Assembly: GCF_004785645.1 (NCBI RefSeq)
Contig: NZ_SRPE01000007.1
Span: 1 to 64,000, forward strand
DNA length: 64,000 bases
Direction: 5' to 3'
Source: Empedobacter tilapiae
GTDB taxonomy: Bacteria; Bacteroidota; Bacteroidia; Flavobacteriales; Weeksellaceae
Part shown: positions 1 to 64,000 of the stretch, piece after piece
Layout: every line of letters starts with the position of its first letter
Position numbering within the stretch: position 1 is the first letter of the stretch
The notes under the pieces: generated by a model
Database searches by the model: none
What the model was told of the DNA's origin: nothing
Seen by the model: the letters and a program-made list of their open reading frames with translations, nothing else
Made by a program: the position numbers and the translations under genes

Positions 1-227
1 CGTTCGTTTGATCTTTCCTTATTCCTCGATAAAGTACTATTAAAATCAATCGGAACAAAAAGATGATTAATTCCTTCAAGATGATCAAAAATAATTCGTT
101 CAGAAACTTTGCATCTCTCGTTATGAAAATATTTTAAATCAACAGGATGAATCTGTAAGCGTTTTGTAACAGATAATAACGTATCGTTCTTTTGGATTTT
201 ATGTACATAAAATTCAGTAGTTGACAT
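1..227 (-). CDS. LysM-like domain protein, 3' part outside the window
   Basis: The frame opens at an ATG at 227 on the minus strand and runs off the left edge, so only about 75 residues are visible. The N-terminus (YVHKIQKNDTLLSVTKRLQ, then a short helix and a turn) has the pattern of a LysM module, a small fold that usually binds peptidoglycan or other N-acetylglucosamine polymers. There is no signal peptide before it, so this resembles the cytoplasmic LysM proteins of flavobacteria rather than a secreted hydrolase. The remainder of the protein cannot be judged. No clear promoter is seen; the upstream stretch to hemL contains only the hemL terminator. Confidence 0.55.
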   Translation of the reverse strand, partial: MSTTEFYVHKIQKNDTLLSVTKRLQIHPVDLKYFHNERCKVSERIIFDHLEGINHLFVPIDFNSTLSRNKERSNE

Positions 228-367
228 AGTGGTAGGTTAGTAAGTTGTAATAAATATACTACATATTTTATATCTACCTGATTATAAGTGTTTAAATTAC
301 AATTTTAAATTTAATTGGGAGGCATTCTTATTAATGAAGAGATGGGGTAGAGTAATTCTTGTTCTAA

Positions 368-402
368 ATAAAAAATGCAGTAGTTTTTCTACTGCATTTT
401 TT
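368..402 (-). terminator. Hairpin terminator of hemL
   Basis: A 13-base stem (AAAAATGCAGTAG and its complement) with a short T-rich loop lies just beyond the hemL stop codon. It has a T run on both strands, so it could work in either direction. Confidence 0.8.
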
Positions 403-410
403 GTTTATGA

Positions 411-1694
411 TTAACCTTCGAAGCTTCTTACAGCATCTAATGTTTTATTGATTTCTGCATCTTTAATTGCATCAGAAATAAACCAAGTTTCGTATCCAGA
501 AGGAGCGATGTAAACTTCGTTCGTTAACAAATGATGGAAAAATTTATTAAATTTTTCGTGGTTACATTTCGTTACATCTGTAAAGTTTTTGATTTCTGTT
601 TGTTCCGTAAAGAACACTGACATCATCGATCCTAAACGATTGATATGATTTGGAATTCCTTTTTCTGCAAAGATTTTAGAAATCTCTGTATCCAAAGTTT
701 CTGTTGCGTTATCAATACGATTGAATAATTCTCTATCATTATTAATAATATTCAAAGTTGTGATACCCGCACGCATGGCAATTGGATTCCCAGATAAAGT
801 TCCAGCTTGATAAACAGGACCAAGAGGAGCAAGGTGATTCATGATTTCGCGACGAGCAGCAAAAGCTCCAACAGGGAAACCACCACCAATTACTTTACCA
901 AATGTTACGATATCCGCATTGATGTTTAAACGCTCTTGCGAACCTCCCATCGCTTGACGGAAACCTGTCATTACTTCATCAAAAATTAACAAAGCACCGT
1001 TTGCATCACAAATTTGTCTCAAACCTTCTAAGAAACCTTTTTCTGGAACAATACATCCCATGTTTCCTGCGATTGGTTCAACAATAATAGCTGCAATTTC
1101 ATCTTTATTTTGTTCGAATAAAGTTTTTACATCTTCCAAATTATTGTATTCAGCTAACAACGTATCTTTCGCTGTTCCTTGCGTTACACCGGGAGAATTT
1201 GGATTTCCAAAAGTTGCAGCACCAGAACCAGCTTTTATCAAAAATGAATCTGAATGTCCGTGGTAACAACCTTCAAATTTTACAATTTTATCACGATTTG
1301 TATAGCCTCTTGCTAAACGAATTGCTGACATACAAGCTTCTGTACCAGAGTTTACCATACGAACCATGTCGATATTTGGAACGACAGAAGTTATTAATTT
1401 CGCAATTTCAGTTTCCAATTCAGTTGGTGTACCAAAAGAAAAACCATTTTTCATTTGCTCAACAGTCGCATTCAAAACACGCGGATCTGTATGCCCAATA
1501 ATCATTGGTCCCCAAGAATTGATGTAATCCACGTAAGCACGTCCATCTTCATCATAAATATAAGCACCTTCGGCTTTTTTGATAAAAATTGGCGTTCCTC
1601 CAACAGATTTAAATGCACGAACAGGAGAATTTACACCTCCCGGAATATATTCTTGCGCGTCTTTGAATAATGCGCTACTTCTTTGATACAACAT
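411..1694 (-). CDS. hemL: Glutamate-1-semialdehyde 2,1-aminomutase
   Basis: PLP enzyme of the C5 heme pathway that converts glutamate-1-semialdehyde to 5-aminolevulinate in the cytoplasm. The 427 residues match the normal family length. Visible motifs are [13 protein letters not shown]-type start region ([10 protein letters not shown]), the cofactor-binding [11 protein letters not shown], and the catalytic lysine in [15 protein letters not shown] near residue 266. The ATG start at 1694 lies about 20 bases downstream of a consensus -7 box, so the start is well supported. It stands alone between its own promoter and terminator. hemB, the next enzyme of the pathway, is also in this window but 37 kb away and on the other strand. 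Confidence 0.96.
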
Positions 1695-1715
1695 AATTTT
1701 CTACAAATAGTTGCA

Positions 1716-1723
1716 CAAATTTA
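1716..1723 (-). promoter_or_regulatory. Promoter -7 box for hemL
   Basis: On the minus strand this reads TAAATTTG, an exact match to the Bacteroidota -7 consensus TAnnTTTG, about 21 bases before the hemL ATG. No clear TTTG is seen at the -33 position. Confidence 0.55.
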
Positions 1724-1756
1724 CTGAATCTTAAATGAATTAAGAAGTGATTTTAA

Positions 1757-4700
1757 TTAGATTGTCAGTTTATGAGTAGATTTATTTTCTAAATAATCAA
1801 TTAAGGTTTTAATTAATTGATTTTCTTTTAAAATGGCTTGATTTCCAATCAAAAATAATTGTTCTTTTGCACGCGTTAAAGCAACATTCAGCTTTCTATC
1901 TACATTTCCTTGATCGTTCATATTCACCAAGGCATTCAATTGCGAATGATAGGTCACAGCAAAACTATACAGAATAATATCGCGTTGACTTCCTTGATAA
2001 CGTTCTACTGTATCAACAGTAATTTGATCATGATTTGGAATATTTGCTAATTCTAATTTCTGTTTAATTAGTGCAATTTGATTTCGAAAAGGCGCAATAA
2101 TTCCAATTGTTTTCTTTGCATCAAATGTTTTTTGATTGATTTCGTATAAATGAAGAATTTCTTGCACAAATTTTACAATCAAATCAGATTCTTGCACATT
2201 CGTTGAAGGTAGATAAGGATTTTCGTCAACATTGATAAATGCAAAACGATGAGTTGTAATAAAGTTTTGTAAATTATTTGATTGATTATAATTTTCGAAA
2301 TGTAAATCCGCACGTTGACGATTTAAACTTTGCTTAATTTCTTCATTTAAATTTGGAATATCAAATGCTACATTCAATTTTCCATCATAAAAATAGTTGT
2401 TCGGAAAATCTGCAATTTCGGCGTGCATCCTTCCTTGATATGTCAATTGATCAAAAGCATTTTCGTAATTATTTCGTTCACAAAATTCATATAAACGCTC
2501 GAAAATTGAGTTTTTACGATTATAAAGTCCAATATTTTCTAATAATTCGTTATTCGTTTTTGCTAATTCAGGATTTTGTAAAACGATTGCAGGTAACTGT
2601 TTGTGGTCACCAATCATGATAAAACGTTCTGCTTTTGGGAGAATTCCAACAATTTGTGGTTCTAAAATTTGAGAAGCTTCATCAATAATAATTGTATCAA
2701 ATTTTTTTAATTTTAGAATATCATTCTTACTCGAAATCGAAGCTACGGTCGAAACAAAAATGCGCTGTTTACGAATAATATCTTGAATCGTTTTTCTCGA
2801 AAATTTTTCTCCTTTTTGTTCTAAATCAGCATCTTTTTGCTCAATAATTTTATTCAATAAATTTTGATGAAATTCAGGAGAAGTAGATAATTCATTCCCA
2901 ATTCTGATGAATTTTTGTTCAATTTGATTAGAAATGGCCGAATTGATTGATTCACATAATTCATCAACTGCACGATTGGTATACGCCAAAAGCAAAATAT
3001 TACAATCCTGTTTTTCATAGATTTCTTTCACCAATTCTTTGATGATGATTGATGTTTTTCCTGTTCCTGGAGGTCCATTCAACAAAAAGTAATCTTTTGC
3101 GGAAAGTGCTTTTTTCAGAATTCGATTTTGTTCATCCGAAAGATTTGAATTAAAATAATCATAATCCATTTGACTTTTTGGAATAGATTGTGTTAAAATC
3201 AAATCTTTTTTCGCTTTAGAAGAATGAATTAATCCATACAAATTTCGGTACATCGAAACAAAAGAAGAATCCATAAAATCTCGTTCTAAAGCCCATTTTC
3301 CTGATGAATCAAACGAATCAAAAAAGCGTGTATTAGGTTGTTGATAACGAAAACGCAACACAATAAATTCTCTCGAAATACTTTTGATTGAGCATTTAAA
3401 AACTTGATTCGTTAGAACAGAATTTTTGAAATTATTTCTTGGATAAAGAATGCAAATATCACCTTCTCTAATCGAAATAAAATCATTCGCAGGATTGGTT
3501 CTTTTTAATTTAATTTCACGTTTTGGATCAGAAATATGATTTTCTACAATTTCTAAATCATAAATTATCTCGAAATTATTGTTTTTTTCTTCGAAAGTAT
3601 TCAGCCACAAACTCGCCAAACCATTGTTGGAAGTCGATTGTCCCAAACCAAGTTTCGCCATATATTGCTCTTTCGCAATGAAATTGGTAAATGAATAAAA
3701 ATAGGCTTTTTCTAATGGCGAACTATTTTTTATCGGATAGATAAATTTATCTAATTGTTCTTCTAAAATTTCTTTGAAACGAGGATTAATTTTTCGTTTA
3801 ATAAAATTCGCAGGTTTAATCGAATAAATAGTTGATTCAATATCGGTTAGTGTATGATTTGCTAAACGATTTTCATTGATAATAATTCGATTTCGTAAAT
3901 CAAAAATGCGTTGAACTCGCGCTAAAGTTGGCACATCAAAACGTAAATTTCCTTGATATACTTTCGAATAGAAAATATATCCTTCGGTGTTTTTGGTAAC
4001 ATCTTTAAATTCTAAATCATACAAAACACCAATAATTTGGTAATATAAAAAGAGCTGCGTCGCATGATTTGGTTTGACACTTTTTCCATCATCAGGAAAA
4101 GGTGCACCACCAGATTTCAGCTCGATAATTTTATTTTTTCCTTCTGGATTAATATCTAATAAATCCAAACGACCTTGAATACCATATTGTTCGCACAAAA
4201 ATGAAGGTTCTATTAAAGCACGATCTAACGAAATATCATATTGTGGAAAATCCTCGGTCAACACTTTCTGAATACGATCAAAATGACCTTTTGCTTCCGA
4301 ATAATAATCTTTCAAATCTTGTGGATTCGTCAAATCGTTGCAAGCCGTATATTCTAAAGGATAATTTTTAAAATCATTCTTGAAAATCTCATTAAAATCC
4401 GTTTTTTCAATGTTTTCTGTTGAAAAGTGATCGACAACCGAATTAGCAAAATTTCCTAAACGAATGTGTTTGCTGTTTGGTGCTTCTTCAAATTTTTTCT
4501 GAATATAATGCAATTCGGAAGTTCCATAATCTTGAAAGCATTCAGCAATTGTCGAAATATCAACCAAATAATCTGGTTCGAGAATGATAAAACGCGGATG
4601 ATAAATTCCTTCTTCATCAATCGTTGAATTGACTAAATTTAATTGCGCACCAACCCAAAAATCTTCAATAGAAGTAAAGTTTTCATTTACGCCATCTTCA

Positions 4701-5203
4701 TCAATTTGAACTGTAATATTTTCTTCTGTTTCATTATCTTCATGATCACAAATCAAACAATCTCGCTTGATTTCAATCACTTGAACACGCAATTTTTTTA
4801 CCCGATTTAGAGTAAGAATTTTGTTGGTATAAAATTCTTTTTCAGGAAAATAATAGATAATTTCTGCTGGAATCATTACTTCATAAATCGAAGAAATAAA
4901 ATCTGCAACATATTTATAATGTGTAAAATATTCGTGTTCTGTCGGTTCGTATTTCTCGCTCAGAATTCGTTGAGCCGTTTTACGAAATGAATGAATTTTA
5001 GTTGAAACTTGATATTGATTACAAATAAAAGATAGTTTCGAGAAAAAGTTAGAAAACTGTAAAGCTTCGTTTTTTGTCAATTCAAATGCAATATTTTCAA
5101 CCAAACGTTTTAAATCTAAATATTTAGAATTGATTGGTTTATTGGAAAGTTGAATATTTAAAACTTCATTTAATAGTTGGTTTCCTATTTCTTCTCGATT
5201 CAC
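1757..5203 (-). CDS. Dna2-like fusion of PD-(D/E)XK nuclease and superfamily 1 helicase
   Basis: Large 1148-residue DNA-processing protein. The N-terminal half carries a RecB/Cas4-type nuclease core: GRLDLLDI (acidic metal ligand) near residue 345, IELKSGG (ExK motif) near 360, then HATQLFLYYQ. The C-terminal half is a superfamily 1 helicase of the AAA_11/AAA_12 type: Walker A GPPGTGKTS near 707, Walker B TIIIDEASQI near 838, GDHKQLPA, VDTVERYQGSQRD and LNVALTRAKEQLFLIG at the end. This order, nuclease then helicase, is that of Dna2. The start codon is GTG at 5203, as no nearby ATG fits. It follows the lipoprotein gene by 51 bases and may share its transcript. A role in repair or replication is inferred; I cannot confirm the Fe-S cysteines of Dna2. 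Confidence 0.8.
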   Translation of the reverse strand: MNREEIGNQLLNEVLNIQLSNKPINSKYLDLKRLVENIAFELTKNEALQFSNFFSKLSFICNQYQVSTKIHSFRKTAQRILSEKYEPTEHEYFTHYKYVADFISSIYEVMIPAEIIYYFPEKEFYTNKILTLNRVKKLRVQVIEIKRDCLICDHEDNETEENITVQIDEDGVNENFTSIEDFWVGAQLNLVNSTIDEEGIYHPRFIILEPDYLVDISTIAECFQDYGTSELHYIQKKFEEAPNSKHIRLGNFANSVVDHFSTENIEKTDFNEIFKNDFKNYPLEYTACNDLTNPQDLKDYYSEAKGHFDRIQKVLTEDFPQYDISLDRALIEPSFLCEQYGIQGRLDLLDINPEGKNKIIELKSGGAPFPDDGKSVKPNHATQLFLYYQIIGVLYDLEFKDVTKNTEGYIFYSKVYQGNLRFDVPTLARVQRIFDLRNRIIINENRLANHTLTDIESTIYSIKPANFIKRKINPRFKEILEEQLDKFIYPIKNSSPLEKAYFYSFTNFIAKEQYMAKLGLGQSTSNNGLASLWLNTFEEKNNNFEIIYDLEIVENHISDPKREIKLKRTNPANDFISIREGDICILYPRNNFKNSVLTNQVFKCSIKSISREFIVLRFRYQQPNTRFFDSFDSSGKWALERDFMDSSFVSMYRNLYGLIHSSKAKKDLILTQSIPKSQMDYDYFNSNLSDEQNRILKKALSAKDYFLLNGPPGTGKTSIIIKELVKEIYEKQDCNILLLAYTNRAVDELCESINSAISNQIEQKFIRIGNELSTSPEFHQNLLNKIIEQKDADLEQKGEKFSRKTIQDIIRKQRIFVSTVASISSKNDILKLKKFDTIIIDEASQILEPQIVGILPKAERFIMIGDHKQLPAIVLQNPELAKTNNELLENIGLYNRKNSIFERLYEFCERNNYENAFDQLTYQGRMHAEIADFPNNYFYDGKLNVAFDIPNLNEEIKQSLNRQRADLHFENYNQSNNLQNFITTHRFAFINVDENPYLPSTNVQESDLIVKFVQEILHLYEINQKTFDAKKTIGIIAPFRNQIALIKQKLELANIPNHDQITVDTVERYQGSQRDIILYSFAVTYHSQLNALVNMNDQGNVDRKLNVALTRAKEQLFLIGNQAILKENQLIKTLIDYLENKSTHKLTI

Positions 5204-5254
5204 GGCGATTAATTTGGTGTAAAATTAAGACTAAAAATTGTATTAAAAAGACGT

Positions 5255-6070
5255 TTAATCCCACGTTTTCCAATCATTACTTGTAAACAACCATTCTGGA
5301 GTTTTAATTTTACCTTGTTGCACTTTATACCAAGGATTTATTTTTTTATCCATCGGATTATTAAGAATCTGAATTTCTTGCGCAGGCATATAACTTTGAG
5401 CAAGTAAAACAATTTTTTCACCTTTTTCATTTTTTGCAAAATCGACTACCATAACGGCGTGTCCATAAGGATTTCCTTGTTGTAAAAGAATATCTCCAAT
5501 TTTTACTTGATTATATTTTACCGATTCTAATTGATTTTTTAGAGAAGTTGTATTCGCATAACTGAAAATATATTCCAAATACCTCCAATAATTTTCTGGC
5601 GAATAATCTCCACTTGCAAAATCTGTAAATTTGCGTGGTTTTCCGTCTGATAAAAAGTTGAAAGAGATTTCATCATAACGCTTTTGTAGGTAGAGATAAT
5701 CGGCTCTCAAACGCATTGTAGCATCTGCACATTGATGTAAATCTTTGTTTCCAATCGGTAAATCAATCACTGCATTGTACACATTATTTACAGGTTTTTC
5801 TTTTCCATTATAATATTTCACAAGTGTTCCAAAGTTTTTCAATTGCAAATGTTGTAGAAAATAGCCGAATTCATTTTGATTATAATTTTCTCTTTGAAAA
5901 CCTTTAGGAACCGAATATCGATCAATTATTTTATTTTCTTTTTCGCTGATAAAACTTTCTTTCGTATTAATTTTTAGAATTGAATCTTGATGATTTTTAG
6001 AATTCGTAGGATTTTCATCTTTGCAACTGAAAATGAAAAATGGCAATATGAAGCAGATATATTTTTTCAA
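5255..6070 (-). CDS. DUF4846 family lipoprotein
   Basis: Starts with a signal peptide and lipobox (FFIFSC, then KDEN), so it is probably a lipoprotein. The mature part fits the DUF4846 family of Bacteroidota: RYSVPKGFQRE, GYFLQHL, a run around NAVIDLPIGNKDLHQCAD and MRLRADYLY, and a C-terminal stretch with GNPYGHAVMVVD and LAQSYMPAQEI. The conserved Cys, His and Asp in these stretches would suit an NlpC/P60-like or transglutaminase-like hydrolase fold, but that is inference. It begins one base after the VOC gene stop, so the two are likely co-transcribed. Function unknown. Confidence 0.75.
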   Translation of the reverse strand: MKKYICFILPFFIFSCKDENPTNSKNHQDSILKINTKESFISEKENKIIDRYSVPKGFQRENYNQNEFGYFLQHLQLKNFGTLVKYYNGKEKPVNNVYNAVIDLPIGNKDLHQCADATMRLRADYLYLQKRYDEISFNFLSDGKPRKFTDFASGDYSPENYWRYLEYIFSYANTTSLKNQLESVKYNQVKIGDILLQQGNPYGHAVMVVDFAKNEKGEKIVLLAQSYMPAQEIQILNNPMDKKINPWYKVQQGKIKTPEWLFTSNDWKTWD

Positions 6071-6071
6071 A

Positions 6072-6449
6072 TTATTTAATTCTCAAAGGTGAAACAATGA
6101 TAACAAATCCATCAGGATCTAAGAATGAAATTCCGTTATCATTCCAATATGGATTTTTAGATTTTATTGGTTTGATATGATGAAATTCTAAACGCTCAAT
6201 AATTTCGTCATATTCTTGCTGCGTTGTTGGATAGAATACCAAACAATTGTCTTCATCAAAGCGATGATCGACATTTTCGTGAGTTGTTGTAAATTCTAAA
6301 TGCCAGTTTAAATTTGGTTTTCCAATAAAAATACCATCATATCCATTGTGATTTTGAAACTCTCCAAGTATTTTAAAATTCAAAGCTTTAATATAAAAAT
6401 CTTTTATTTCGTTGATTTGGTTGGTATGTCGAGCGACTCTAAATTGCAT
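6072..6449 (-). CDS. VOC (glyoxalase/dioxygenase superfamily) protein
   Basis: Small protein of about 125 residues made of the paired beta-alpha-beta-beta-beta units of the vicinal oxygen chelate fold: an N-terminal FRVARHTNQINEIKDFY, a middle GYDGIFIGKPN.WHLEFT, and the closing GISFLDPDGFVIIVSP typical of these proteins. Possible metal ligands are His and Glu in WHLEF. I place the start at the ATG at 6449. A GTG three codons upstream (6458) is the only alternative and adds nothing to the fold. Substrate cannot be predicted; the family includes glyoxalases, resistance proteins and dioxygenases. It leads the short minus-strand run with the lipoprotein and helicase genes. Confidence 0.75.
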   Translation of the reverse strand: MQFRVARHTNQINEIKDFYIKALNFKILGEFQNHNGYDGIFIGKPNLNWHLEFTTTHENVDHRFDEDNCLVFYPTTQQEYDEIIERLEFHHIKPIKSKNPYWNDNGISFLDPDGFVIIVSPLRIK

Positions 6450-6519
6450 AAAATTCACTATTATTATTGATTGAAAATTAGTATATTTTATTGAATTTTA
6501 TGGAAATAATTTTAGTACG

Positions 6520-7047
6520 ATGAATAAAATACTTTTATTAATTCTGTTTATCATTTTTAGTACATTTAATGTGTTTGCTCAAAAACAAAAAGATTATAAG
6601 AGGGTAGAAGTTATTGTTTCAAAAGATCTTGAAAATAAATTAGAGCCAATTAAATCAAATTTTAATCGAATTAATTCAATTAAAAATTGGTCAAAAATAA
6701 AAGAAATTGAAACTGATGATTCTACCGAAGGTGGTTTTATTAATTATTATTTTTTGAACGATAAATTAGAAAAAATTGTGGTACGAAAATTTGGAGAATC
6801 TGGTCAATATTTGGCTGAATATTATTTATTGAATCATAAATTGTCTTTCGTTTTTGAACAAGATACAACTTATAATTTTTCTTTGTATTGGAAAGAATTT
6901 GATGATAAAAAATCGAAAATTGAAGATTCTCGTTATTATTTTGAAGATAGAAAATTGATTCATTTTATAGGAAAATCTAAAAATTATAAGACTGAAAGTG
7001 AAAATACTTTAGTTGAATTTGATGAATTAATTAAGATGAAAAAATGA
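6520..7047 (+). CDS. Hypothetical exported protein
   Basis: A 175-residue protein with a type I signal peptide (KILLLILFIIFSTFNVFAQ, cleavage likely before KQKD). The mature part is rich in beta-strand-like alternating hydrophobics and in Lys, Asp and Tyr, with no motif I recognise. The pattern, secreted and small with repeated YYF/LNDKLEKI-type strands, is common in flavobacterial periplasmic proteins of unknown role. It is transcribed alone and ends at a strong bidirectional hairpin. Confidence 0.65.
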   Translation: MNKILLLILFIIFSTFNVFAQKQKDYKRVEVIVSKDLENKLEPIKSNFNRINSIKNWSKIKEIETDDSTEGGFINYYFLNDKLEKIVVRKFGESGQYLAEYYLLNHKLSFVFEQDTTYNFSLYWKEFDDKKSKIEDSRYYFEDRKLIHFIGKSKNYKTESENTLVEFDELIKMKK

Positions 7048-7079
7048 ATTAAATGTATTTCAGTTGTAATATTAAAAAT

Positions 7080-7107
7080 AAAAAATCCGTCAATTGACGG
7101 ATTTTTT
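7080..7107. terminator. Bidirectional terminator
   Basis: A perfect stem (AAATCCGTCAA with its complement, almost no loop) flanked by A and T runs lies between two convergent genes, so it can end transcription from both sides. Confidence 0.85.
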
Positions 7108-7111
7108 ATTT

Positions 7112-7668
7112 TTAATACACTTCTTCTTTTTTGAAGAAAACTGTGTCATTTCCTTTTCTAAATTTCAGTTCCGAATATCGAATCGTATAATCATCGGACA
7201 TTCCATAAGTTTCTAAAATAAAATTATCCTTAAAACGATAATTTCTATTGGTTTTATGTTTTGCATTCGAGCCTAATTCTTCTTTCAGACTCAGTGTTTC
7301 TGGAGAAATTTTGAATCGAGGATCAGTTTCTATTCGATTAATAATTGTATTGACATCGGCAGAATCCATTATCAAAACCGTTTCTTGTTTCATGTTTTTA
7401 ATTCCAGAAATATCTGTCGATACAATTTTTAAATTTCCTTTAAACCCAATTCCAGATTGGTGTAAATCGGTTTTCAAATCATCATTAGAATACATTTGAC
7501 TTCTATAACCATATTTCACCATCGGAATCATCACAATAAAAAATATCGCAAGCGAAACAATCATTGCAGCTTTGTTGTAGCCTGCCATTCGTAATCCATA
7601 ATAGATAAATGGAATCAAAATCAATAATAGAATTCCGAATATAATGATAGCAATTAATCCTGATTCCA

Positions 7669-7669
<1 letters not shown>
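7112..7669 (-). CDS. Hypothetical two-helix membrane protein
   Basis: 185 residues. Two hydrophobic segments fill the N-terminus (about residues 4-25 and 33-50), followed by a soluble tail of about 130 residues with a regular beta-like pattern. I do not recognise the tail. Its ATG overlaps the ligA stop codon by one base (TAATG), so it is almost certainly translated by coupling from the ligA transcript. The link to ligA may only be one of expression. Confidence 0.7.
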
Positions 7670-9699
<2,030 letters not shown>

Positions 9700-9782
9700 T
9701 TAATACGAACAATTTTTAAAATAATTTGGATTGATTTATATTTAGGAATATTTATTGCAACAATTATAAAAAATAATCAACT

Positions 9783-10037
9783 ATGAATAATTTATTAGAA
9801 GTTTTAGATACAAAATCAAAAGGTTTTGAAAATACAGTTTCGATTGTTACAACTGGAGCAGCAGCGGGAATTGCAATTTCGAAGGCAATTAATAAGAATG
9901 AAAAAATTGGCGCTGTTGTGGGAGTAGGAGTAGGTTTGCTTGTTTATGCAATGTTTAGCCCTCAAAACAAATTGAAAAAAGTGAATAAAAAATTAGAAAA
10001 ACAAATAGAAAAATTTGAAGCTAAATTGGAAAAATAA
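9783..10037 (+). CDS. Hypothetical small membrane-associated protein
   Basis: 84 residues. The middle is a glycine- and alanine-rich hydrophobic stretch (ATGAAAGIAISKAIN, then GAVVGVGVGLLVYAMF) that could form one or two membrane helices. The C-terminus is a highly charged Lys/Glu helix (LKKVNKKLEKQIEKFEAKL) with coiled-coil character. The layout resembles small glycine-zipper membrane proteins, but I assign no family. Its end overlaps the next gene by 23 bases, which suggests coupled translation. Confidence 0.55.
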   Translation: MNNLLEVLDTKSKGFENTVSIVTTGAAAGIAISKAINKNEKIGAVVGVGVGLLVYAMFSPQNKLKKVNKKLEKQIEKFEAKLEK

Positions 10038-10428
10038 TCTGTTTTTATATGTAAGTATCTTAACTTATTTGGTAAGTTTAATTTTACCTGTACATTTCAT
10101 TTTTGTTAATTCCGATGAGTATTTAGGTTACGTATATGCTTATGTAGGTTGGATGACTTTTCCTTATTTGGACTTTTTTTGTTGGTTAGGAAATATTACG
10201 TTATTATTTTCATGGATATTTTACCGTAAAAATGTGAGTTTTTATGTTGCAATTCTAACTCTAATTTTAATGTCTTTTTATGGTATTAATCATTTGACAA
10301 GATTAGATATTTTGCAAGTACATGAGTATGATTTACCACTTTTCGGTTATTGGATTTGGTTATTTTCGTCCATTTTTGTCCTAATTTATCATTACAAAAA
10401 ATATAAATTAAAAAGTCAAACTTTGTAA
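10015..10428 (+). CDS. Hypothetical integral membrane protein
   Basis: 137 residues with four predicted membrane helices (LYVSILTYLVSLILPVHF, a segment at the YAYVGWMTF region, NVSFYVAILTLILMSF, WIWLFSSIFVLIYHY). No catalytic motif is seen. The only start in frame before the first helix is a TTG at 10015 inside the preceding gene, so translation is probably coupled to that gene. The stop codon falls in the loop of the terminator hairpin. Function unknown. Confidence 0.5.
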   Translation: MKLNWKNNLFLYVSILTYLVSLILPVHFIFVNSDEYLGYVYAYVGWMTFPYLDFFCWLGNITLLFSWIFYRKNVSFYVAILTLILMSFYGINHLTRLDILQVHEYDLPLFGYWIWLFSSIFVLIYHYKKYKLKSQTL

Positions 10429-10442
10429 AGTTTGACTTTTTT
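10411..10442 (+). terminator. Terminator overlapping the end of the preceding gene
   Basis: A 15-base stem (AAAAAGTCAAACTTT and its complement) with a two-base loop and a T run. The TAA stop of the upstream gene lies inside it. Confidence 0.85.
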
Positions 10443-10457
10443 CATTTTACGATATTC

Positions 10458-10645
10458 ATAATTTGTTCTCGAAGATGATTAGATAGAATTTATTTTTATG
10501 ATATTTTAAATATTTTTATCTTAATAATTATATTTATTTTTGAGTTAATTAATAATTTAAACACTTCAAAAACCTCTATTTAATGCTTATTTGGACTGAT
10601 TTTCTTCTTTTTTATGAATATAATAATTTATTCCCAAAGATGATT
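10458..10645. repeat. Imperfect direct repeat in an AT-rich gap
   Basis: The 370-base gap before the APS reductase holds no credible gene. It does hold two 23-base copies of one sequence (10458-10480 and 10623-10645, ending AAGATGATT) that differ at three positions, all transitions. Meaning unknown; possibly an old duplication. Confidence 0.4.
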
Positions 10646-10722
10646 TAAGTATAAATAAAATTTTCTTGTATAATTTATTGATTCTATATCAACTTATGTC
10701 TATAAAATTAATCGAGTTTAGT

Positions 10723-10753
10723 TTTGTTTAGAAAATTAGAATTTTTACATTTG
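10723..10753 (+). promoter_or_regulatory. Full -33/-7 promoter of the APS reductase gene
   Basis: TTTG (10723-10726), exactly 19 bases, then TACATTTG (10746-10753): an ideal Bacteroidota promoter. It overlaps the first codons of the longest reading frame (TTG at 10724), so translation must begin at the downstream ATG at 10799. Confidence 0.75.
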
Positions 10754-10798
10754 TCATCACAATTACTCTACAAAAGCTATAGAGATTATATATGTAAA

Positions 10799-11503
10799 AT
10801 GAACGAACTAAAAAATATATTAGAGAAAGCTGCAAAGCAATCAAACTTAGAAGAAAAATTATTGTTTTTAAATAATTATATAAACAATAAAATTGTTTTT
10901 TCTACAAGTTTTGGTTTTGAAGATCAAGTTATTTCTCATGCTATTTTAAGTCAAAAGTTAGATAAAATAGAAACTTTTACTTTAGATACAGGGCGAGTTT
11001 TTCAAGAGACGTATAATACGTGGAATAAAACTGAATTAAAGTATTTATCTAGAATAAAACCATTTTACCCACCAACAGAAGAGTTAGAAAAGTTTGTTGA
11101 AAAAAATGGGATTAATCCTTTCTACGATTCGATTGAACTAAGAAAACAATGTTGCTATATCAGAAAAGTAATTCCTCTGAATCGAGCTTTAAAAGAAGCT
11201 TCTGTTTGGATTACAGGTTTGAGAGCAGAACAATCGAATAATCGACATGACATGCATGAAATAGAGTTTGATGAAGAAAGACAATTATTCAAATTTAATC
11301 CTCTGATTGATTTTACAACAAAAGATTGTTTTGATTATTTAAAAAAGAACAGAGTTCCTTACAATCCATTACATGACAAAGGTTTTATAAGCATAGGTTG
11401 CGCTCCATGTACACGTGCTATAAATGAAGGTGAAGACTTTCGAGCTGGACGTTGGTGGTGGGAAGATCAAAGTAAAAAAGAATGTGGACTACACTCTAAA
11501 TAG
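10799..11503 (+). CDS. cysH: Assimilatory adenylyl-sulfate (APS) reductase
   Basis: Reduces activated sulfate to sulfite in sulfur assimilation. PAPS-reductase fold with VFSTSFGFEDQVISHA (nucleotide-binding SxxFGxED), LDTGR and WITGLRAEQ. The paired cysteines QCCYIRK and the GCAPCTRA motif are the four cluster ligands of the Fe-S type, which normally uses APS rather than PAPS. The C-terminal ECGLH supplies the catalytic cysteine. All key residues are present. The start is the ATG at 10799 (234 residues), set by the promoter. No other sulfur assimilation gene is next to it, which is unusual because cysH commonly sits with cysD/cysN. Confidence 0.9.
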   Translation: MNELKNILEKAAKQSNLEEKLLFLNNYINNKIVFSTSFGFEDQVISHAILSQKLDKIETFTLDTGRVFQETYNTWNKTELKYLSRIKPFYPPTEELEKFVEKNGINPFYDSIELRKQCCYIRKVIPLNRALKEASVWITGLRAEQSNNRHDMHEIEFDEERQLFKFNPLIDFTTKDCFDYLKKNRVPYNPLHDKGFISIGCAPCTRAINEGEDFRAGRWWWEDQSKKECGLHSK

Positions 11504-11530
11504 GTTCATGTGTTTATTTAATTTCAAGAG

Positions 11531-11559
11531 CTCAACTTACAGTTTAAGTTGAGTTTTTT
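11531..11559 (+). terminator. Terminator of the APS reductase gene
   Basis: Stem CTCAACTTA / TAAGTTGAG with a short loop and a six-base T run. Confidence 0.8.
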
Positions 11560-11586
11560 GTTTAATTTTACTTGACAAGTTTCATT

Positions 11587-12147
11587 ATGGAAATCGAGCA
11601 AATATTAAAACAAATTTCACCACTTTCATTACCATCTATTCAACAAATTGTAAATAGAATAGAATTGATTCATTTACCTAAAAATACTACCCTTTTAGAT
11701 GCAGAGAAAATTGAGAAAAAAGTATATTTTATAAAAAAAGGAATTGTTCGAGCGTATACATTAGATGATGGAAAAGAGATAACATTTTGGTTTGGAAAAG
11801 AAGGAAATTCTATTTTATCAATGAAAAGTTATGTAGAGAATAAGCCTAGTTATGAAACGATAGAATTATTAGAAGATTGTGAATTGTATGAGATCAATAT
11901 ATCTGATTTACAACTATTTTACGCTACTAATTTAGAGATTTCAAATTGGGGTAGAAAACTAGCTGAAATTGAATTAATAAAAACTGAAGAACGTTTTATT
12001 TCAAGACAATTGAGTACAGCTATTGATCGATATAAAAAATTATTAGTAGAAGATCCTAGTTTAATAAATCGAGTTCAACTTGGTTATGTAGCATCTTTTT
12101 TAGGAATTTCTCAAGTTACATTAAGTAGAATTCGAGCAGAGATATAA
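11587..12147 (+). CDS. Crp/Fnr family transcriptional regulator
   Basis: 187 residues from the ATG at 11587; the longest frame begins at a TTG five codons earlier with no support. The N-terminal half is a cyclic-nucleotide-binding-type beta roll (VYFIKKGIVRAYTLDDGKEITFWFG), without the conserved cAMP-binding Arg-Ser pair, so the ligand is unknown. The C-terminal helix-turn-helix (VQLGYVASFLGISQVTLSRIRAEI) has the form common in Bacteroidota. It lies 74 bases upstream of the small multidrug resistance gene on the same strand, so it probably controls that gene. Confidence 0.85.
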   Translation: MEIEQILKQISPLSLPSIQQIVNRIELIHLPKNTTLLDAEKIEKKVYFIKKGIVRAYTLDDGKEITFWFGKEGNSILSMKSYVENKPSYETIELLEDCELYEINISDLQLFYATNLEISNWGRKLAEIELIKTEERFISRQLSTAIDRYKKLLVEDPSLINRVQLGYVASFLGISQVTLSRIRAEI

Positions 12148-12221
12148 CCGAATTATTTTTTTACATATGTTAAAAAATAATATTTTTTTCTAATTCATCT
12201 TTGCAAAAAATATAAGTAAAT

Positions 12222-12548
12222 ATGAATTGGATTTTATTAGTTTTAGGAGGTTTATTCGAGGTTGGATTTACATCTTCTCTAGGAAAAGCAAAAGAAACAA
12301 CAGGAACAGAAATGTATGTATGGTATAGCTGTTTTGCTGTTTGCCTTGTTGTAAGTATGGTTTTATTAATTAAAGCAACTCAAACTTTACCTTTAGGAAC
12401 TGCATATGCTGTCTGGACTGGAATAGGGGCAGTAGGAACTGTTTTAATTGGAATTTTCGTATTCAAAGAACCTGCAAATTTTTGGAGAATTTTTTTCATT
12501 TTTACATTAATTAGTTCAATTGTAGGATTAAAATTTGTGTCAAACTAA
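12222..12548 (+). CDS. sugE: Small multidrug resistance protein, Gdx/SugE type
   Basis: 108 residues with four membrane helices, the standard size for the SMR family, which works as a dual-topology dimer in the inner membrane. The essential membrane glutamate is in LGGLFEVGFT near residue 13. The signature LPLGTAYAVWTGIGAVGT is that of the SugE/Gdx branch, whose members export guanidinium in exchange for protons, rather than the EmrE drug-export branch. I see no guanidine riboswitch upstream; the neighbouring Crp/Fnr regulator is the likelier control. Confidence 0.85.
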   Translation: MNWILLVLGGLFEVGFTSSLGKAKETTGTEMYVWYSCFAVCLVVSMVLLIKATQTLPLGTAYAVWTGIGAVGTVLIGIFVFKEPANFWRIFFIFTLISSIVGLKFVSN

Positions 12549-12621
12549 TTATTATAAATAGTACATTTTATGACAAAATGTCTTATTAATTGAAGTGTTT
12601 ATCAATAATGTAAAGTGGTAT

Positions 12622-12629
12622 TATTTTTG
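12622..12629 (+). promoter_or_regulatory. Possible -7 box for the DUF493 gene
   Basis: TATTTTTG matches TAnnTTTG, 24 bases before the ATG. No clear -33 element. Confidence 0.35.
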
Positions 12630-12653
12630 AAATAATAATATCAAAATATATTT

Positions 12654-12980
12654 ATGAATAATAATAGAGATTATACTTTCGAAGAAATACCTGATAGCTC
12701 TCATAATGAGCAAGACTTTTATGCAAAATTTAGAGAAAGGTTAGATGATGTACAAAAGTTTCCAGCAGATTATTTATTCAAATTTATTTATCCTTCAAAT
12801 GAGGAAACGATGAAAAGAATTAAAGATGTTTTTGCTGGTACAAATGCCGAATATGAATACAAAGCTTCTGCAAATAGAAAATATACATCAATTTCAATAA
12901 AATTATATATAATAGACGCTGATACAGTTATCAATTATTATAAAGAAGTTGCAAAAATAGAAGGAGTTATTATGCTATAA
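12654..12980 (+). CDS. DUF493 (YbeD-like) family protein
   Basis: 108 residues. After a short acidic leader, the protein fits the small ferredoxin-like DUF493 fold: DYLFKFIYPSNEETMKRIKDVF, then ASANRKYTSISIKLYIIDADTVINYYKEV and a closing GVIML. These proteins are often placed near lipoate genes in proteobacteria and may have a regulatory, ACT-like role, but here no such neighbour exists. Transcribed alone and followed directly by a terminator that overlaps its stop codon. Confidence 0.8.
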   Translation: MNNNRDYTFEEIPDSSHNEQDFYAKFRERLDDVQKFPADYLFKFIYPSNEETMKRIKDVFAGTNAEYEYKASANRKYTSISIKLYIIDADTVINYYKEVAKIEGVIML

Positions 12981-13012
12981 AAAAGCTGTCTTAAATAAGA
13001 CAGCTTTTTTAT
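12980..13012. terminator. Bidirectional terminator
   Basis: Stem AAAGCTGTCTTA with its complement, two-base loop, A and T runs on either side, between convergent genes. Confidence 0.85.
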
Positions 13013-13013
13013 T

Positions 13014-13586
13014 TTATCTCATTGTTTTTTCTATTCTTTTATCAGGAATTAGCCAAATTAAAGCAATTATACCATATACAATCACTCCAATTTCTGGCTT
13101 ATAAAATGAAATAATAATACCAAAAATATATCCAATACTTGAGCCTATTTCTTTTATATTCTGACTGACAGACTTTCCTATAATAGATTCCCTTCCTTCT
13201 TGTTTTACAGCAACTTTCTCTATAATCATAAAAGCAATACTACTCATTAAAAGAACAAATCCATAAAAAGCAACAGGAAAAGTTGAGTGAAAATTTTCTC
13301 CCATCCAACCAGTTGAAACAGGCAATAAGGACAACCAAAAAAGTAAATATAAATTACTCCATAATATTCCTCCATTAACTTTCTCAATTGCTTGAAAAAG
13401 ATGATGATGATTATTCCAATAAATTCCGACATAAATAAAACTAAATAAATAGTTTAAAAATTTTGGGAGATACGGTTTTAAACTCATTAAATCATCTCCT
13501 ATAGGGACTTTTAAATCTAAGACCATAATAGTAATAATGATAGCCAAAACGCCATCACTAAAGGCTTCTAATCGGTTAGTTGTCAT
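13014..13586 (-). CDS. TMEM175-like (DUF1211) potassium channel protein
   Basis: 190 residues with six membrane helices. The first helix carries the family signature RLEAFSDGVLAIIITIMVLD (the RxxxFSDG motif), which forms the selectivity gate of TMEM175 channels; bacterial members conduct potassium as tetramers. The HHHLF segment after helix 2 is also typical. Length and layout are normal for the single-repeat bacterial type. No promoter stands out upstream. Confidence 0.85.
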   Translation of the reverse strand: MTTNRLEAFSDGVLAIIITIMVLDLKVPIGDDLMSLKPYLPKFLNYLFSFIYVGIYWNNHHHLFQAIEKVNGGILWSNLYLLFWLSLLPVSTGWMGENFHSTFPVAFYGFVLLMSSIAFMIIEKVAVKQEGRESIIGKSVSQNIKEIGSSIGYIFGIIISFYKPEIGVIVYGIIALIWLIPDKRIEKTMR

Positions 13587-13746
13587 TATATTTAATTATA
13601 AATTTGAATGTAAAAATAATTATTTTTCGAAAATATTACATATTATTAATCCATTAACTACATGACATTTTTGATAGTATTCAATTGTTGTTTATTTGAA
13701 AATATCAAGTATATTTAATTATTATATAATTTGTCATTATAATAAA

Positions 13747-14304
13747 ATGGTTATGAATATCTTTATTGCAGTTTTAAGAGGGATAAATGTAAGTGGGAAG
13801 AAAATTATCAAAATGGATATTTTGACTAAACTTTTAGAAGAGCTTAATCTAGAAAATGTAACAACTTACGTACAAAGCGGAAATGCAGTATTTTCCTCAA
13901 ATTTAACAAATGTCAAAGAAATAGCAGATCTTATTCATGACAAAATACTTGAATCACTAAACTTTGAAGTTCCAGTCTTAATTCTTTCAATTAAAAAACT
14001 TAAAAATATTATAGAAAATAATCCTTTTTTGATGGATTTGAATATTGATAAGGAATTTTTACATTATACTTTTTTAGCAAATAAACCTTCAGAAATTAAT
14101 ACAGATAAAATTGAAAAAGTAAAGAATGAAGATGAACAATATTTTATTGTCGAAGATGTGGTTTATTTGTATTGTCCTTCTGGATATGGAAAAACGAAAT
14201 TAACTAATATTTTTTTTGAGAATTTACTAAATGTAAGTGCTACAACTCGTAATCAAAATACAACAACTGCTTTATTACAATTAGCTTTGATGAGAGAAAA
14301 TTAA
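13747..14304 (+). CDS. DUF1697 family protein
   Basis: About 185 residues. Opens with the family signature FIAVLRGINVSGKKIIKM and VTTYVQSGNAVFSS, and ends with the matching RNQNTTTALLQLALMRE. Structures from the family show a ferredoxin-like fold, but the function is unknown. I choose the ATG at 13747 (13753 is equally possible). The longer frame starting with TTG at 13696 would add 17 residues with no family match. A TTTG and a near -7 box (TATAATTTG, one base too long) overlap that extension. Confidence 0.8.
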   Translation: MVMNIFIAVLRGINVSGKKIIKMDILTKLLEELNLENVTTYVQSGNAVFSSNLTNVKEIADLIHDKILESLNFEVPVLILSIKKLKNIIENNPFLMDLNIDKEFLHYTFLANKPSEINTDKIEKVKNEDEQYFIVEDVVYLYCPSGYGKTKLTNIFFENLLNVSATTRNQNTTTALLQLALMREN

Positions 14305-14327
14305 AAAGAGAATTAAATTACAGATAT

Positions 14328-14366
14328 AAAAAAAACCGTTATTAATCAATTAATAACGGTTTTTTC
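14328..14366. terminator. Bidirectional terminator
   Basis: Long stem AACCGTTATTAAT and its complement, with A and T runs, between convergent genes. Confidence 0.85.
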
Positions 14367-14383
14367 TTATTTTCTAAATGAAG

Positions 14384-14944
14384 TTATTCAGCGATTAATT
14401 TATCTAATAAATCATTAATTTCTTTATCGTTCCAATCTCTTGTTTTTGTTTCTTTCAACACAACTTCACCTTTTTTATTTAAAATATACGTTGTTGGAAA
14501 AACCTTTGGTAACATATTATTCGAAATAGGACTATTTGGCTCATAAACTGGCATTGTATAATTATTTTTTTGTAAAAAAGGATTAAAAACAGTCGGTTTA
14601 TCTTGAATTGCAATCAATACAAATTTTACTTTTTGTCCTTTTGCTTCATACAATTTCTGAATGGTTGGCATTTCAGCAACACAAGGAGGACACCAGCTTC
14701 CCCAAAAATTTAGAAAAACAACTTCACCACTTTTCTTGAAATCAATCAAGTTTGTATTTGCAGCACCGTTATGACCAATTAAATCAATATCATAATCACT
14801 TTCTGTTAATTCTATCTCAGAACCAGCAACGTGGCTATTATCTTCCATTTTACTTTTAAAAAATGTACCGATTGGCGTAAACATAATAGCGACTAAAGCG
14901 ACAACTACAACGATGGCAAAAATAATTTGTTTATTTCCTTTCAT
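14384..14944 (-). CDS. Membrane-anchored thioredoxin-like protein (TlpA/ResA type)
   Basis: An N-terminal membrane anchor (IIFAIVVVVALVAIMF) holds a periplasmic thioredoxin domain. The active site is NFWGSWCPPCVAEMPTI, the WCPPC form found in TlpA and ResA, which reduce disulfides in extracytoplasmic proteins and in cytochrome c maturation. The cis-proline loop KVFPTTYILNKKGEVV is present. The longest frame begins with a TTG at 14983. I use the ATG at 14944 (186 residues), directly before the anchor (MKGNKQ). It lies 69 bases downstream of another thioredoxin-fold gene. Confidence 0.85.
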   Translation of the reverse strand: MKGNKQIIFAIVVVVALVAIMFTPIGTFFKSKMEDNSHVAGSEIELTESDYDIDLIGHNGAANTNLIDFKKSGEVVFLNFWGSWCPPCVAEMPTIQKLYEAKGQKVKFVLIAIQDKPTVFNPFLQKNNYTMPVYEPNSPISNNMLPKVFPTTYILNKKGEVVLKETKTRDWNDKEINDLLDKLIAE

Positions 14945-15013
14945 TTTTCTTTTCAATAAAATCTTACACAAAGATGCGAACAAATAACAAGTTGAACAAA
15001 TTGAAAAAAATGA

Positions 15014-15607
15014 TTAATTACCGATATTTTCGTCAATCAAATCTAAAATTTCATTTACAATATCTTCACCTTTATTGTTGTTATAATATTTTTGTAAATC
15101 TTCGTGAAAATCATCTGCTGAATATGTATCAGGATTACTTTTGAAACGCGCCAACATTTCCATTCCAGCTTGTGGACGAGGACCAAAACGGAAAGCTTCT
15201 TCATTTTCTTCATTCACTCCAATAATAATCGGAATAGAAGCTGCACCATTTGTTTTGTATTTTTCCATCAACTCCATGTTTTCATCACGTAAAACATAAT
15301 GCGTCGAAACTTGAAGTGCATTTGCCAATTTCTCCACAACAGGCAAAATTTGAGATGCATCTCCACACCAACCTTCTGTAATTACTAATAATTTTAAATT
15401 ATTTGCAGTTGATTTAACGCGTGTTTCTTGCGCAGGATTTAATTTGAATGTTTTAAAAATTCTGTTCATGCGTTGCAATCCCAAAGCATAATATTGTACA
15501 TATTCTTTCGGATCATCATTTTCTATTTCGTTTTCCAAATCATCTTCAACGCGTGTAATATAATCTTCGTATGATAAACCTTTGTTGATGTATTCTGTTA
15601 AATTCAT
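15014..15607 (-). CDS. Thioredoxin-family protein with a non-standard active site
   Basis: 197 residues, no signal peptide, so cytoplasmic. The C-terminal two thirds fit a thioredoxin fold (LKLLVITEGWCGDASQILPVVEKLA, then NGAASIPIIIGVNEE with the cis-proline). The active site reads WCGDAS instead of WCGPC: only the first cysteine is left, so it cannot form the usual CxxC disulfide. This is typical of the Thioredoxin_9-like family in Bacteroidota. A single-cysteine redox or peroxide role is possible. It has its own promoter, and the TlpA-like gene follows. Confidence 0.8.
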   Translation of the reverse strand: MNLTEYINKGLSYEDYITRVEDDLENEIENDDPKEYVQYYALGLQRMNRIFKTFKLNPAQETRVKSTANNLKLLVITEGWCGDASQILPVVEKLANALQVSTHYVLRDENMELMEKYKTNGAASIPIIIGVNEENEEAFRFGPRPQAGMEMLARFKSNPDTYSADDFHEDLQKYYNNNKGEDIVNEILDLIDENIGN

Positions 15608-15624
15608 TTGATTCTAATTTGTTA

Positions 15625-15632
15625 CAAATATA
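15625..15632 (-). promoter_or_regulatory. -7 box for the thioredoxin-family gene
   Basis: Minus-strand TATATTTG, an exact consensus match 17 bases before the ATG. No good -33 element at the right distance. Confidence 0.55.
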
Positions 15633-15718
15633 AAGCAATTTTACGAGCTTATTTTGTAACAACGATGACATTGTTTGTCGTTAAAATTTGGTAAATTGCG
15701 ACTTTCGAAAGTAGAAAA

Positions 15719-17824
15719 ATGTATCAAAATCCATTAAAAAAAACAATAGAATATTTAAAAGGTGCTGGACCTGAGCGTGCTAAAACATTGCAAAGTGAAT
15801 TCAGAATTTTTAGATACGAAGATTTGATACAACATTTTCCTTTTCGTTATGTTGATAAATCGAAATTCTATAAAATCTCTGAAATTTCATCAACAGCAGC
15901 CGAAATTCAATTGAAAGGTAAAATTGTTAGTTTAGAAGAAATTAACCAAGGAAAAGTAAAACGTTTGGTGGGGAAATTTCAAGATGGAACTGGAACTTTA
16001 GAATTGGTTTGGTTCAAAGTTTCTTCTTGGCAAAAGGAGAAATTGAGAAATGATCTTTTCAAAGAAGTTGTGATTTACGGAAAACCAAATGTATTCAATA
16101 ATAATTTCAGTATCACACATCCTGAAATTGAATTAGTTGAAGATGCGAAAAATATTCCGCTTGGATTATTTCCCGTTTATCCGAGTACTGAAAAGTTAAC
16201 GAAAAAAGGAATTACGAATCGTGTTCTTCAAAAAATGATGATGAATCTTTTTGCTGAAAATATCGATATTCCTGAGAATTTACCTTTAAATGTTCTCGAT
16301 CATTATAAATTAGTTGGAAGAAATGATGCGTTAAAAGCAATTCATTTTCCAAAAGATGTAACAGAATTAAATGCAGCGATTCGTCGACTGAAATTTGAAG
16401 AGTTTTTCTTCCTAAATCTTGCAAATCTCTCTCAAAAAGCAGTCAATAAACAAAAGAATAGAAGCAATCCCTTTCCAGAAATTGGTCATTATTTCAATAC
16501 ATTTTACAATGAATATTTACCTTTTGAATTGACAAATGCGCAGAAAAGAGTGATTAAAGAAATTCGTTTTGATCTTCGCCAACCTGCACAAATGAATCGT
16601 TTGTTACAAGGAGATGTTGGTTCTGGAAAAACGATGGTTGCATTATTAACGATGTTGATTGCAGTTGACAATGGTTTTCAGGCAGCTTTAATTGCACCAA
16701 CAGAAATTCTTGCACAACAACATTATGAGAGCATTACAGAATTGCTGAATGGTTTGGATATTTCGGTTGAATTATTAACGGGTTCAGTGACAAAGAAAAA
16801 ACGTCAACCAATTTTAGAAAATCTTGAAAATGGAAACCTTAAAATCATTATCGGGACGCATGCATTGTTAGAAGATAATGTGATTTTTCAGAATTTGGGA
16901 TTAGCTATTATTGATGAACAACATCGTTTTGGAGTTGCGCAACGTGCTAAATTTTGGAGAAAAGCTAAACTTCCGCCACATATTTTAGTAATGACAGCTA
17001 CACCAATTCCGCGTACACTTTCGATGACAATGTATGGTGATTTGGATGTTTCAGTGATCGATGAATTACCAAAAGGACGAAAACCAATTAAAACGCTTCA
17101 TAAAACGGATGCGCATCGTTTGAGTGTCTTCAAATTTATGAAAGATGAAATTGCGAAAGGTCGTCAAATTTATGTGGTTTATCCATTGATTGAAGAATCT
17201 GCAAAATTAGAATTGAAAGATTTGATGGATGGTTACGAGAGTATTTCTCGTGCTTTTCCGTTGCCAGAATATGGAATAAGTATTGTGCATGGTCGTCAAA
17301 ATCCTGCGGATAAAGAATTCGAAATGAATCGTTTCAAAAATAACGAAACTCAAATTTTGGTGGCTACAACTGTAATAGAAGTTGGTGTTAATGTGCCAAA
17401 TGCTTCGGTAATGATTATTGAAAATTCTGAACGTTTTGGACTTTCTCAATTGCATCAGCTTCGTGGTCGAGTAGGTCGTGGAGCGGAGCAATCGTATTGT
17501 ATTTTGATGACTGGAGCAAAGCTGAATGAAGTTTCGAAACGCCGTATACAAACGATGTGTCAAACAAATGATGGTTTTCAGGTAGCAGAAGTTGATTTGG
17601 AATTGCGTGGTCCTGGAGATATGATGGGAACGCAACAAAGTGGTGTTTTAAATCTTAAAATTGCTGATTTAGCGAAAGACAAAGAGGTTTTGTATGCAGC
17701 AAGAAAATGTGTAGAAGCTATTCTTTCACAAGATCCGACACTTTCTTCTCCGATTTATGACGCAACAAAAAAATATTTCATTGAAAATCATAAAGATAAA
17801 GTTGGTTGGAGTCAAATTTCTTAA
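15719..17824 (+). CDS. recG: ATP-dependent DNA helicase RecG
   Basis: Branch-migration helicase that remodels stalled forks and Holliday junctions. 701 residues, the normal size. An N-terminal wedge/OB region (residues about 1-230, with LKGKIVSLEEINQGKVKRL) precedes the helicase core: Walker A GDVGSGKTM near 299, the RecG-specific DEQHRFGVAQRAK near 400, TATPIPRTLSMTMYGD, VVYPLIEES, TTVIEVGVNVPNAS and LHQLRGRVGRG, then the C-terminal TRG region with LELRGPGDMMGTQQSG. All motifs look intact. Transcribed alone and divergent from the thioredoxin gene. Confidence 0.97.
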   Translation: MYQNPLKKTIEYLKGAGPERAKTLQSEFRIFRYEDLIQHFPFRYVDKSKFYKISEISSTAAEIQLKGKIVSLEEINQGKVKRLVGKFQDGTGTLELVWFKVSSWQKEKLRNDLFKEVVIYGKPNVFNNNFSITHPEIELVEDAKNIPLGLFPVYPSTEKLTKKGITNRVLQKMMMNLFAENIDIPENLPLNVLDHYKLVGRNDALKAIHFPKDVTELNAAIRRLKFEEFFFLNLANLSQKAVNKQKNRSNPFPEIGHYFNTFYNEYLPFELTNAQKRVIKEIRFDLRQPAQMNRLLQGDVGSGKTMVALLTMLIAVDNGFQAALIAPTEILAQQHYESITELLNGLDISVELLTGSVTKKKRQPILENLENGNLKIIIGTHALLEDNVIFQNLGLAIIDEQHRFGVAQRAKFWRKAKLPPHILVMTATPIPRTLSMTMYGDLDVSVIDELPKGRKPIKTLHKTDAHRLSVFKFMKDEIAKGRQIYVVYPLIEESAKLELKDLMDGYESISRAFPLPEYGISIVHGRQNPADKEFEMNRFKNNETQILVATTVIEVGVNVPNASVMIIENSERFGLSQLHQLRGRVGRGAEQSYCILMTGAKLNEVSKRRIQTMCQTNDGFQVAEVDLELRGPGDMMGTQQSGVLNLKIADLAKDKEVLYAARKCVEAILSQDPTLSSPIYDATKKYFIENHKDKVGWSQIS

Positions 17825-17931
17825 AATTTAACATAAAGGAAATGATTTGTATAATTTTTTGGTATAATTTATGTTTGTTTAAAAACAAATACAAAACACC
17901 GAATTTTATTAGAAACTTTTAATTTTATTAA

Positions 17932-17974
17932 TTGTGTTAAATAAAATTAACATTAAAAATTATTTTTAACACAA
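17932..17974. repeat. Inverted repeat upstream of the 54-residue gene
   Basis: Perfect 10-base arms (TTGTGTTAAA at 17932-17941, TTTAACACAA at 17965-17974) separated by 23 bases, ending 29 bases before the next start codon. It could be an operator or a long hairpin in the leader. The rest of the gap after recG shows only a small TTTGTTT/AAACAAA palindrome near 17874-17889. Confidence 0.4.
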
Positions 17975-18003
17975 CATTAGCGTCAACCAAAAAATTATAG
18001 ATT

Positions 18004-18168
18004 ATGATGTACACAAATTTAGAACTTATCAGAACTCCACAAGGAGTAGAGGTTGAAGGAAATTCACTATGGATGTTCAATCAGCATTTAAATTTAATGG
18101 TATTAATCACTAATGAATCGATAAAAATTAAACCTTCTATGTCTTTTCAACGATTTAGAAAAAATTAA
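18004..18168 (+). CDS. Small hypothetical protein (54 residues)
   Basis: A frame of 54 codons opens with two consecutive ATGs (18004 and 18007) and ends at TAA. The protein (starts MMYTNLELIRTPQGVEVEGN) has no membrane segment and no motif I know. Its strand-like middle (SLWMFNQHLNLMVLITN) and basic tail (SFQRFRKN) suggest a small folded protein. Support for a real gene comes from context: a strong terminator begins 14 bases after the stop and has no other gene to serve, and an inverted repeat lies just upstream. Confidence 0.55.
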   Translation: MMYTNLELIRTPQGVEVEGNSLWMFNQHLNLMVLITNESIKIKPSMSFQRFRKN

Positions 18169-18181
18169 GTAATATATCCTT

Positions 18182-18208
18182 AAAACCGCTAAATAAGCGG
18201 TTTTTTTA
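18182..18208 (+). terminator. Terminator of the small gene
   Basis: Stem AAAACCGCT(T) / AAGCGGTTTT with a four-base loop and a seven-base T run, right after the 54-residue frame. Confidence 0.85.
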
Positions 18209-18335
18209 TTTCTAAAATTCTTAATCATTTTTATTTATTCATTTATTGTGAAATAATATATCATCTTATTCTACCTTGTAAATAATTCAGTTCTAATTAT
18301 TATAAAAATTAATTATACTTTATAGATTTTATAGA

Positions 18336-18367
18336 TTTGATTTATAATTATAGCCGATTTAGTTTTG
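18336..18367 (+). promoter_or_regulatory. Full -33/-7 promoter of the catalase gene
   Basis: TTTG (18336-18339), 20 bases, TAGTTTTG (18360-18367). Transcription would start near 18373, giving a leader of about 35 bases. The rest of the gap upstream is AT-rich with nothing else recognisable. Confidence 0.7.
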
Positions 18368-18407
18368 CTCTGTCTTAAAATGATAAATAAAGAATAAAAC
18401 TATAATT

Positions 18408-19931
18408 ATGATCAAAAGAAGTTTAGTATTAAGTTTAGCATTTCTTTCTACGATTGGATTTGCACAACAATTAACGACAAACACAGGTGCACCAGTTGGA
18501 GATAATCAAAATTCTAAAACAATCGGAAATAACGGACAAGTTTTGCTAGAAGACATTCATTTAATTGAAAAATTAGCAGCATTTGATCGTGAACGTATTC
18601 CAGAACGTGTTGTTCATGCGCGTGGAGCTGGAGCTTTCGGAGAATTTATTGCTGATAAAGATTTTTCTGATGTAACAATGGCTGATTTCTTGTCAACAGC
18701 TGGTAAAAAAACGCCATTATTTGTACGTTTTTCTACTGTAACGCATCAACAAGGTTCGCCAGAAACTTATCGTGATCCACGTGGATTTGCAGTGAAATTT
18801 TATACAGAACAAGGAAATTACGATTTAGTTGGAAACAACTTACCTGTTTTCTTTATTCGCGATGCGATCAAATTCCCAGATATGGTACATGCTTTCAAAC
18901 CATCTCCTGTAACAAATGGTGCATCTGATCCAAATCGTGTATTTGATTTCTTCTCTAATTTGCCAGAATCTACGCATATGTTAACGTGGTTGTTTTCAGA
19001 TTACGGAATTCCTGCAAATTTCCGTCAAATGGAAGGAAATGGTGTACATGCTTACAAATGGGTAAATTCAAAAGGTGAAGTAACTTATGTGAAATATAAA
19101 TGGGTTCCTCAACAAGAAACGAAAAATTTAACGCAAGAAGAAGCAGATAAAATTCAATCGACTGCAATTGAGCATGCAACATTAGATTTACGTAATGAAA
19201 TTGAAAAAGGAAACTTTCCGAAATGGGATTTATATGTTCAATTATTGAAACGAGAAGATTTTGATAAATTAGATTTCAATCCTGTTGATGTAACGAAAAT
19301 TTGGCCAGAATCTGTTGCAAAATTAGTTAAAGTTGGAACAATGACATTGAATGAAAATCCAACGAATTATTTTCAACAAGTTGAGCAAGCAGCATTCGCT
19401 CCAGCCACTTTGGTTCCAGGAATTGAAGCTTCTGAAGATAAATTGTTACAAGGTCGTTTGTTCTCTTATTTTGATACACAGCGTCACCGTTTAACAGGTA
19501 ATTTTCAACAAATTCCTGTAAATGCTCCAAAAAACAATGTGAAAACATACAATCAAGATGGTTATATGTCGATCCGAGAGCAAAAAGGTGATGTAAATTA
19601 TCAACCTTCAACTAATCTTCCTGAGGTTGTAGATAATGCAAAATTCAAGTATTCAAAATCTGTTTTTCCTGCGGGAGCAACAACAACTCAGCACGTCATT
19701 GATAAAGAAAATAACTTTGTGCAAGCTGGAGATTTGTACAAATCATTCTCTAAAAAAGATCAAGATAACTTAATCAAAAATTTATCAGGAGCTTTGAATG
19801 CGGTTAAAAATAAAGTAATTGTTCATAAAATGATTGCACATTTTTACCAAGCAAATACAGAATATGGAACACGTTTGATGAAGGCTACAAATAGTTCTAT
19901 GAACGATGTAAAACAATATTTACCAAAATAA
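18408..19931 (+). CDS. katA: Exported heme catalase
   Basis: Breaks down hydrogen peroxide. The 507-residue monofunctional catalase carries a clear signal peptide (SLVLSLAFLSTIGFAQ), so it acts in the periplasm or outside the inner membrane rather than in the cytoplasm. Key residues are in place: distal His in RVVHARGAGAFGEF near residue 69, Asn in GNNLPVFFIRDAIKFPD near 142, and the proximal heme-ligand Tyr in GRLFSYFDTQRHRL near 352. It has its own strong promoter, and an exported ankyrin protein gene follows 61 bases later. This pairing matches the catalase/AnkB pair of Pseudomonas. The symbol is by family; it could equally be called katB. Confidence 0.92.
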   Translation: MIKRSLVLSLAFLSTIGFAQQLTTNTGAPVGDNQNSKTIGNNGQVLLEDIHLIEKLAAFDRERIPERVVHARGAGAFGEFIADKDFSDVTMADFLSTAGKKTPLFVRFSTVTHQQGSPETYRDPRGFAVKFYTEQGNYDLVGNNLPVFFIRDAIKFPDMVHAFKPSPVTNGASDPNRVFDFFSNLPESTHMLTWLFSDYGIPANFRQMEGNGVHAYKWVNSKGEVTYVKYKWVPQQETKNLTQEEADKIQSTAIEHATLDLRNEIEKGNFPKWDLYVQLLKREDFDKLDFNPVDVTKIWPESVAKLVKVGTMTLNENPTNYFQQVEQAAFAPATLVPGIEASEDKLLQGRLFSYFDTQRHRLTGNFQQIPVNAPKNNVKTYNQDGYMSIREQKGDVNYQPSTNLPEVVDNAKFKYSKSVFPAGATTTQHVIDKENNFVQAGDLYKSFSKKDQDNLIKNLSGALNAVKNKVIVHKMIAHFYQANTEYGTRLMKATNSSMNDVKQYLPK

Positions 19932-19992
19932 TTTCTATTGGATTGGAGTCGATTGAGTTCGACTCCATGACTTTCATAAAATCAATATTATC

Positions 19993-20511
19993 ATGAAAAA
20001 GTATATATTTTTAGCCTTATTTCTATTCAGTTTTTCTTCAATTTATGCACAAGATTTGTTTAGTGCGGCGAGAGAAAATAATGTGAAGCAAATAGAAGAA
20101 TTAATTTCGAATGGAAAGCATGTAGATGAAGCAAATCAACGCGGATTCACACCTTTAATTTTAGCGATTTATAACAATAGTTCAGTCGCTGCAAAAGTAT
20201 TATTATCAAAAGGAGCAAATCCTAATGCGCAAGATTTATCTGGAAATAATGCGTTGATGGGCGCAGCTTTTAGAGGATTTCCTGAAATGGCAAATTTATT
20301 AATTTCGAATAAAGCTGATGTCAATCAAGTGAATTTCAATGGAGCTTCTGCTTTGATTTTTGCTGTAACATTTGGTCAAAATGAAATTGCTAAGAAACTA
20401 ATCGAAGCTGGAGCGGATTTAAACATTAAAGATAATAATGGTAAAACTGCTTTAGATCATGCTATTTTACAAGAAAATAAAGAAATGATCGAGTTATTAT
20501 CGATCAAATAA
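19993..20511 (+). CDS. Exported ankyrin-repeat protein, AnkB-like
   Basis: 172 residues: a signal peptide (FLALFLFSFSSIYAQ), then four ankyrin repeats covering the rest (for example NQRGFTPLILAIYNNSSVAAKVLLSKGANPN and NLSGNNALMGAAFRGF-type units, last unit DNNGKTALDHAILQENKEMI). Ankyrin repeats bind proteins and have no catalysis of their own. In Pseudomonas an exported ankyrin protein encoded beside a catalase gene is needed for full catalase activity in the periplasm. The same order here suggests a scaffold or chaperone for the catalase. Confidence 0.88.
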   Translation: MKKYIFLALFLFSFSSIYAQDLFSAARENNVKQIEELISNGKHVDEANQRGFTPLILAIYNNSSVAAKVLLSKGANPNAQDLSGNNALMGAAFRGFPEMANLLISNKADVNQVNFNGASALIFAVTFGQNEIAKKLIEAGADLNIKDNNGKTALDHAILQENKEMIELLSIK

Positions 20512-20532
20512 TTTTTATATTCTTAATCTAAT

Positions 20533-20568
20533 CAAAAAGGCATTCAGAATTTTTCTGAATGGCTTTTT
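20533..20568. terminator. Bidirectional terminator
   Basis: Stem AAAAGGCATTCAGAA, near-perfect complement, with A and T runs, between convergent genes. Confidence 0.85.
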
Positions 20569-20569
20569 A

Positions 20570-22441
20570 TTATTTTGCAATAAACACCGGAATATTAACG
20601 CGATGTCTTAATTTATTAATCGTTTCTCCAAAAATAAAATCCATAAAACCTCGGTGTCCGTGTGAACCAACAATCAACAAATCTGCTTGATTTCGTTTAC
20701 AAATTTCAGCAATCGAATTGATTCGATTATTGTAACCTAGTTCAATTTTAGTTTCATTAAACAGAGGACGAATGATTTCTGCATATTGTTCTAAACGTTT
20801 CAAATCTGATAAAGATTCTTCATCATTCGAACGCTCTCCCGTATATTTCGCAGAAGCACTTTCGACAATATGAACCAAAATAATGGCAGATTCAGTAGTA
20901 GCTAATTGCGTCGCATAATTGATGACTTTTCTATCCGTTTTCGAAAAATCTAACGCAACCACAATCTTTTTGAAATGCTGATTTGAAATTTCTTCCAATG
21001 TAAACTTCTCAAATGGTTCATGAATTTCTTTTTGATTTTCTTCATTTTTCTTCAGCATAATTGGAATAAAAAATGTCAGCAATAATAAAACTAAAAGTCC
21101 GATTTCTAATGCTACAAGAAAAATGTTTAAAGTGTAAGATTCACTATTTGCCATCCACTTATTAACCTCTTCATACACCAATTGCGCATTCAGAAATGAA
21201 ATAATAAAAGCGATTGTCCATGCAAAAAATTTGGTTGTTGTATTGATTGCAAAATTCCCCATTTTCGCTTTATCACTCACAAAATGAATCAACGGAATTA
21301 CTGCAAAAGCCAATTGCATACTCAGAATAACTTGACTGAAAATCAATAAAGATCCAACTTCTTTTTCGCCAAAAATAAGAATAACCACAACAGCTGGAAC
21401 AACGGCTAATAATCGAGTTAAAATTCTTCTCAAAACAGGATTAATACGCAAATGTAAATATCCTTCCATTACAATTTGTCCAGCTAAAGTTCCTGTAACT
21501 GTTGAACTTTGTCCAGCTAAAATTAGAGCAACTGCAAATAATTTTGGAGCCAAATCTGTTCCTAAAGTTGTACCTAATAATCTATAAGCATCACTCAGTT
21601 CAGCAACATCGTGATAGCCGTTTTTATGGAATACGGATGAAGCTAAAATTAAGATTGCAGCATTGACAAAAAAAGCTAAATTGAGAGCAATTGCACTATC
21701 CCAAAAGTTATATTTGAGTGCTTTTTTGATTGAAAAATCATCGCGTTTTATTTGCCGCGTCTGGACAAGTGCAGAATGTAAATAAAGATTATGAGGCATT
21801 ACAGTTGCACCGATAATCCCAATACTGATGTACAATGCAGCGCTATTTGGAATAGACGGAATGAATCCTTTTGCAACTTCTCCAAAATCTGGTTTTGCTA
21901 AAAACATTTCTGTTAAAAAACATAAACCAATCATAGTGATTAAACCAACAATGAAAAGTTCCATTTTTCGCATTCCTAATTTTTGAAGATAAAGTAGGAG
22001 GAAAGTGTCTAGAAAACTGATTAAGACACCATAAATTAAATCAATTCCGAAAAGTAAATTTAGACCAATTGCCATTCCTAAAATCTCAGCTAAATCACAG
22101 GCTGCGATAGCAATTTCCGCTAATATATACAACACGAAATTCATTCCTTTCGGATAAGTCTCTCGGTTGCATTGTGCCAAATCTTTTCGACGAACAATTC
22201 CTAAACGTGTACATAAACTTTGTAACAACAAAGCCATAATGTTACTCATTAATAAAACCCAAATCAATGTGTAACCAAATTGACTACCACCTGCTAAATC
22301 GGTAGCCCAGTTCCCTGGATCCATGTAACCAACACTTATTAAGTAAGCTGGTCCAAAAAAACTTAAAATTTTTCGAAACTTTCCTTTTTTTATTTGAACA
22401 CTTTCGTGAACATCCTCTAATGATTTTGATTGGCTTGACAT
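20570..22441 (-). CDS. mntH: Nramp-family manganese/iron transporter fused to a universal stress domain
   Basis: Proton-coupled uptake of divalent metal (Mn or Fe) across the inner membrane. The N-terminal part (to about residue 460) has eleven or so helices with both metal-binding motifs: DPGN in GYMDPGNWATDLAGGS (helix 1) and MPH in ATVMPHNLYLHSALVQTR (helix 6). The last 150 residues form a cytoplasmic UspA domain (KIVVALDFSKTDRKVINYA and LLIVGSHGHRGFMDFIFGE), with the nucleotide-binding glycines kept but a Glu where Ser/Thr is usual. This fusion is known in Bacteroidota. A UspA domain could tie metal uptake to nucleotide levels or stress, which fits its place beside the catalase operon. 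Confidence 0.9.
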   Translation of the reverse strand: MSSQSKSLEDVHESVQIKKGKFRKILSFFGPAYLISVGYMDPGNWATDLAGGSQFGYTLIWVLLMSNIMALLLQSLCTRLGIVRRKDLAQCNRETYPKGMNFVLYILAEIAIAACDLAEILGMAIGLNLLFGIDLIYGVLISFLDTFLLLYLQKLGMRKMELFIVGLITMIGLCFLTEMFLAKPDFGEVAKGFIPSIPNSAALYISIGIIGATVMPHNLYLHSALVQTRQIKRDDFSIKKALKYNFWDSAIALNLAFFVNAAILILASSVFHKNGYHDVAELSDAYRLLGTTLGTDLAPKLFAVALILAGQSSTVTGTLAGQIVMEGYLHLRINPVLRRILTRLLAVVPAVVVILIFGEKEVGSLLIFSQVILSMQLAFAVIPLIHFVSDKAKMGNFAINTTTKFFAWTIAFIISFLNAQLVYEEVNKWMANSESYTLNIFLVALEIGLLVLLLLTFFIPIMLKKNEENQKEIHEPFEKFTLEEISNQHFKKIVVALDFSKTDRKVINYATQLATTESAIILVHIVESASAKYTGERSNDEESLSDLKRLEQYAEIIRPLFNETKIELGYNNRINSIAEICKRNQADLLIVGSHGHRGFMDFIFGETINKLRHRVNIPVFIAK

Positions 22442-22459
22442 TGAATGATTTTTCTAATT

Positions 22460-22467
22460 CAAATTTA
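22460..22467 (-). promoter_or_regulatory. -7 box for the Nramp gene
   Basis: Minus-strand TAAATTTG, exact consensus, 18 bases before the ATG. No -33 TTTG; that region overlaps the prpE terminator. Confidence 0.5.
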
Positions 22468-22484
22468 TGTAAAAATGAATAAAA

Positions 22485-22513
22485 AAAGCAGTAATTGTAA
22501 GAATTACTGCTTT
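22485..22513 (-). terminator. Terminator of prpE
   Basis: Stem AAAGCAGTAATT and complement, five-base loop, with the T run on the minus strand. Confidence 0.75.
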
Positions 22514-22536
22514 AAGAATAGTGTATGGAAAATAAT

Positions 22537-24444
22537 TTACACTTGCGGAGAAACAAAGGCTAGACCTATGTTTCTTCTAGTAAATTCATGAATTAATTCA
22601 TCTAAAACTGTTGGATCATCTATTGTAGATGGAATTGTAAAGGATGCTCCATCTGCTATTTGAGATAATGTTTTTCGTAGTATTTTTCCGCTTCGAGTCT
22701 TTGGTAGTCTATTAACTACAATTGAAGTTTTGAAACATGCAATACCCCCAATTTCTTTGCGTAATAAAGCGACTAAATCTTTTTCTATTTCATCTTCTGA
22801 CTTTGAAGCATTTTCTTTTGTAACAATTAAACCGATTGGAATTTGACCTTTCAATTCATCTTTAATTCCAACAACTGCGCATTCTGTAATATCAGGATGA
22901 GAAGAAACTAATTCTTCCATCGTTGCAGTACTTAATCGGTGACCAGCTACATTAATAATATCATCAGTACGACCAGTTATAAACACAAATCCATTTTCAT
23001 CTTTATATCCACCGTCTCCTGTTAAATAATGATCAGGAACTTGTTGAAAATATCCTTTAATAAAACGATGTTCATTTCTCCATAAACTTGTCATACAACC
23101 AGGAGGAAGAGGTAATTTAATCACTATAGAACCTTCATCTCTTAAGCCATTTTCTTGTCCTTCTTCATTTACAATTTTTATATTATACCCAAAAACAGGT
23201 AATCCAGCTGCGCCAGGTTCAGGCATTATATTTTCGACTCCAGCACAAATTCCTAACATTGGCCAACCGCTTTCTGTTTGCCACCAATGATCGATAACTG
23301 GCAATTTTGAAATTTCTTTTAACCAGTAATATGTAGAAGTATCACAACGTTCTCCAGCTAAAAATAATCTCTTTAAGCTAGATGTATCGTATTTATTAAA
23401 TAATTTTCCTTCTGGATCTTCTTTTCTAATCGCTCTAATTGCTGTTGGAGCTGTGAATATGTTTTTGATTTTATGTTCTTCAACCATTCTCCAAAAAGCA
23501 CCCGCATCAGGAGTTTTAATTGGTTTCCCTTCATAAATAACAGTCGTAACACCATAAATTAACGGCGCATAAACGATATAAGAATGTCCAACAACCCAAC
23601 CAATATCGCTTGCAGTAAGAATTGTATCACCTGGTTCTAAATCATAAAAATATTTCATCGTCGAATTTAGAGCTGTTGCATAACCTCCTGTATCACGTAC
23701 GACACCTTTTGGCGTTGAAGTTGTTCCAGAAGTATACAGAATATATAATGGATGAGTACTCGGAACTTCGATAGGTTCTACAGGTTGATGTTGATACATT
23801 TCATCATAGGTATGAACGTTGTCTGCTGATAAATCATCGGTATTATTTGGTCGCTCAAAAATGATAATATTTTTTGGCTTGTAAAGAGTTAGTTCAATTG
23901 CTTCATCAATCAATGGTTTATAGTTGATTTGACGATTAATTTCTACTCCATAAGATGCAGAAATAATAACATCAGGTTGTGCGTCATCTATACGAATAGC
24001 TAATTCTGGAGAAGCAAAACCGCCAAAAACAACTGAATGTATTACACCAATTCTAGCACAAGCTAGCATTGCAACTATTGCTTCAGGAATCATTGGCATA
24101 TAAATAATAGCCGTATCTCCTTTTGATAATCCTAATGATTTTAAACCACCAGCAAATCTGCTTACTTTTTCTAGTAATTCATTATAAGTTATTTTTTCAA
24201 CTATTCCGGTGACAGGAGAATCATAAATTAAAGCATCTTGTTCTCCTCTTCCAGCTTTTATATTTTCTTCTAATGCTAATCGGCTTATATTTATTTTGCC
24301 ATCAACAAACCAAGAGTAATATCCATTCTCATTTTGCTTAAGAATTTGTTCTGGATAAACTGACCATGCTAATTTTTGAGACTCTTTTTTCCAAAAGAGT
24401 TCAGGCTCCTCAATACTTTTTGAGTATAAAGTTTTGTAATCCAT
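22537..24444 (-). CDS. prpE: Propionate/short-chain acyl-CoA ligase (AMP-forming)
   Basis: Activates propionate, and probably acetate, to the CoA thioester. 635 residues of the ANL superfamily. Visible: the start YSKSIEEPELFW, the ATP-binding loop YILYTSGTTSTPKGVVRDTG, DHWWQTESGW (A5), YLTGDGGYKDENGFVFITGRTDDIINVAG (A7-A8) and the regulatory lysine in RLPKTRSGKILRKTL near the C-terminus, which is acetylated in this family. The N-terminus and the VVRDTGG form match PrpE better than Acs. It is divergent from rel; the 356-base gap between them is strongly AT-rich. Confidence 0.88.
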   Translation of the reverse strand: MDYKTLYSKSIEEPELFWKKESQKLAWSVYPEQILKQNENGYYSWFVDGKINISRLALEENIKAGRGEQDALIYDSPVTGIVEKITYNELLEKVSRFAGGLKSLGLSKGDTAIIYMPMIPEAIVAMLACARIGVIHSVVFGGFASPELAIRIDDAQPDVIISASYGVEINRQINYKPLIDEAIELTLYKPKNIIIFERPNNTDDLSADNVHTYDEMYQHQPVEPIEVPSTHPLYILYTSGTTSTPKGVVRDTGGYATALNSTMKYFYDLEPGDTILTASDIGWVVGHSYIVYAPLIYGVTTVIYEGKPIKTPDAGAFWRMVEEHKIKNIFTAPTAIRAIRKEDPEGKLFNKYDTSSLKRLFLAGERCDTSTYYWLKEISKLPVIDHWWQTESGWPMLGICAGVENIMPEPGAAGLPVFGYNIKIVNEEGQENGLRDEGSIVIKLPLPPGCMTSLWRNEHRFIKGYFQQVPDHYLTGDGGYKDENGFVFITGRTDDIINVAGHRLSTATMEELVSSHPDITECAVVGIKDELKGQIPIGLIVTKENASKSEDEIEKDLVALLRKEIGGIACFKTSIVVNRLPKTRSGKILRKTLSQIADGASFTIPSTIDDPTVLDELIHEFTRRNIGLAFVSPQV

Positions 24445-24749
24445 TTATATGTGTGTTGTGTGTTTATTTGTTTTGTCAATTTACTAATTGTTTTGATTTA
24501 ATAAATACTATTTGATTAATTATTTCAAGACTATTGTTTAATTTGTTAAATCATTAATAATATTTAATTAAAATTATTAAATTGATAAAATACTTACTAT
24601 CAATATTGTTTAAATTATTAAATTAATAGTGTATTAAATACGTCATTCATTTAAATACAATAAATAATTATAGAATATAAAATATTTTGATTTTTAAATC
24701 TCTTTCATAAATAGAAAATATTGTATATTTATTTCCTAAAAAAAAGCAG
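24445..24749. other. AT-rich divergent intergenic region
   Basis: Over 300 bases between the divergent prpE and rel genes, almost entirely A and T. I see no gene and no perfect TAnnTTTG box. Near matches are TAAATTGA before prpE and TATATTTA before rel. It likely holds both promoters. Confidence 0.5.
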
Positions 24750-24797
24750 ATGAACAAAGGATTGAAAGGCTTTTTAACTATTACCAAAAATTACTAA
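24750..24797 (+). CDS. Possible 15-residue leader peptide before rel
   Basis: ATG followed by 14 codons and TAA (MNKGLKGFLTITKNY), ending three bases before the rel start codon. It has ATG spacing and context like a translated upstream frame, and the tight spacing would allow coupling or control of rel translation. It may be chance in an AT-rich leader; nothing but position supports it. Confidence 0.25.
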   Translation: MNKGLKGFLTITKNY

Positions 24798-24800
24798 AAG

Positions 24801-27032
24801 ATGACACCTCACGTTATAACAAACGAACAATTAGAGAAAGAAAACATCGAAATAACAAGACGTTATAAAGAGATGCTTCAAAATACATATGTCACTTTAT
24901 CAGATGAAGATAAAAAGCTGATTCGTAAAGCTTTTGATTTGGCTGTTGATGCGCACAAAGATCAACGCAGAAAAACAGGTGAGCCATATATCTATCATCC
25001 GATTGCTGTTGCAAAAATAGTTGCTGACGAAATTGGGCTTGGCGCTACATCAATTTCAGCGGCTTTAATGCATGATGTAGTAGAAGATACAGAATATACT
25101 TTAGAAGATATTGAAAAACTTTTTGGCAAAAAAATCGCAAAAATTATAGATGGATTAACAAAAATTGCTGTCTTAAATAAACAAGATGTTTCGATACAAT
25201 CAGAAAATTATAAAAAATTATTACTGACTTTATCTGAAGATGTGCGTGTGATTTTGATCAAAATTGCAGATCGTCTACACAATATGCGTACGCTAGAAAG
25301 TATGCGCGAGGATAAACAGTTAAAAATAGCATCTGAAACCATTTTTATTTATGCGCCTTTGGCTCACAGAATGGGATTGTATAACATCAAATCAGAATTG
25401 GAAGATTTGAGTTTGAAATATACTAAACCAGATGCATATTTTAATATTGAACATAAATTAACAGAAACAGAAGCTGAAAGAAAAAAATACATTGATGATT
25501 TCTGTAAAACTATTTCAGAAAAACTTGAAGCCGAAGGTTTAGAATTTGAGATAAAAGGTCGTTCAAAATCAATTAATTCGATTTATAGAAAAACGGTTAA
25601 TCAAGGAATTCCTTTCGAAGAAGTTTTTGATTTGTTTGCGATTCGTGTAATTTATCGTTCGGATAAAAAGAATGAAAAATTCTTAGCTTGGAAAATTTAT
25701 TCGTTGGTGACGGATTTATTTATTCCAAATCCAAAACGTATGCGTGACTGGATTTCTCAGCCCAAAACAACGGGTTATGAATCGCTTCACGTAACTGTTA
25801 TGGGACCGCAAGCGCGTTGGGTGGAAGTACAAATTCGTTCCGAAAGAATGGACGAAGTTGCAGAAATGGGTATTGCTGCACATTATAAATACAAAGAAAA
25901 TGTATCAGACGATGAAACGAAAGTAGATGAATGGATTCATCAAGTTCGTGAAATGTTAGAACAAGAAGATACAAAAGATGCTATTGAATTTATGGATAAC
26001 TTTAAATTCAATTTGTATTCGAAAGAAATTTATGTTTTTACACCAAAAGGAGATTTGCATTCATTACCAAAAGGAGCAAGTTCCTTAGATTTTGCTTATT
26101 CTATTCACACCAATGTTGGTGACCATTGTTTGGGTGCAAAAGTGAATGGGAAATTATATCCGTTATCTCATCAACTACAGAGTGGAGATCAAGTAGAAAT
26201 TATTACATCTACTCAACAAAAACCAAAATTAGAATGGTTAGATTATGTTGTAACAAGCAAAGCAAGAAGTAAAATAAAGGCTTCTCTTAATTCTGACAAA
26301 CGTAAAGTAGCCGAAGAAGGAAAAGAAATTATTCAACGAAAATTACGACATCTAAAAGTTGATTTTAGTGAAAATACAGTTAATCAATTACAGCAATATT
26401 TTAAGTTAAGTTCAAGTCAAGATGTATTTTACAATGTTGCTATGGGAATTATTGACAACAATGGTTTACGCAAATTTGCTGAACGAAATACTGGCTTCAC
26501 TGGATTGATTAACCGCTTTAGAAAATCAACATTCAATACGACTAAAAAAGAAGATATTCCTGTTGATAAAACGAAATTAGATAGTCTTGTTTTTGGGAAT
26601 GATGAAGAGCGTTTAGATTATGAATTAGCAAGCTGTTGTAATCCAATTCCAGGTGACAAAGTTTATGGTTTTATCACTGTTTCTAAAGGTATAAAAGTTC
26701 ATAAAGTAGACTGTCCAAACTCAGTTTCTTTACAAGCTAATTATGCCTACAGAATTATAAAAGCTAAATGGATTGATTCTTCTCAACAAGAATTTAAAGC
26801 GTTGATAGAATTACAAGGTTTGGACAGATCTGGTATGGTAAGCGATATAACATTAGTTATTTCAAAAAATAATTCACTAAATATGCATAGTATTAATTTA
26901 TCTGAAGATGCAGGTATTTTTGATGGAAAAATTACAGTTTCTGTTAAGAATAAAGCCGAATTAGAAAAAATTATGTTGGAATTAAAGAACATAGAAGGAA
27001 TTCAATCTGTAAAGAGAACATATAAAAATTAG
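24801..27032 (+). CDS. rel: Bifunctional (p)ppGpp synthetase/hydrolase
   Basis: Makes and degrades the stringent-response alarmone. 743 residues with the full long-RSH layout: the HD hydrolase domain (YIYHPIAVAKIVADEIG with His near 64, and AALMHDVVEDTE with the HD pair near 90), the synthetase domain (KGRSKSINSIYRK near 253, FAIRVIYRS), the TGS domain (VFTPKGDLHSLPKGASS near 412), the conserved cysteines ELASCCNPIPGD near 611, and a C-terminal ACT domain. Both catalytic domains look complete, so it should be bifunctional. A 15-codon frame ends three bases before its ATG. Confidence 0.95.
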   Translation: MTPHVITNEQLEKENIEITRRYKEMLQNTYVTLSDEDKKLIRKAFDLAVDAHKDQRRKTGEPYIYHPIAVAKIVADEIGLGATSISAALMHDVVEDTEYTLEDIEKLFGKKIAKIIDGLTKIAVLNKQDVSIQSENYKKLLLTLSEDVRVILIKIADRLHNMRTLESMREDKQLKIASETIFIYAPLAHRMGLYNIKSELEDLSLKYTKPDAYFNIEHKLTETEAERKKYIDDFCKTISEKLEAEGLEFEIKGRSKSINSIYRKTVNQGIPFEEVFDLFAIRVIYRSDKKNEKFLAWKIYSLVTDLFIPNPKRMRDWISQPKTTGYESLHVTVMGPQARWVEVQIRSERMDEVAEMGIAAHYKYKENVSDDETKVDEWIHQVREMLEQEDTKDAIEFMDNFKFNLYSKEIYVFTPKGDLHSLPKGASSLDFAYSIHTNVGDHCLGAKVNGKLYPLSHQLQSGDQVEIITSTQQKPKLEWLDYVVTSKARSKIKASLNSDKRKVAEEGKEIIQRKLRHLKVDFSENTVNQLQQYFKLSSSQDVFYNVAMGIIDNNGLRKFAERNTGFTGLINRFRKSTFNTTKKEDIPVDKTKLDSLVFGNDEERLDYELASCCNPIPGDKVYGFITVSKGIKVHKVDCPNSVSLQANYAYRIIKAKWIDSSQQEFKALIELQGLDRSGMVSDITLVISKNNSLNMHSINLSEDAGIFDGKITVSVKNKAELEKIMLELKNIEGIQSVKRTYKN

Positions 27033-27042
27033 ATTTATTAAT

Positions 27043-27073
27043 AAATTGTTAACTTTATTAAAATTAACAATTT
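27043..27073 (+). promoter_or_regulatory. Perfect inverted repeat touching a start codon
   Basis: 10-base arms AAATTGTTAA (27043-27052) and TTAACAATTT (27064-27073) with an 11-base loop. The second arm ends exactly at the base before the next ATG, so a folded mRNA would hide the initiation region. Confidence 0.45.
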
Positions 27074-27355
27074 ATGAAAAAAATAGTATTAGCTTTTGTG
27101 TTATTTCCTGTTTTAAGTTTTTCTCAGGAAAGTATTAATGAAAAGGTGCTGAATAGAATTATTCCAAGTTCTATATCAACTTCAGAATATGAAAATAACA
27201 AACCAGCTTATTTTATTGATGGAGAAAGAGTTGATAAAATTTTAATAGAAAAACTGAATCCGTCTGATATAAAATACATCAATGTGTCTAAAGTAGACAA
27301 ACAATATCCAAATGGAAAAATTGATATTGTTTCGAAAAAAGAGAAAGAATCATAA
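27074..27355 (+). CDS. Small exported protein with a TonB-plug-like motif
   Basis: 93 residues with a type I signal peptide (KIVLAFVLFPVLSFSQ). The mature part reads like a fragment of the plug domain of TonB-dependent receptors: AYFIDGERVDKILIEKLNPSDIKYINVSK, then YPNGKIDIVSKK. Plug domains have the same order (VxDG, LNPxDIxxIxVLK, YGxxGxIxITTK). It is a free-standing protein here, not a truncated receptor, since no barrel follows. Such small plug-like proteins are known in flavobacteria without assigned function. It lies 41 bases after rel. Confidence 0.65.
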   Translation: MKKIVLAFVLFPVLSFSQESINEKVLNRIIPSSISTSEYENNKPAYFIDGERVDKILIEKLNPSDIKYINVSKVDKQYPNGKIDIVSKKEKES

Positions 27356-27360
27356 AAATA

Positions 27361-27392
27361 GAAAAAGTCCAACAATTAGTTGGACTTTTTTA
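27361..27392 (+). terminator. Terminator
   Basis: Stem AAAAAGTCCAAC / GTTGGACTTTTT with a five-base loop and T run. Confidence 0.85.
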
Positions 27393-27506
27393 TTCGCTGA
27401 AGTTACTAACAAAGGTACAAAGTTACACAAATCTTTTTGATAATATCGCTTCATTTCTCTTGAATAATCTTGTTAATTTTACATCCCGAAAACAAACAAA
27501 CTCACG

Positions 27507-28484
27507 ATGAACAAACAAAACTATAATCCAATTGAAGAAGTACTTGAAAAAATCAACGAAAAAGGAGGTTGGGTTAATACACATTCACACTTAGACAGAG
27601 CTTATTCATTGACTTCGGACACTTTCGCGTTATCTAATTCTTACCTAAAAGAAAAATGGCATTTAGTTGATGATATGAAACGTAATTCATCTGTTGATGA
27701 TATTTATTTCCGTATGGAAAAAGCAATTAATTTCATGTTAGAGCAAGGTTGTCAAGCAATTGGTTCTTTTATTGATGCAGACGAAGTAATTGAAGATCGT
27801 AGTATCCAAGCAGCTCAACGCTTAAAAGATAATTACGGAAAAGACATCGAAATGCGTTTCGCAAATCAAGTTTTAAAAGGAGTTATTGATCCAAAAGCAC
27901 GCGAATGGTTTGATATGTCTTCTGATTTTGTGGATATTATTGGAGGTTTACCTGCAAAAGATTTCGGTCGAGAAGATGAACATTTAGATATATTATTATC
28001 GACTGCAAAAGCAAAGAATAAATTGGTTCATGTTCATGTCGATCAATTTAATACGGATGAAGAAAAAGAAACGGAACAGTTAGCATTGAAAACGATTGAG
28101 CATGGAATGCAAGGAAAAGTTTCTGCAGTACACTCAATTTCAGTAGCAGCTCATCCAAGAAAATATCGTTATGAATTATACGATTTAATCAAGAAAGCAG
28201 ATATGCACATCGTATCTTGCCCTACTGCGTGGATTGATCATAATCGTACAGAGCGTTTAGCTCCTTCACATAATTCTGTAACTCCAGTAGACGAGATGAT
28301 TCCAAGAGGGATTAATGTTGCATTTGGAACTGATAATATTAATGATATTTACAAACCCTTTTCTGATGGTCATTTATTAACGGAACTTCGTGTAATGCTA
28401 GAGTCTTGTCACTTTTATGATGTAGAACAACTTTCAAATATTGCGACTGTAAATGGCTTAAAAGCTTTAGGAATTAAAAAATAA
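27507..28484 (+). CDS. Amidohydrolase, cytosine-deaminase-like
   Basis: 325 residues of the metal-dependent amidohydrolase superfamily. Metal ligands: HSHLD (HxH) near residue 26, HVHVDQF near 176, the later His in VSAVHSISVAAH, and the final Asp in VAFGTDNINDIY near 275. This set fits deaminases such as CodA acting on a ring amine or on a related hydrolysable C-N bond. Cytoplasmic. It lies upstream of two hydrolases acting on guanidine/ureido groups, so a nitrogen-compound catabolic role is likely, but a terminator separates it from them. Substrate not predictable. Confidence 0.75.
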   Translation: MNKQNYNPIEEVLEKINEKGGWVNTHSHLDRAYSLTSDTFALSNSYLKEKWHLVDDMKRNSSVDDIYFRMEKAINFMLEQGCQAIGSFIDADEVIEDRSIQAAQRLKDNYGKDIEMRFANQVLKGVIDPKAREWFDMSSDFVDIIGGLPAKDFGREDEHLDILLSTAKAKNKLVHVHVDQFNTDEEKETEQLALKTIEHGMQGKVSAVHSISVAAHPRKYRYELYDLIKKADMHIVSCPTAWIDHNRTERLAPSHNSVTPVDEMIPRGINVAFGTDNINDIYKPFSDGHLLTELRVMLESCHFYDVEQLSNIATVNGLKALGIKK

Positions 28485-28505
28485 AATGTATATTTATACA
28501 GAATT

Positions 28506-28532
28506 AAAATCTCGCTATAGCGAGATTTTTTT
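28506..28532 (+). terminator. Terminator of the amidohydrolase gene
   Basis: Compact stem AAATCTCGC TATA GCGAGATTT with an eight-base T run. Confidence 0.85.
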
Positions 28533-28562
28533 TGGAACACAAAATTAAAAACCACAAAAATT

Positions 28563-29477
28563 ATGCGATTAAATGTACATAACGAAACAGCTCAACTACA
28601 AACAGTAGTATTGGGAAGAGCAGAATCGAACGGAAAAAATCCAACACTTGATCAAACTTTCGATGCAAAATCTTATGAAACCGTAAAAAATAATGACTAT
28701 CCAAAAGAAAAAGATTTAATTGCGGAAATGTCGGAATTCGAACAAGTTTTAAAAAAATATAATGTAGAAGTCTTACGTCCAACATTAATAGAAGATTGTA
28801 ATCAGGTTTTTTCTCGTGATGTTGGTTTTGTGATTGATGATCAATTCTTTATTTCAAATATTATTCCTGATCGTTTAGAAGAGCTACAAGCTTATAGAGA
28901 GATAAAAAATCAATTTAAAGGAAACAAAATCAATTCATTACCAGAAGAAGTTTATGTTGAAGGTGGTGATGTTATTTTATATAATGATTATATTTTTGTT
29001 GGTACTTACAAACAACCAGATTTTAAAAATTATAAAACTGGTCGAACAAATGTTGAATTTATAGATTATATTAAAGAAAAGTTTCCAAATAAAAAAGTAT
29101 TAGATTTTGAATTGAAAAAGAATGATCAAGATCCATATAAAGGAATTTTACATTTAGATTGTACTTTTAATCCTGTAGGAAAAGACAAAGCTATTATCTA
29201 TAAAGATGGCTTTTTATTTGAGCATGAATATCAGCAAATTATCGGTATTTTTGGAAAAGAAAATTTATTCGAAGTAACAAAAGAAGAAATGTATTGGATG
29301 AATCCAAATGTATTTTCAATTTCTCCAGAAGTTGTAGTTTCAGAGAAAAATTTCACACGCTTAAATGATCATTTAGAAAATGTATGGAATATTAAAGTAG
29401 AAAGAATTAATTACCGAGAAGTTTCTAAAATGGGAGGATTATTAAGATGTTCTACAATGCCTTTAATCAGAAAATAA
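28563..29477 (+). CDS. Arginine deiminase/dimethylargininase family hydrolase
   Basis: 304 residues of the guanidine-modifying (GME) superfamily. Catalytic set: FSRDVGFV near residue 80, EGGDV near 135, His in ILHLDCTFNPVG near 197 and the nucleophilic Cys in GGLLRCSTM near 297. These match enzymes that attack a guanidine carbon: arginine deiminase, dimethylargininase or amidinotransferase. The short length favours a dimethylargininase-type or peptidylarginine-like hydrolase over a full arginine deiminase. The ctlX gene starts one base after its stop, so the two are one operon, probably for conversion of arginine derivatives to citrulline and onward. Confidence 0.8.
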   Translation: MRLNVHNETAQLQTVVLGRAESNGKNPTLDQTFDAKSYETVKNNDYPKEKDLIAEMSEFEQVLKKYNVEVLRPTLIEDCNQVFSRDVGFVIDDQFFISNIIPDRLEELQAYREIKNQFKGNKINSLPEEVYVEGGDVILYNDYIFVGTYKQPDFKNYKTGRTNVEFIDYIKEKFPNKKVLDFELKKNDQDPYKGILHLDCTFNPVGKDKAIIYKDGFLFEHEYQQIIGIFGKENLFEVTKEEMYWMNPNVFSISPEVVVSEKNFTRLNDHLENVWNIKVERINYREVSKMGGLLRCSTMPLIRK

Positions 29478-29478
29478 A

Positions 29479-30417
29479 ATGAAACAAAAACAATATACGT
29501 CAACTATTTTAATGGTTGAACCAACAGCTTTTTATTACAATCCAGAAACGGCTGTTAATAATTATTTCCAAACAAAAACAACAGATTCTCAAGAAAGTAT
29601 TCAGAAAGAAGCATTGGAAGAATTTCAAGGAATGGTTTCTGCTTTGCGTTCGAAAGGTGTAAATGTTATCACGATAAAAGATACTGCTTCGCCACATACA
29701 CCAGATTCTATTTTTCCGAACAATTGGATTTCTTTTCACGATAACGGAAATGTAGTATTGTATCCGATGTTTGCAAAAAATAGGAGAGAAGAGCGTCGCG
29801 AAGAAGACGTATTGAGTTTGTTGGAAGAAAAAGGTTTTCATATTGATGATGTGATTGATTTTACATCCGCAGAAGAAGACGAAATTTTCTTGGAAGGAAC
29901 TGGAAGTATTATTCTTGATCGCGAAAATGAATTGGCTTTTGCATGTATTTCTCAACGTACTGACGAAGATTTATTGGTTGAATTTTGTGAGGAATTAGAA
30001 TATACACCTGTAATTTTCCATGCCAATCAAACAGTAAATGGAGAACGAAAACCTATTTATCATACAAATGTAATGATGTGTATAGCAGATAAATACGCGA
30101 TCATATGCTTAGATTCTATCGATGATAAAAAAGAAAAGAAAGCGGTTTGTGAGTATTTGTTAGAAGCTGGAAAAGAAATTATTGCAATTACAGAAGCGCA
30201 AATGCATCAATTTGCTGGGAATATGTTGCAAGTTGGCGGTTTAGGGCAATCATATTTAGTGATGTCGCAAACGGCTTATAATTCGCTTAATCAAGAACAA
30301 ATTTCTAAAATTGAGGCTTATAACCCAATTTTACCTGTTAAGATAGATTTGATTGAAAAATTAGGTGGAGGAAGTGCTCGCTGTATGATGGCAGAAGTTT
30401 TCTTACCAAAGAAATAA
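29479..30417 (+). CDS. ctlX: Citrulline utilization hydrolase CtlX
   Basis: 312 residues, also of the GME superfamily, matching the CtlX family: TILMVEPTAFYYNPETAVNN, FPNNWISFHDNG near residue 80, FLEGTGSIILDR, PIYHTNVMMCI (His) and the catalytic Cys in GGGSARCMMAE near 302. CtlX is thought to hydrolyse citrulline to ornithine and supports citrulline use as a nitrogen source. Paired by a one-base gap with the upstream guanidine hydrolase, it suggests a two-step route from arginine or methylarginine through citrulline to ornithine. Confidence 0.88.
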   Translation: MKQKQYTSTILMVEPTAFYYNPETAVNNYFQTKTTDSQESIQKEALEEFQGMVSALRSKGVNVITIKDTASPHTPDSIFPNNWISFHDNGNVVLYPMFAKNRREERREEDVLSLLEEKGFHIDDVIDFTSAEEDEIFLEGTGSIILDRENELAFACISQRTDEDLLVEFCEELEYTPVIFHANQTVNGERKPIYHTNVMMCIADKYAIICLDSIDDKKEKKAVCEYLLEAGKEIIAITEAQMHQFAGNMLQVGGLGQSYLVMSQTAYNSLNQEQISKIEAYNPILPVKIDLIEKLGGGSARCMMAEVFLPKK

Positions 30418-30424
30418 AAAATAC

Positions 30425-30455
30425 ACAAAAGGCTACGAATTTCGTAGCCTTTTTA
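30425..30455. terminator. Bidirectional terminator
   Basis: Stem AAAAGGCTACGAA / TTCGTAGCCTTTT with almost no loop, between convergent operons. Confidence 0.85.
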
Positions 30456-31214
30456 GTTATATTCTGTCAAGTGTTTCCAAAAACGTTTAGGCATCATTTG
30501 GATTTGTAACTTCGAATTTTTTCTTGCTTCGATTGTTGTTGAATTAAAATAAGATTTCCATAATTCTTGGTACAAATTCTCATTTACATCAATGTATTCA
30601 GTTAGCGTAGTTGAAGATTTTGGTACGAAATTTAATTGTATTTGCTCAACATTCCCAGAAGATTTTTCATAATAAATTCCATATTTTCGAATCGTGTCAT
30701 AAATAATCCAATTCTGATCCGCATATCTTTTTCTGAAATGATTAATAATTAAAGGTAAAACATTATATTTTGGATCAGTTTTCGCAAAAAATAAATCTTG
30801 ATTAATCTTTTCAAACCGGATAAATGCTTCATGATGATGCTTTTCTCGATGAACCGCTCGATACATTTTCATGACATAAAAAACATAATCATTTCCATAA
30901 TTTAATTGAACTGTTGGTGTTTCATTTATAACTAAACAACAATAATAGAACAGCTTTTCGTAGGCTTCAGCTTCTTCTGACAAGAAAACAGCTTGTACAG
31001 CTTTGTAACTGGTTTTATTTAGTTTGTCTTTCAGTTTTTTATGTACTCTTTTTGCTTTTGTTTCATCTGTAATCACAGTGTAAACTTCATCAAACATCGA
31101 TGGTAAAAAATCTCTTTCTGAAACTACTTTTGTTTGCTTCGGTTTTCTGACATAATAATCAAAAATCAGCGTTAAAAAACCTTCAAAACTATTATCAAAA
31201 ACATAAATTTCCAT
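30453..31214 (-). CDS. Radical-SAM-partner DNA metabolism protein (TIGR03915/DUF4130 type)
   Basis: 253 residues starting with the family signature VFDNSFEGFLTLIFDYYVRK, then a middle region with VFYVMKMYRAVHREKHHHEAF and FAKTDPKYNVLPLIINHFRKRY. This family is always found with the radical SAM protein encoded just upstream; some members elsewhere are fused to a uracil-DNA-glycosylase-like domain, which is absent here. The role in DNA repair or modification is inferred from those fusions. The start codon overlaps the upstream stop by one base (TAATG). Confidence 0.85.
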   Translation of the reverse strand: MEIYVFDNSFEGFLTLIFDYYVRKPKQTKVVSERDFLPSMFDEVYTVITDETKAKRVHKKLKDKLNKTSYKAVQAVFLSEEAEAYEKLFYYCCLVINETPTVQLNYGNDYVFYVMKMYRAVHREKHHHEAFIRFEKINQDLFFAKTDPKYNVLPLIINHFRKRYADQNWIIYDTIRKYGIYYEKSSGNVEQIQLNFVPKSSTTLTEYIDVNENLYQELWKSYFNSTTIEARKNSKLQIQMMPKRFWKHLTEYN

Positions 31215-32479
31215 TAGTCAAAAAGATTTAATTGATTTGGTTGATTTTTAAGATATTTACTTTTACTAAAACTCAAAATTCGGTTTTTAATTTGCGAACC
31301 AAGCAAATCTTTTTGTTGAAATTGATCATCTGCACAAATCATGAAAAATTTTGCTCTATTATATGCAATTCCAAGACGTTTTAATTGATAAGAATATATT
31401 TTCCCAAACTTTCGAGCTGTAACAATTTTCTTCGCAGATTGAACACCAATTCCTGGAATTCGTAGAATTAAATGATAATCGGCTGTATTAATATCAATCG
31501 GATAAAGATGTAAATTTCGTAAAGCATAACTCAATTTTGGATCGATATCAGTATCCAAATGAGGATTTTGTTTATTAAGAATCTCTGTAACATCAAATTG
31601 ATAAAAACGTATTAACCAATCTGTTTGATACAGTCTATTCTCTCGTAATAAAGGTGGTTGAGTTCCGATAGACGGCAACATATTATCATTGTGATTAATT
31701 GGAATAAAACCTGAATAATACACACGCTTCAACTGGAAATCATTGTAATATTGATTTGCTGTATACATAATTTGCATATCATTTTCGGGCGTTGCTCCAA
31801 TCACCATTTGTGTAGATTGCCCAGCAGGAACAAAGGTTGGAGTAGATTTGACTAATTTCCGTTCAGCATTAAACTCAACTCGTTGTTGATGAATAAATCC
31901 TAAAGGTTTTTTTACATCTTCGTGTGATTTTTCTGGTGCAACTAATTTAAGTCCTTCTTCTGTTGGCATTTCGAGATTTATGGACATTCGATCAGCATAC
32001 AAACCAGCTTCTTTCAATAATTCATCACTCGCTCCAGGAATCGTTTTGAGATGAATATATCCATTAAAATTCTCTTCAAGACGTAACTTTTTCGCAATCA
32101 AAAGCAAGCGTTCCATCGTGAAATCAGCATTTTTGAAAATTCCAGAACTTAAGAATAAACCTTCAATATAATTTCGACGATAAAAATTAATCGTTAAATC
32201 AACCACTTCTTGCACTGTAAAAGCAGCACGTTTTACATCATTACTTTTTCGAGAAACGCAAAAAGCACAATCATAAATACAATGATTCGTCAATAGAATT
32301 TTGAGTAAAGAAACGCATCGACCATCTTCTGTAAACGAATGACAAATGCCCGACATAGATGCATTTCCTAAACCTTTGTTTTGATTTTGTCTTTTACTTC
32401 CGCTCGATGAACACGAGACATCATACTTCGCTGCATCTGCTAAGATGCTCAACTTTTCATTAATTCGATCAAAATTCAT
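31214..32479 (-). CDS. Putative DNA modification/repair radical SAM protein (TIGR03916 type)
   Basis: 421 residues. The 4Fe-4S ligands of the radical SAM core are in CIYDCAFCVSRK near residue 66, following LLKILLTNHC. The C-terminal part has a helix-hairpin-helix DNA-binding element (LRIPGIGVQSAKKIVTARKFG) near 335-355. Together they suggest radical chemistry on DNA. The N-terminus carries conserved cysteines in KYDVSCSSSG and SGICHSF. Its partner gene overlaps its stop codon. The pair occurs in a minority of bacteria and its reaction has not been worked out, as far as I know. Confidence 0.88.
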   Translation of the reverse strand: MNFDRINEKLSILADAAKYDVSCSSSGSKRQNQNKGLGNASMSGICHSFTEDGRCVSLLKILLTNHCIYDCAFCVSRKSNDVKRAAFTVQEVVDLTINFYRRNYIEGLFLSSGIFKNADFTMERLLLIAKKLRLEENFNGYIHLKTIPGASDELLKEAGLYADRMSINLEMPTEEGLKLVAPEKSHEDVKKPLGFIHQQRVEFNAERKLVKSTPTFVPAGQSTQMVIGATPENDMQIMYTANQYYNDFQLKRVYYSGFIPINHNDNMLPSIGTQPPLLRENRLYQTDWLIRFYQFDVTEILNKQNPHLDTDIDPKLSYALRNLHLYPIDINTADYHLILRIPGIGVQSAKKIVTARKFGKIYSYQLKRLGIAYNRAKFFMICADDQFQQKDLLGSQIKNRILSFSKSKYLKNQPNQLNLFD

Positions 32480-32552
32480 TCTATTTTGCTTTATGCAAAA
32501 AGAATTCTTTTAAAAGTCAAACAATGTCGCTGAAAAAAGTTTAACAAAAAAT

Positions 32553-32981
32553 TTAATCGTATTCTAAGTTTATTAAAAGTTCAGTCTTTAATCGACTGAT
32601 AAAATTACAATCTAATTCAGCAAGAAGAATATCAATTAATTGAGATAAAAAATCGCGGTGAATATAATTGAACACAAAAATTTTTTCCTTAGTCATAAAA
32701 TAAAAATCGAAAGAAATAAAATAACCAGAAATAGAGTTAATTTCTAAAGTAGCTAGCTCTTCAGGTTGAAAATAGTCACTTAATCTTGTTCGATAATTGT
32801 TTATTTTTTTTACTGAATTTGATGTAGAATCTATATATTCTAGAGTTAGATTTTCTATCTCATCATTGCAAAATTGTAGAGCGAATTCATTTTTAGGATA
32901 ATCATTAATGCACAAATTGAAGCGATTATCTTTTTGATATAACTGAAAAAGTCGATTAAATTCTTGTACATTATTAATCAT
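32553..32981 (-). CDS. Hypothetical protein
   Basis: 142 residues, no signal peptide or membrane helix. Acidic, with alternating hydrophobics (YFISFDFYFMTKEKIFVFNYI) suggesting beta sheet flanked by helices. I recognise no family. It lies alone between the radical SAM operon and a secreted-protein gene, both on the same strand, without a visible consensus promoter. Confidence 0.55.
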   Translation of the reverse strand: MINNVQEFNRLFQLYQKDNRFNLCINDYPKNEFALQFCNDEIENLTLEYIDSTSNSVKKINNYRTRLSDYFQPEELATLEINSISGYFISFDFYFMTKEKIFVFNYIHRDFLSQLIDILLAELDCNFISRLKTELLINLEYD

Positions 32982-33043
32982 AATAGATGAAGTTAAATGA
33001 TTGATTTGAATAAATTTAATAACATTTAATTAAATAATCAAAT

Positions 33044-33071
33044 AAAAAAGAGCCAAAATAACTTGGCTCTT
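33044..33071 (-). terminator. Terminator of the following minus-strand gene
   Basis: Stem AAGAGCCAA / TTGGCTCTT with a six-base loop; the T run is on the minus strand, just past the stop at 33078. Confidence 0.8.
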
Positions 33072-33077
33072 GTATTT

Positions 33078-33893
33078 CTAGTAACGTATTGTTCTTGTTG
33101 TATTTGAAATTGGTTGATCAATATCTTTTACAAATTGCGTTCGCTTTGTCCAATTTTTATGATCATCATATTGATACTTAATTGTTGATATATTCTTTAC
33201 TTTTCCTGCTTCATCAATCACCGTTTCTTCGATAATATTATTGTTTTCATCAAATTTTCGAACATATTTATTGACTTGTTTATTGTCTTTGTTCATATAA
33301 GTTTCCTCTAAAGGATTACCTTTCGCGTCATTTTTATAATTCAACGTATAAGTTCCTTGGTTATATTTCACTAATGTTTTGACTAAAAATCCATTTTGAT
33401 ATTGAAACGTTTTTTCGATAAAAACATCCGAATCTTCCAATAAATTAGTTTCTCTTTCGTAAGTTACATTCTGATTTTGGTCTAATTTATATTCTGTTTT
33501 AGAAACATTGACATCATTTTCGCTTTTCGTGACAATGTAACCGTCTGTTGTATATTCATAATCAAAATTGAAAACTAAACTTTCGTCATTGTTTTTCATT
33601 TCTCTCGAAATCAATTTATTCGATTCATTATAATTAAATGTTTCAGTAAAAGTTTTATTTCCAGCTTCATCAAAATAATCACGTTTTGTAGGATTTCCAT
33701 CTTTATTGTACGTTGATTTTGTGTAATACTCGGTTTCATAACCTTCGATAAACTTCATCCGAATACGTGCTTTTTGCATCGATTCTTCGATAAAAGTTGG
33801 ATTTCCTAAAACATCATTTTGTTGTAATTCAGGTTTTTGAGCAAATGCAAAACCTGAAAATAATATGGTAATTAAAGCAATGTTTTTTAACAT
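33078..33893 (-). CDS. Exported protein with YD/toggle-type repeats
   Basis: 271 residues. A signal peptide (NIALITILFSGFAFAQ) precedes a protein built of repeated two-strand units of the form YNxxGNPxxxxYFDxxGN (for example YNKDGNPTKRDYFDEAGN, YKNDAKGNPLEETYMNKDN, FDENNNIIEETVIDEAGK). These resemble the YD repeats of RHS-like proteins and the MORN-like antitoxin-type repeats of secreted Bacteroidota proteins. They would form an extended beta structure. No enzyme motif. It has its own promoter and terminator. Function unknown. Confidence 0.7.
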   Translation of the reverse strand: MLKNIALITILFSGFAFAQKPELQQNDVLGNPTFIEESMQKARIRMKFIEGYETEYYTKSTYNKDGNPTKRDYFDEAGNKTFTETFNYNESNKLISREMKNNDESLVFNFDYEYTTDGYIVTKSENDVNVSKTEYKLDQNQNVTYERETNLLEDSDVFIEKTFQYQNGFLVKTLVKYNQGTYTLNYKNDAKGNPLEETYMNKDNKQVNKYVRKFDENNNIIEETVIDEAGKVKNISTIKYQYDDHKNWTKRTQFVKDIDQPISNTTRTIRY

Positions 33894-33930
33894 ATGTTGT
33901 ATTTTTTTATTCTTGAATAGAATGATTAAC

Positions 33931-33938
33931 CAAAATTA
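33931..33938 (-). promoter_or_regulatory. -7 box for the YD-repeat gene
   Basis: Minus-strand TAATTTTG, exact consensus, 37 bases before the ATG. No -33 element at the expected distance. Confidence 0.45.
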
Positions 33939-33993
33939 ATCCAAAAATGTAAATTTCTTGATCTATTTAAAGGTGAACGTAAAAACTAGAACT

Positions 33994-34001
33994 TATATTT
34001 G
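33994..34001 (+). promoter_or_regulatory. -7 box for the doxX operon
   Basis: TATATTTG, exact consensus, 16 bases before the ATG at 34018. No clear -33 element. Confidence 0.5.
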
Positions 34002-34017
34002 AAAAAAAATAAAAAAA

Positions 34018-34431
34018 ATGAGCACAAAATTTAAACTCTTAGGAAATCAACCTGCATTTATTGATGTTTCATTATTATTGATACGTATCGCAGCAGGAGG
34101 ATTTATGTTTACACACGGTTTTGGAAAATTGCAAAAATTAGTCAATGGAAATTTCGAATTTGGAGATCCAATTGGACTTGGCCCAGAAATTTCTTTAGGT
34201 TTAACTGTTTTTGCGGAAATACTTTGCGCTTTCTTAGTTTTTGCTGGATTATTTACTCGGTTGGCTTCAATTCCATTAATTATTACCATGTTAGTTGCTG
34301 TATTCATCGTACATGTAGATGATGATTTTGGTAAAAAAGAATTGGGATTATTCTACTTAATCAATTATTTAGTTATATTTTTATCAGGTGCAGGAAAATA
34401 TTCTTTAGACAAATTGATCCTTAAAAAATGA
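34018..34431 (+). CDS. DoxX family membrane protein
   Basis: 137 residues with four membrane helices, the usual DoxX layout (LLLIRIAAGGFMFTHGFGKLQKL in helix 1, LGLTVFAEILCAFLVFAGLFTRLASIPL). DoxX-like proteins are small inner-membrane proteins linked in various bacteria to thiosulfate oxidation or redox stress; the exact role is unknown. The stop codon overlaps the start of the deformylase gene (ATGA), so the two are translated together. Confidence 0.85.
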   Translation: MSTKFKLLGNQPAFIDVSLLLIRIAAGGFMFTHGFGKLQKLVNGNFEFGDPIGLGPEISLGLTVFAEILCAFLVFAGLFTRLASIPLIITMLVAVFIVHVDDDFGKKELGLFYLINYLVIFLSGAGKYSLDKLILKK

Positions 34432-35129
34432 TAAAAACATTAACCTATAGCTTATTGATTTGTTCTTCTGCATTATTTGCTCAATCAAAAAATATGAAAA
34501 ACATTGTTTATACGCCATTAACAAAGGCAGAAACGACATTAATAAAAGAAAAGAACTCGTATGATCCTTTTCGTGTTTTATTAACGAATTCAGATGCTGA
34601 TACAAAAATCTTAAAAGCTAATTCTATTGATATTGATCCAAAAGATCCTTCAATAAAATTATTAGCAGATCGTATGTATGCGACTGTTCAAGACGAGGCA
34701 AGTAAAGGTGTTGGGATTGCAGCTCCTCAAATTGGAATTAATAGAAACGCGGTTTGGGTACAACGTTTTGACAAAGAAGAAGATCCTTTTGAGTTTATTA
34801 TTAATCCTAAAATCACATGGTATTCGGACATTGTTCGTCACGGTCGCGAAGGTTGTTTGTCTATTCCTGATATTTTCGGAAAAGTGTATAGAAGCTTGGT
34901 TCTTCGATTAGAATATTATGATTTGGATGGAAATTTTCATGATGAAACAGTTGAAGGTTTTACAGCGGTTATTTTTCAACACGAATACGATCATTTAACA
35001 GGAACGTTATTTACAGATCGTATGAAAGAGCAAGAAAAACTAAATTATGTTAAAGCAGAAGTGATGAACGATGTTTTTTACTTGAAAAAAACAGGTTCTT
35101 TTACAGATGACGACGATGATGAAGATTAA
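34428..35129 (+). CDS. Peptide deformylase with a signal peptide
   Basis: All three metal-site motifs of peptide deformylase are intact: GVGIAAPQIG near residue 93, REGCLSIP near 140 (Cys ligand) and FQHEYDHLTG near 184 (two His ligands and the catalytic Glu). What is odd is the N-terminus: TLTYSLLICSSALFAQ is a type I signal peptide, followed by a linker of about 50 residues. Normal deformylases act in the cytoplasm on nascent chains. An exported one must have another substrate, for example released formyl-peptides or other formyl/acyl-peptides outside the inner membrane. The C-terminus ends in a run of acidic residues. It is coupled to doxX. Confidence 0.85.
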   Translation: MIKTLTYSLLICSSALFAQSKNMKNIVYTPLTKAETTLIKEKNSYDPFRVLLTNSDADTKILKANSIDIDPKDPSIKLLADRMYATVQDEASKGVGIAAPQIGINRNAVWVQRFDKEEDPFEFIINPKITWYSDIVRHGREGCLSIPDIFGKVYRSLVLRLEYYDLDGNFHDETVEGFTAVIFQHEYDHLTGTLFTDRMKEQEKLNYVKAEVMNDVFYLKKTGSFTDDDDDED

Positions 35130-35177
35130 AAATTTCTTAAAACGTAGAAATTATTATGCTTGGCATAGTTTTTAGTT

Positions 35178-35185
35178 TAATTTTG
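35178..35185 (+). promoter_or_regulatory. -7 box for the hydrolase gene
   Basis: TAATTTTG, exact consensus, 19 bases before the TTG start. A TTG lies 15 bases upstream, slightly closer than the usual -33 spacing. Confidence 0.5.
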
Positions 35186-35204
35186 CAAAAACTTATTTAG
35201 AAAA

Positions 35205-35990
35205 TTGTTAGCATACACTACATATAATCATCCAACGAGTACAGAATGGGTGACTTTTGTTCATGGAGCAGGAGGAAGTTCTACGATTTGGTTCAAGCAA
35301 TTACGTGAATTTCGCAAACATTTCAATGTTTTGTTAATGGACTTGAGAGGACATGGACGTTCTAAGAAAAACTTGAAAGCGCTTTTCGAAAAACGTTATA
35401 CTTTCAAATCAGTTTCAAAAGATGTTATTGATGTTTTAGATCATTTAAATATTGATAAAACACATTTTGTTGGGATGTCTTTGGGAACGATTGTGATTCG
35501 ACAATTGGCAGAAGATTATTCGGAGCGATTCAAATCAATGGTAATGGGAGGCGCAATTATGAAAATTAATTTTCAATGTCAATTTTTGATTAATGTTGGA
35601 AATACATTCAAACATATGTTACCTTATTTGATCTTGTATCGAATTTTTGCTTTCGCTATAATGCCAAAAAATACGCACAAAGAATCAAGGTTATTATTTA
35701 TCAATGAAGCGAAAAAATTGTATCAAAAAGAGTTTTTGAAATGGTTCAAACTTACTGCGGATGTCAATCCGTTGCTAAAATGGTTTCGAAAAGTTGAATT
35801 GAATATTCCGACTTTATATGTGATGGGAGCAGAAGATCATATGTTTTTGCCTTCGATTCAGGAATTAACAAAAGCGCATACTAAACATTCAGAATTGATT
35901 GTTATCGAAGATTGTGGACATGTTGTAAATGTCGATCAACCACAAATTTTTAATGATAAAGTAATTGAATATATTCATCGAATTAAATAA
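35205..35990 (+). CDS. Alpha/beta hydrolase
   Basis: 261 residues, cytoplasmic. Oxyanion-hole segment FVHGAGGSSTIWFKQL near residue 19, nucleophile elbow GMSLG (Ser near 93), Asp in MGAEDHMFLP near 208 and His in EDCGHVVNVDQP near 240, a complete triad. The family includes esterases, lactonases and C-C hydrolases; substrate unknown. The start is a TTG at 35205: the first in-frame ATG is deep inside the oxyanion strand, and the promoter box lies just upstream, so a TTG start is required. Confidence 0.8.
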   Translation: MLAYTTYNHPTSTEWVTFVHGAGGSSTIWFKQLREFRKHFNVLLMDLRGHGRSKKNLKALFEKRYTFKSVSKDVIDVLDHLNIDKTHFVGMSLGTIVIRQLAEDYSERFKSMVMGGAIMKINFQCQFLINVGNTFKHMLPYLILYRIFAFAIMPKNTHKESRLLFINEAKKLYQKEFLKWFKLTADVNPLLKWFRKVELNIPTLYVMGAEDHMFLPSIQELTKAHTKHSELIVIEDCGHVVNVDQPQIFNDKVIEYIHRIK

Positions 35991-35997
35991 AATACTG

Positions 35998-36027
35998 AAA
36001 AAAGCTTCCAATTAGGAAGCTTTTTTT
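35998..36027. terminator. Bidirectional terminator, copy 1 of a twin
   Basis: Stem AAAAGCTTCC AATTA GGAAGCTTTT with A and T runs between convergent genes. Nearly the same hairpin occurs at 37175-37206. Confidence 0.85.
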
Positions 36028-37135
36028 AGTCTATATATCGTTGTATAAAATTATATCCTAAATCGTAATAATGTTTTTGATTATTTTCAAAAGTTAATTC
36101 AAATTGTTGACCATTTCCTTTTATACTAAGTAATTTACAAGGATTAATTTCTCCTAATTCTTCACCAAAATAATAGTAATAAAATTCTGTTTTATAAGTT
36201 TGTTGATTTTTTATTGATATTTTATTTGAAGGATGCTTCATTAATTCTGTCCAAAATAAGAAAGTTTGTGCTTTGCTTAATTGTTTTCCATTAATATTGA
36301 TTAAACTGAGTAGTGGGAAGTATTCAGATTCATGGTATTTCTTTTTATTATTCATTAAAGAACCTGAATAAGTAAGAGCTAATTCTAAACTCGAATAAGA
36401 AGGATTCATTGGATAAGCATAAACACGTATCGATTTTATAATTTTATCCTTCTTTATGACAAGTAACAAATCTTCTGATTGATCTGTAATTTGTTCTTCA
36501 TAATTATCTTTTAATGAAAGTAATTCTGCGTCATTAATTTTCTGCTCTAAAAATTGATGAAATTTTTTATCTAATTTACCTTCAAAAACGCCCTTTTTTC
36601 CATTAAAAGCTTCATTAGCGCTAATAATAGTTCCATTTTTTTGAATAGCGATATTTATTATACTACAACTTCCATAACAACCACTTGTCGTATAGATAAT
36701 TTGATCATAATCTAATGGAGTTTTGGTATTATTATCTCTTCTTCCAAGTGTATCAAGACTCGAATCATTATTATATTTGATAACCATTTCTTCTTTATTT
36801 ATTGATAAAATTTTAAAAAATGGTTTTGGTTTACTGATAGAATCAAAATAATGAACTGTTGAATCTTTTACATTGAATTTGATTGAATTACCTAAAAATT
36901 TAGTAGGTATAAATTTTTTATGCTCTCGAATTCCATAAGTTTCATAGATACCATCATAATATCCTTTATTATTATATATTGAATCCTGATCGAATTTATA
37001 AATAACTGGATCTAAAACTGCCATTTTAGTTGACCAGACATCTTGTATTTGTTCTAATAATTTATTGTCAGCTTCCGAATTATTTTTACAAGAATTAAAA
37101 GATAATATAAGTATAAAAAAATAGATGTATTTCAT
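36026..37135 (-). CDS. DUF6438-domain lipoprotein
   Basis: About 369 residues from the ATG at 37135; the longer frame begins at a TTG five codons upstream. Lipoprotein signal FFILILSFNSC, then KNNSEAD. Residues about 140-240 match DUF6438: IIYTTSGCYGSCSIINIAIQ with the paired cysteines, GTIISANEAFNGKKGVFEGKL, and ELLSLKDNYEEQITD. The rest has no recognised domain. The two Cys four residues apart might bind metal or form a disulfide in the periplasm. Function unknown. Confidence 0.72.
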   Translation of the reverse strand: MKYIYFFILILSFNSCKNNSEADNKLLEQIQDVWSTKMAVLDPVIYKFDQDSIYNNKGYYDGIYETYGIREHKKFIPTKFLGNSIKFNVKDSTVHYFDSISKPKPFFKILSINKEEMVIKYNNDSSLDTLGRRDNNTKTPLDYDQIIYTTSGCYGSCSIINIAIQKNGTIISANEAFNGKKGVFEGKLDKKFHQFLEQKINDAELLSLKDNYEEQITDQSEDLLLVIKKDKIIKSIRVYAYPMNPSYSSLELALTYSGSLMNNKKKYHESEYFPLLSLININGKQLSKAQTFLFWTELMKHPSNKISIKNQQTYKTEFYYYYFGEELGEINPCKLLSIKGNGQQFELTFENNQKHYYDLGYNFIQRYID

Positions 37136-37174
37136 AAATAATATATTCAATTAAGATACAATAATTTATTTATG

Positions 37175-37206
37175 AAAAAAAGCTTCCAAATTGGAAGCTT
37201 TTTTTA
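37175..37206 (-). terminator. Terminator of trmD, copy 2 of a twin
   Basis: Stem AAAAAGCTTCCAA / TTGGAAGCTTTTT. Almost identical to the hairpin at 35998-36027, so the lipoprotein gene is bracketed by the two copies. Confidence 0.85.
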
Positions 37207-37208
37207 GT

Positions 37209-37895
37209 TTATTTTGATCTTTTTTCTAACAAATCTGGGCGCCGTTCTTTTGTACGTTCAATTGCTTGTTCATGCAGCCATTCCTCTATTTTAGGAAAGT
37301 TACCCGAAAGTAAAACATCAGGAACTTTAAGACCTTTATATTCGGCTGGACGCGTATAAATTGGCGGCGCTAACAAATCATCTTGAAACGAATCTGAAAG
37401 GGCAGAAGTCTCATCACCAATTACGCCAGGTAACAATCGGATAATAGAATCAGCCAAAATAATTGCGCCAAATTCTCCACCCGAAAGTACATAATCACCA
37501 ATCGAAATTTCTCGCGTCACATACATATCACGAATACGTTGATCGATACCTTTGTAATGCCCACAAATCATCATAAGATTTCCTTTCAACGACAAATCAT
37601 TCGCAATTGTTTGATTCAACGTTTCACCATCTGGCGTCAAATAAATAATTTCATCATACGCGCGTTCATCTTTCAATTTCGAAATCATTTTGTCCAAAGG
37701 TTCGCACATAATTACCATTCCAGAAGTTCCTCCGTACGGATAATCATCTACATGACGATAACGTCCTTTTCCAAAATCTCTCAAATCGTGAACATGAATT
37801 TCAGCTAAACCTTTGTCTTGCGCACGTTTCATAATCGAGGCAGAAAATGGACTAACTAATAATTCGGGTAAAACAGTGATAATATCTATTCGCAT
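37209..37895 (-). CDS. trmD: tRNA (guanine-N1-)-methyltransferase
   Basis: Methylates G37 next to the anticodon, which prevents frameshifting; essential in many bacteria. 228 residues, normal size. SPOUT trefoil-knot motifs are clear: [12 protein letters not shown] at the start, [38 protein letters not shown], and [20 protein letters not shown] near residue 130. It is not linked here to rimM or rplS, its partners in many genomes. The promoter lies so close to the ATG that the mRNA may have no leader. Confidence 0.95.
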
Positions 37896-37899
37896 GCTG

Positions 37900-37930
37900 C
37901 AAAGATATTTGTTTAGCTACGTTTGCGCAA
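37900..37930 (-). promoter_or_regulatory. Full promoter of trmD, likely leaderless
   Basis: Minus strand: TTG (37930-37928), 20 bases, TATCTTTG (37907-37900). Only four bases separate the box from the ATG at 37895, so the predicted transcription start falls at or next to the A of the start codon. Confidence 0.65.
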
Positions 37931-37938
37931 GTTTAAAT

Positions 37939-38496
37939 CTATTTTTTGAATTTGATTGTTTTAACAGAATTTATAAATTCTTTTCGTGATTTTTCATCTA
38001 AATTGTAACCAATAAAATTAAATTTTGAAGTTGAGTTTTTAATAGTATCCATATAAACTGCAATTAATTTATGATGATTTGATTGTATAAGTTTTGCTTT
38101 TTGATGATCAATAACAATATAAGAAATCTGATATTCTGATTGTACGATAGAATCAATATTAGTTTTGTGAAGTTTATTGATATACAACTCAGAGATTTTC
38201 TCCAATCCTAAATCAGGATTATTATATAAAATAGTTGTAAAAATACTATCTGCAATTTTAGCATTAATATCAAAATCTCCACCTGCAAGTCTGCCATAAT
38301 CATAATCTAAGGTATCATTATTTGGTGTAATAATTCCTCCAACTTCAGTATCAATTCCGCCTAATTTCACTTTTTTCCAATCTTTCGGAATTTCCATAGA
38401 GAAACTTCTAAATTGAATCGTTTTATAATTGCTTTTATTGCAAGAAATTAATCCAAATAATATAATGAATGATAAATATTTTAATTGATTATTCAA
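37939..38496 (-). CDS. Hypothetical lipoprotein
   Basis: 185 residues. Lipobox in FIILFGLISC, then NKSNYKT. The mature part starts with FSMEIPKDWKKVKLGGIDTEVG, a pattern seen in small periplasmic proteins of the PsbP-like or DUF-type beta-sheet class, but I cannot name the family. It follows the trmD promoter region on the same strand without overlap and appears to be transcribed alone. Confidence 0.65.
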   Translation of the reverse strand: MNNQLKYLSFIILFGLISCNKSNYKTIQFRSFSMEIPKDWKKVKLGGIDTEVGGIITPNNDTLDYDYGRLAGGDFDINAKIADSIFTTILYNNPDLGLEKISELYINKLHKTNIDSIVQSEYQISYIVIDHQKAKLIQSNHHKLIAVYMDTIKNSTSKFNFIGYNLDEKSRKEFINSVKTIKFKK

Positions 38497-38568
38497 ATGA
38501 TTGATATTCTTTTAAAATTAATAAATATAATTGATATTATTCATTAGCCTTATTCAAATGAAATCGAG

Positions 38569-38576
38569 TAAATTTG
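38569..38576 (+). promoter_or_regulatory. -7 box for hemB
   Basis: TAAATTTG, exact consensus, 17 bases before the ATG. The same octamer precedes hemL. Confidence 0.55.
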
Positions 38577-38593
38577 TCTAAAATTTTAATCAA

Positions 38594-39586
38594 ATGTTTT
38601 TATATAACAGACATAGACGACTACGCAAAAATGAATCAATTCGTAGTATGATTCGCGAAAATCATTTGTCACCAAACGATTTTATTTTACCAATTTTTAT
38701 GGCTGAAGGAGAAGGTGTGAAAGAAGAAATTGCTGCAATGCCAGGTATTTACCGCCAATCTCTTGACAATACTGTAAAAGAAGTAAAAGAAATTTGGGAT
38801 TTAGGTATAAAATCAGTTAACATATATTGTAAAGTTAGTGATAACTTAAAAGATAATACAGGTAAAGAGGCTTGGAATCCAAACGGATTGATGCAAAATA
38901 CAATCAAAGCAATTAAAGATGCTGTTCCAGAAATGATTGTAATGCCTGATGTTGCCTTAGATCCATATTCAATTTATGGTCACGACGGAATCATCAAAAA
39001 TGGAGAAGTTATTAATGATGAAACTGTTGATGCTTTGGTAAAAATGACGTTATCTCATGCAGAAGCAGGTGCCGATTTTGTTGCGCCTTCCGATATGATG
39101 GATGGTCGAATAGGAGCGATGCGTGCTGCGTTGGAGGAAAACGGTTTTCATAATGTAGGAATCATGACGTATGCTGCGAAATATGCGTCATCTTTTTATG
39201 GACCTTTCCGTACAGCCTTAGATTCTGCGCCAGTTGATTCTCAAGAAATTCCGAAAGATAAAAAAACCTATCAAATGGATTACCATAATTCACAAGAAGC
39301 GTTGCGTGAAGCGATTGCAGATGTAGAAGAAGGTGCAGATATTTTGATGGTTAAACCAGGTATGGCTTATTTGGATATAGTGAAATTAATAAAAGATAAT
39401 TTGCAAGTTCCAGTTTCAGTATATCAAGTTTCAGGTGAATATGCGATGATTAAAGCTGCTGTAGAAAAAGGCTGGTTAGATAATGATAAAGTTATTTTAG
39501 AATCTCTAACAAGTTTTAAAAGAGCAGGAGCAGATCTTATTTCAACTTACTTTGCAAAAGAAGCTGCAAGATTATTAAACGAATAA
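38594..39586 (+). CDS. hemB: Porphobilinogen synthase (5-aminolevulinate dehydratase)
   Basis: Joins two 5-aminolevulinate molecules into porphobilinogen in heme synthesis. 330 residues, normal length. The two Schiff-base lysines are in MTYAAKYASSFYGPFR near residue 195 and LMVKPGMAYLD near 253. The metal-site segment reads DVALDPYSIYGHDG. The cysteines of zinc-dependent enzymes (CxC...C) are replaced by Ala and Asp, so this is the magnesium/alkali-metal type rather than the zinc type. Transcribed alone between a promoter and a strong terminator. Confidence 0.95.
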   Translation: MFLYNRHRRLRKNESIRSMIRENHLSPNDFILPIFMAEGEGVKEEIAAMPGIYRQSLDNTVKEVKEIWDLGIKSVNIYCKVSDNLKDNTGKEAWNPNGLMQNTIKAIKDAVPEMIVMPDVALDPYSIYGHDGIIKNGEVINDETVDALVKMTLSHAEAGADFVAPSDMMDGRIGAMRAALEENGFHNVGIMTYAAKYASSFYGPFRTALDSAPVDSQEIPKDKKTYQMDYHNSQEALREAIADVEEGADILMVKPGMAYLDIVKLIKDNLQVPVSVYQVSGEYAMIKAAVEKGWLDNDKVILESLTSFKRAGADLISTYFAKEAARLLNE

Positions 39587-39598
39587 TTAATAACATAT

Positions 39599-39629
39599 AA
39601 AAAAACCACTTCTTTAGAAGTGGTTTTTG
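39599..39629. terminator. Bidirectional terminator
   Basis: Stem AAAAACCACTTCT / AGAAGTGGTTTTT with a two-base loop, between convergent genes. Confidence 0.85.
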
Positions 39630-39635
39630 TTTTTC

Positions 39636-39998
39636 TTAAAGCGAATATTGAATCATTTTCGCTGTAAATTTTTGCTTTTCTAAAGTAGATAGAAAATATT
39701 GCTGCTCCGCAATAGCTTGTTCTTTTTTCTGATAATTTTTTTCGTAACCAGTCTGAATCTCTTTTAAAGAAGTAATAGACCCATTTTTCAATAAATAATT
39801 TTGAAATTTTGTATATCTATCAGCTAATTTGCCATAGATATCTCTATTATTAATGTTTGCTTCATAAACATCAGTTACAAAAACCTCATTATTTTGTCCA
39901 TAAGCTATGGAAAAAAAATAATAAGTTTGGTTACTCTTTATTTGACTGAAAACCACCCCAGAAATAAAGAATAAAAATAATACTAAACCTTTTTTCAT
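39636..39998 (-). CDS. Hypothetical small exported protein
   Basis: 120 residues with a type I signal peptide (LVLFLFFISGVVFSQ). The mature part starts with a strand-like segment (TYYFFSIAYGQNNEVFVTDVYEA) and ends in a long charged helix (EKNYQKKEQAIAEQQYFLSTLEKQ) with coiled-coil character. No family recognised. Confidence 0.6.
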   Translation of the reverse strand: MKKGLVLFLFFISGVVFSQIKSNQTYYFFSIAYGQNNEVFVTDVYEANINNRDIYGKLADRYTKFQNYLLKNGSITSLKEIQTGYEKNYQKKEQAIAEQQYFLSTLEKQKFTAKMIQYSL

Positions 39999-40087
39999 TC
40001 AACCTAATTTTGAGTGCACAATTTAAACATAATATATATATTTAAACGGGCTATTGTGTAATTTTATATAATTCGGTATAAATTTTT

Positions 40088-40095
40088 TATATTTG
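40088..40095 (+). promoter_or_regulatory. -7 box for ffh
   Basis: TATATTTG, exact consensus, 20 bases before the ATG. A second exact box (TAATTTTG) occurs 83 bases further upstream at 40005-40012. Confidence 0.5.
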
Positions 40096-40115
40096 TGTCC
40101 TAAAATTGACTCAAA

Positions 40116-41477
40116 ATGTTTCAAAATCTTCAGGATAAATTAGATAAAGCATTACATACCTTAAAAGGAAAAGGACAAATTACAGAAATTAACGTTGCTG
40201 AAACTGTAAAAGAAGTACGTAGAGCACTTGTTGATGCCGATGTTAGTTATAAAGTTGCAAAAGATTTTACAAATACAGTAAAAGAAAAAGCTTTAGGTGA
40301 AAACGTAATTACATCGCTTAATCCTGGACAATTAATGGTAAAAATTGTTCACGATGAATTAGCAAAATTAATGGGAGGTGAGGTTACAGAACTTAAAGTA
40401 GACGATAATCCGACAATTATTTTGATTGCTGGTTTACAAGGTTCTGGTAAAACAACTTTTTCTGGTAAATTAGCTAATTTCCTAAAAACTAAGAAAAACA
40501 AAAAAGTATTATTAGTTGCTGGTGACGTTTATCGTCCAGCAGCCATCAATCAGTTACAAGTTTTAGGAGAGCAAATTGGTGTGGATGTTTATGCTGATTT
40601 AGAAAACAAGAATCCTGTAGAAATTGCTCAATCAGCGATTGCACAAGCAAAACAAAATGGAAATAATGTAATTATTGTCGATACAGCTGGTCGTTTAGCG
40701 ATTGATGAACAAATGATGGATGAAATTCGTCGTGTTCATCAAACAGTTAATCCAACCGAAACTTTATTTGTTGTAGATTCTATGACAGGTCAAGATGCGG
40801 TGAATACTGCAAAAGCTTTCAATGAAGTTTTAAATTATAATGGAGTTGTTTTAACAAAATTAGATGGTGATACGCGTGGAGGAGCTGCCTTAACAATTCG
40901 CACTGTTGTAGACAAACCAATCAAATTTATTTCTACTGGAGAGAAAATGGAAGCTTTAGATGTTTTCTATCCAGAACGTATGGCGGATCGTATTTTGGGA
41001 ATGGGTGACGTTGTTTCGTTAGTAGAGCGTGCTCAAGAACAATTTGACGAAGAAGAAGCAAAACGTTTACAAAAGAAAATTGCAAAAAATAGCTTCGATT
41101 TTGATGATTTCTTAAAACAAATTCAACAAATCAAACGTATGGGTAATATGAAAGATTTAGTTGGAATGATTCCTGGCGCTGGAAAAGCTTTGAAAGATGT
41201 AGATATTGATGATAATGCCTTTAAAGGTGTTGAAGCGATTATTCATTCAATGACAAAAAAAGAGCGTCAAAATCCAAATATTATCGATAATTCTCGTAAG
41301 AAAAGAATTGCAGCTGGATCTGGAACATCTTTGCAGGAAGTAAATCAGTTATTGAAACAATTCTCTGAAATGGGAAAAATGATGAAATTTATGAATTCTA
41401 CAAATGGTAAAAAGATGATGGAAACAATGTCTAAGAATATGCCAGCTGGTGGATTTCCTGGAATGCCAAAAATGTAA
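40116..41477 (+). CDS. ffh: Signal recognition particle GTPase (SRP54)
   Basis: Binds signal sequences on nascent chains and targets ribosomes to the membrane with FtsY and the 4.5S RNA. 453 residues. The N domain (to about 90), the G domain with GLQGSGKTTFSGKLA near 106, DVYRPAAINQL, VDTAGRLAIDEQMMDE, VLTKLDGDTRGGAAL and ISTGEKMEAL, and a C-terminal M domain rich in Met (FSEMGKMMKFMN, GGFPGMPKM). All motifs intact. Transcribed alone. Confidence 0.97.
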   Translation: MFQNLQDKLDKALHTLKGKGQITEINVAETVKEVRRALVDADVSYKVAKDFTNTVKEKALGENVITSLNPGQLMVKIVHDELAKLMGGEVTELKVDDNPTIILIAGLQGSGKTTFSGKLANFLKTKKNKKVLLVAGDVYRPAAINQLQVLGEQIGVDVYADLENKNPVEIAQSAIAQAKQNGNNVIIVDTAGRLAIDEQMMDEIRRVHQTVNPTETLFVVDSMTGQDAVNTAKAFNEVLNYNGVVLTKLDGDTRGGAALTIRTVVDKPIKFISTGEKMEALDVFYPERMADRILGMGDVVSLVERAQEQFDEEEAKRLQKKIAKNSFDFDDFLKQIQQIKRMGNMKDLVGMIPGAGKALKDVDIDDNAFKGVEAIIHSMTKKERQNPNIIDNSRKKRIAAGSGTSLQEVNQLLKQFSEMGKMMKFMNSTNGKKMMETMSKNMPAGGFPGMPKM

Positions 41478-41499
41478 AAAATTTTAAAATTATACTTTA

Positions 41500-41531
41500 A
41501 AAAAAACCTCCTTTAAAAAGAGGTTTTTTTT
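41500..41531 (+). terminator. Terminator of ffh
   Basis: Stem AAAACCTC / GAGGTTTT with a nine-base loop and a long T run. Confidence 0.8.
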
Positions 41532-41557
41532 TATTAATATAGCTATTAGCTTTTTTT

Positions 41558-41631
41558 ATTTAACATAATATATATTATAACATTAATATTTCTACGAAAT
41601 ATTAATGTTAATAATCTTTATTATGTTAAAT
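41558..41631. repeat. Nested perfect palindromes between ffh and the response regulator
   Basis: An outer pair of 13-base arms (ATTTAACATAATA at 41558-41570, complement at 41619-41631) encloses an inner pair of 14-base arms (TAACATTAATATTT at 41578-41591, complement at 41597-41610) with a five-base centre. Both pairs are perfect. A smaller GATAAT/ATTATC repeat follows at the end of the next gene. There is no T run, so it is not a standard terminator; a cruciform or protein site is possible. Confidence 0.6.
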
Positions 41632-41650
41632 AGATTAATGATAATCTTCA

Positions 41651-42418
41651 TTATCTATTCATATTCATCCAATCAATCCAACTATTAATTTGAGTTTTAC
41701 TTACAAAGACAGCTTGTTCTGTTTCAGGTTTTGGACAAAGATGAAGTTCTACTTTTTGACTTGAATGTTTGATGATTACATTAATTGCATCAATGTGGAC
41801 TATAAATTTTCGATTGATTTTAAAGAAAATGTTTTCGTCTAATTTATTTATAATATCCTTTATTGTATCATCGTAAATATAGGTTTGCTCATCTTTCGTT
41901 TTTATAAAAAGATGTTTTCCTGATGCAAAAAAATAAGCAATTTCATGTTCCCCTACAGAACGTAATTTGTTTCCATTTGTCACTAAAAAACGATGTATAA
42001 TCTCAGACGGAGTATTTTGTAAAACTACAATAGATTTTAACGTTGACGAAATATCAAAACTCTCTCGAATGGTTTTGAATTTATGTAAAGCTAAATGCAA
42101 TTCATTTATTTCAAATGGTTTTAGAATATAATCAATCGTGAAATGCTTGAAGACTTTCATCGCATATTCATCGTAAGCTGTAGTAAAAATAATTGGGGTA
42201 AGAATTTCAACTTCCTGAAAGATTTCAAAACTTTTTCCATCTCCTAAATGAATATCCATAAAAATCAAATCAACCGAATTTTCTCTAAAAAACTCAGTTG
42301 CTTGCTTTGTAGAACGTAAAACTGTAATCGAAGAAATGTCAATAATAGCTTGCTCTTCTAATAAGTTTTTTAGATAAGTAACAGCCAATAATTCGTCTTC
42401 TACAATTACTATTTTCAT
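41651..42418 (-). CDS. LytTR-type response regulator
   Basis: About 255 residues from the ATG at 42418; the longer frame begins at a TTG. The receiver domain has the acidic pocket (KIVIVEDELLA), the phospho-acceptor Asp in LIFMDIHLGDG near residue 54, the Thr in PIIFTTAYDEYAM and the Lys in DYILKPFEINEL. The C-terminal LytTR DNA-binding domain follows (LRSVGEHEIAYFFASGKHLFIKT, FFKINRKFIVHIDAI). It is the natural partner of the LytS-like kinase encoded 7 kb upstream at the other end of the same gene run. A hairpin between susD and this gene probably lowers its share of the transcript. Confidence 0.92.
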   Translation of the reverse strand: MKIVIVEDELLAVTYLKNLLEEQAIIDISSITVLRSTKQATEFFRENSVDLIFMDIHLGDGKSFEIFQEVEILTPIIFTTAYDEYAMKVFKHFTIDYILKPFEINELHLALHKFKTIRESFDISSTLKSIVVLQNTPSEIIHRFLVTNGNKLRSVGEHEIAYFFASGKHLFIKTKDEQTYIYDDTIKDIINKLDENIFFKINRKFIVHIDAINVIIKHSSQKVELHLCPKPETEQAVFVSKTQINSWIDWMNMNR

Positions 42419-42433
42419 ATTAAGCAAAAGTAT

Positions 42434-42468
42434 AAAAAAACCGTCTAAATGATAAATAAAGACGGTTT
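42434..42468 (-). terminator. Hairpin terminator or attenuator between susD and the regulator gene
   Basis: Arms AAACCGTCT (42438-42446) and AGACGGTTT (42460-42468) with a 13-base loop. On the minus strand the stem is followed by a seven-base T run, a normal terminator layout. It lies inside the gene run, so any reading into the regulator would be partial. Confidence 0.6.
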
Positions 42469-42475
42469 AAAAATG

Positions 42476-43795
42476 TTATAAATGAGGATTATTGAGCTTA
42501 GCTGCTTGTGGAATTTCTATTGTATAACGAACATCATTTTTCTGTAGAATATATTCTTTATCCGAAATATGATGTATAATTTGCTTTTGATCTGCTCTAC
42601 GTAAATCGTACCAACGTTGTCCTTCTAATGCAAATTCTCTGAAACGTTCATCTAAAATAAACTTCATCAATTCAGTAGAATTCATCACAGAAATTTCAGC
42701 TTGTAATTTTGCAAAACCAGTTGATGTGTAACGATTTTGTAAAACAGAAAACAATATTGCTTTAGCTTGATCTAATTTGTTTAATTTCAAATACGATTCA
42801 GCTTTAATAAAATATAATTCAGCTACACGGAAAGATGTTTTAAACTCTGAATTTCCACCTTTAATAATTTTATATTTCGAATCGGATTTCTCAAAATAAA
42901 GAGAAAAACGTAAATCATTTTCAGTATTATAACTGTTCAACAATTCAGGTGAGACATATGCCATAAATTGTACAGCATTGTTCAATGTGTTGTCTAAAGC
43001 TAAAATAGATTCAGTAGATGTATAATGATTTGGAACTAATTTTGTCGTATTTAAATTAACTAAATCACTTTTAATTTTAAGTGCTTCATCAGAAAAATCA
43101 ATTGCTTTTTGCCATTCATTTTTATACAAAGCGATTCTTGCTTCTAAAGCATTTAAGGCTACTTTAGAAAATCTATAATTCAACCCAGCCAATTGCTGAT
43201 CCATTTTCATCAATTTCGTCGCTTGATCTAAATCAGACTCAATATGATTATAAACTTCTTGAACAGATGATGGTTTAAGCGTTGCTTCTAAATCTACTTT
43301 TAAATTTAAAGGAACTCCCCTATCCGTATTTGATGTTGCTGAATTATACGGTTTACCATATAAATTAACCAAATCAAAATATGCATAAGCGCGTAATGCG
43401 TATGCTTCTGCTAATAATTGATCTTTTTCAGCAGAGTTTTTCATTGTTTTTGGTCCTTCGTTGATGATTTGATTCGCATAAAAAATCACCGTATAAAAAC
43501 TAACCCAAGGAAATTGAATAGATATTTGATCTGGATTTGTATCTTTCCATTGTGCAATTTCACGATAGGAAATAAAGTCATTTGATGATTCATTCAATGT
43601 AACCTCATCAGTGCGTAAAGCTGTCAACGACTTATGTGTTGGATATTTTGAATAAGCATTTGTTAATACCATTCGATAATCTTCTACCGTTTTTGGAATC
43701 ACTTTTCCATCTGGTTCAATATCCAAATAATTGTCACAACTAACTGCTGTAAAGCTAACTACAACTACGCTTAATAATAAAAATATTTTTTTCAT
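42476..43795 (-). CDS. SusD/RagB-family outer-membrane nutrient-binding lipoprotein
   Basis: 439 residues. Lipoprotein signal VVVVSFTAVSC, then DNYLDIEPDGKVIPKTVEDY, the typical SusD start. TPR-like helices (LLAEAYALRAYAYFDLVNLYG) and the C-terminal FILDERFREFALEGQRWYDLRR are family hallmarks. SusD proteins cap the SusC barrel and bind the ligand at the cell surface. Slightly shorter than glycan-binding members (about 500-550), which is more in line with the peptide-binding RagB type. It follows susC by 12 bases. Confidence 0.92.
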   Translation of the reverse strand: MKKIFLLLSVVVVSFTAVSCDNYLDIEPDGKVIPKTVEDYRMVLTNAYSKYPTHKSLTALRTDEVTLNESSNDFISYREIAQWKDTNPDQISIQFPWVSFYTVIFYANQIINEGPKTMKNSAEKDQLLAEAYALRAYAYFDLVNLYGKPYNSATSNTDRGVPLNLKVDLEATLKPSSVQEVYNHIESDLDQATKLMKMDQQLAGLNYRFSKVALNALEARIALYKNEWQKAIDFSDEALKIKSDLVNLNTTKLVPNHYTSTESILALDNTLNNAVQFMAYVSPELLNSYNTENDLRFSLYFEKSDSKYKIIKGGNSEFKTSFRVAELYFIKAESYLKLNKLDQAKAILFSVLQNRYTSTGFAKLQAEISVMNSTELMKFILDERFREFALEGQRWYDLRRADQKQIIHHISDKEYILQKNDVRYTIEIPQAAKLNNPHL

Positions 43796-43807
43796 TTGAT
43801 TTAAAAT

Positions 43808-46800
43808 TTAGAAAGAAACATTAAGTCCTACTGTTACAGATTTTGCAATTGGTTGTGCATAAATATTTCCGTAAGTTTCTGGATCAAAATAACCTTTATA
43901 ACCATTACTAAACACAAATAAATTACGTCCTTCTAAACTAAAACGAGCGCTTTTGAAACCGACAATCTCAGCATATTTATTTGGTAAAGTATACCCAAGA
44001 CGAATACTACTGATTCGCATATAACTAATTTCCTTCGCCCAAATGTCTAATAAATTGTACGCATTTGCATTGTTTCCTGCAAACCATTTGTTTGTCATCC
44101 AGCTATCGTTATCGCCTTTAATTGGACTTGTAATCCCTGGAAGTGTAGAACCTGCTTCGAAAATATCTTGTGTATAATTACGACCTGGATCCAATTCCAT
44201 TCCACGATAAGAAGGCGTTTTCATCACCGTTTGTTTTAAATTGAACGCAGCAGAAATCGTTAAATCAAAATTGTGAATTTTAAAATTATTGATAATACCT
44301 CCTGTGAATTTAGGATCGCGATCTCCGATGTATGTAAATAATTTACGTTTTTCTTCGCTTGTTAATTTAGAATCAACAATTTCTCCTGGTAAAAAGTCTT
44401 CGTATAAGTCATATAAAGCAAAAAATTCTTTTGCAGAAACTTTTTCATCTCCTTTCCAGAACATTGGATTTCCGTGTTCGTCAAATCCAGCTGTTTTTAA
44501 AGCAAAAATTGCATTTACAGGTAAACCTTCACGAGATGGAATTAAACTATTTTCACGTTGTTGTTCTTTAAGAACTTTACTTTTATTGTGCGCAAAATTA
44601 ATTGTTGTCGACCATTTAAAGTTCTTCTTATCAATGTTGCGTGTTGTTAGAGCAATCTCAAAACCTTTGTTTGTCAATTCTCCCCAGTTCACCATTGTAT
44701 ACTCAAAACCTGTTTCTAAAGGCGTTTCGCGCATACTAATCATATCTGTTCCTTTACGATTGTAAACATCAACAGCAAGGTTGATACGATTTTTGAAAAG
44801 ACCTAAATCTAACCCAACATTTGTATTCGTTGTTTTTTCCCAACGCAACAAATCATTCGGTAAATTAATCGCATTGATAATATCTTCTTTATTACCTGGC
44901 AAAATTGTTGCATCGTTATATTCACCAATAAAGAAAGGTGAAGTGTTACGATCAATATTTCCTTGTAAACCATAAGAAGCGCGTAAACGAAGATTCGAAA
45001 TGAAGTCAACATTCTCCATAAACGACTCTTTTGAAACTAACCAAGAAGCTGAAACTGCCCAAATTGGTAAGTATTTATATTTTTTATTAACTCCGAATAA
45101 ATTTGTACCATCATAACGAACACTACCAAAAACAGTATATTTTCTGTCTAATGTATACGAAGCAGTTGCATATGTAGATACATAAGCATTCTCATCCGTA
45201 GGCATTTCTCTGTACGTTTCGTAACGTTTTTCTGCAGCAAAACTTGAATTAGGGAAAACAATTGGCGTACCTGTTTTAGTCGTTTTATTGTAACCAAAAG
45301 CACGTGTTAAAGTCGTCTCATTTTGTGTATGACGAATCTCTGTACCAGCCATCAAATCGATTTCATGACGATTGTTAATTGTAGTACTGTATGTTCCTTG
45401 TAACTTCCAGTTATATTGGAAAAATTCGTTGTCCCAATTTTGCTTAACTCCTCCGTCTGGTAAGAAATACAAATATTGTCCAGATTTATAATAACGCGTT
45501 CCTTCTCTCATTTTACGTGTAAAATAAGTTTCTTGCTCAGCGTATTTTTCTGTTTTGTTACTATCGTACTGGATCCCTAGTTGTGATGTTAATTTTAAAC
45601 CTTTTGCTAATTGATAATTAAGATCAATAATACCTTTTAACGAACGGTTTTTTAATGTATAATTTGTATTTTCTCTTTCTTCAATAAAATTGAACGGAAC
45701 AGAACGATCTTCAAATCCATCAATATCGTTATCATAACGATAAGAACCATCTGCATTAAATGGAGATAAATATGGATTCGCATTTCGAGAATAATTAATC
45801 GGATTGATTGATGCATCAGCATCTGTTACAAAAGATTTTTTATCACTTGAAGTTGCAAAAATAGAAATCCCTACATCTAATTTATCGTTAAGTTTATAAT
45901 TGTTTTTTAAAGTAAGATTATAACGCTCAAAACCTGTTCCGATTGTAGTTCCTTGCTCATCATAATAACCCAATGAGAAGTAATAATCAGAACGATCATT
46001 TCCTCCAGAAATACTCAAACCATATTGTGTATTAATTGCATTACGATACAATAATTTCCCCCAATCGGTTGTATTATTTCGTAAAGAATTAATTTGATTT
46101 TGTGTGATAAGATCTAAAGAATTGAATCCTCCATTTCGTAAAGCATTTAATTGGCCATTCTTTTGCAAAATTCGCATTACTTCACCTTTATCTGTACGAT
46201 ACGTTAAATCATCTCGACCAGCAAGTATTAATTCAAGATCAACTTTCTGTGAAGCATTTAGTAAGTTTAAACGACCAAAATCAGGACGAGCCGTTACAAA
46301 TGTATTCGCAGAAAAATTAACCGTCATAGCGCCTTTTTTACCACGTTTTGTTGTAATAGAAATTACACCATTTGCAGCTCTTGCTCCATAAATAGCCGTT
46401 GCAGCAGCATCTTTAAGAATTGTAATATCTTCGATATCGTTTGGATTTAATCCAGCGATAGAAAAGTTTTGCAATTGATCGATGTTATCTTTATCACTAA
46501 AGTTTGGTACATCATTTCCTTCTAATGGTAAACCATCAATCACCCATAACGGATCTTGTGGACCTGAAAGAGAAGCCGTACCACGAATCCTAATTTTACT
46601 TGGAGAACCAGGCGAACCAGTTTCTGTAGAAACAGCTACACCAGCAATTTGTCCGCTTAACAATTGGTCAACACTAGCAACACCAGCTTGTTGAATATCA
46701 TCCATTTTTACAGTTGATACTGCTGATGTTAGTTTACGTTTTTCGATTTTTTGATAACCTGTAACAACAACTTCTTTTAGATCATTATTTTCTGGAAGAG

Positions 46801-47149
46801 CTTGACCTAAAGTAGATTTTAAGCTCACATGATATGTTGTTAAATCTGTAGAAAGTTCAACCAATTTAGAATCGTAACCTAAATAACTAATTAATACAGA
46901 TTTTGTATTTGCAGGAACCTCTAACGAAAAGAAACCATCTTCATCTGTAACAGTACCAACCGTTACACTTTCTATAATTCCTTTTTGATCTGTTTTTGTT
47001 GAAATTGATTGAGCTTCAATTTTAACAGACGCACCAGCAATTCCAGCCAACGATTTATCGTCTTGAACCGAACCTGTAATCACTCTCTTTTCTTGAGAAA
47101 ACGCAATACTTGCCGCAAAAAGTGGCAAAAGAATGAGTGTCTTTTTCAT
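43808..47149 (-). CDS. SusC/RagA-family TonB-dependent outer-membrane transporter
   Basis: 1113 residues. Signal peptide TLILLPLFAASIAFSQ, then a CarboxypepD_reg-like N-terminal domain (VITGSVQDDKSLAGIAGASV, VPANTKSVLISYLGYDSK) that is longer than usual because of an insert near residues 50-65. The plug follows (LKEVVVTGYQKIEKR, a TonB-box-like start; QLLSGQIAGVAVSTETGSPGS; IRIRGTASLSGPQDPLWVIDG), then a 22-strand barrel to the C-terminus (SVTVGLNVSF). It imports large ligands using the proton motive force through TonB. Paired with SusD and nine bases after an exported protease gene, so the likely cargo is peptide. Confidence 0.93.
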   Translation of the reverse strand: MKKTLILLPLFAASIAFSQEKRVITGSVQDDKSLAGIAGASVKIEAQSISTKTDQKGIIESVTVGTVTDEDGFFSLEVPANTKSVLISYLGYDSKLVELSTDLTTYHVSLKSTLGQALPENNDLKEVVVTGYQKIEKRKLTSAVSTVKMDDIQQAGVASVDQLLSGQIAGVAVSTETGSPGSPSKIRIRGTASLSGPQDPLWVIDGLPLEGNDVPNFSDKDNIDQLQNFSIAGLNPNDIEDITILKDAAATAIYGARAANGVISITTKRGKKGAMTVNFSANTFVTARPDFGRLNLLNASQKVDLELILAGRDDLTYRTDKGEVMRILQKNGQLNALRNGGFNSLDLITQNQINSLRNNTTDWGKLLYRNAINTQYGLSISGGNDRSDYYFSLGYYDEQGTTIGTGFERYNLTLKNNYKLNDKLDVGISIFATSSDKKSFVTDADASINPINYSRNANPYLSPFNADGSYRYDNDIDGFEDRSVPFNFIEERENTNYTLKNRSLKGIIDLNYQLAKGLKLTSQLGIQYDSNKTEKYAEQETYFTRKMREGTRYYKSGQYLYFLPDGGVKQNWDNEFFQYNWKLQGTYSTTINNRHEIDLMAGTEIRHTQNETTLTRAFGYNKTTKTGTPIVFPNSSFAAEKRYETYREMPTDENAYVSTYATASYTLDRKYTVFGSVRYDGTNLFGVNKKYKYLPIWAVSASWLVSKESFMENVDFISNLRLRASYGLQGNIDRNTSPFFIGEYNDATILPGNKEDIINAINLPNDLLRWEKTTNTNVGLDLGLFKNRINLAVDVYNRKGTDMISMRETPLETGFEYTMVNWGELTNKGFEIALTTRNIDKKNFKWSTTINFAHNKSKVLKEQQRENSLIPSREGLPVNAIFALKTAGFDEHGNPMFWKGDEKVSAKEFFALYDLYEDFLPGEIVDSKLTSEEKRKLFTYIGDRDPKFTGGIINNFKIHNFDLTISAAFNLKQTVMKTPSYRGMELDPGRNYTQDIFEAGSTLPGITSPIKGDNDSWMTNKWFAGNNANAYNLLDIWAKEISYMRISSIRLGYTLPNKYAEIVGFKSARFSLEGRNLFVFSNGYKGYFDPETYGNIYAQPIAKSVTVGLNVSF

Positions 47150-47158
47150 TTCTATATC

Positions 47159-49738
47159 TTACTTTAAAGCTTCTTTAATACGGATGATTAAATCAGCATA
47201 ATGCGCTTTTGTAGACGCATCTCCATTATTCTTTTTCTTGTTTAACAAAGTTAACACGCGTTGCAATTCTGCTCTTTTATAAGTTGTCACTTCCGACACT
47301 CTTTTCATAGAAGAATAATTGATATTACGCGCCATTTTTTCTTCGTCTAAATAATTACAGATAGTTGGTACTCGTAGGTTTTGGTCAATTGTAAGTCCTG
47401 CAACAGTTGTTTTCTCAAATAATTTGTTTGTTGAAACAATTAAGGCATCAACATAATTTTTCTGAGTCATTTTTTCAAGAATTGTTAAGTTTGATTTTTT
47501 ATCAAAAGCTGCACTTCTAACTTGATCAAATAAATTTTCAACTGTATATATTTTTTCGTTTGAATTTAATTCTTGTTGTTTCAATTCATTTTCTAACATG
47601 CGCAATAAGCGATCGTCTGTAAATAAATTATAAATCAATCCATATTGCATTTCTCTTGCTAATGTATACGGCGTTTGCTCGTAAGGTCCCATTGGAGAAT
47701 TTTTGATAGCATACGTTTTATCTAAAATATCATTGAAAAATAACCATTTTGGCAAATTAATCACATTTTCATTTAAATAATTAACTGCTTTACGTTGCAT
47801 ATCCGCAGGAACTGGTTCGTATGCTTTTTTATCAATTCCGAAATATGTATTATTCAAATAAATTCCACCAACATTTGCTAAAACATGATTCGAATATAAA
47901 TCCCATTGTCCGATTGTTTGGTAATATAATTTCCCCGTATCGATATAGCTTTTCCCATCTTCGTACGTCCATTTCAAAATATTTTCTGAAACACGTCTTA
48001 GGTTTTTCATACCATATTCACTCGCTAAAACAGCATCATCACCTAAATCTTCAGATTGAGAACGAGGATCGATTGTACTTAAATAACTTTGTTGTTCACC
48101 ATAGAAATACATTGGATCATCTTCGTGTTTTTCAATCATTTTACGAAGCGAAGCTTTCTCTGTTTCTTGATTTGGAAACCAACGATATCCCCACTCGATT
48201 GCATATTTATCATACAAACCGATTTTTGGCGTAATCGCTGTAACACCATCTTCTGGCTGTGCTACATAATTGTAACGCGCATAATCCATAATAGATGGCG
48301 CAGTACCTCCCATTTTATCCGTAAATTCTTTCGAACGTAAAGATTCTACTGGATAAGAAAAAGATGCGCCCATATTATGTTTGAGACCAAATGTATGACC
48401 AACTTCGTGAGAAGATACAAATCGAATTGCTTCTCCCATATGTTCGTCACTAAATTTATTTCCTCTTGCTTTAGGATCAATTGGACCAGTTTGAATACGC
48501 ATCCAATCATGCAAAGAAGTCATTACATTATGCCACCAAATAATATCAGCCTCTAAAATTTCTCCACTACGCGGATCAACAACAGAAGGTCCCATCGCAT
48601 TCGATTTTGGAGAAGCTGCATACGTAATTACAGAGTAACGTACATCATCAATATCAAAATCTATGTCATCAGTCGTTGGTTCTTTAGCTATAATTGCATT
48701 TTTAAAACCAGCTTGCTCAAAAGCAACTTGCCAATCGTGTACACCTGCAATAATTTTTTGGCGCCATTGTTTTGGTGTTGAAGGATCGATGTAATAAACA
48801 ATCGGTTTCTTAGGTTCAACTAATTCACCTTTCAAATATTTCTCTTTATCCTCATCTTTTGGTTCCAAACGCCATTTTGTAATAAAACGTTGATCTTCCA
48901 TTTTGTGTTGAGCATCATTAAAAAACCAATGTTTTTCTGTGAAATACCCGACACGATTATCTGCTAACCTAGGTTGCATAGGAGTTGTCGAAAGTAAAAC
49001 AATATTACTTGTAACACCTAAGGTAACAGCCAAATCTACCCCTCCTTCATTCACACTTGTCGTTAACTGAGACTTAACTACAATGTTTTCTGGAAACGTT
49101 TTTACATTTTCCACATACGATAGATTTGCCTTTACCGAACCTCCTAAACCTACATTCGTTAATACATCATTAAAACTTTTTTGATTTCCATCAAAAATTT
49201 TGTTCACTTTAATCGCAACAGCTGTCGAATCGTTATTTTGAGCTTCTATATCAAAAACCTCTATAATCGATTCTGAAAAATTATCTTTTACTGAAGTTGT
49301 AATTGCATCATTTTTAGGCGAAGAAACTTGTGGAACAATTGTTTTAACCCACACTTTTTTAGCTACTTTATCATGATAAAAAGAAATTACTTTATTTTCG
49401 TAATTCATTCCTTTATTCAATCCTGCCTCATTTACTTGCATTGGAACTTGAGATAATTTATTAACAACCAGAAATTGGCGTCCAAATAAACTATCTGGAA
49501 TTTCGAAATAGATATCTGTTTTAACTTGAATTGTATTGAACAAACCTTTCTTATAAGTTCCTTTCTTTATTAATTCATCAATTTTTTTAACTTTCGTTAC
49601 AGTCGAATCTTTTTTCTCTGTTTTATCTTTTTCAACTTTTTTTTCAACTTTTTTTTGTCCATAAACAACTGCCGAAGACATAGCTAAACCAAGATATAGT
49701 GCTAATTTATAATTCTTTCTTTCCTTATTCTGACTCAT
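47159..49738 (-). CDS. Exported zinc metalloprotease (DUF5117/DUF5118 type)
   Basis: 859 residues. Signal peptide (LALYLGLAMSSAVVYGQ) with a lysine-rich stretch after it, then DUF5118/DUF5117-like regions (VKTDIYFEIPDSLFGRQFLVV, PIVYYIDPSTPKQWR) and the catalytic site SSHEVGHTFGLKHN near residue 450, a full HExxHxxGxxH metzincin zinc motif. A helical C-terminal region (LREMQYGLIYNLF) follows. These proteases are widespread in Bacteroidota and often encoded beside SusC/SusD pairs. It would cut proteins at the surface or in the periplasm into peptides for uptake. A LytTR-like operator lies upstream. Confidence 0.92.
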   Translation of the reverse strand: MSQNKERKNYKLALYLGLAMSSAVVYGQKKVEKKVEKDKTEKKDSTVTKVKKIDELIKKGTYKKGLFNTIQVKTDIYFEIPDSLFGRQFLVVNKLSQVPMQVNEAGLNKGMNYENKVISFYHDKVAKKVWVKTIVPQVSSPKNDAITTSVKDNFSESIIEVFDIEAQNNDSTAVAIKVNKIFDGNQKSFNDVLTNVGLGGSVKANLSYVENVKTFPENIVVKSQLTTSVNEGGVDLAVTLGVTSNIVLLSTTPMQPRLADNRVGYFTEKHWFFNDAQHKMEDQRFITKWRLEPKDEDKEKYLKGELVEPKKPIVYYIDPSTPKQWRQKIIAGVHDWQVAFEQAGFKNAIIAKEPTTDDIDFDIDDVRYSVITYAASPKSNAMGPSVVDPRSGEILEADIIWWHNVMTSLHDWMRIQTGPIDPKARGNKFSDEHMGEAIRFVSSHEVGHTFGLKHNMGASFSYPVESLRSKEFTDKMGGTAPSIMDYARYNYVAQPEDGVTAITPKIGLYDKYAIEWGYRWFPNQETEKASLRKMIEKHEDDPMYFYGEQQSYLSTIDPRSQSEDLGDDAVLASEYGMKNLRRVSENILKWTYEDGKSYIDTGKLYYQTIGQWDLYSNHVLANVGGIYLNNTYFGIDKKAYEPVPADMQRKAVNYLNENVINLPKWLFFNDILDKTYAIKNSPMGPYEQTPYTLAREMQYGLIYNLFTDDRLLRMLENELKQQELNSNEKIYTVENLFDQVRSAAFDKKSNLTILEKMTQKNYVDALIVSTNKLFEKTTVAGLTIDQNLRVPTICNYLDEEKMARNINYSSMKRVSEVTTYKRAELQRVLTLLNKKKNNGDASTKAHYADLIIRIKEALK

Positions 49739-49768
49739 TCAAACGTTAAATTATCATTAATTATGGCA

Positions 49769-49776
49769 TAAACTTA
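49769..49776 (-). promoter_or_regulatory. Weak -7 box of the protease-SusCD operon
   Basis: Minus-strand TAAGTTTA, one mismatch to TAnnTTTG, 30 bases before the protease ATG. No TTTG at the -33 position, as expected for a promoter that needs an activator. Confidence 0.4.
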
Positions 49777-49806
49777 ATAGCTGTTCTTTTATAATAATAG
49801 TTTTTG

Positions 49807-49838
49807 GGAGTGAATGGATAATATTTTGGAGTGAACGG
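49807..49838 (-). promoter_or_regulatory. LytTR-like operator: 11-base direct repeat, 21-base pitch
   Basis: On the minus strand the copies are CCGTTCACTCC (49838-49828) and CCATTCACTCC (49817-49807), 10 of 11 bases alike and 21 bases apart, i.e. two helical turns. LytTR proteins bind paired 9-base repeats with about this spacing, and ACCGTTCAC fits the LytTR half-site consensus at eight of nine positions. The pair fills the space between the kinase stop and the -33 region of the protease promoter. Confidence 0.6.
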
Positions 49839-51443
49839 TTATTTTGAGTCAATGTAAGGTAAAACGCAAACAAATTCTTCCTTTTCAACTTTTGTTGAGA
49901 AATTATAGATTTGATAAAATTTATAGATTTTTAGTAAATATTTTAAACCAAATTTTTCATTTTCAATTGCTTTATTTTTTTTCTGGAATGTATTTTTGAC
50001 GATAATAAAATCTGATTTTACATCAATATTTATTATCAAAGGTTGATCAATTGTAGCAATATTATGTTTAATTGCATTTTCCACAACAATTTGTAAAGCT
50101 AAATATGGAATATTTTTTTCTAAACTTTTTGAATCTTCTATCTGTAAATCAAAAATCAATTCTTCTGAAAATCTACTTTTATGCAAATCCATATATTGTT
50201 CAATAAAGTTTAATTCATTTTTTACCAAAACAACATTCTCCTTTGGAGGAACTATAAGGTAACGATAAATTTTAGAAAGATTCATTGTGAATTTCTGTGC
50301 ATTCTCCTTGTTCAAACCAATTAACATATAAAGTGAATTCAACGAATTAAATAAAAAATGTGGATTAATTTGATTTTTTAATTGTTGCAACTGCGTTAAA
50401 GTATTTGCATTTTTAATCTTTTCATTTTCAATTAGCAATCTGTTTTTTTCTTCAATTATAGATGCTTTTTCTTTGTAAGTTTTAGATGTTATCTTATTAA
50501 ATAACAAGAATATAATAATAATTAAAAAGACAGTTCCTAAGAAAATAAAACTGATATAAAATTTAGTACGTTCTACTTTTTCATCAATAATATAACTTAA
50601 ATGATTAACGACAATATATCCATCAAAATTTTTGGTATGCAAAGGTTTAATAAAACGTTTTATTTCTGTATCTTTTATAAATTCAGATGAAGCTTCGTTT
50701 AATGTATATTTATCTTGGGGAAAATTAGATTTAATTGTACTTGTTATTGTGTCATTTACTTGTATATCTGTAAATTCGAAAATATTTTCACCAATAAATT
50801 TTTCATTTGGATGTGTAATACAAATTCCATCTTTATTAAAAACATATACATAATTCGTTGAAGTAACATCTATTGTTGTAAAAAAATGATATAAATCGTA
50901 TAAATTTATAGTTGAACCATAATACATATTTTTACTTTCTGACAATTGTATTGAATCATAGTTTATCCAATATAATGTATCCTTATAATCTAGTAAAAAG
51001 TTGTTGATTTTTTGTTCTTTAGAAATATAAATTGAATTGAATTCGGTAAGATTAGATTGATTAATCGTTTTGGCAAGAATACTTTTATCAGTTAACTTTT
51101 CTTTTTTGGGATCATAAGTAGTAAACCAATCATTTCGAACTAATTTTCTGTTCGAATTTAATTCGTTTAAAACTAAAAAGTGATCTGCAAAATTCTTTTC
51201 ATCACTTTTTTTTACTACATTCTTAAGAACTTCTTGATATTCTTCTATATTTTTAAATTCAAACTCAATTGCTTCAGATTTTCGTAAAAATCCTTTTAGA
51301 ACAAAATCATTATTACTTTTTTGACTTTCATTATTAATTAAAAAACTTAAGATAACAAGAGCAATAATTGCAATAATACTTACAATTAAAGCAATGACAT
51401 AAATTGATTTATTTGATAAATTTAAATGAGAACGAATTGACAA
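49839..51443 (-). CDS. LytS-like sensor histidine kinase
   Basis: About 534 residues. A first membrane helix (YVIALIVSIIAIIALVILSFL), a periplasmic sensor region of about 250 residues with a Cache-like end (YVYVFNKDGICITHPNEKFIG), a second helix near residue 300 (FIFLGTVFLIIIIFLLF), then the His_kinase domain with NPHFLFNSLNSLYMLIG (phospho-acceptor His) and an HATPase-like end (LALQIVVENAIKHN as N box, FGLKYLL as G box). The last part is short, but both boxes are there. The longest frame starts at a TTG inside the promoter, so I use the TTG at 51443. It pairs with the LytTR regulator at the far end of the locus. Confidence 0.88.
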   Translation of the reverse strand: MSIRSHLNLSNKSIYVIALIVSIIAIIALVILSFLINNESQKSNNDFVLKGFLRKSEAIEFEFKNIEEYQEVLKNVVKKSDEKNFADHFLVLNELNSNRKLVRNDWFTTYDPKKEKLTDKSILAKTINQSNLTEFNSIYISKEQKINNFLLDYKDTLYWINYDSIQLSESKNMYYGSTINLYDLYHFFTTIDVTSTNYVYVFNKDGICITHPNEKFIGENIFEFTDIQVNDTITSTIKSNFPQDKYTLNEASSEFIKDTEIKRFIKPLHTKNFDGYIVVNHLSYIIDEKVERTKFYISFIFLGTVFLIIIIFLLFNKITSKTYKEKASIIEEKNRLLIENEKIKNANTLTQLQQLKNQINPHFLFNSLNSLYMLIGLNKENAQKFTMNLSKIYRYLIVPPKENVVLVKNELNFIEQYMDLHKSRFSEELIFDLQIEDSKSLEKNIPYLALQIVVENAIKHNIATIDQPLIINIDVKSDFIIVKNTFQKKNKAIENEKFGLKYLLKIYKFYQIYNFSTKVEKEEFVCVLPYIDSK

Positions 51444-51455
51444 AATATTTTTTTG

Positions 51456-51483
51456 CAAAAGTAAGTGATGTTATTAAATCAAA
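51456..51483 (-). promoter_or_regulatory. Promoter of the sensor kinase gene; shifts the start codon
   Basis: Minus strand: TTTG (51483-51480), 16 bases, TACTTTTG (51463-51456). The -7 box covers the TTG at 51458, so translation most likely starts at the next in-frame TTG at 51443, a short leader downstream. Confidence 0.55.
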
Positions 51484-51541
51484 AAAGAAATCATCGCTTA
51501 TATAACATAACAAAATTTCTTCATTTACAATATGATATAAA

Positions 51542-51575
51542 CTTAAAAAATCTCCCAAAAGGGAGATTTTTTAAG
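51542..51575 (-). terminator. Strong hairpin left from a decayed gene
   Basis: Perfect 15-base stem (CTTAAAAAATCTCCC and complement) with an AAAA loop. It starts three bases after the stop of the decayed frame at 51578 and has no intact gene to serve. Confidence 0.75.
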
Positions 51576-51577
51576 TT

Positions 51578-51727
51578 TTATGACCTGTTATTAATCGAAA
51601 TAAAATGTGGTCATGCCAAATACAACAAAATATGAATAAAACTTCCTGCAGCCTCTTCAAATCCAAAATAACCAACTGTTCAATATGTAAGTTGGATTGT
51701 AGCAATTGTTATTACTAAATCCCTTAT
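51578..51727 (-). pseudogene. Decayed small membrane protein gene (lmo0937/DUF5670-like)
   Basis: A 50-codon minus-strand frame with two internal TGA codons (codons 16 and 39) and ATA where a start ATG would be. Read through the stops as Trp, it gives RDLVITIATI, TVGYFGF, and AAGSFIHILLYLA. This is close to the small lmo0937/DUF5670 membrane proteins (about 50 residues, helix, WxxG-F, GxxIHxLLxxA, helix). Both stops fall where Trp codons (TGG) could have changed to TGA by single mutations. A matching terminator follows. No other feature explains this stretch. Confidence 0.5.
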
Positions 51728-51787
51728 AATAGATGATTTTAAAGTGGTTATATATTGTAAAAACAATTGTAATGATTCAATTATAAA

Positions 51788-52267
51788 TTAAAACATTGGA
51801 TGTTGATTTGCAGATTCTTTCGGAACATCTTGTTGCACATCCCAATGTTCAACTATTTTACCATCTTTTAATCTAAAAATATCAATTACAGATTTTAGTG
51901 AACCATCTGGATTAGTATCTTTAATATGCAAGAAGACTAAATCTCCTTCTGCAGCAATATGCTGAACATCTATTTTATTTTTTGGAGCATCTTTAAACCA
52001 AACTTCCGCTGCTTTCTTAAAGGCAGCAGAACCATCTGCAACAGTCGGGTTGTGTTGTATATATTCTGGAGCAATATACTTATCAACAGCTCTTAAATCT
52101 TTATCTCCAAACATCTGTTGATAAAATTTGAGTACAATCTCTTTATTGGATTCAATTTCTGAATTTACATTTGTTTGGCTTGTTTCTGTTTTATTTGTAC
52201 AACTTACCATCTGAGTTGACAATAAAATTGTTGAACCAATTATAATTGGAATAATAATTTTCTTCAT
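51788..52267 (-). CDS. SnoaL/NTF2-like lipoprotein
   Basis: 159 residues. Lipoprotein-type signal (IIIGSTILLSTQMVSC), then a SnoaL-like cone fold: NKEIVLKFYQQMFGDKDLRAVDKYIAPEYIQHNPTV, DVQHIAAEGDLVFLHIKD and VIDIFRLKDGKIVEHWDVQQDVP. This is the usual pattern of SnoaL-like polyketide-cyclase relatives, which bind small hydrophobic molecules; many are simply annotated as ester cyclases. The conserved His and Asp of the pocket (QHNP, EHWD) are present. Substrate unknown. Confidence 0.82.
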   Translation of the reverse strand: MKKIIIPIIIGSTILLSTQMVSCTNKTETSQTNVNSEIESNKEIVLKFYQQMFGDKDLRAVDKYIAPEYIQHNPTVADGSAAFKKAAEVWFKDAPKNKIDVQHIAAEGDLVFLHIKDTNPDGSLKSVIDIFRLKDGKIVEHWDVQQDVPKESANQHPMF

Positions 52268-52315
52268 TCGTAATAGATTTTAAATATAAATTATCAAAAA
52301 TCTTTCCGAACTCTA

Positions 52316-52708
52316 TTATTTTGTTTTTTCTTTTCTAGTAAATAAATGTGAAATAATTTCTAATTTATCTTTTTCGAATAGATTTAAATTATCAATAAAA
52401 AATGGGGTAAAATGAAAACTGTGTTGATCTATAATTCCAAATTCTTTTCGATTTGACTCATAAACAACAGAACCAGTTCGTAAAAATGGTTTTGTAGATA
52501 CTTTATATACTACAATATCATTTGTAAATAGTCGTCGATTTCGTTTGTCTAAAACTTCAATTCCAATATCTATCGTATCAAATTGTAAAGGAGTTTTATG
52601 CCAAGAAAACTCATTATATCCTTTAAAATAAGTTATACCATTTTCTTCTTTTGCAAAACCTTCTATTTTATTCTTATTTCGCAATCGATAATATGCAGAC
52701 GTTTTCAT
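52316..52708 (-). CDS. Hypothetical protein with a YopX-like segment
   Basis: About 130 residues from the ATG at 52708; the longest frame begins with a TTG five codons upstream. No signal or membrane segment. The stretch FDTIDIGIEVLDKRNRRLFTNDIVVYKVS followed by VVYESNRKEFGIID resembles the phage YopX-type small beta domain (GxxDKNGxxIxEGDIVxx), but the match is weak. It is not in a prophage context here. Function unknown. Confidence 0.5.
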   Translation of the reverse strand: MKTSAYYRLRNKNKIEGFAKEENGITYFKGYNEFSWHKTPLQFDTIDIGIEVLDKRNRRLFTNDIVVYKVSTKPFLRTGSVVYESNRKEFGIIDQHSFHFTPFFIDNLNLFEKDKLEIISHLFTRKEKTK

Positions 52709-52799
52709 CTGGCAAATTTGCAATAAAAAAAAATAAAATAGAAAGGAACAATATTAAAAATAGATGTTTAAATTTATCCTCCGAAAATAATAGAAAATA

Positions 52800-53333
52800 A
52801 TGTATAAAGTTTATCCGCAAAAAAGATACAACGAAACCTTATCGTTACTAAAAAAGTTTGCTACACCTTCTGATAAAATTCTTGATCTAGGAGTTAAAAA
52901 CCCTTTTACAGATGTAATGTTAGAAAATGGTTATAATGTAAATAATACAAACGGTGACGATTTAGACTACTATTATAAGGATTTACAAAATTATGAAGCT
53001 AATTTTGTAACAGCTTTAGAAATTTTAGAACATCTAGTTAATCCAATGGAAGTGTTGCGTAATTTACCTGGAAACAAATTGTTAGCGTCAATTCCTATGC
53101 GCTTGTGGTTTTCACCTGCTTATCGTAATCAAAATGATCCGAGAGATGTACATTATCACGAATTTGAAGATTGGCAATTTGATATGTTAATGGAAAAAGC
53201 TGGATGGAATGTTATTTATCGTCATAAATGGACTCATCCATCAAATAAATTGGGCATAAGACCCTTATTAAGAAGAATTACACCAAGATATTATGCTATC
53301 TACGCAGAACGAAAAGAAGACTTTACTTACTAA
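52800..53333 (+). CDS. SAM-dependent methyltransferase
   Basis: 177 residues of a class I methyltransferase fold: DKILDLGVKNPFTDVML as the SAM-binding loop (glycine-poor, slightly worn), then FVTALEILEHLVNPMEVLRNLPGN with the EILEHL motif typical of Methyltransf_11/23, and LLASIPMRLWFSP. The small size suggests a minimal enzyme, substrate unknown. Its end overlaps the glycosyltransferase start by 41 bases, so both are co-translated; the pair may modify a surface lipid or glycan. Confidence 0.75.
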   Translation: MYKVYPQKRYNETLSLLKKFATPSDKILDLGVKNPFTDVMLENGYNVNNTNGDDLDYYYKDLQNYEANFVTALEILEHLVNPMEVLRNLPGNKLLASIPMRLWFSPAYRNQNDPRDVHYHEFEDWQFDMLMEKAGWNVIYRHKWTHPSNKLGIRPLLRRITPRYYAIYAERKEDFTY

Positions 53334-54180
53334 ATATTCAATTGTTATCCCAGCACATAACGAAGAAGATTTTATTTCAATAACTTTAGATTCTATTGTG
53401 AATCAAACAGTTTTACCATATGAAGTTATTGTAGTGAATGACCATTCAACGGATAAAACACAAAATATAGTAGAACAATTCACTGCTAAATATCCTTTTA
53501 TTAAATTAAGAAATATTGTTTCTAAAGATGAGCATCAACCAGGAAGTAAAGTGATTCAGGCTTTTCTAAAAGGTTATGAATTCATTAATCCTAATTACGA
53601 TATTATTGTTAAATTAGACGCAGATTTAGATCTTCCATCTAATTATTTCGAAACTATATTACATCATTTTAATCAAGATGATAAAATTGCAATGGTAGGT
53701 GGTTTTGCTTATATTAAAAAAGATGGAAAATGGATTTTAGAAAATCTAACCGATAAAGATCATATTCGCGGTGCTTTTAAAGCTTATCGAAAAAAATGTT
53801 ATGAAAAAATTGACGGACTTCGTCCACACATGGGATGGGATACTGTTGACGAACTTTTGTGTAAATATTATGGTTGGAAGATCTTTACAGACGAGTCTTT
53901 ACACGTAAAACATTTGAAACCCACAGGAGCAAGTTATAATAAATCGGCACTTTATAAACAAGGAAGTGCTTATTATGCTTTAGGATATGGATTTTGGATT
54001 ACATTGATTGCTGGCACAAAATTAGCTTTACGAAAAAAGAAACCATCTTATATTTTGTATTATTTAAAAGGTTTTTTTGAAGCAAAATCTAATGGAACGA
54101 AAAAAATGGTAAATAGAGATCAAGAAAAATTCATTAGAAATTATCGATGGTCTAAAATGAAACAAAAAATAAAAGGCTAA
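53293..54180 (+). CDS. Family 2 glycosyltransferase
   Basis: 295 residues of the GT-A fold: YSIVIPAHNEEDFISITLDS, VIVVNDHSTDKTQNIV near residue 45, and the metal-binding DxD in IIVKLDADLDLP near 107, followed by GAFKAYRKKCYEKIDGL and WDTVDELLCKYYGWK. It transfers a sugar from an activated donor, probably onto a lipid carrier or surface glycan. No clear membrane span beyond the hydrophobic patch near residue 235. The start at 53293 overlaps the methyltransferase gene; translation is probably coupled. Confidence 0.88.
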   Translation: MLSTQNEKKTLLTKYSIVIPAHNEEDFISITLDSIVNQTVLPYEVIVVNDHSTDKTQNIVEQFTAKYPFIKLRNIVSKDEHQPGSKVIQAFLKGYEFINPNYDIIVKLDADLDLPSNYFETILHHFNQDDKIAMVGGFAYIKKDGKWILENLTDKDHIRGAFKAYRKKCYEKIDGLRPHMGWDTVDELLCKYYGWKIFTDESLHVKHLKPTGASYNKSALYKQGSAYYALGYGFWITLIAGTKLALRKKKPSYILYYLKGFFEAKSNGTKKMVNRDQEKFIRNYRWSKMKQKIKG

Positions 54181-54188
54181 ATTTGAAA

Positions 54189-54947
54189 ATGCGTTATTGG
54201 TTAACATATATTTTTGCTACTATTCCTTTGATCAGTTTTGCCCAAAATAAACTGATTACGGGATCTGTCGTAGTTGATGAAGGTAACGGTTATTATACAG
54301 CAGTTTCTGATGTGCGCATAGAGAATCTGAAATCTGAAAGTAAAACTTATACAAGTTCTTCTGGATATTATTCAATTCAAGCAAATGTTGGAGATACAAT
54401 ATTATTTGAAGCTGACTTCTTAATTTCAAGAAAGATTGTTGTTAATCAAAATATTTTTGACAAAGGCTTTCTGCAAGCTCACTTAGATATTGAAACCATA
54501 GAATTAGGTACTGCAACAATTGGAAAGGGACCTTTACAACCAAAATATCATCGCGATGATAAAACTGATTTATATGATAAAATAGGACTCGATCAACGTT
54601 TAAGAGATTTAGAACCAAAAAGAGATATTGCAAAGTTTAAACCATTAGACGTTTTGAATCCTGTGAGATTAATAGGACATATGAATGGATTTTACCGTGA
54701 TCAGCGTAGAGTTAGAAACTATGAAACAAAATTTTCATTAATTCAAGAAGTAAAACATTATTACCCTATCGAGTTTTATACAAGACAGTTAGAAATTCCT
54801 GAATATAAAATTGAAGAATTTTTATATTATGTAAATGCTCGTTATCCACTTCAAGATAAAGTTTTGAGTAGACAATTTGGAACCATTATGATCGATCTAG
54901 AATCTTATGCTAAAGATTACCTAAAAGAGTTAAGTCAAAATAATTAA
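54189..54947 (+). CDS. Exported CarboxypepD_reg-like protein, paralogue A
   Basis: 252 residues from the ATG at 54189; the TTG two codons earlier is less likely. Signal peptide (YWLTYIFATIPLISFAQ). The first 90 mature residues form a carboxypeptidase-regulatory-like beta sandwich (LITGSVVVDEGNGYYTAVSDV, SSGYYSIQANVGDTILFEADF), as at the start of TonB-dependent receptors, but no plug or barrel follows. The C-terminal half is helical and shared with the next protein: YETKFSLIQEVKHYYP and FYTRQLEIPEYKIEEFL. The gene is eight bases from the glycosyltransferase stop and so is probably in its operon. Confidence 0.75.
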   Translation: MRYWLTYIFATIPLISFAQNKLITGSVVVDEGNGYYTAVSDVRIENLKSESKTYTSSSGYYSIQANVGDTILFEADFLISRKIVVNQNIFDKGFLQAHLDIETIELGTATIGKGPLQPKYHRDDKTDLYDKIGLDQRLRDLEPKRDIAKFKPLDVLNPVRLIGHMNGFYRDQRRVRNYETKFSLIQEVKHYYPIEFYTRQLEIPEYKIEEFLYYVNARYPLQDKVLSRQFGTIMIDLESYAKDYLKELSQNN

Positions 54948-55023
54948 TAAATCTTAACGGAACTGTAAAATTGACACAATAAACGTTAACAAAACATCTA
55001 ACAATTTTTTATAACTTATATTC

Positions 55024-55884
55024 GTGCAAATAATTAAAAGTATTAATAATAAACAATTGAAATCAATAGTTACAATTCTAATTTTGTTGTTTTCAACATT
55101 CATCTTTGCACAAGAAAAATGGGTTCAAGGAAATATTATTATCGATGATTCTGATGATACAGCTGAAGGTATTTATATAACAAATTTGAGAACAAATCAT
55201 ACAACAATTTCAAATTTCACAGGAACTTTTCTAATTCAAGCAAAAGTAAATGACACTTTAAAAATTCAGTCTGATTGGTATGAAAATAGATTGATTATTT
55301 TAAGGCCTAATTTATTTAATAAACAGTCTATCGTTGTTCATCTTGCTGTACAAACTATTCAGCTAAATACAGCTTTTATTGGACCTAAATTGACAGGTAT
55401 TTTAGAAAAAGATGTAAAAAATGGTAAAAAAGTAGATGTTGTTACAAAGTTATATAAAAGTCTTGGTGTTAACCCAGATTTAAAACCTATAAAAGATACA
55501 TCTTCTTTAAAAGCTGGTTTATTGAGCGGAGATATTACCTTAACGCGATTGGATATTGGTCGTTTATACGACGTGTTTTCTGGAAAAGCTAAACAACGAA
55601 AGGCTTTAATAGATTACGAAGATAAATTTGATAAAATTACGAAAATTAAAAATTATTTTGGAGAGGATTATTTCACAAAAGATTTACAAATTCCTAAATT
55701 TAAAATTCGCGATTTTATAGAAAATGCTCTAACAAATACAGGATCTACAATAGAGTTAAATGATGTAAATTATTTTAAATTATTACAACTTTTTAATTCT
55801 TATAGTAAAATATATCTCGATTATTTATATGGTATAGTTCCAAATAACACAAAGATTCAACAAAAGGATACAATAGATAATTAA
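55024..55884 (+). CDS. Exported CarboxypepD_reg-like protein, paralogue B
   Basis: 286 residues with a GTG start at 55024 (no better start before the signal peptide KSIVTILILLFSTFIFAQ). Same layout as its upstream neighbour: a beta-sandwich domain (WVQGNIIIDDSDDTAEGIYI, FTGTFLIQAKVNDTLKIQS), then the helical region with YEDKFDKITKIKNYFG and YFTKDLQIPKFKIRDFIE in matching positions. The two clearly arose by tandem duplication and have diverged widely. Both are exported and anchored in no obvious way. Function unknown. Confidence 0.7.
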   Translation: MQIIKSINNKQLKSIVTILILLFSTFIFAQEKWVQGNIIIDDSDDTAEGIYITNLRTNHTTISNFTGTFLIQAKVNDTLKIQSDWYENRLIILRPNLFNKQSIVVHLAVQTIQLNTAFIGPKLTGILEKDVKNGKKVDVVTKLYKSLGVNPDLKPIKDTSSLKAGLLSGDITLTRLDIGRLYDVFSGKAKQRKALIDYEDKFDKITKIKNYFGEDYFTKDLQIPKFKIRDFIENALTNTGSTIELNDVNYFKLLQLFNSYSKIYLDYLYGIVPNNTKIQQKDTIDN

Positions 55885-55913
55885 CAAAAAAGAGCTTATT
55901 ATAAGCTCTTTTT
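55885..55913 (+). terminator. Terminator
   Basis: Stem AAAAAGAGCTTA TTA TAAGCTCTTTTT with T run, ending the methyltransferase-to-paralogue B run. Confidence 0.85.
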
Positions 55914-55968
55914 GATTTAAATATTATTTTTACACAAAATTAGATTTCTAAATTAATTGGTTATAATG

Positions 55969-55976
55969 TAACTTTG
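55969..55976 (+). promoter_or_regulatory. -7 box for the pseudouridine synthase gene
   Basis: TAACTTTG, exact consensus, 21 bases before the ATG. No -33 element at a normal distance. Confidence 0.5.
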
Positions 55977-55997
55977 TAGTTATTTTTTATCTGTAAA

Positions 55998-57680
55998 ATG
56001 TCTAATTATTTTCAATATTTTAAACAATCAATTTCAACTTACAAACTTCCAAAAAAGTTTGATTATCCATTTTATTACGAACCAAATCCTATTGCTAAAT
56101 TAGCTTGTGCAGAAGTACAAGAATACCTAAATAATCAAACTGATTTTGTTCATGATTTCGGTTTACAAAAAAAACATACCTCTACTCCAATTGGTAAAAT
56201 GTTTGGAGTATTGGTAGTTCAAAATAAGATTGGAGAAATTGGTTATTTAACTGCTGTTTCAGGAAAGTTAGCAAATACAAATCAACATAAAATTTTTGTT
56301 CCTCCAGTTTTTGATATGCTAAATAAAAATGGTTTTTTTCTAGAGCAAGAACAACGTTTGAACGAAATCAATCGTATATTAAAATCATTAGAAAGTAATC
56401 AAACTTATCTTCTACTTAAAGAAGATTTTATTGAATTTGAATTAAATTCTAAATTAAGAATAGAAGAAAAAAAACAACTTTTAAAACTAAATAAAAAAGA
56501 TAGAAAATCGCAACGAGAAAATATTTCTCTCACTTTATCTAATAATGAATTACAGTTTTTTGAAGAAGATTTAATTAAACAAAGTTTACGTGATAAATAT
56601 GAGTTTAGAAAATTAAATGAAGAAATTGAAATTGAAAAAAAACAATTTTTAGATAAAATAGATTTATTTGAAATCGAAATAAATTCATTGAAAGAAGAAC
56701 GAAAAACAAAATCGAATTCACTCCAAAATCAATTATTTGATCAATATCAATTTTTGAATAAATTTAATCAAAAGAAAGGTTTATTGGATATTTTTTCGAA
56801 TACTTCTTTTCAGCAACCGCCTGCTGCTGCAGGAGAATGTGCAGCTCCAAAACTACTTCAGTATGCTTTCCAAAATGAATTAGAGCCGATTTGTATGGCT
56901 GAATTTTGGTGGGGAGATTCACCCAAATCAGAAATCAGAAAACATGGTCATTATTATCCAGCTTGTACAGGAAAATGTGAGCCTATATTAGGACATATGT
57001 TACAAGGAATTGAATTAAATGAAAATTTACTTTTAACACAAAATTCTCAGGTTGAAGAATTAGATATTTTATACCAAGATGATGATTTGATCGTGATTAA
57101 TAAACCTGAAGAATTTCTTTCTGTACCTGGAATTGAAATTAAAGATTCTGTTTATCTTAGAATAAAACAACTATTTCCGCTTGCAACTGGACCTATCATT
57201 GTTCATAGACTAGATATGTCTACTTCTGGAATTTTAGTTTTAGCTCTAAATAAAGAAAGTCATAAGATTCTACAACAACAATTTATTAAAAGAAAAGTAG
57301 AAAAAAGATATATTGCCTTATTGGATGGTAATATAACAGATAATGAAGGTTTTATTAATTTACCATTGCGAGTAGATTTAGATGATAGACCAAGACAGAT
57401 GGTTTGCTATGAATATGGAAAAATAGCTCAAACAAAATACGAAGTAATAAAACGAAAAGATAATAAAACACTTATTTATTTTTATCCAATAACTGGTAGA
57501 ACACATCAATTGCGAGTTCACGCTTCACATGTTTTAGGACTTAATGCTTCAATTATTGGAGATGATTTATATGGTTCAAAAGCCAATCGTTTACATTTGC
57601 ATGCAGAGTCTTTAGAATTTACACATCCTAAAACCAAAGAAATCATGAAATTCGAAGTAGATCCTAATTTTAATCTATAA
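55998..57680 (+). CDS. RluA-family pseudouridine synthase with a large N-terminal extension
   Basis: 560 residues, more than twice the core RluA size. The C-terminal 200 residues are a standard RluA domain: the catalytic Asp in IVHRLDMSTSGILVLALN near 405, RYIALLDG, and the ITGRTHQLRVHASHVLG end. It would isomerise a uridine in rRNA or tRNA. The N-terminal 370 residues are unusual: a conserved segment (GKMFGVLVVQNKIGEIGYLTAVSGK), a long charged coiled coil (about 110-255), and a Cys/His-rich stretch (PPAAAGECAAPKLLQYA, then HYYPACTGKCEPILGHM near 315-335). I have seen this layout in Bacteroidota and Vibrio, but the N-terminal function is unknown. Confidence 0.88.
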   Translation: MSNYFQYFKQSISTYKLPKKFDYPFYYEPNPIAKLACAEVQEYLNNQTDFVHDFGLQKKHTSTPIGKMFGVLVVQNKIGEIGYLTAVSGKLANTNQHKIFVPPVFDMLNKNGFFLEQEQRLNEINRILKSLESNQTYLLLKEDFIEFELNSKLRIEEKKQLLKLNKKDRKSQRENISLTLSNNELQFFEEDLIKQSLRDKYEFRKLNEEIEIEKKQFLDKIDLFEIEINSLKEERKTKSNSLQNQLFDQYQFLNKFNQKKGLLDIFSNTSFQQPPAAAGECAAPKLLQYAFQNELEPICMAEFWWGDSPKSEIRKHGHYYPACTGKCEPILGHMLQGIELNENLLLTQNSQVEELDILYQDDDLIVINKPEEFLSVPGIEIKDSVYLRIKQLFPLATGPIIVHRLDMSTSGILVLALNKESHKILQQQFIKRKVEKRYIALLDGNITDNEGFINLPLRVDLDDRPRQMVCYEYGKIAQTKYEVIKRKDNKTLIYFYPITGRTHQLRVHASHVLGLNASIIGDDLYGSKANRLHLHAESLEFTHPKTKEIMKFEVDPNFNL

Positions 57681-57701
57681 TTTTACAAAAGAATATATAT
57701 A

Positions 57702-58061
57702 ATGGAAAATAAAGATTTGACAATACGAGATATAATTTATCGTGATATGGATACGTTAATAATGGCGAAATTGCAAAATGGCTCTAATATATCTATAAAT
57801 GATTTAATTGATATTTCTTCATATTTAGCTGCAAGCTTATTTCGTGAACGTTGGAAGAATAAAGGTGAGTTGAACGAAGATGAGGTAAATATAGTTTTAG
57901 GGAATATTGGTGATTTTTGTAATGATCATTTTGGTGAATATTTTAAACAAGAGGATTTTGATAAAATTGTTAAAATTTCACAATTATTACTACAAAAGCC
58001 TACATTCGATAATGATTCTCAAGAATTTTTCGATAATATACTGAAAACTAACAAACTATAA
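57702..58061 (+). CDS. Hypothetical helical protein
   Basis: 119 residues, no signal, mostly helical and acidic. It starts 22 bases after the pseudouridine synthase stop on the same strand and is followed by a terminator, so the two are probably one transcript. No family recognised. Confidence 0.6.
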   Translation: MENKDLTIRDIIYRDMDTLIMAKLQNGSNISINDLIDISSYLAASLFRERWKNKGELNEDEVNIVLGNIGDFCNDHFGEYFKQEDFDKIVKISQLLLQKPTFDNDSQEFFDNILKTNKL

Positions 58062-58065
58062 TATA

Positions 58066-58099
58066 TAAAAAAATCTCGAAAGTTTCTCGAGATTTTTTT
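58066..58099. terminator. Bidirectional terminator
   Basis: Stem AAATCTCGA / TCGAGATTT with A and T runs, between convergent genes. Confidence 0.8.
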
Positions 58100-58119
58100 A
58101 TACGAATAATGTAATAATT

Positions 58120-58992
58120 TTATTTCGTCAACTTTTCTAAAGAATATTCTATCATAGCATCTACTGCTTTATATGAATCTGAACTAAATTCTCCTAAAAT
58201 TCTATTTGCAACAATGGCATTTACAGATAATGCTTCGTGTCCCATCATTGCTGCCAATCCATAAATTGCAGAAGTTTCCATCTCGAAATTAGAAATTCTT
58301 AAGCCATTATAATTGAAAGAAGTTAAACGCTCATTAATATCAGCTGGATTTGGTTGTAATCTCAAATTACGACCTTGTGGACCATAAAAACCACAAGCTG
58401 TAGCAGTTATTCCTTGAATTGTCTTTTCAGAAGCTAATTTATCTAATAAACTATCAGATCCTTTTACTAAATATGGACGAGACTTGTTTGACGACCAATC
58501 CACATGATTGATAAAAGCATCTTCTATCTCTTTGTTCATCACTGATTCGCTTCCTACATAGTAATGTAGAAGACCATCTAATCCTAGTCCATGAGAACCT
58601 ATTACAAAACTATCTACAGGAATATCTGCTTGCAAAGCTCCTGAAGTTCCTAAACGCACGAATGATAATTTTCGAAAATCTTTGTTAATTTCTCCTGTTT
58701 CTAAATCTATATTTGCTAAAGCATCTAATTCAGAAAAGACAATATCAATATTATCTGTTCCCATTCCGGTAGAAATAACTGTTAAACGTTTTCCATTTAA
58801 CGTTCCTGTATGTGTTACAATTTCTCGTTTAGAAGCTTTATGTTCGATAGAATCAAAATGTCTCGAAACTTTTTCGACACGATTTGGATCTCCTACTGTT
58901 ATAATCGTATCAGCTAAATGTTCAGGTTTTATATTACAATGGTAAATGCTCCCGTCTGCATTTAAAACTAATTCTGATGCTGCTTTACTCAT
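58120..58992 (-). CDS. Nucleoside phosphorylase (PNP/UDP family)
   Basis: 290 residues from the ATG at 58992; the 12 extra codons of the longer TTG-started frame match nothing in the family. Phosphorylase core: DTIITVGDPNRVEKVSRHFD (phosphate and ribose site), VISTGMGTDNIDIVFSELDAL, SFVRLGTSGALQADIPVDSFVIG and ISNFEMETSAIYGLAAMMGHEAL (nucleoside-binding Glu/Met). It cleaves a nucleoside with phosphate for salvage. The FEMETSAIYG segment fits a uridine or mixed-specificity phosphorylase better than a purine-only one, but I would not fix it. Confidence 0.88.
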   Translation of the reverse strand: MSKAASELVLNADGSIYHCNIKPEHLADTIITVGDPNRVEKVSRHFDSIEHKASKREIVTHTGTLNGKRLTVISTGMGTDNIDIVFSELDALANIDLETGEINKDFRKLSFVRLGTSGALQADIPVDSFVIGSHGLGLDGLLHYYVGSESVMNKEIEDAFINHVDWSSNKSRPYLVKGSDSLLDKLASEKTIQGITATACGFYGPQGRNLRLQPNPADINERLTSFNYNGLRISNFEMETSAIYGLAAMMGHEALSVNAIVANRILGEFSSDSYKAVDAMIEYSLEKLTK

Positions 58993-59058
58993 GATTTTAT
59001 AAATTAAAAATAAGGGAACAATATACAATTTTTCCTTGTAATAATTGTAACGAAATTA

Positions 59059-59388
59059 TTAACCACCTACTCTTTTCACTTTGAAACCTTTATCTTTCAA
59101 AAAAGACATAATCTTATCACGATAATCTCCTTGAATAATAATTGAATCATCTTTAAAGCTTCCTCCTACACCTAAAAACACTTTAATTTCTTTAGCTAAT
59201 TGTTTAAAATCGTCATCAGCACCAGTATAACCTTCTATAATAGTAGTTGCTTTTCCTTTACGTTTTTCATATTTACAGATTAAAGGTTCTTCTTGCATCC
59301 ATAATTCATTATCAACTTCTTGAAATTCTTCTGGTTCAGAAACATGATCTGGGAACAAATTTTTTAGTTGGTCTTGTAAATCTTTCAT
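59059..59388 (-). CDS. yciH: SUI1/YciH-type translation initiation factor
   Basis: 109 residues. The C-terminal 75 residues are a SUI1 (eIF1-like) fold: ICKYEKRKGKATTIIEGYTGADDDFKQLAKEIKVFLGVGGSFKDDSIIIQGDYRDKI in pieces, with the family's KxFGxGGSVKxxxIxIQGDxRxxI layout near residues 65-95. Bacterial members are poorly characterised but act like eIF1 to monitor start-site choice. It has its own consensus promoter and sits 67 bases upstream of the phosphorylase gene. Confidence 0.85.
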   Translation of the reverse strand: MKDLQDQLKNLFPDHVSEPEEFQEVDNELWMQEEPLICKYEKRKGKATTIIEGYTGADDDFKQLAKEIKVFLGVGGSFKDDSIIIQGDYRDKIMSFLKDKGFKVKRVGG

Positions 59389-59414
59389 TAATTTTTATAA
59401 ATTATTTCTAGTAA

Positions 59415-59422
59415 CAAAGATA
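59415..59422 (-). promoter_or_regulatory. -7 box for the SUI1-like gene
   Basis: Minus-strand TATCTTTG, exact consensus, 26 bases before the ATG. No -33 element at the normal distance. Confidence 0.5.
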
Positions 59423-59485
59423 AGATTATCTCTTTCTTAGCGCTAAATATTTGTAACTTTACACAAAGTTTTATCAAAACAAATT

Positions 59486-59701
59486 ATGAATAAAAAAGAA
59501 ATTTCTAAAGAAATAAACTATAAAGGACATATAAAAAAATTTAAAGTAGAAATTGAACAATTACCTCCATTTAACGAAAAAACAATGGATAAAGTAAAAT
59601 ATGAAGAAACAGAAAGGGCTTTGTATTTGATAGCAGAAGAAAAATTTGAAAATCAAAAGTTTGAATGGATTTTTTCTATAGAGAAAGAATTACAACAATA
59701 A
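59486..59701 (+). CDS. Small hypothetical protein
   Basis: 71 residues, very charged and lysine-rich (ISKEINYKGHIKKFKVEIEQLPPF), with no membrane segment or known motif. It reads as a small beta-alpha domain. Divergent from the SUI1-like gene; no terminator of its own before the next gene, so it may be co-transcribed with it. Confidence 0.5.
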   Translation: MNKKEISKEINYKGHIKKFKVEIEQLPPFNEKTMDKVKYEETERALYLIAEEKFENQKFEWIFSIEKELQQ

Positions 59702-59766
59702 CTGACAACTAAATATTGGCATGTACTTTGTAATACATAATACGTTTTTAAAACATATTTTGTGAA

Positions 59767-60120
59767 ATGAAAAAATCAAAATTCTTTAAAGTAGCTGGAG
59801 CAGCAGCAATGGCAGCTCAAAAAGATAAATCTTTTTTTGAAAAAGTAAAGGCTTTTTTCAAAATGTTAGGTGATTACAAAAATGGAAGTTATAAACCTGA
59901 CAATATGAATTTATTTATTGGATTTGTAGCAACTTTATACATTGTTTCCCCAATTGATATTATTCCTGAAGCTCTTTTTGGACCTTTCGGTTTAATTGAT
60001 GATTTTGGTATTTTACTTTTTGGAATGAAATATTTCAATAAAGAAGTTATAAAATATCTTGCATGGAAAGATACGCAAACAGCCTATGCAAATGTTGAAG
60101 ATGCAAAAATTATTGAATAA
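59767..60120 (+). CDS. YkvA-like (DUF1232) membrane protein
   Basis: 117 residues. An N-terminal amphipathic part with AAAMAAQKDKSFFEKVKAF, then the DUF1232 signature: LFIGFVATLYIVSPIDIIPEALFGPFGLIDDFGILLFGMKYF near residues 55-97 in two hydrophobic helices joined by the SPIDIIPE motif, which defines the family. YkvA-like proteins are small membrane proteins of unknown role. It ends at a hairpin terminator. Confidence 0.85.
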   Translation: MKKSKFFKVAGAAAMAAQKDKSFFEKVKAFFKMLGDYKNGSYKPDNMNLFIGFVATLYIVSPIDIIPEALFGPFGLIDDFGILLFGMKYFNKEVIKYLAWKDTQTAYANVEDAKIIE

Positions 60121-60141
60121 CAATAGATTAAATATCTATCA

Positions 60142-60174
60142 TAAATCCGATTGAATTTTCAGTCGGATTTTTTT
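60142..60174 (+). terminator. Terminator
   Basis: Stem AAATCCGATTGAA and near-perfect complement, with T run. Confidence 0.85.
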
Positions 60175-60240
60175 ATTTCACATTATTGAAAAAGCTCTTT
60201 GATTCTCATAAATAAAATTTATTATATGCCATTTATTCAT

Positions 60241-60248
60241 TAGATTTG
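60241..60248 (+). promoter_or_regulatory. -7 box for the MaoC-like gene
   Basis: TAGATTTG, exact consensus, 35 bases before the ATG. Confidence 0.45.
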
Positions 60249-60283
60249 AGCAATACAATACTAAAAACTAAAACACCCGAAAA

Positions 60284-60745
60284 ATGGTAATTATTAATAA
60301 TTTCGATGAATACAAAGCTTTCGAAGGTAAAGAAATTGGTAAATCAGATTGGCATGTTATAAATCAAGAACAAATCAATCGTTTTGCTGATGCTACTTTA
60401 GATCATCAATGGATTCATACAGATCCAGAAAAAGCGGCTAATGAAGGACCTTTCAAAAAAACAATTGCACATGGTTACTTAACACTTTCTTTAATTCCTC
60501 ATTTATGGGATCAAATTGCAGAAGTTCGTAATATCAAAATGTTAATCAATTATGGAATCGAAAGTTTAAGATTTGGACAAGCTGTTTTAGTTGATAGCGA
60601 AGTAAGGTTAACAGCTAAATTGAAGTCTATTACGAATTTAAGAGGAATTGCAAAAGTTGTTATCGAAGCAACTTTAGAAGTTAAAGATAACCCAAAACCT
60701 GCCTATACAGCAGATGTAGTTTTCCTATATCATTTCAACGATTAA
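60284..60745 (+). CDS. MaoC-like enoyl-CoA hydratase
   Basis: 153 residues of the single hot-dog MaoC type that hydrates enoyl-CoA: INQEQINRFADATLDHQWIHTDPEKA with the catalytic Asp and His in DATLDHQWIH near residue 40, the flexible GPFKKTIAHGYLTLSLIP, and the end PAYTADVVFLYHF. All active-site residues of the (R)-specific hydratase type are there. It stands alone between two terminators; a role in acyl-CoA or fatty-acid metabolism is likely, but the exact substrate is not shown. Confidence 0.88.
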   Translation: MVIINNFDEYKAFEGKEIGKSDWHVINQEQINRFADATLDHQWIHTDPEKAANEGPFKKTIAHGYLTLSLIPHLWDQIAEVRNIKMLINYGIESLRFGQAVLVDSEVRLTAKLKSITNLRGIAKVVIEATLEVKDNPKPAYTADVVFLYHFND

Positions 60746-60765
60746 TCTTGAATTAATATAATTTA

Positions 60766-60796
60766 CAAAGCTTCTATTTTCTGATAGAAGCTTTTT
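60766..60796 (+). terminator. Terminator of the MaoC-like gene
   Basis: Stem AAAGCTTCTAT / ATAGAAGCTTT with a six-base loop and T run. Confidence 0.8.
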
Positions 60797-60841
60797 CTTT
60801 TCATAAAATATCGAAGTATCTTGCACTCGATTTCATTTAAC

Positions 60842-61756
60842 ATGCAAAAAATTCAAAATAATAAAACTTTAATTTCTATTGTTGGTCCAACAGCAATTGG
60901 TAAGACAAATTTGGCAATAGAAATTGCAAAACATTTTCAATCTGAAATTATTTCTTGTGATAGTCGGCAATTTTTCAAAGAGATGAGAATTGGAACAGCT
61001 GTTCCTTCTGAAGATGAATTATCTCAAGTGAAACATCATTTTATTCAAAATATTTCTATTTACGAAAAATATTCGGTTGGAGATTTTGAGCGCGATGGTT
61101 TAGCCTTTTTAGATAATTATTTCAAAACAAATAATATTTGCGTCATGGTTGGTGGTTCTGGTTTATATGAAAAAGCAATTACAATTGGTTTTGATGAATT
61201 TCCAGATGTTGATCCTAAAATTAGAGAAGAACTGAATAATGAACTTGCTGAGTTTGGAATTGAGAAGTTGCAAGAAGAGTTAAAGGAAGTTGATCCTAAA
61301 TATTACGAAGAAGTTGATATTTTCAATAAACAGCGTGTAACACGTGCTTTAGAAATTTTTAGATCTTCTGGCTTACCATTCTCACATTTTAGAAATCAAG
61401 ATTTGAACAAACGTCCATTTAACATAATTAAAATCGGTTTAGAACTTCCTCGCGAAGAAATGTATAATCGCATCAATCGTCGAGTTGATATTATGATCAA
61501 CGAAGGTTTAATTAATGAAGCAAAAAGTTTGTTTCCATTAAAAGATTTAAATGCTTTACAAACTGTTGGTTATCGAGAATTGTTTGATTTTTTTGAAGAA
61601 AAGATTGCATTAGATTTGGCAATAGAAGAAATCAAAAAGAATACAAGACGCTTTGCAAAACGTCAAATGACTTGGTTTAAAAAAGATGAAAATGTCAATT
61701 GGTTTTCTCCTTTTGAACAAGAAAACATTATCAATTTTATAACAACCAAAATTTAA
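60842..61756 (+). CDS. miaA: tRNA dimethylallyltransferase
   Basis: Adds a dimethylallyl group to A37 of tRNAs that read UNN codons. 304 residues. P-loop IVGPTAIGKTNLAIEIA near residue 14, the tRNA/substrate segment IISCDSRQFFKEMRIGTAVPS, VMVGGSGLYEKAI and FAKRQMTWFKKDENVNWF at the end. The start is the ATG at 60842; the seven extra codons from a TTG at 60821 are not supported. It is followed 3 bases later by the exonuclease gene, so these two are an operon. Confidence 0.95.
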   Translation: MQKIQNNKTLISIVGPTAIGKTNLAIEIAKHFQSEIISCDSRQFFKEMRIGTAVPSEDELSQVKHHFIQNISIYEKYSVGDFERDGLAFLDNYFKTNNICVMVGGSGLYEKAITIGFDEFPDVDPKIREELNNELAEFGIEKLQEELKEVDPKYYEEVDIFNKQRVTRALEIFRSSGLPFSHFRNQDLNKRPFNIIKIGLELPREEMYNRINRRVDIMINEGLINEAKSLFPLKDLNALQTVGYRELFDFFEEKIALDLAIEEIKKNTRRFAKRQMTWFKKDENVNWFSPFEQENIINFITTKI

Positions 61757-61759
61757 ATT

Positions 61760-62251
61760 ATGGAAAATTTTGTCGCCATAGATTTTGAAACAGCAAACAA
61801 TTATCGTAATTCTGCTTGTGCTATTGGGATTGTAACTGTGACGGATAATGTGATAACGGATGAATATTATACACTAATTCAACCACCTTTAAATCAATAT
61901 AATTATCATAATATATTGGTTCATGGAATTCGTCCAGAAGATACAATAGATGCTCCTACTTTTGAAGATGTTTATTTTGAAATCAAGCATCGTTTACAAA
62001 ATCAACTTGTTGTTGCGCATAACGAATCCTTTGACCGCTCTGTTTTGAAAAATACAATGGAGTTTTACAACTTGAATTATTCTAATTTGAACCTTTCAGA
62101 AAAATGGGAATGTACGTACAGAATTTTCAAACAGAAAGGAATTGTTCCTACAAAATTATCAGATTGCGCGCGTCGATTTAACCTTTCACTTAACCATCAC
62201 GAAGCTTTATCTGATGCAAGAGTTTGTGCTCAATTATACTTATTAAAATAA
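61760..62251 (+). CDS. DnaQ-like 3'-5' exonuclease (DEDDh)
   Basis: 163 residues, a free-standing exonuclease domain: VAIDFETANNYRNSACAIGIV (first Asp and Glu), VVAHNESFDRSVL (second Asp) and LNHHEALSDARVCAQLYL (His and last Asp), which are the four acids plus His of the DEDDh class. It matches the small DnaQ-like exonucleases that share the DNA polymerase proofreading fold but act alone, for example in DNA repair or RNA processing. Tightly coupled to miaA. Confidence 0.88.
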   Translation: MENFVAIDFETANNYRNSACAIGIVTVTDNVITDEYYTLIQPPLNQYNYHNILVHGIRPEDTIDAPTFEDVYFEIKHRLQNQLVVAHNESFDRSVLKNTMEFYNLNYSNLNLSEKWECTYRIFKQKGIVPTKLSDCARRFNLSLNHHEALSDARVCAQLYLLK

Positions 62252-62332
62252 TATTTACTAAAAATTCATCTAATTAAACGATTAAAAATAACTTTATAAT
62301 AAATTATAATTGTTTTATAATTAGCACTATAT

Positions 62333-62376
62333 CCATTTACAAACATTTACAAATGTTTACAAATGCTTGTAAATGG
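62333..62376. repeat. Tandem 10-base repeats forming a large palindrome
   Basis: Three direct 10-base units (ATTTACAAAC, ATTTACAAAT, GTTTACAAAT) and one inverted unit (GCTTGTAAAT) run head to tail, and the whole 44-base block is a near-perfect palindrome opening CCATTTACAA and closing TTGTAAATGG. It lies 48 bases before the next start codon. This is the layout of a multi-site operator. Confidence 0.55.
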
Positions 62377-62424
62377 AATTTTGAATAATTATTGTTGTTA
62401 TAATTTCAAACCAAAATAATAATT

Positions 62425-63192
62425 ATGTCAGTACAAACTTTTAAAGAATTACATAACCAAAATTATCCCCTTGTTATTGCAAACGTATGGGATTCGATAA
62501 GTGCTAGAGCTGCAGAAAAAGCTGGTTTTTTAGCTATCGGTACTTCTAGTCATGCAATAGCAAATATGTTAGGTTATGAAGATGGGCAAAACATTTCTTT
62601 TTACGAAATGTTATATATTATAGAAAGAATTTCTAAATCAACTTCTATCCATATTTCTGCTGATATAGAAAGCGGTTTTACTGATGATCTGGACACATTA
62701 AACGATTATATTGAAAAATTAGTTGATATTGGTGTTGTTGGAATCAATTTAGAAGATGGTAATACTGATGATGAAAAAAGAGAATTATCAAATGAAGTTG
62801 TGCTTGAAAAAAAGATAAAATCCATCAAGGATTATTTAAAATCTAAAAATAAAAATGTTTTTATAAATGCACGCATTGATACTTATACAACAAAAATAGA
62901 GCATACATTGGAAGAAACAATAAAACGTGGAAAATTATACAAAGAAGCTGGTGCAGATGGAATTTTTGTACCATTGATTGAAGATAAAATTGAAATTCTA
63001 AAAGTTATTAATGAAGTTGATTTACCATTAAATATTTTTATTACACCAAAACTAAATTCATATAAAATAATAAGTGAACTAGGTGTTCATAGAATTTCAA
63101 GTGGAAATAAAGTTCATCACAAAGTAACTGAATTTACTAATGTTTTCTTTGAAAGATTAATAGATTCAAAAGATTTTTCAAGTTTACTATAG
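62425..63192 (+). CDS. Isocitrate lyase/PEP mutase family enzyme
   Basis: 255 residues of the PEP-mutase/isocitrate-lyase TIM barrel: LVIANVWDSISARAAEKAGF, IGTSSHAIANMLGYEDG, HISADIESGF (metal Asp/Glu), GINLEDGNTDDEKREL and FINARIDTYT. The family's usual KxxCG loop cysteine is not seen, so it is not a true isocitrate lyase; related enzymes include phosphonopyruvate hydrolase, oxaloacetate decarboxylase-like and 2-methylisocitrate-lyase-like enzymes. Substrate unknown. A repeated palindromic operator lies upstream, so it is probably regulated. Confidence 0.8.
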   Translation: MSVQTFKELHNQNYPLVIANVWDSISARAAEKAGFLAIGTSSHAIANMLGYEDGQNISFYEMLYIIERISKSTSIHISADIESGFTDDLDTLNDYIEKLVDIGVVGINLEDGNTDDEKRELSNEVVLEKKIKSIKDYLKSKNKNVFINARIDTYTTKIEHTLEETIKRGKLYKEAGADGIFVPLIEDKIEILKVINEVDLPLNIFITPKLNSYKIISELGVHRISSGNKVHHKVTEFTNVFFERLIDSKDFSSLL

Positions 63193-63219
63193 CTCCCCTA
63201 CTCTTATAAAATAGATAAT

Positions 63220-63253
63220 ACAAAATAGAATCAACTAATTGATTCTATTTTGT
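63220..63253. terminator. Hairpin between convergent genes
   Basis: Perfect 15-base stem ACAAAATAGAATCAA CTAA complement. The T runs are short, but the convergent position supports a terminator. Confidence 0.65.
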
Positions 63254-63265
63254 ATTAAGTAAATA

Positions 63266-64000
63266 TTAATCTAAATCGTCTAAAACAGATTTTAAAATAT
63301 TACAACCTTTGATGATATCTTCGTCAGAAATATTAATTGGTGGAGTAATTCTTAAATTCTCTATACTATACATCAAAAAGAAAAGAATTAAACCTCTATT
63401 CATACATTCTTGTTGAACTCTTAATGTGTATTCTGGTGATGACAACTCTGGTGCTAACATCAATCCTTTTCCATGAATTTTCTTAACTTTCGAATGATTT
63501 AAATTTTCTCTAAACAGTTGTTCTTTACGATCAATATCTTCCATCAATTTTTCGTCATCTAACACATTTAGCAACTCTAAAGCAGCGGCAGCAATCACAG
63601 GATTTCCTCCAAAAGTTGTAATGTGTCCTAATTGAGGATTCTGTTTCAAAGAAGTCATAATTTTATTAGAAGTCATAAACGCACCAACAGGTAGACCACT
63701 TGCCATTCCTTTTCCCATCGCTACAATATCTGGTACAACACCAAAATGTTCAAAACCAAAAAGTTTTCCTGTGCGCCCAAAACCTGGCTGAATTTCATCC
63801 ATAATTAATAATGCACCAACTTCTTCACAACGTTTTTTTAACTTGATAAAGAAATCATTCTCTGGCAACCTAAAACCAGAAGCCCCACGAATACTCTCAA
63901 CAATAACACCTGCTGTTTCTTTGGTGATTTTTTGTAGATCTTCTTCATTATTGAAATCGATAAAATAAACTTCTGGTAACAAAGGTCTGAAAGCTGCTTT
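63266..64000 (-). CDS. Class III aminotransferase, 5' part outside the window
   Basis: The frame is open from the stop at 63266 to the right edge; about 244 C-terminal residues are visible. PLP fold: MDEIQPGFGRTGKLFGFEHFGVVPDIVAMGKGMASGLPVG holds the cofactor-binding Asp and the catalytic Lys (in pieces, MDEIQPGFGRTG and VAMGKGMASGLPVG), followed by ITTFGGNPVIAAAALELLNVL. This matches the acetylornithine/ornithine/4-aminobutyrate aminotransferase group; the substrate cannot be set without the N-terminal half. If it acts on ornithine it could link to the citrulline genes at 27-30 kb, but that is speculation. Confidence 0.85.
   Translation of the reverse strand, partial: KAAFRPLLPEVYFIDFNNEEDLQKITKETAGVIVESIRGASGFRLPENDFFIKLKKRCEEVGALLIMDEIQPGFGRTGKLFGFEHFGVVPDIVAMGKGMASGLPVGAFMTSNKIMTSLKQNPQLGHITTFGGNPVIAAAALELLNVLDDEKLMEDIDRKEQLFRENLNHSKVKKIHGKGLMLAPELSSPEYTLRVQQECMNRGLILFFLMYSIENLRITPPINISDEDIIKGCNILKSVLDDLD

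Follow-up and report, generated by a model that had tools for sequence, protein, structure and literature searches.

A conserved direct repeat as the predicted LytTR operator of a protease-SusC-SusD operon in Empedobacter tilapiae

The window, by which we mean the whole 64-kb stretch of Empedobacter tilapiae DNA that was analysed, carries five genes on the minus strand that together encode a two-component pair, a protease and a SusCD transporter:

49839..51458, minus strand: sensor histidine kinase (Pfam His_kinase PF06580) with a Cache-like sensor, for which the Pfam matches lie below the curated cut-off and a moderate structural model agrees
47159..49738, minus strand: Met-zincin metalloprotease, first gene behind the predicted operator (Pfam DUF5118/DUF5117/DUF4953)
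43808..47149, minus strand: SusC-type TonB-dependent transporter (Pfam)
42476..43795, minus strand: SusD-type lipoprotein (Pfam)
41651..42427, minus strand: LytTR response regulator, the proposed ligand of the operator (Pfam Response_reg and LytTR; comparison with BtsR)

The kinase model is of moderate quality (mean pLDDT 74.8, pTM 0.47), and a fold search with it returned kinase domains together with Cache domains from chemoreceptors for amino acids and urate, matches that are too loose to point to a particular kinase ligand. Among solved relatives of the protease there is one marginal match, to ECXA (E 0.0084). The named relatives with a kinase match are Empedobacter brevis and E. falsenii, on which basis genome group g1 is termed Empedobacter below. 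Upstream of the kinase gene lies a gene for a SnoaL-like protein (51788-52267), which is matched in one (L018, 80%) of the seven other Empedobacter-group loci long enough to include this region, the L021 locus being cut.

In the gap that separates the kinase gene from the protease gene lies a direct repeat, CCGTTCACTCC-N10-CCATTCACTCC, on the minus (coding) strand at 49807-49838, with a pitch of 21 and 10 of 11 positions identical. Direct reading of the DNA thus bears out the repeat, its pitch and its location as given in a preliminary description of this region, and also the -7 box with one mismatch and no -33 element proposed there, since no TTG occurs 17-23 nt before the box in the window. 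The elements are:

49828..49838, minus strand: promoter-distal half-site of the predicted operator, CCGTTCACTCC (direct reading; all 43 loci compared share C..TCACTC)
49807..49817, minus strand: promoter-proximal half-site of the predicted operator, CCATTCACTCC (direct reading and locus comparison; pitch 21 to the distal copy)
49769..49776, minus strand: -7-like box TAAGTTTA, which fits TAnnTTTA and differs from TAnnTTTG at one position, lying 31 nt beyond the CACTC core of the operator on its downstream side

On the plus strand the two copies read GGAGTGAATGG (49807-49817) and GGAGTGAACGG (49828-49838). The distal copy adjoins the kinase gene, its first base being the one next after the stop codon, so that the copy and the last A of that codon together read ACCGTTCAC. 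When the 100-bp gap was subjected to 20,000 dinucleotide shuffles, a 10/11 repeat at pitch 21 arose in 0.17% of them, one at any pitch of 20-23 in 0.7%, and one at pitch 21 with a unit of at least five G+C in 0.005%. No other pitch-21 10/11 pair with such a G+C content is present in the whole 64-kb window. Moreover, a degenerate form of the operator pattern occurs as a single copy in the 3.7-Mb genome even when three mismatches are allowed.

As a standard for scoring the half-sites we used what we take to be the LytTR consensus, nine positions of which one is free, with G at the fourth. The two copies match it at nine of nine and eight of nine positions, slightly better than the eight of nine reported earlier for one copy. 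The pair total is 17 of 18; a second minus-strand pair in the window also scores 17, however, and a plus-strand pair scores 18, so that the strict consensus score was dropped as the main argument. Alone it is weak evidence for an operator, and the decisive evidence for the predicted operator is instead its conservation.

We compared 43 syntenic loci, comprising nine from Empedobacter, 19 from other members of the same family (16 of the 76 regulator-bearing g21 genomes, two of g12 and one of g26) and 15 from a second family (f3/g35, probably Flavobacterium, although this is our guess), the last being every f3/g35 genome of the order sample described below with a regulator at least 51% identical. 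The decayed locus L071 (genome G009) and the distant regulator relatives L102-L105 were kept out. Several imperfect loci are included: the kinase gene is cut by a contig end in L021, lies in two frames in L080 and contains one stop in L023, the protease gene contains one stop in L070, and the SusD gene lies in two frames in L022; L023 is left out of the kinase alignment, its gap still being counted. The gene order kinase, gap, protease, SusC, SusD, LytTR regulator is found in all nine Empedobacter, all 19 same-family and all 15 f3/g35 loci. Within the genus, the kinase is matched at E 1e-60 or better in nine of 14 genomes, and each of these nine has the syntenic operon. When the genus was scanned with two mismatches allowed, these nine genomes each gave a single, perfect match to the operator and the other five gave none; the reversed control pattern matches once (G007).

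Poor conservation of the repeats in syntenic loci had been named beforehand as evidence that would count against the operator, and the outcome is the opposite. Both repeats, in the form C-N-Y-TCACTC twice at pitch 21, are present in the same gap in 43 of 43 loci, and in the distant loci most of the remaining gap sequence has diverged while the repeats are kept. In both half-sites the leading C and the following T, C, A, C, T and C are invariant over the 43 loci, the two bases between them being A/G/T and C/T. The usual core form is CC-N-Y-TCACTC; in five of the 15 f3 loci the distal copy has A or G in place of the initial C. Information content over the same-family loci, 28 in number, is 2.0 bits at each of the C, C, T, C, A, C, T and C columns of both half-sites and 0.7-1.6 at the third and fourth positions, as against 0.25-1.41 bits for spacer columns 12-21, with one exception at 2.0. 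The fourth position, G in the consensus assumed above, is mostly A or T among the relatives. Directly after the 9-mer, all 43 loci have TC. Agreement with that consensus ranges from seven to nine of nine positions for the distal copy and from six to nine for the proximal one. Taken as a 9-mer followed by 12 nt, the unit recurs at pitch 21 in every locus (counting the unit as 11 nt leaves a spacer of 10 nt).

The -7-like box is found after the operator in all 43 loci, 31 nt away in 35 and 32 nt away in eight. At the best of four offsets it matches at six of six fixed positions in 16 loci, five of six in 26 and four of six in one. A TTG at -33 spacing occurs in four of 27 same-family loci and is absent from 23 (L024 and the 15 f3 loci were left out of this count), and a sigma-70 scan of the locus gave promoter matches at shuffle level. 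The available part of PMC9723704 gives -12 to -5 as the position of the -7 box. The repeats therefore lie upstream of the promoter, itself predicted, at about -44 to -74 and centred on -59. This geometry bears on the sign of regulation, about which conservation is silent. The co-encoded regulator might bind as a repressor or dual regulator rather than as an activator, and transcription of the kinase gene could read through into the operon, because a terminator scan of 49600-51900 found no terminator-like sites. We consider this unlikely, given that the operator stops some 44 nt short of the predicted start and leaves the -7 box uncovered, at a constant 31-32 nt from it, and that the -33-spaced TTG is missing from 23 of 27 same-family loci, as expected of an activator-dependent promoter. 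It seems exceedingly improbable that the repeats act in RNA, as a processing or stability element at the 3' end of the kinase transcript. Such a role would fit their position directly after the kinase stop codon in the window, and at this codon or near it in the f3/g35 loci. The copies are direct rather than inverted, however, terminator-like sites are lacking in the interval scanned, and the exact pitch of 21 and the unchanging distance to the -7-like box downstream are constraints of the DNA type.

The association of site and regulator was followed across 296 genomes of the family. The regulator (E at most 1e-50) is found in 89 of these, including two partial matches (G217, G294) and two with a stop (G247, G009), and the site in 88, in exactly one copy each; all 88 site-bearing genomes have the regulator, and none of the 296 has the site without it. 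The pattern had been fixed on 28 loci, and out of sample it matched once in 60 of 61 further regulator-bearing genomes, the single miss being the decayed G009. It was not matched in any of the 207 family genomes that lack the regulator, and its reversed control gave no matches. These counts support the earlier proposal that the repeats are the operator of the local LytTR regulator, a reading that remains a prediction from sequence: the site is there in 43 of 43 syntenic loci and 88 of 89 regulator-bearing family genomes, and the exception is decayed. In that exception, the Empedobacter-group locus L071 (G009:C1:2834955-2848716), the whole operon has decayed; the kinase gene is in pieces, the protease gene is lost, the SusC and SusD genes are incomplete, the regulator gene contains a TGA, and the operator is gone.

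A sample of 395 genomes from the order, 20 of them shared with the family sample, gave a similar result. The pattern used here had been relaxed after inspection of the 15 f3 loci, because the first pattern missed five of them. The site accompanies 35 of 35 regulator orthologues with at least 51% identity, and the relaxed pattern is matched in 36 genomes, the extra one (G576) having no regulator at that level of identity and a chance-like match. Around four weaker regulator relatives (41-44% identity), neither the site nor protease, SusC or SusD is found, a kinase-domain match being present at one of them (L105). The Fisher p value for co-occurrence, 1e-75, is far too small, as the genomes are related and the events are not independent.

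An unlinked DNA-binding protein might instead recognise the repeats and control the operon. The binding partner of the site is, after all, deduced, and co-occurrence with the regulator equals co-occurrence with the whole operon. That such a protein is responsible is nevertheless very unlikely. A global regulator would hardly be expected to have a single site per genome, and the repeat length, pitch and half-site fit the LytTR operators described in the accessible parts of PMC4847170 and PMC6193735. In addition, ten family genomes encode a protease 54-57% identical and no such regulator, and the site is present in none of them. Four of these operons, from other genera of the family, were read (L106-L109); they contain protease, SusC and SusD genes, and the stretches examined contain no kinase or regulator match (E 1e-5) and no site-like pair, those of L106 and L109 stopping at a contig end just past SusD and that of L109 beginning shortly before the protease. 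A further genome (G100, protease 80%) was left out because its upstream stretch reads N. The site thus goes with the two-component pair, not with the transporter genes, which favours the co-encoded LytTR regulator as its ligand.

The predicted operator resembles several characterised LytTR sites. According to the portion of PMC4847170 available to us, such sites are mostly paired direct or inverse repeats of 9-11 nt, 11-13 nt apart, with no common consensus, and table 1 of that paper gives the E. coli BtsR (YehT) site of yjiY (btsT) as ACCGCTTA-N13-ACCACTCA, pitch 21. The same arrangement, ACCGCTTA-N13-ACCACTCA at pitch 21, is read in the E. coli genome sequence. As far as that source goes, the two systems share a direct repeat, a pitch of 21, similar half-sites, a LytTR response regulator and a transporter as target; in L020 the BtsR half-site ACCACTCA even occurs twice at pitch 21. 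Scored against what we assume to be the BtsR half-site, ACC[GA]CT[CT]A with a spacer of 13, both half-sites are perfect in one of 43 loci and single half-sites match at five to eight of eight positions, the pitch agreeing in all 43. In contrast to BtsR, with which it matches at 56 of 233 aligned residues, a distant relation, the regulator here would act on a protease-SusCD operon and on a half-site extended by a TCACTC tail. Its kinase, unlike BtsS, has Cache-like Pfam matches and a Cache-like model domain, and no LytS membrane domain by Pfam. The distant regulator and the Cache-like sensor imply that this is not a BtsS/BtsR system, though it would work like one, and the similarity of the half-sites may be partly coincidence.

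Operators of the same build are also known from the LytTR Regulatory System (LRS) of streptococci and from LRS-like operons in Bacteroides thetaiotaomicron and B. ovatus. The accessible part of PMC6193735 describes LRS operators as direct repeats that precede the operon promoter and are 11-13 bp apart, with ACCTCTTAG-12-ACCACTTAA as that of S. mutans HdrR, and the B. thetaiotaomicron LRS-like site as two 11-bp units with 11 bp between them, followed by TGTA-19-TATCTTTG. Judged by that account, an LRS regulator is paired with an inhibitory membrane protein and no kinase, whereas our locus encodes a histidine kinase and a regulator with a receiver domain, and the Bacteroides sites differ in their pitch of 22, their sequence and their -33-like element. 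The predicted operator centre near -59 resembles that of the S. aureus AgrA sites, for which the part of PMC4227749 consulted reports paired direct repeats at agr P2/P3, centred near -60, preceding a sub-optimal promoter. AgrA differs in having a -35/-10 promoter and a quorum-sensing target. The sequence of the AgrA site is also different from that of the operator here.

Taken together, we consider it very probable that the local LytTR regulator has its operator here, at a site that is conserved in two families and present once per genome wherever scanned. We are, moreover, confident in regarding the repeat pair as a dedicated, single-target operator through which the co-encoded regulator would activate protease-susC-susD, although binding and activation are both deduced, as are positive feedback, phosphorylation of the regulator and the kind of signal. 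On stimulation, the Cache-sensor kinase would phosphorylate the LytTR regulator, which would then occupy both half-sites as a pair on one helix face (21 bp being two turns) at about -44 to -74. Bound there, it would recruit RNA polymerase to a promoter with a -7 box and usually no -33 element, turning on protease-susC-susD. With one site per genome and one operon, this would be a dedicated switch. The regulator gene would also be turned on where it belongs to the same transcript, giving positive feedback. In two of the 15 f3/g35 loci (L089, L094), unrelated genes on the opposite strand, for a sensor kinase and a receiver protein in one case and a lipoprotein-like ORF in the other, lie between the SusD and regulator genes; the regulator is therefore outside the transcript there, and positive feedback would not be general.

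Control of SusCD transporters is usually ascribed to sigma/anti-sigma pairs or to hybrid two-component regulators, and we know of few transcription-factor sites that have been worked out in this bacterial group. We slightly favour the view that the locus represents an undescribed dedicated two-component switch of the Flavobacteriales, in which a Cache kinase and a LytTR regulator act through a single operator on one protease-SusC-SusD operon. This kind of switch is already known. The instance itself was not met in the literature, a weak sign of novelty, as the search covered titles and abstract openings of open-access papers, among which no description of the operon or site was found. An exact, testable operator, promoter and regulator are now proposed for a SusCD/protease operon, and the 43 aligned sites (103 including pattern-only matches from the family scan) could calibrate searches for LytTR sites in Bacteroidota. 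As the half-site resembles that of BtsR from proteobacteria, part of the LytTR recognition code may be barely changed between phyla. Natural operons with and without the regulator, furthermore, offer a ready comparison for signal and substrate. Across the loci the kinase is diverging much faster than its neighbours, with an orthologue identity of 38-84% compared to 56-98% for the protease or SusC, as if the sensor changes and the transported substrate does not.
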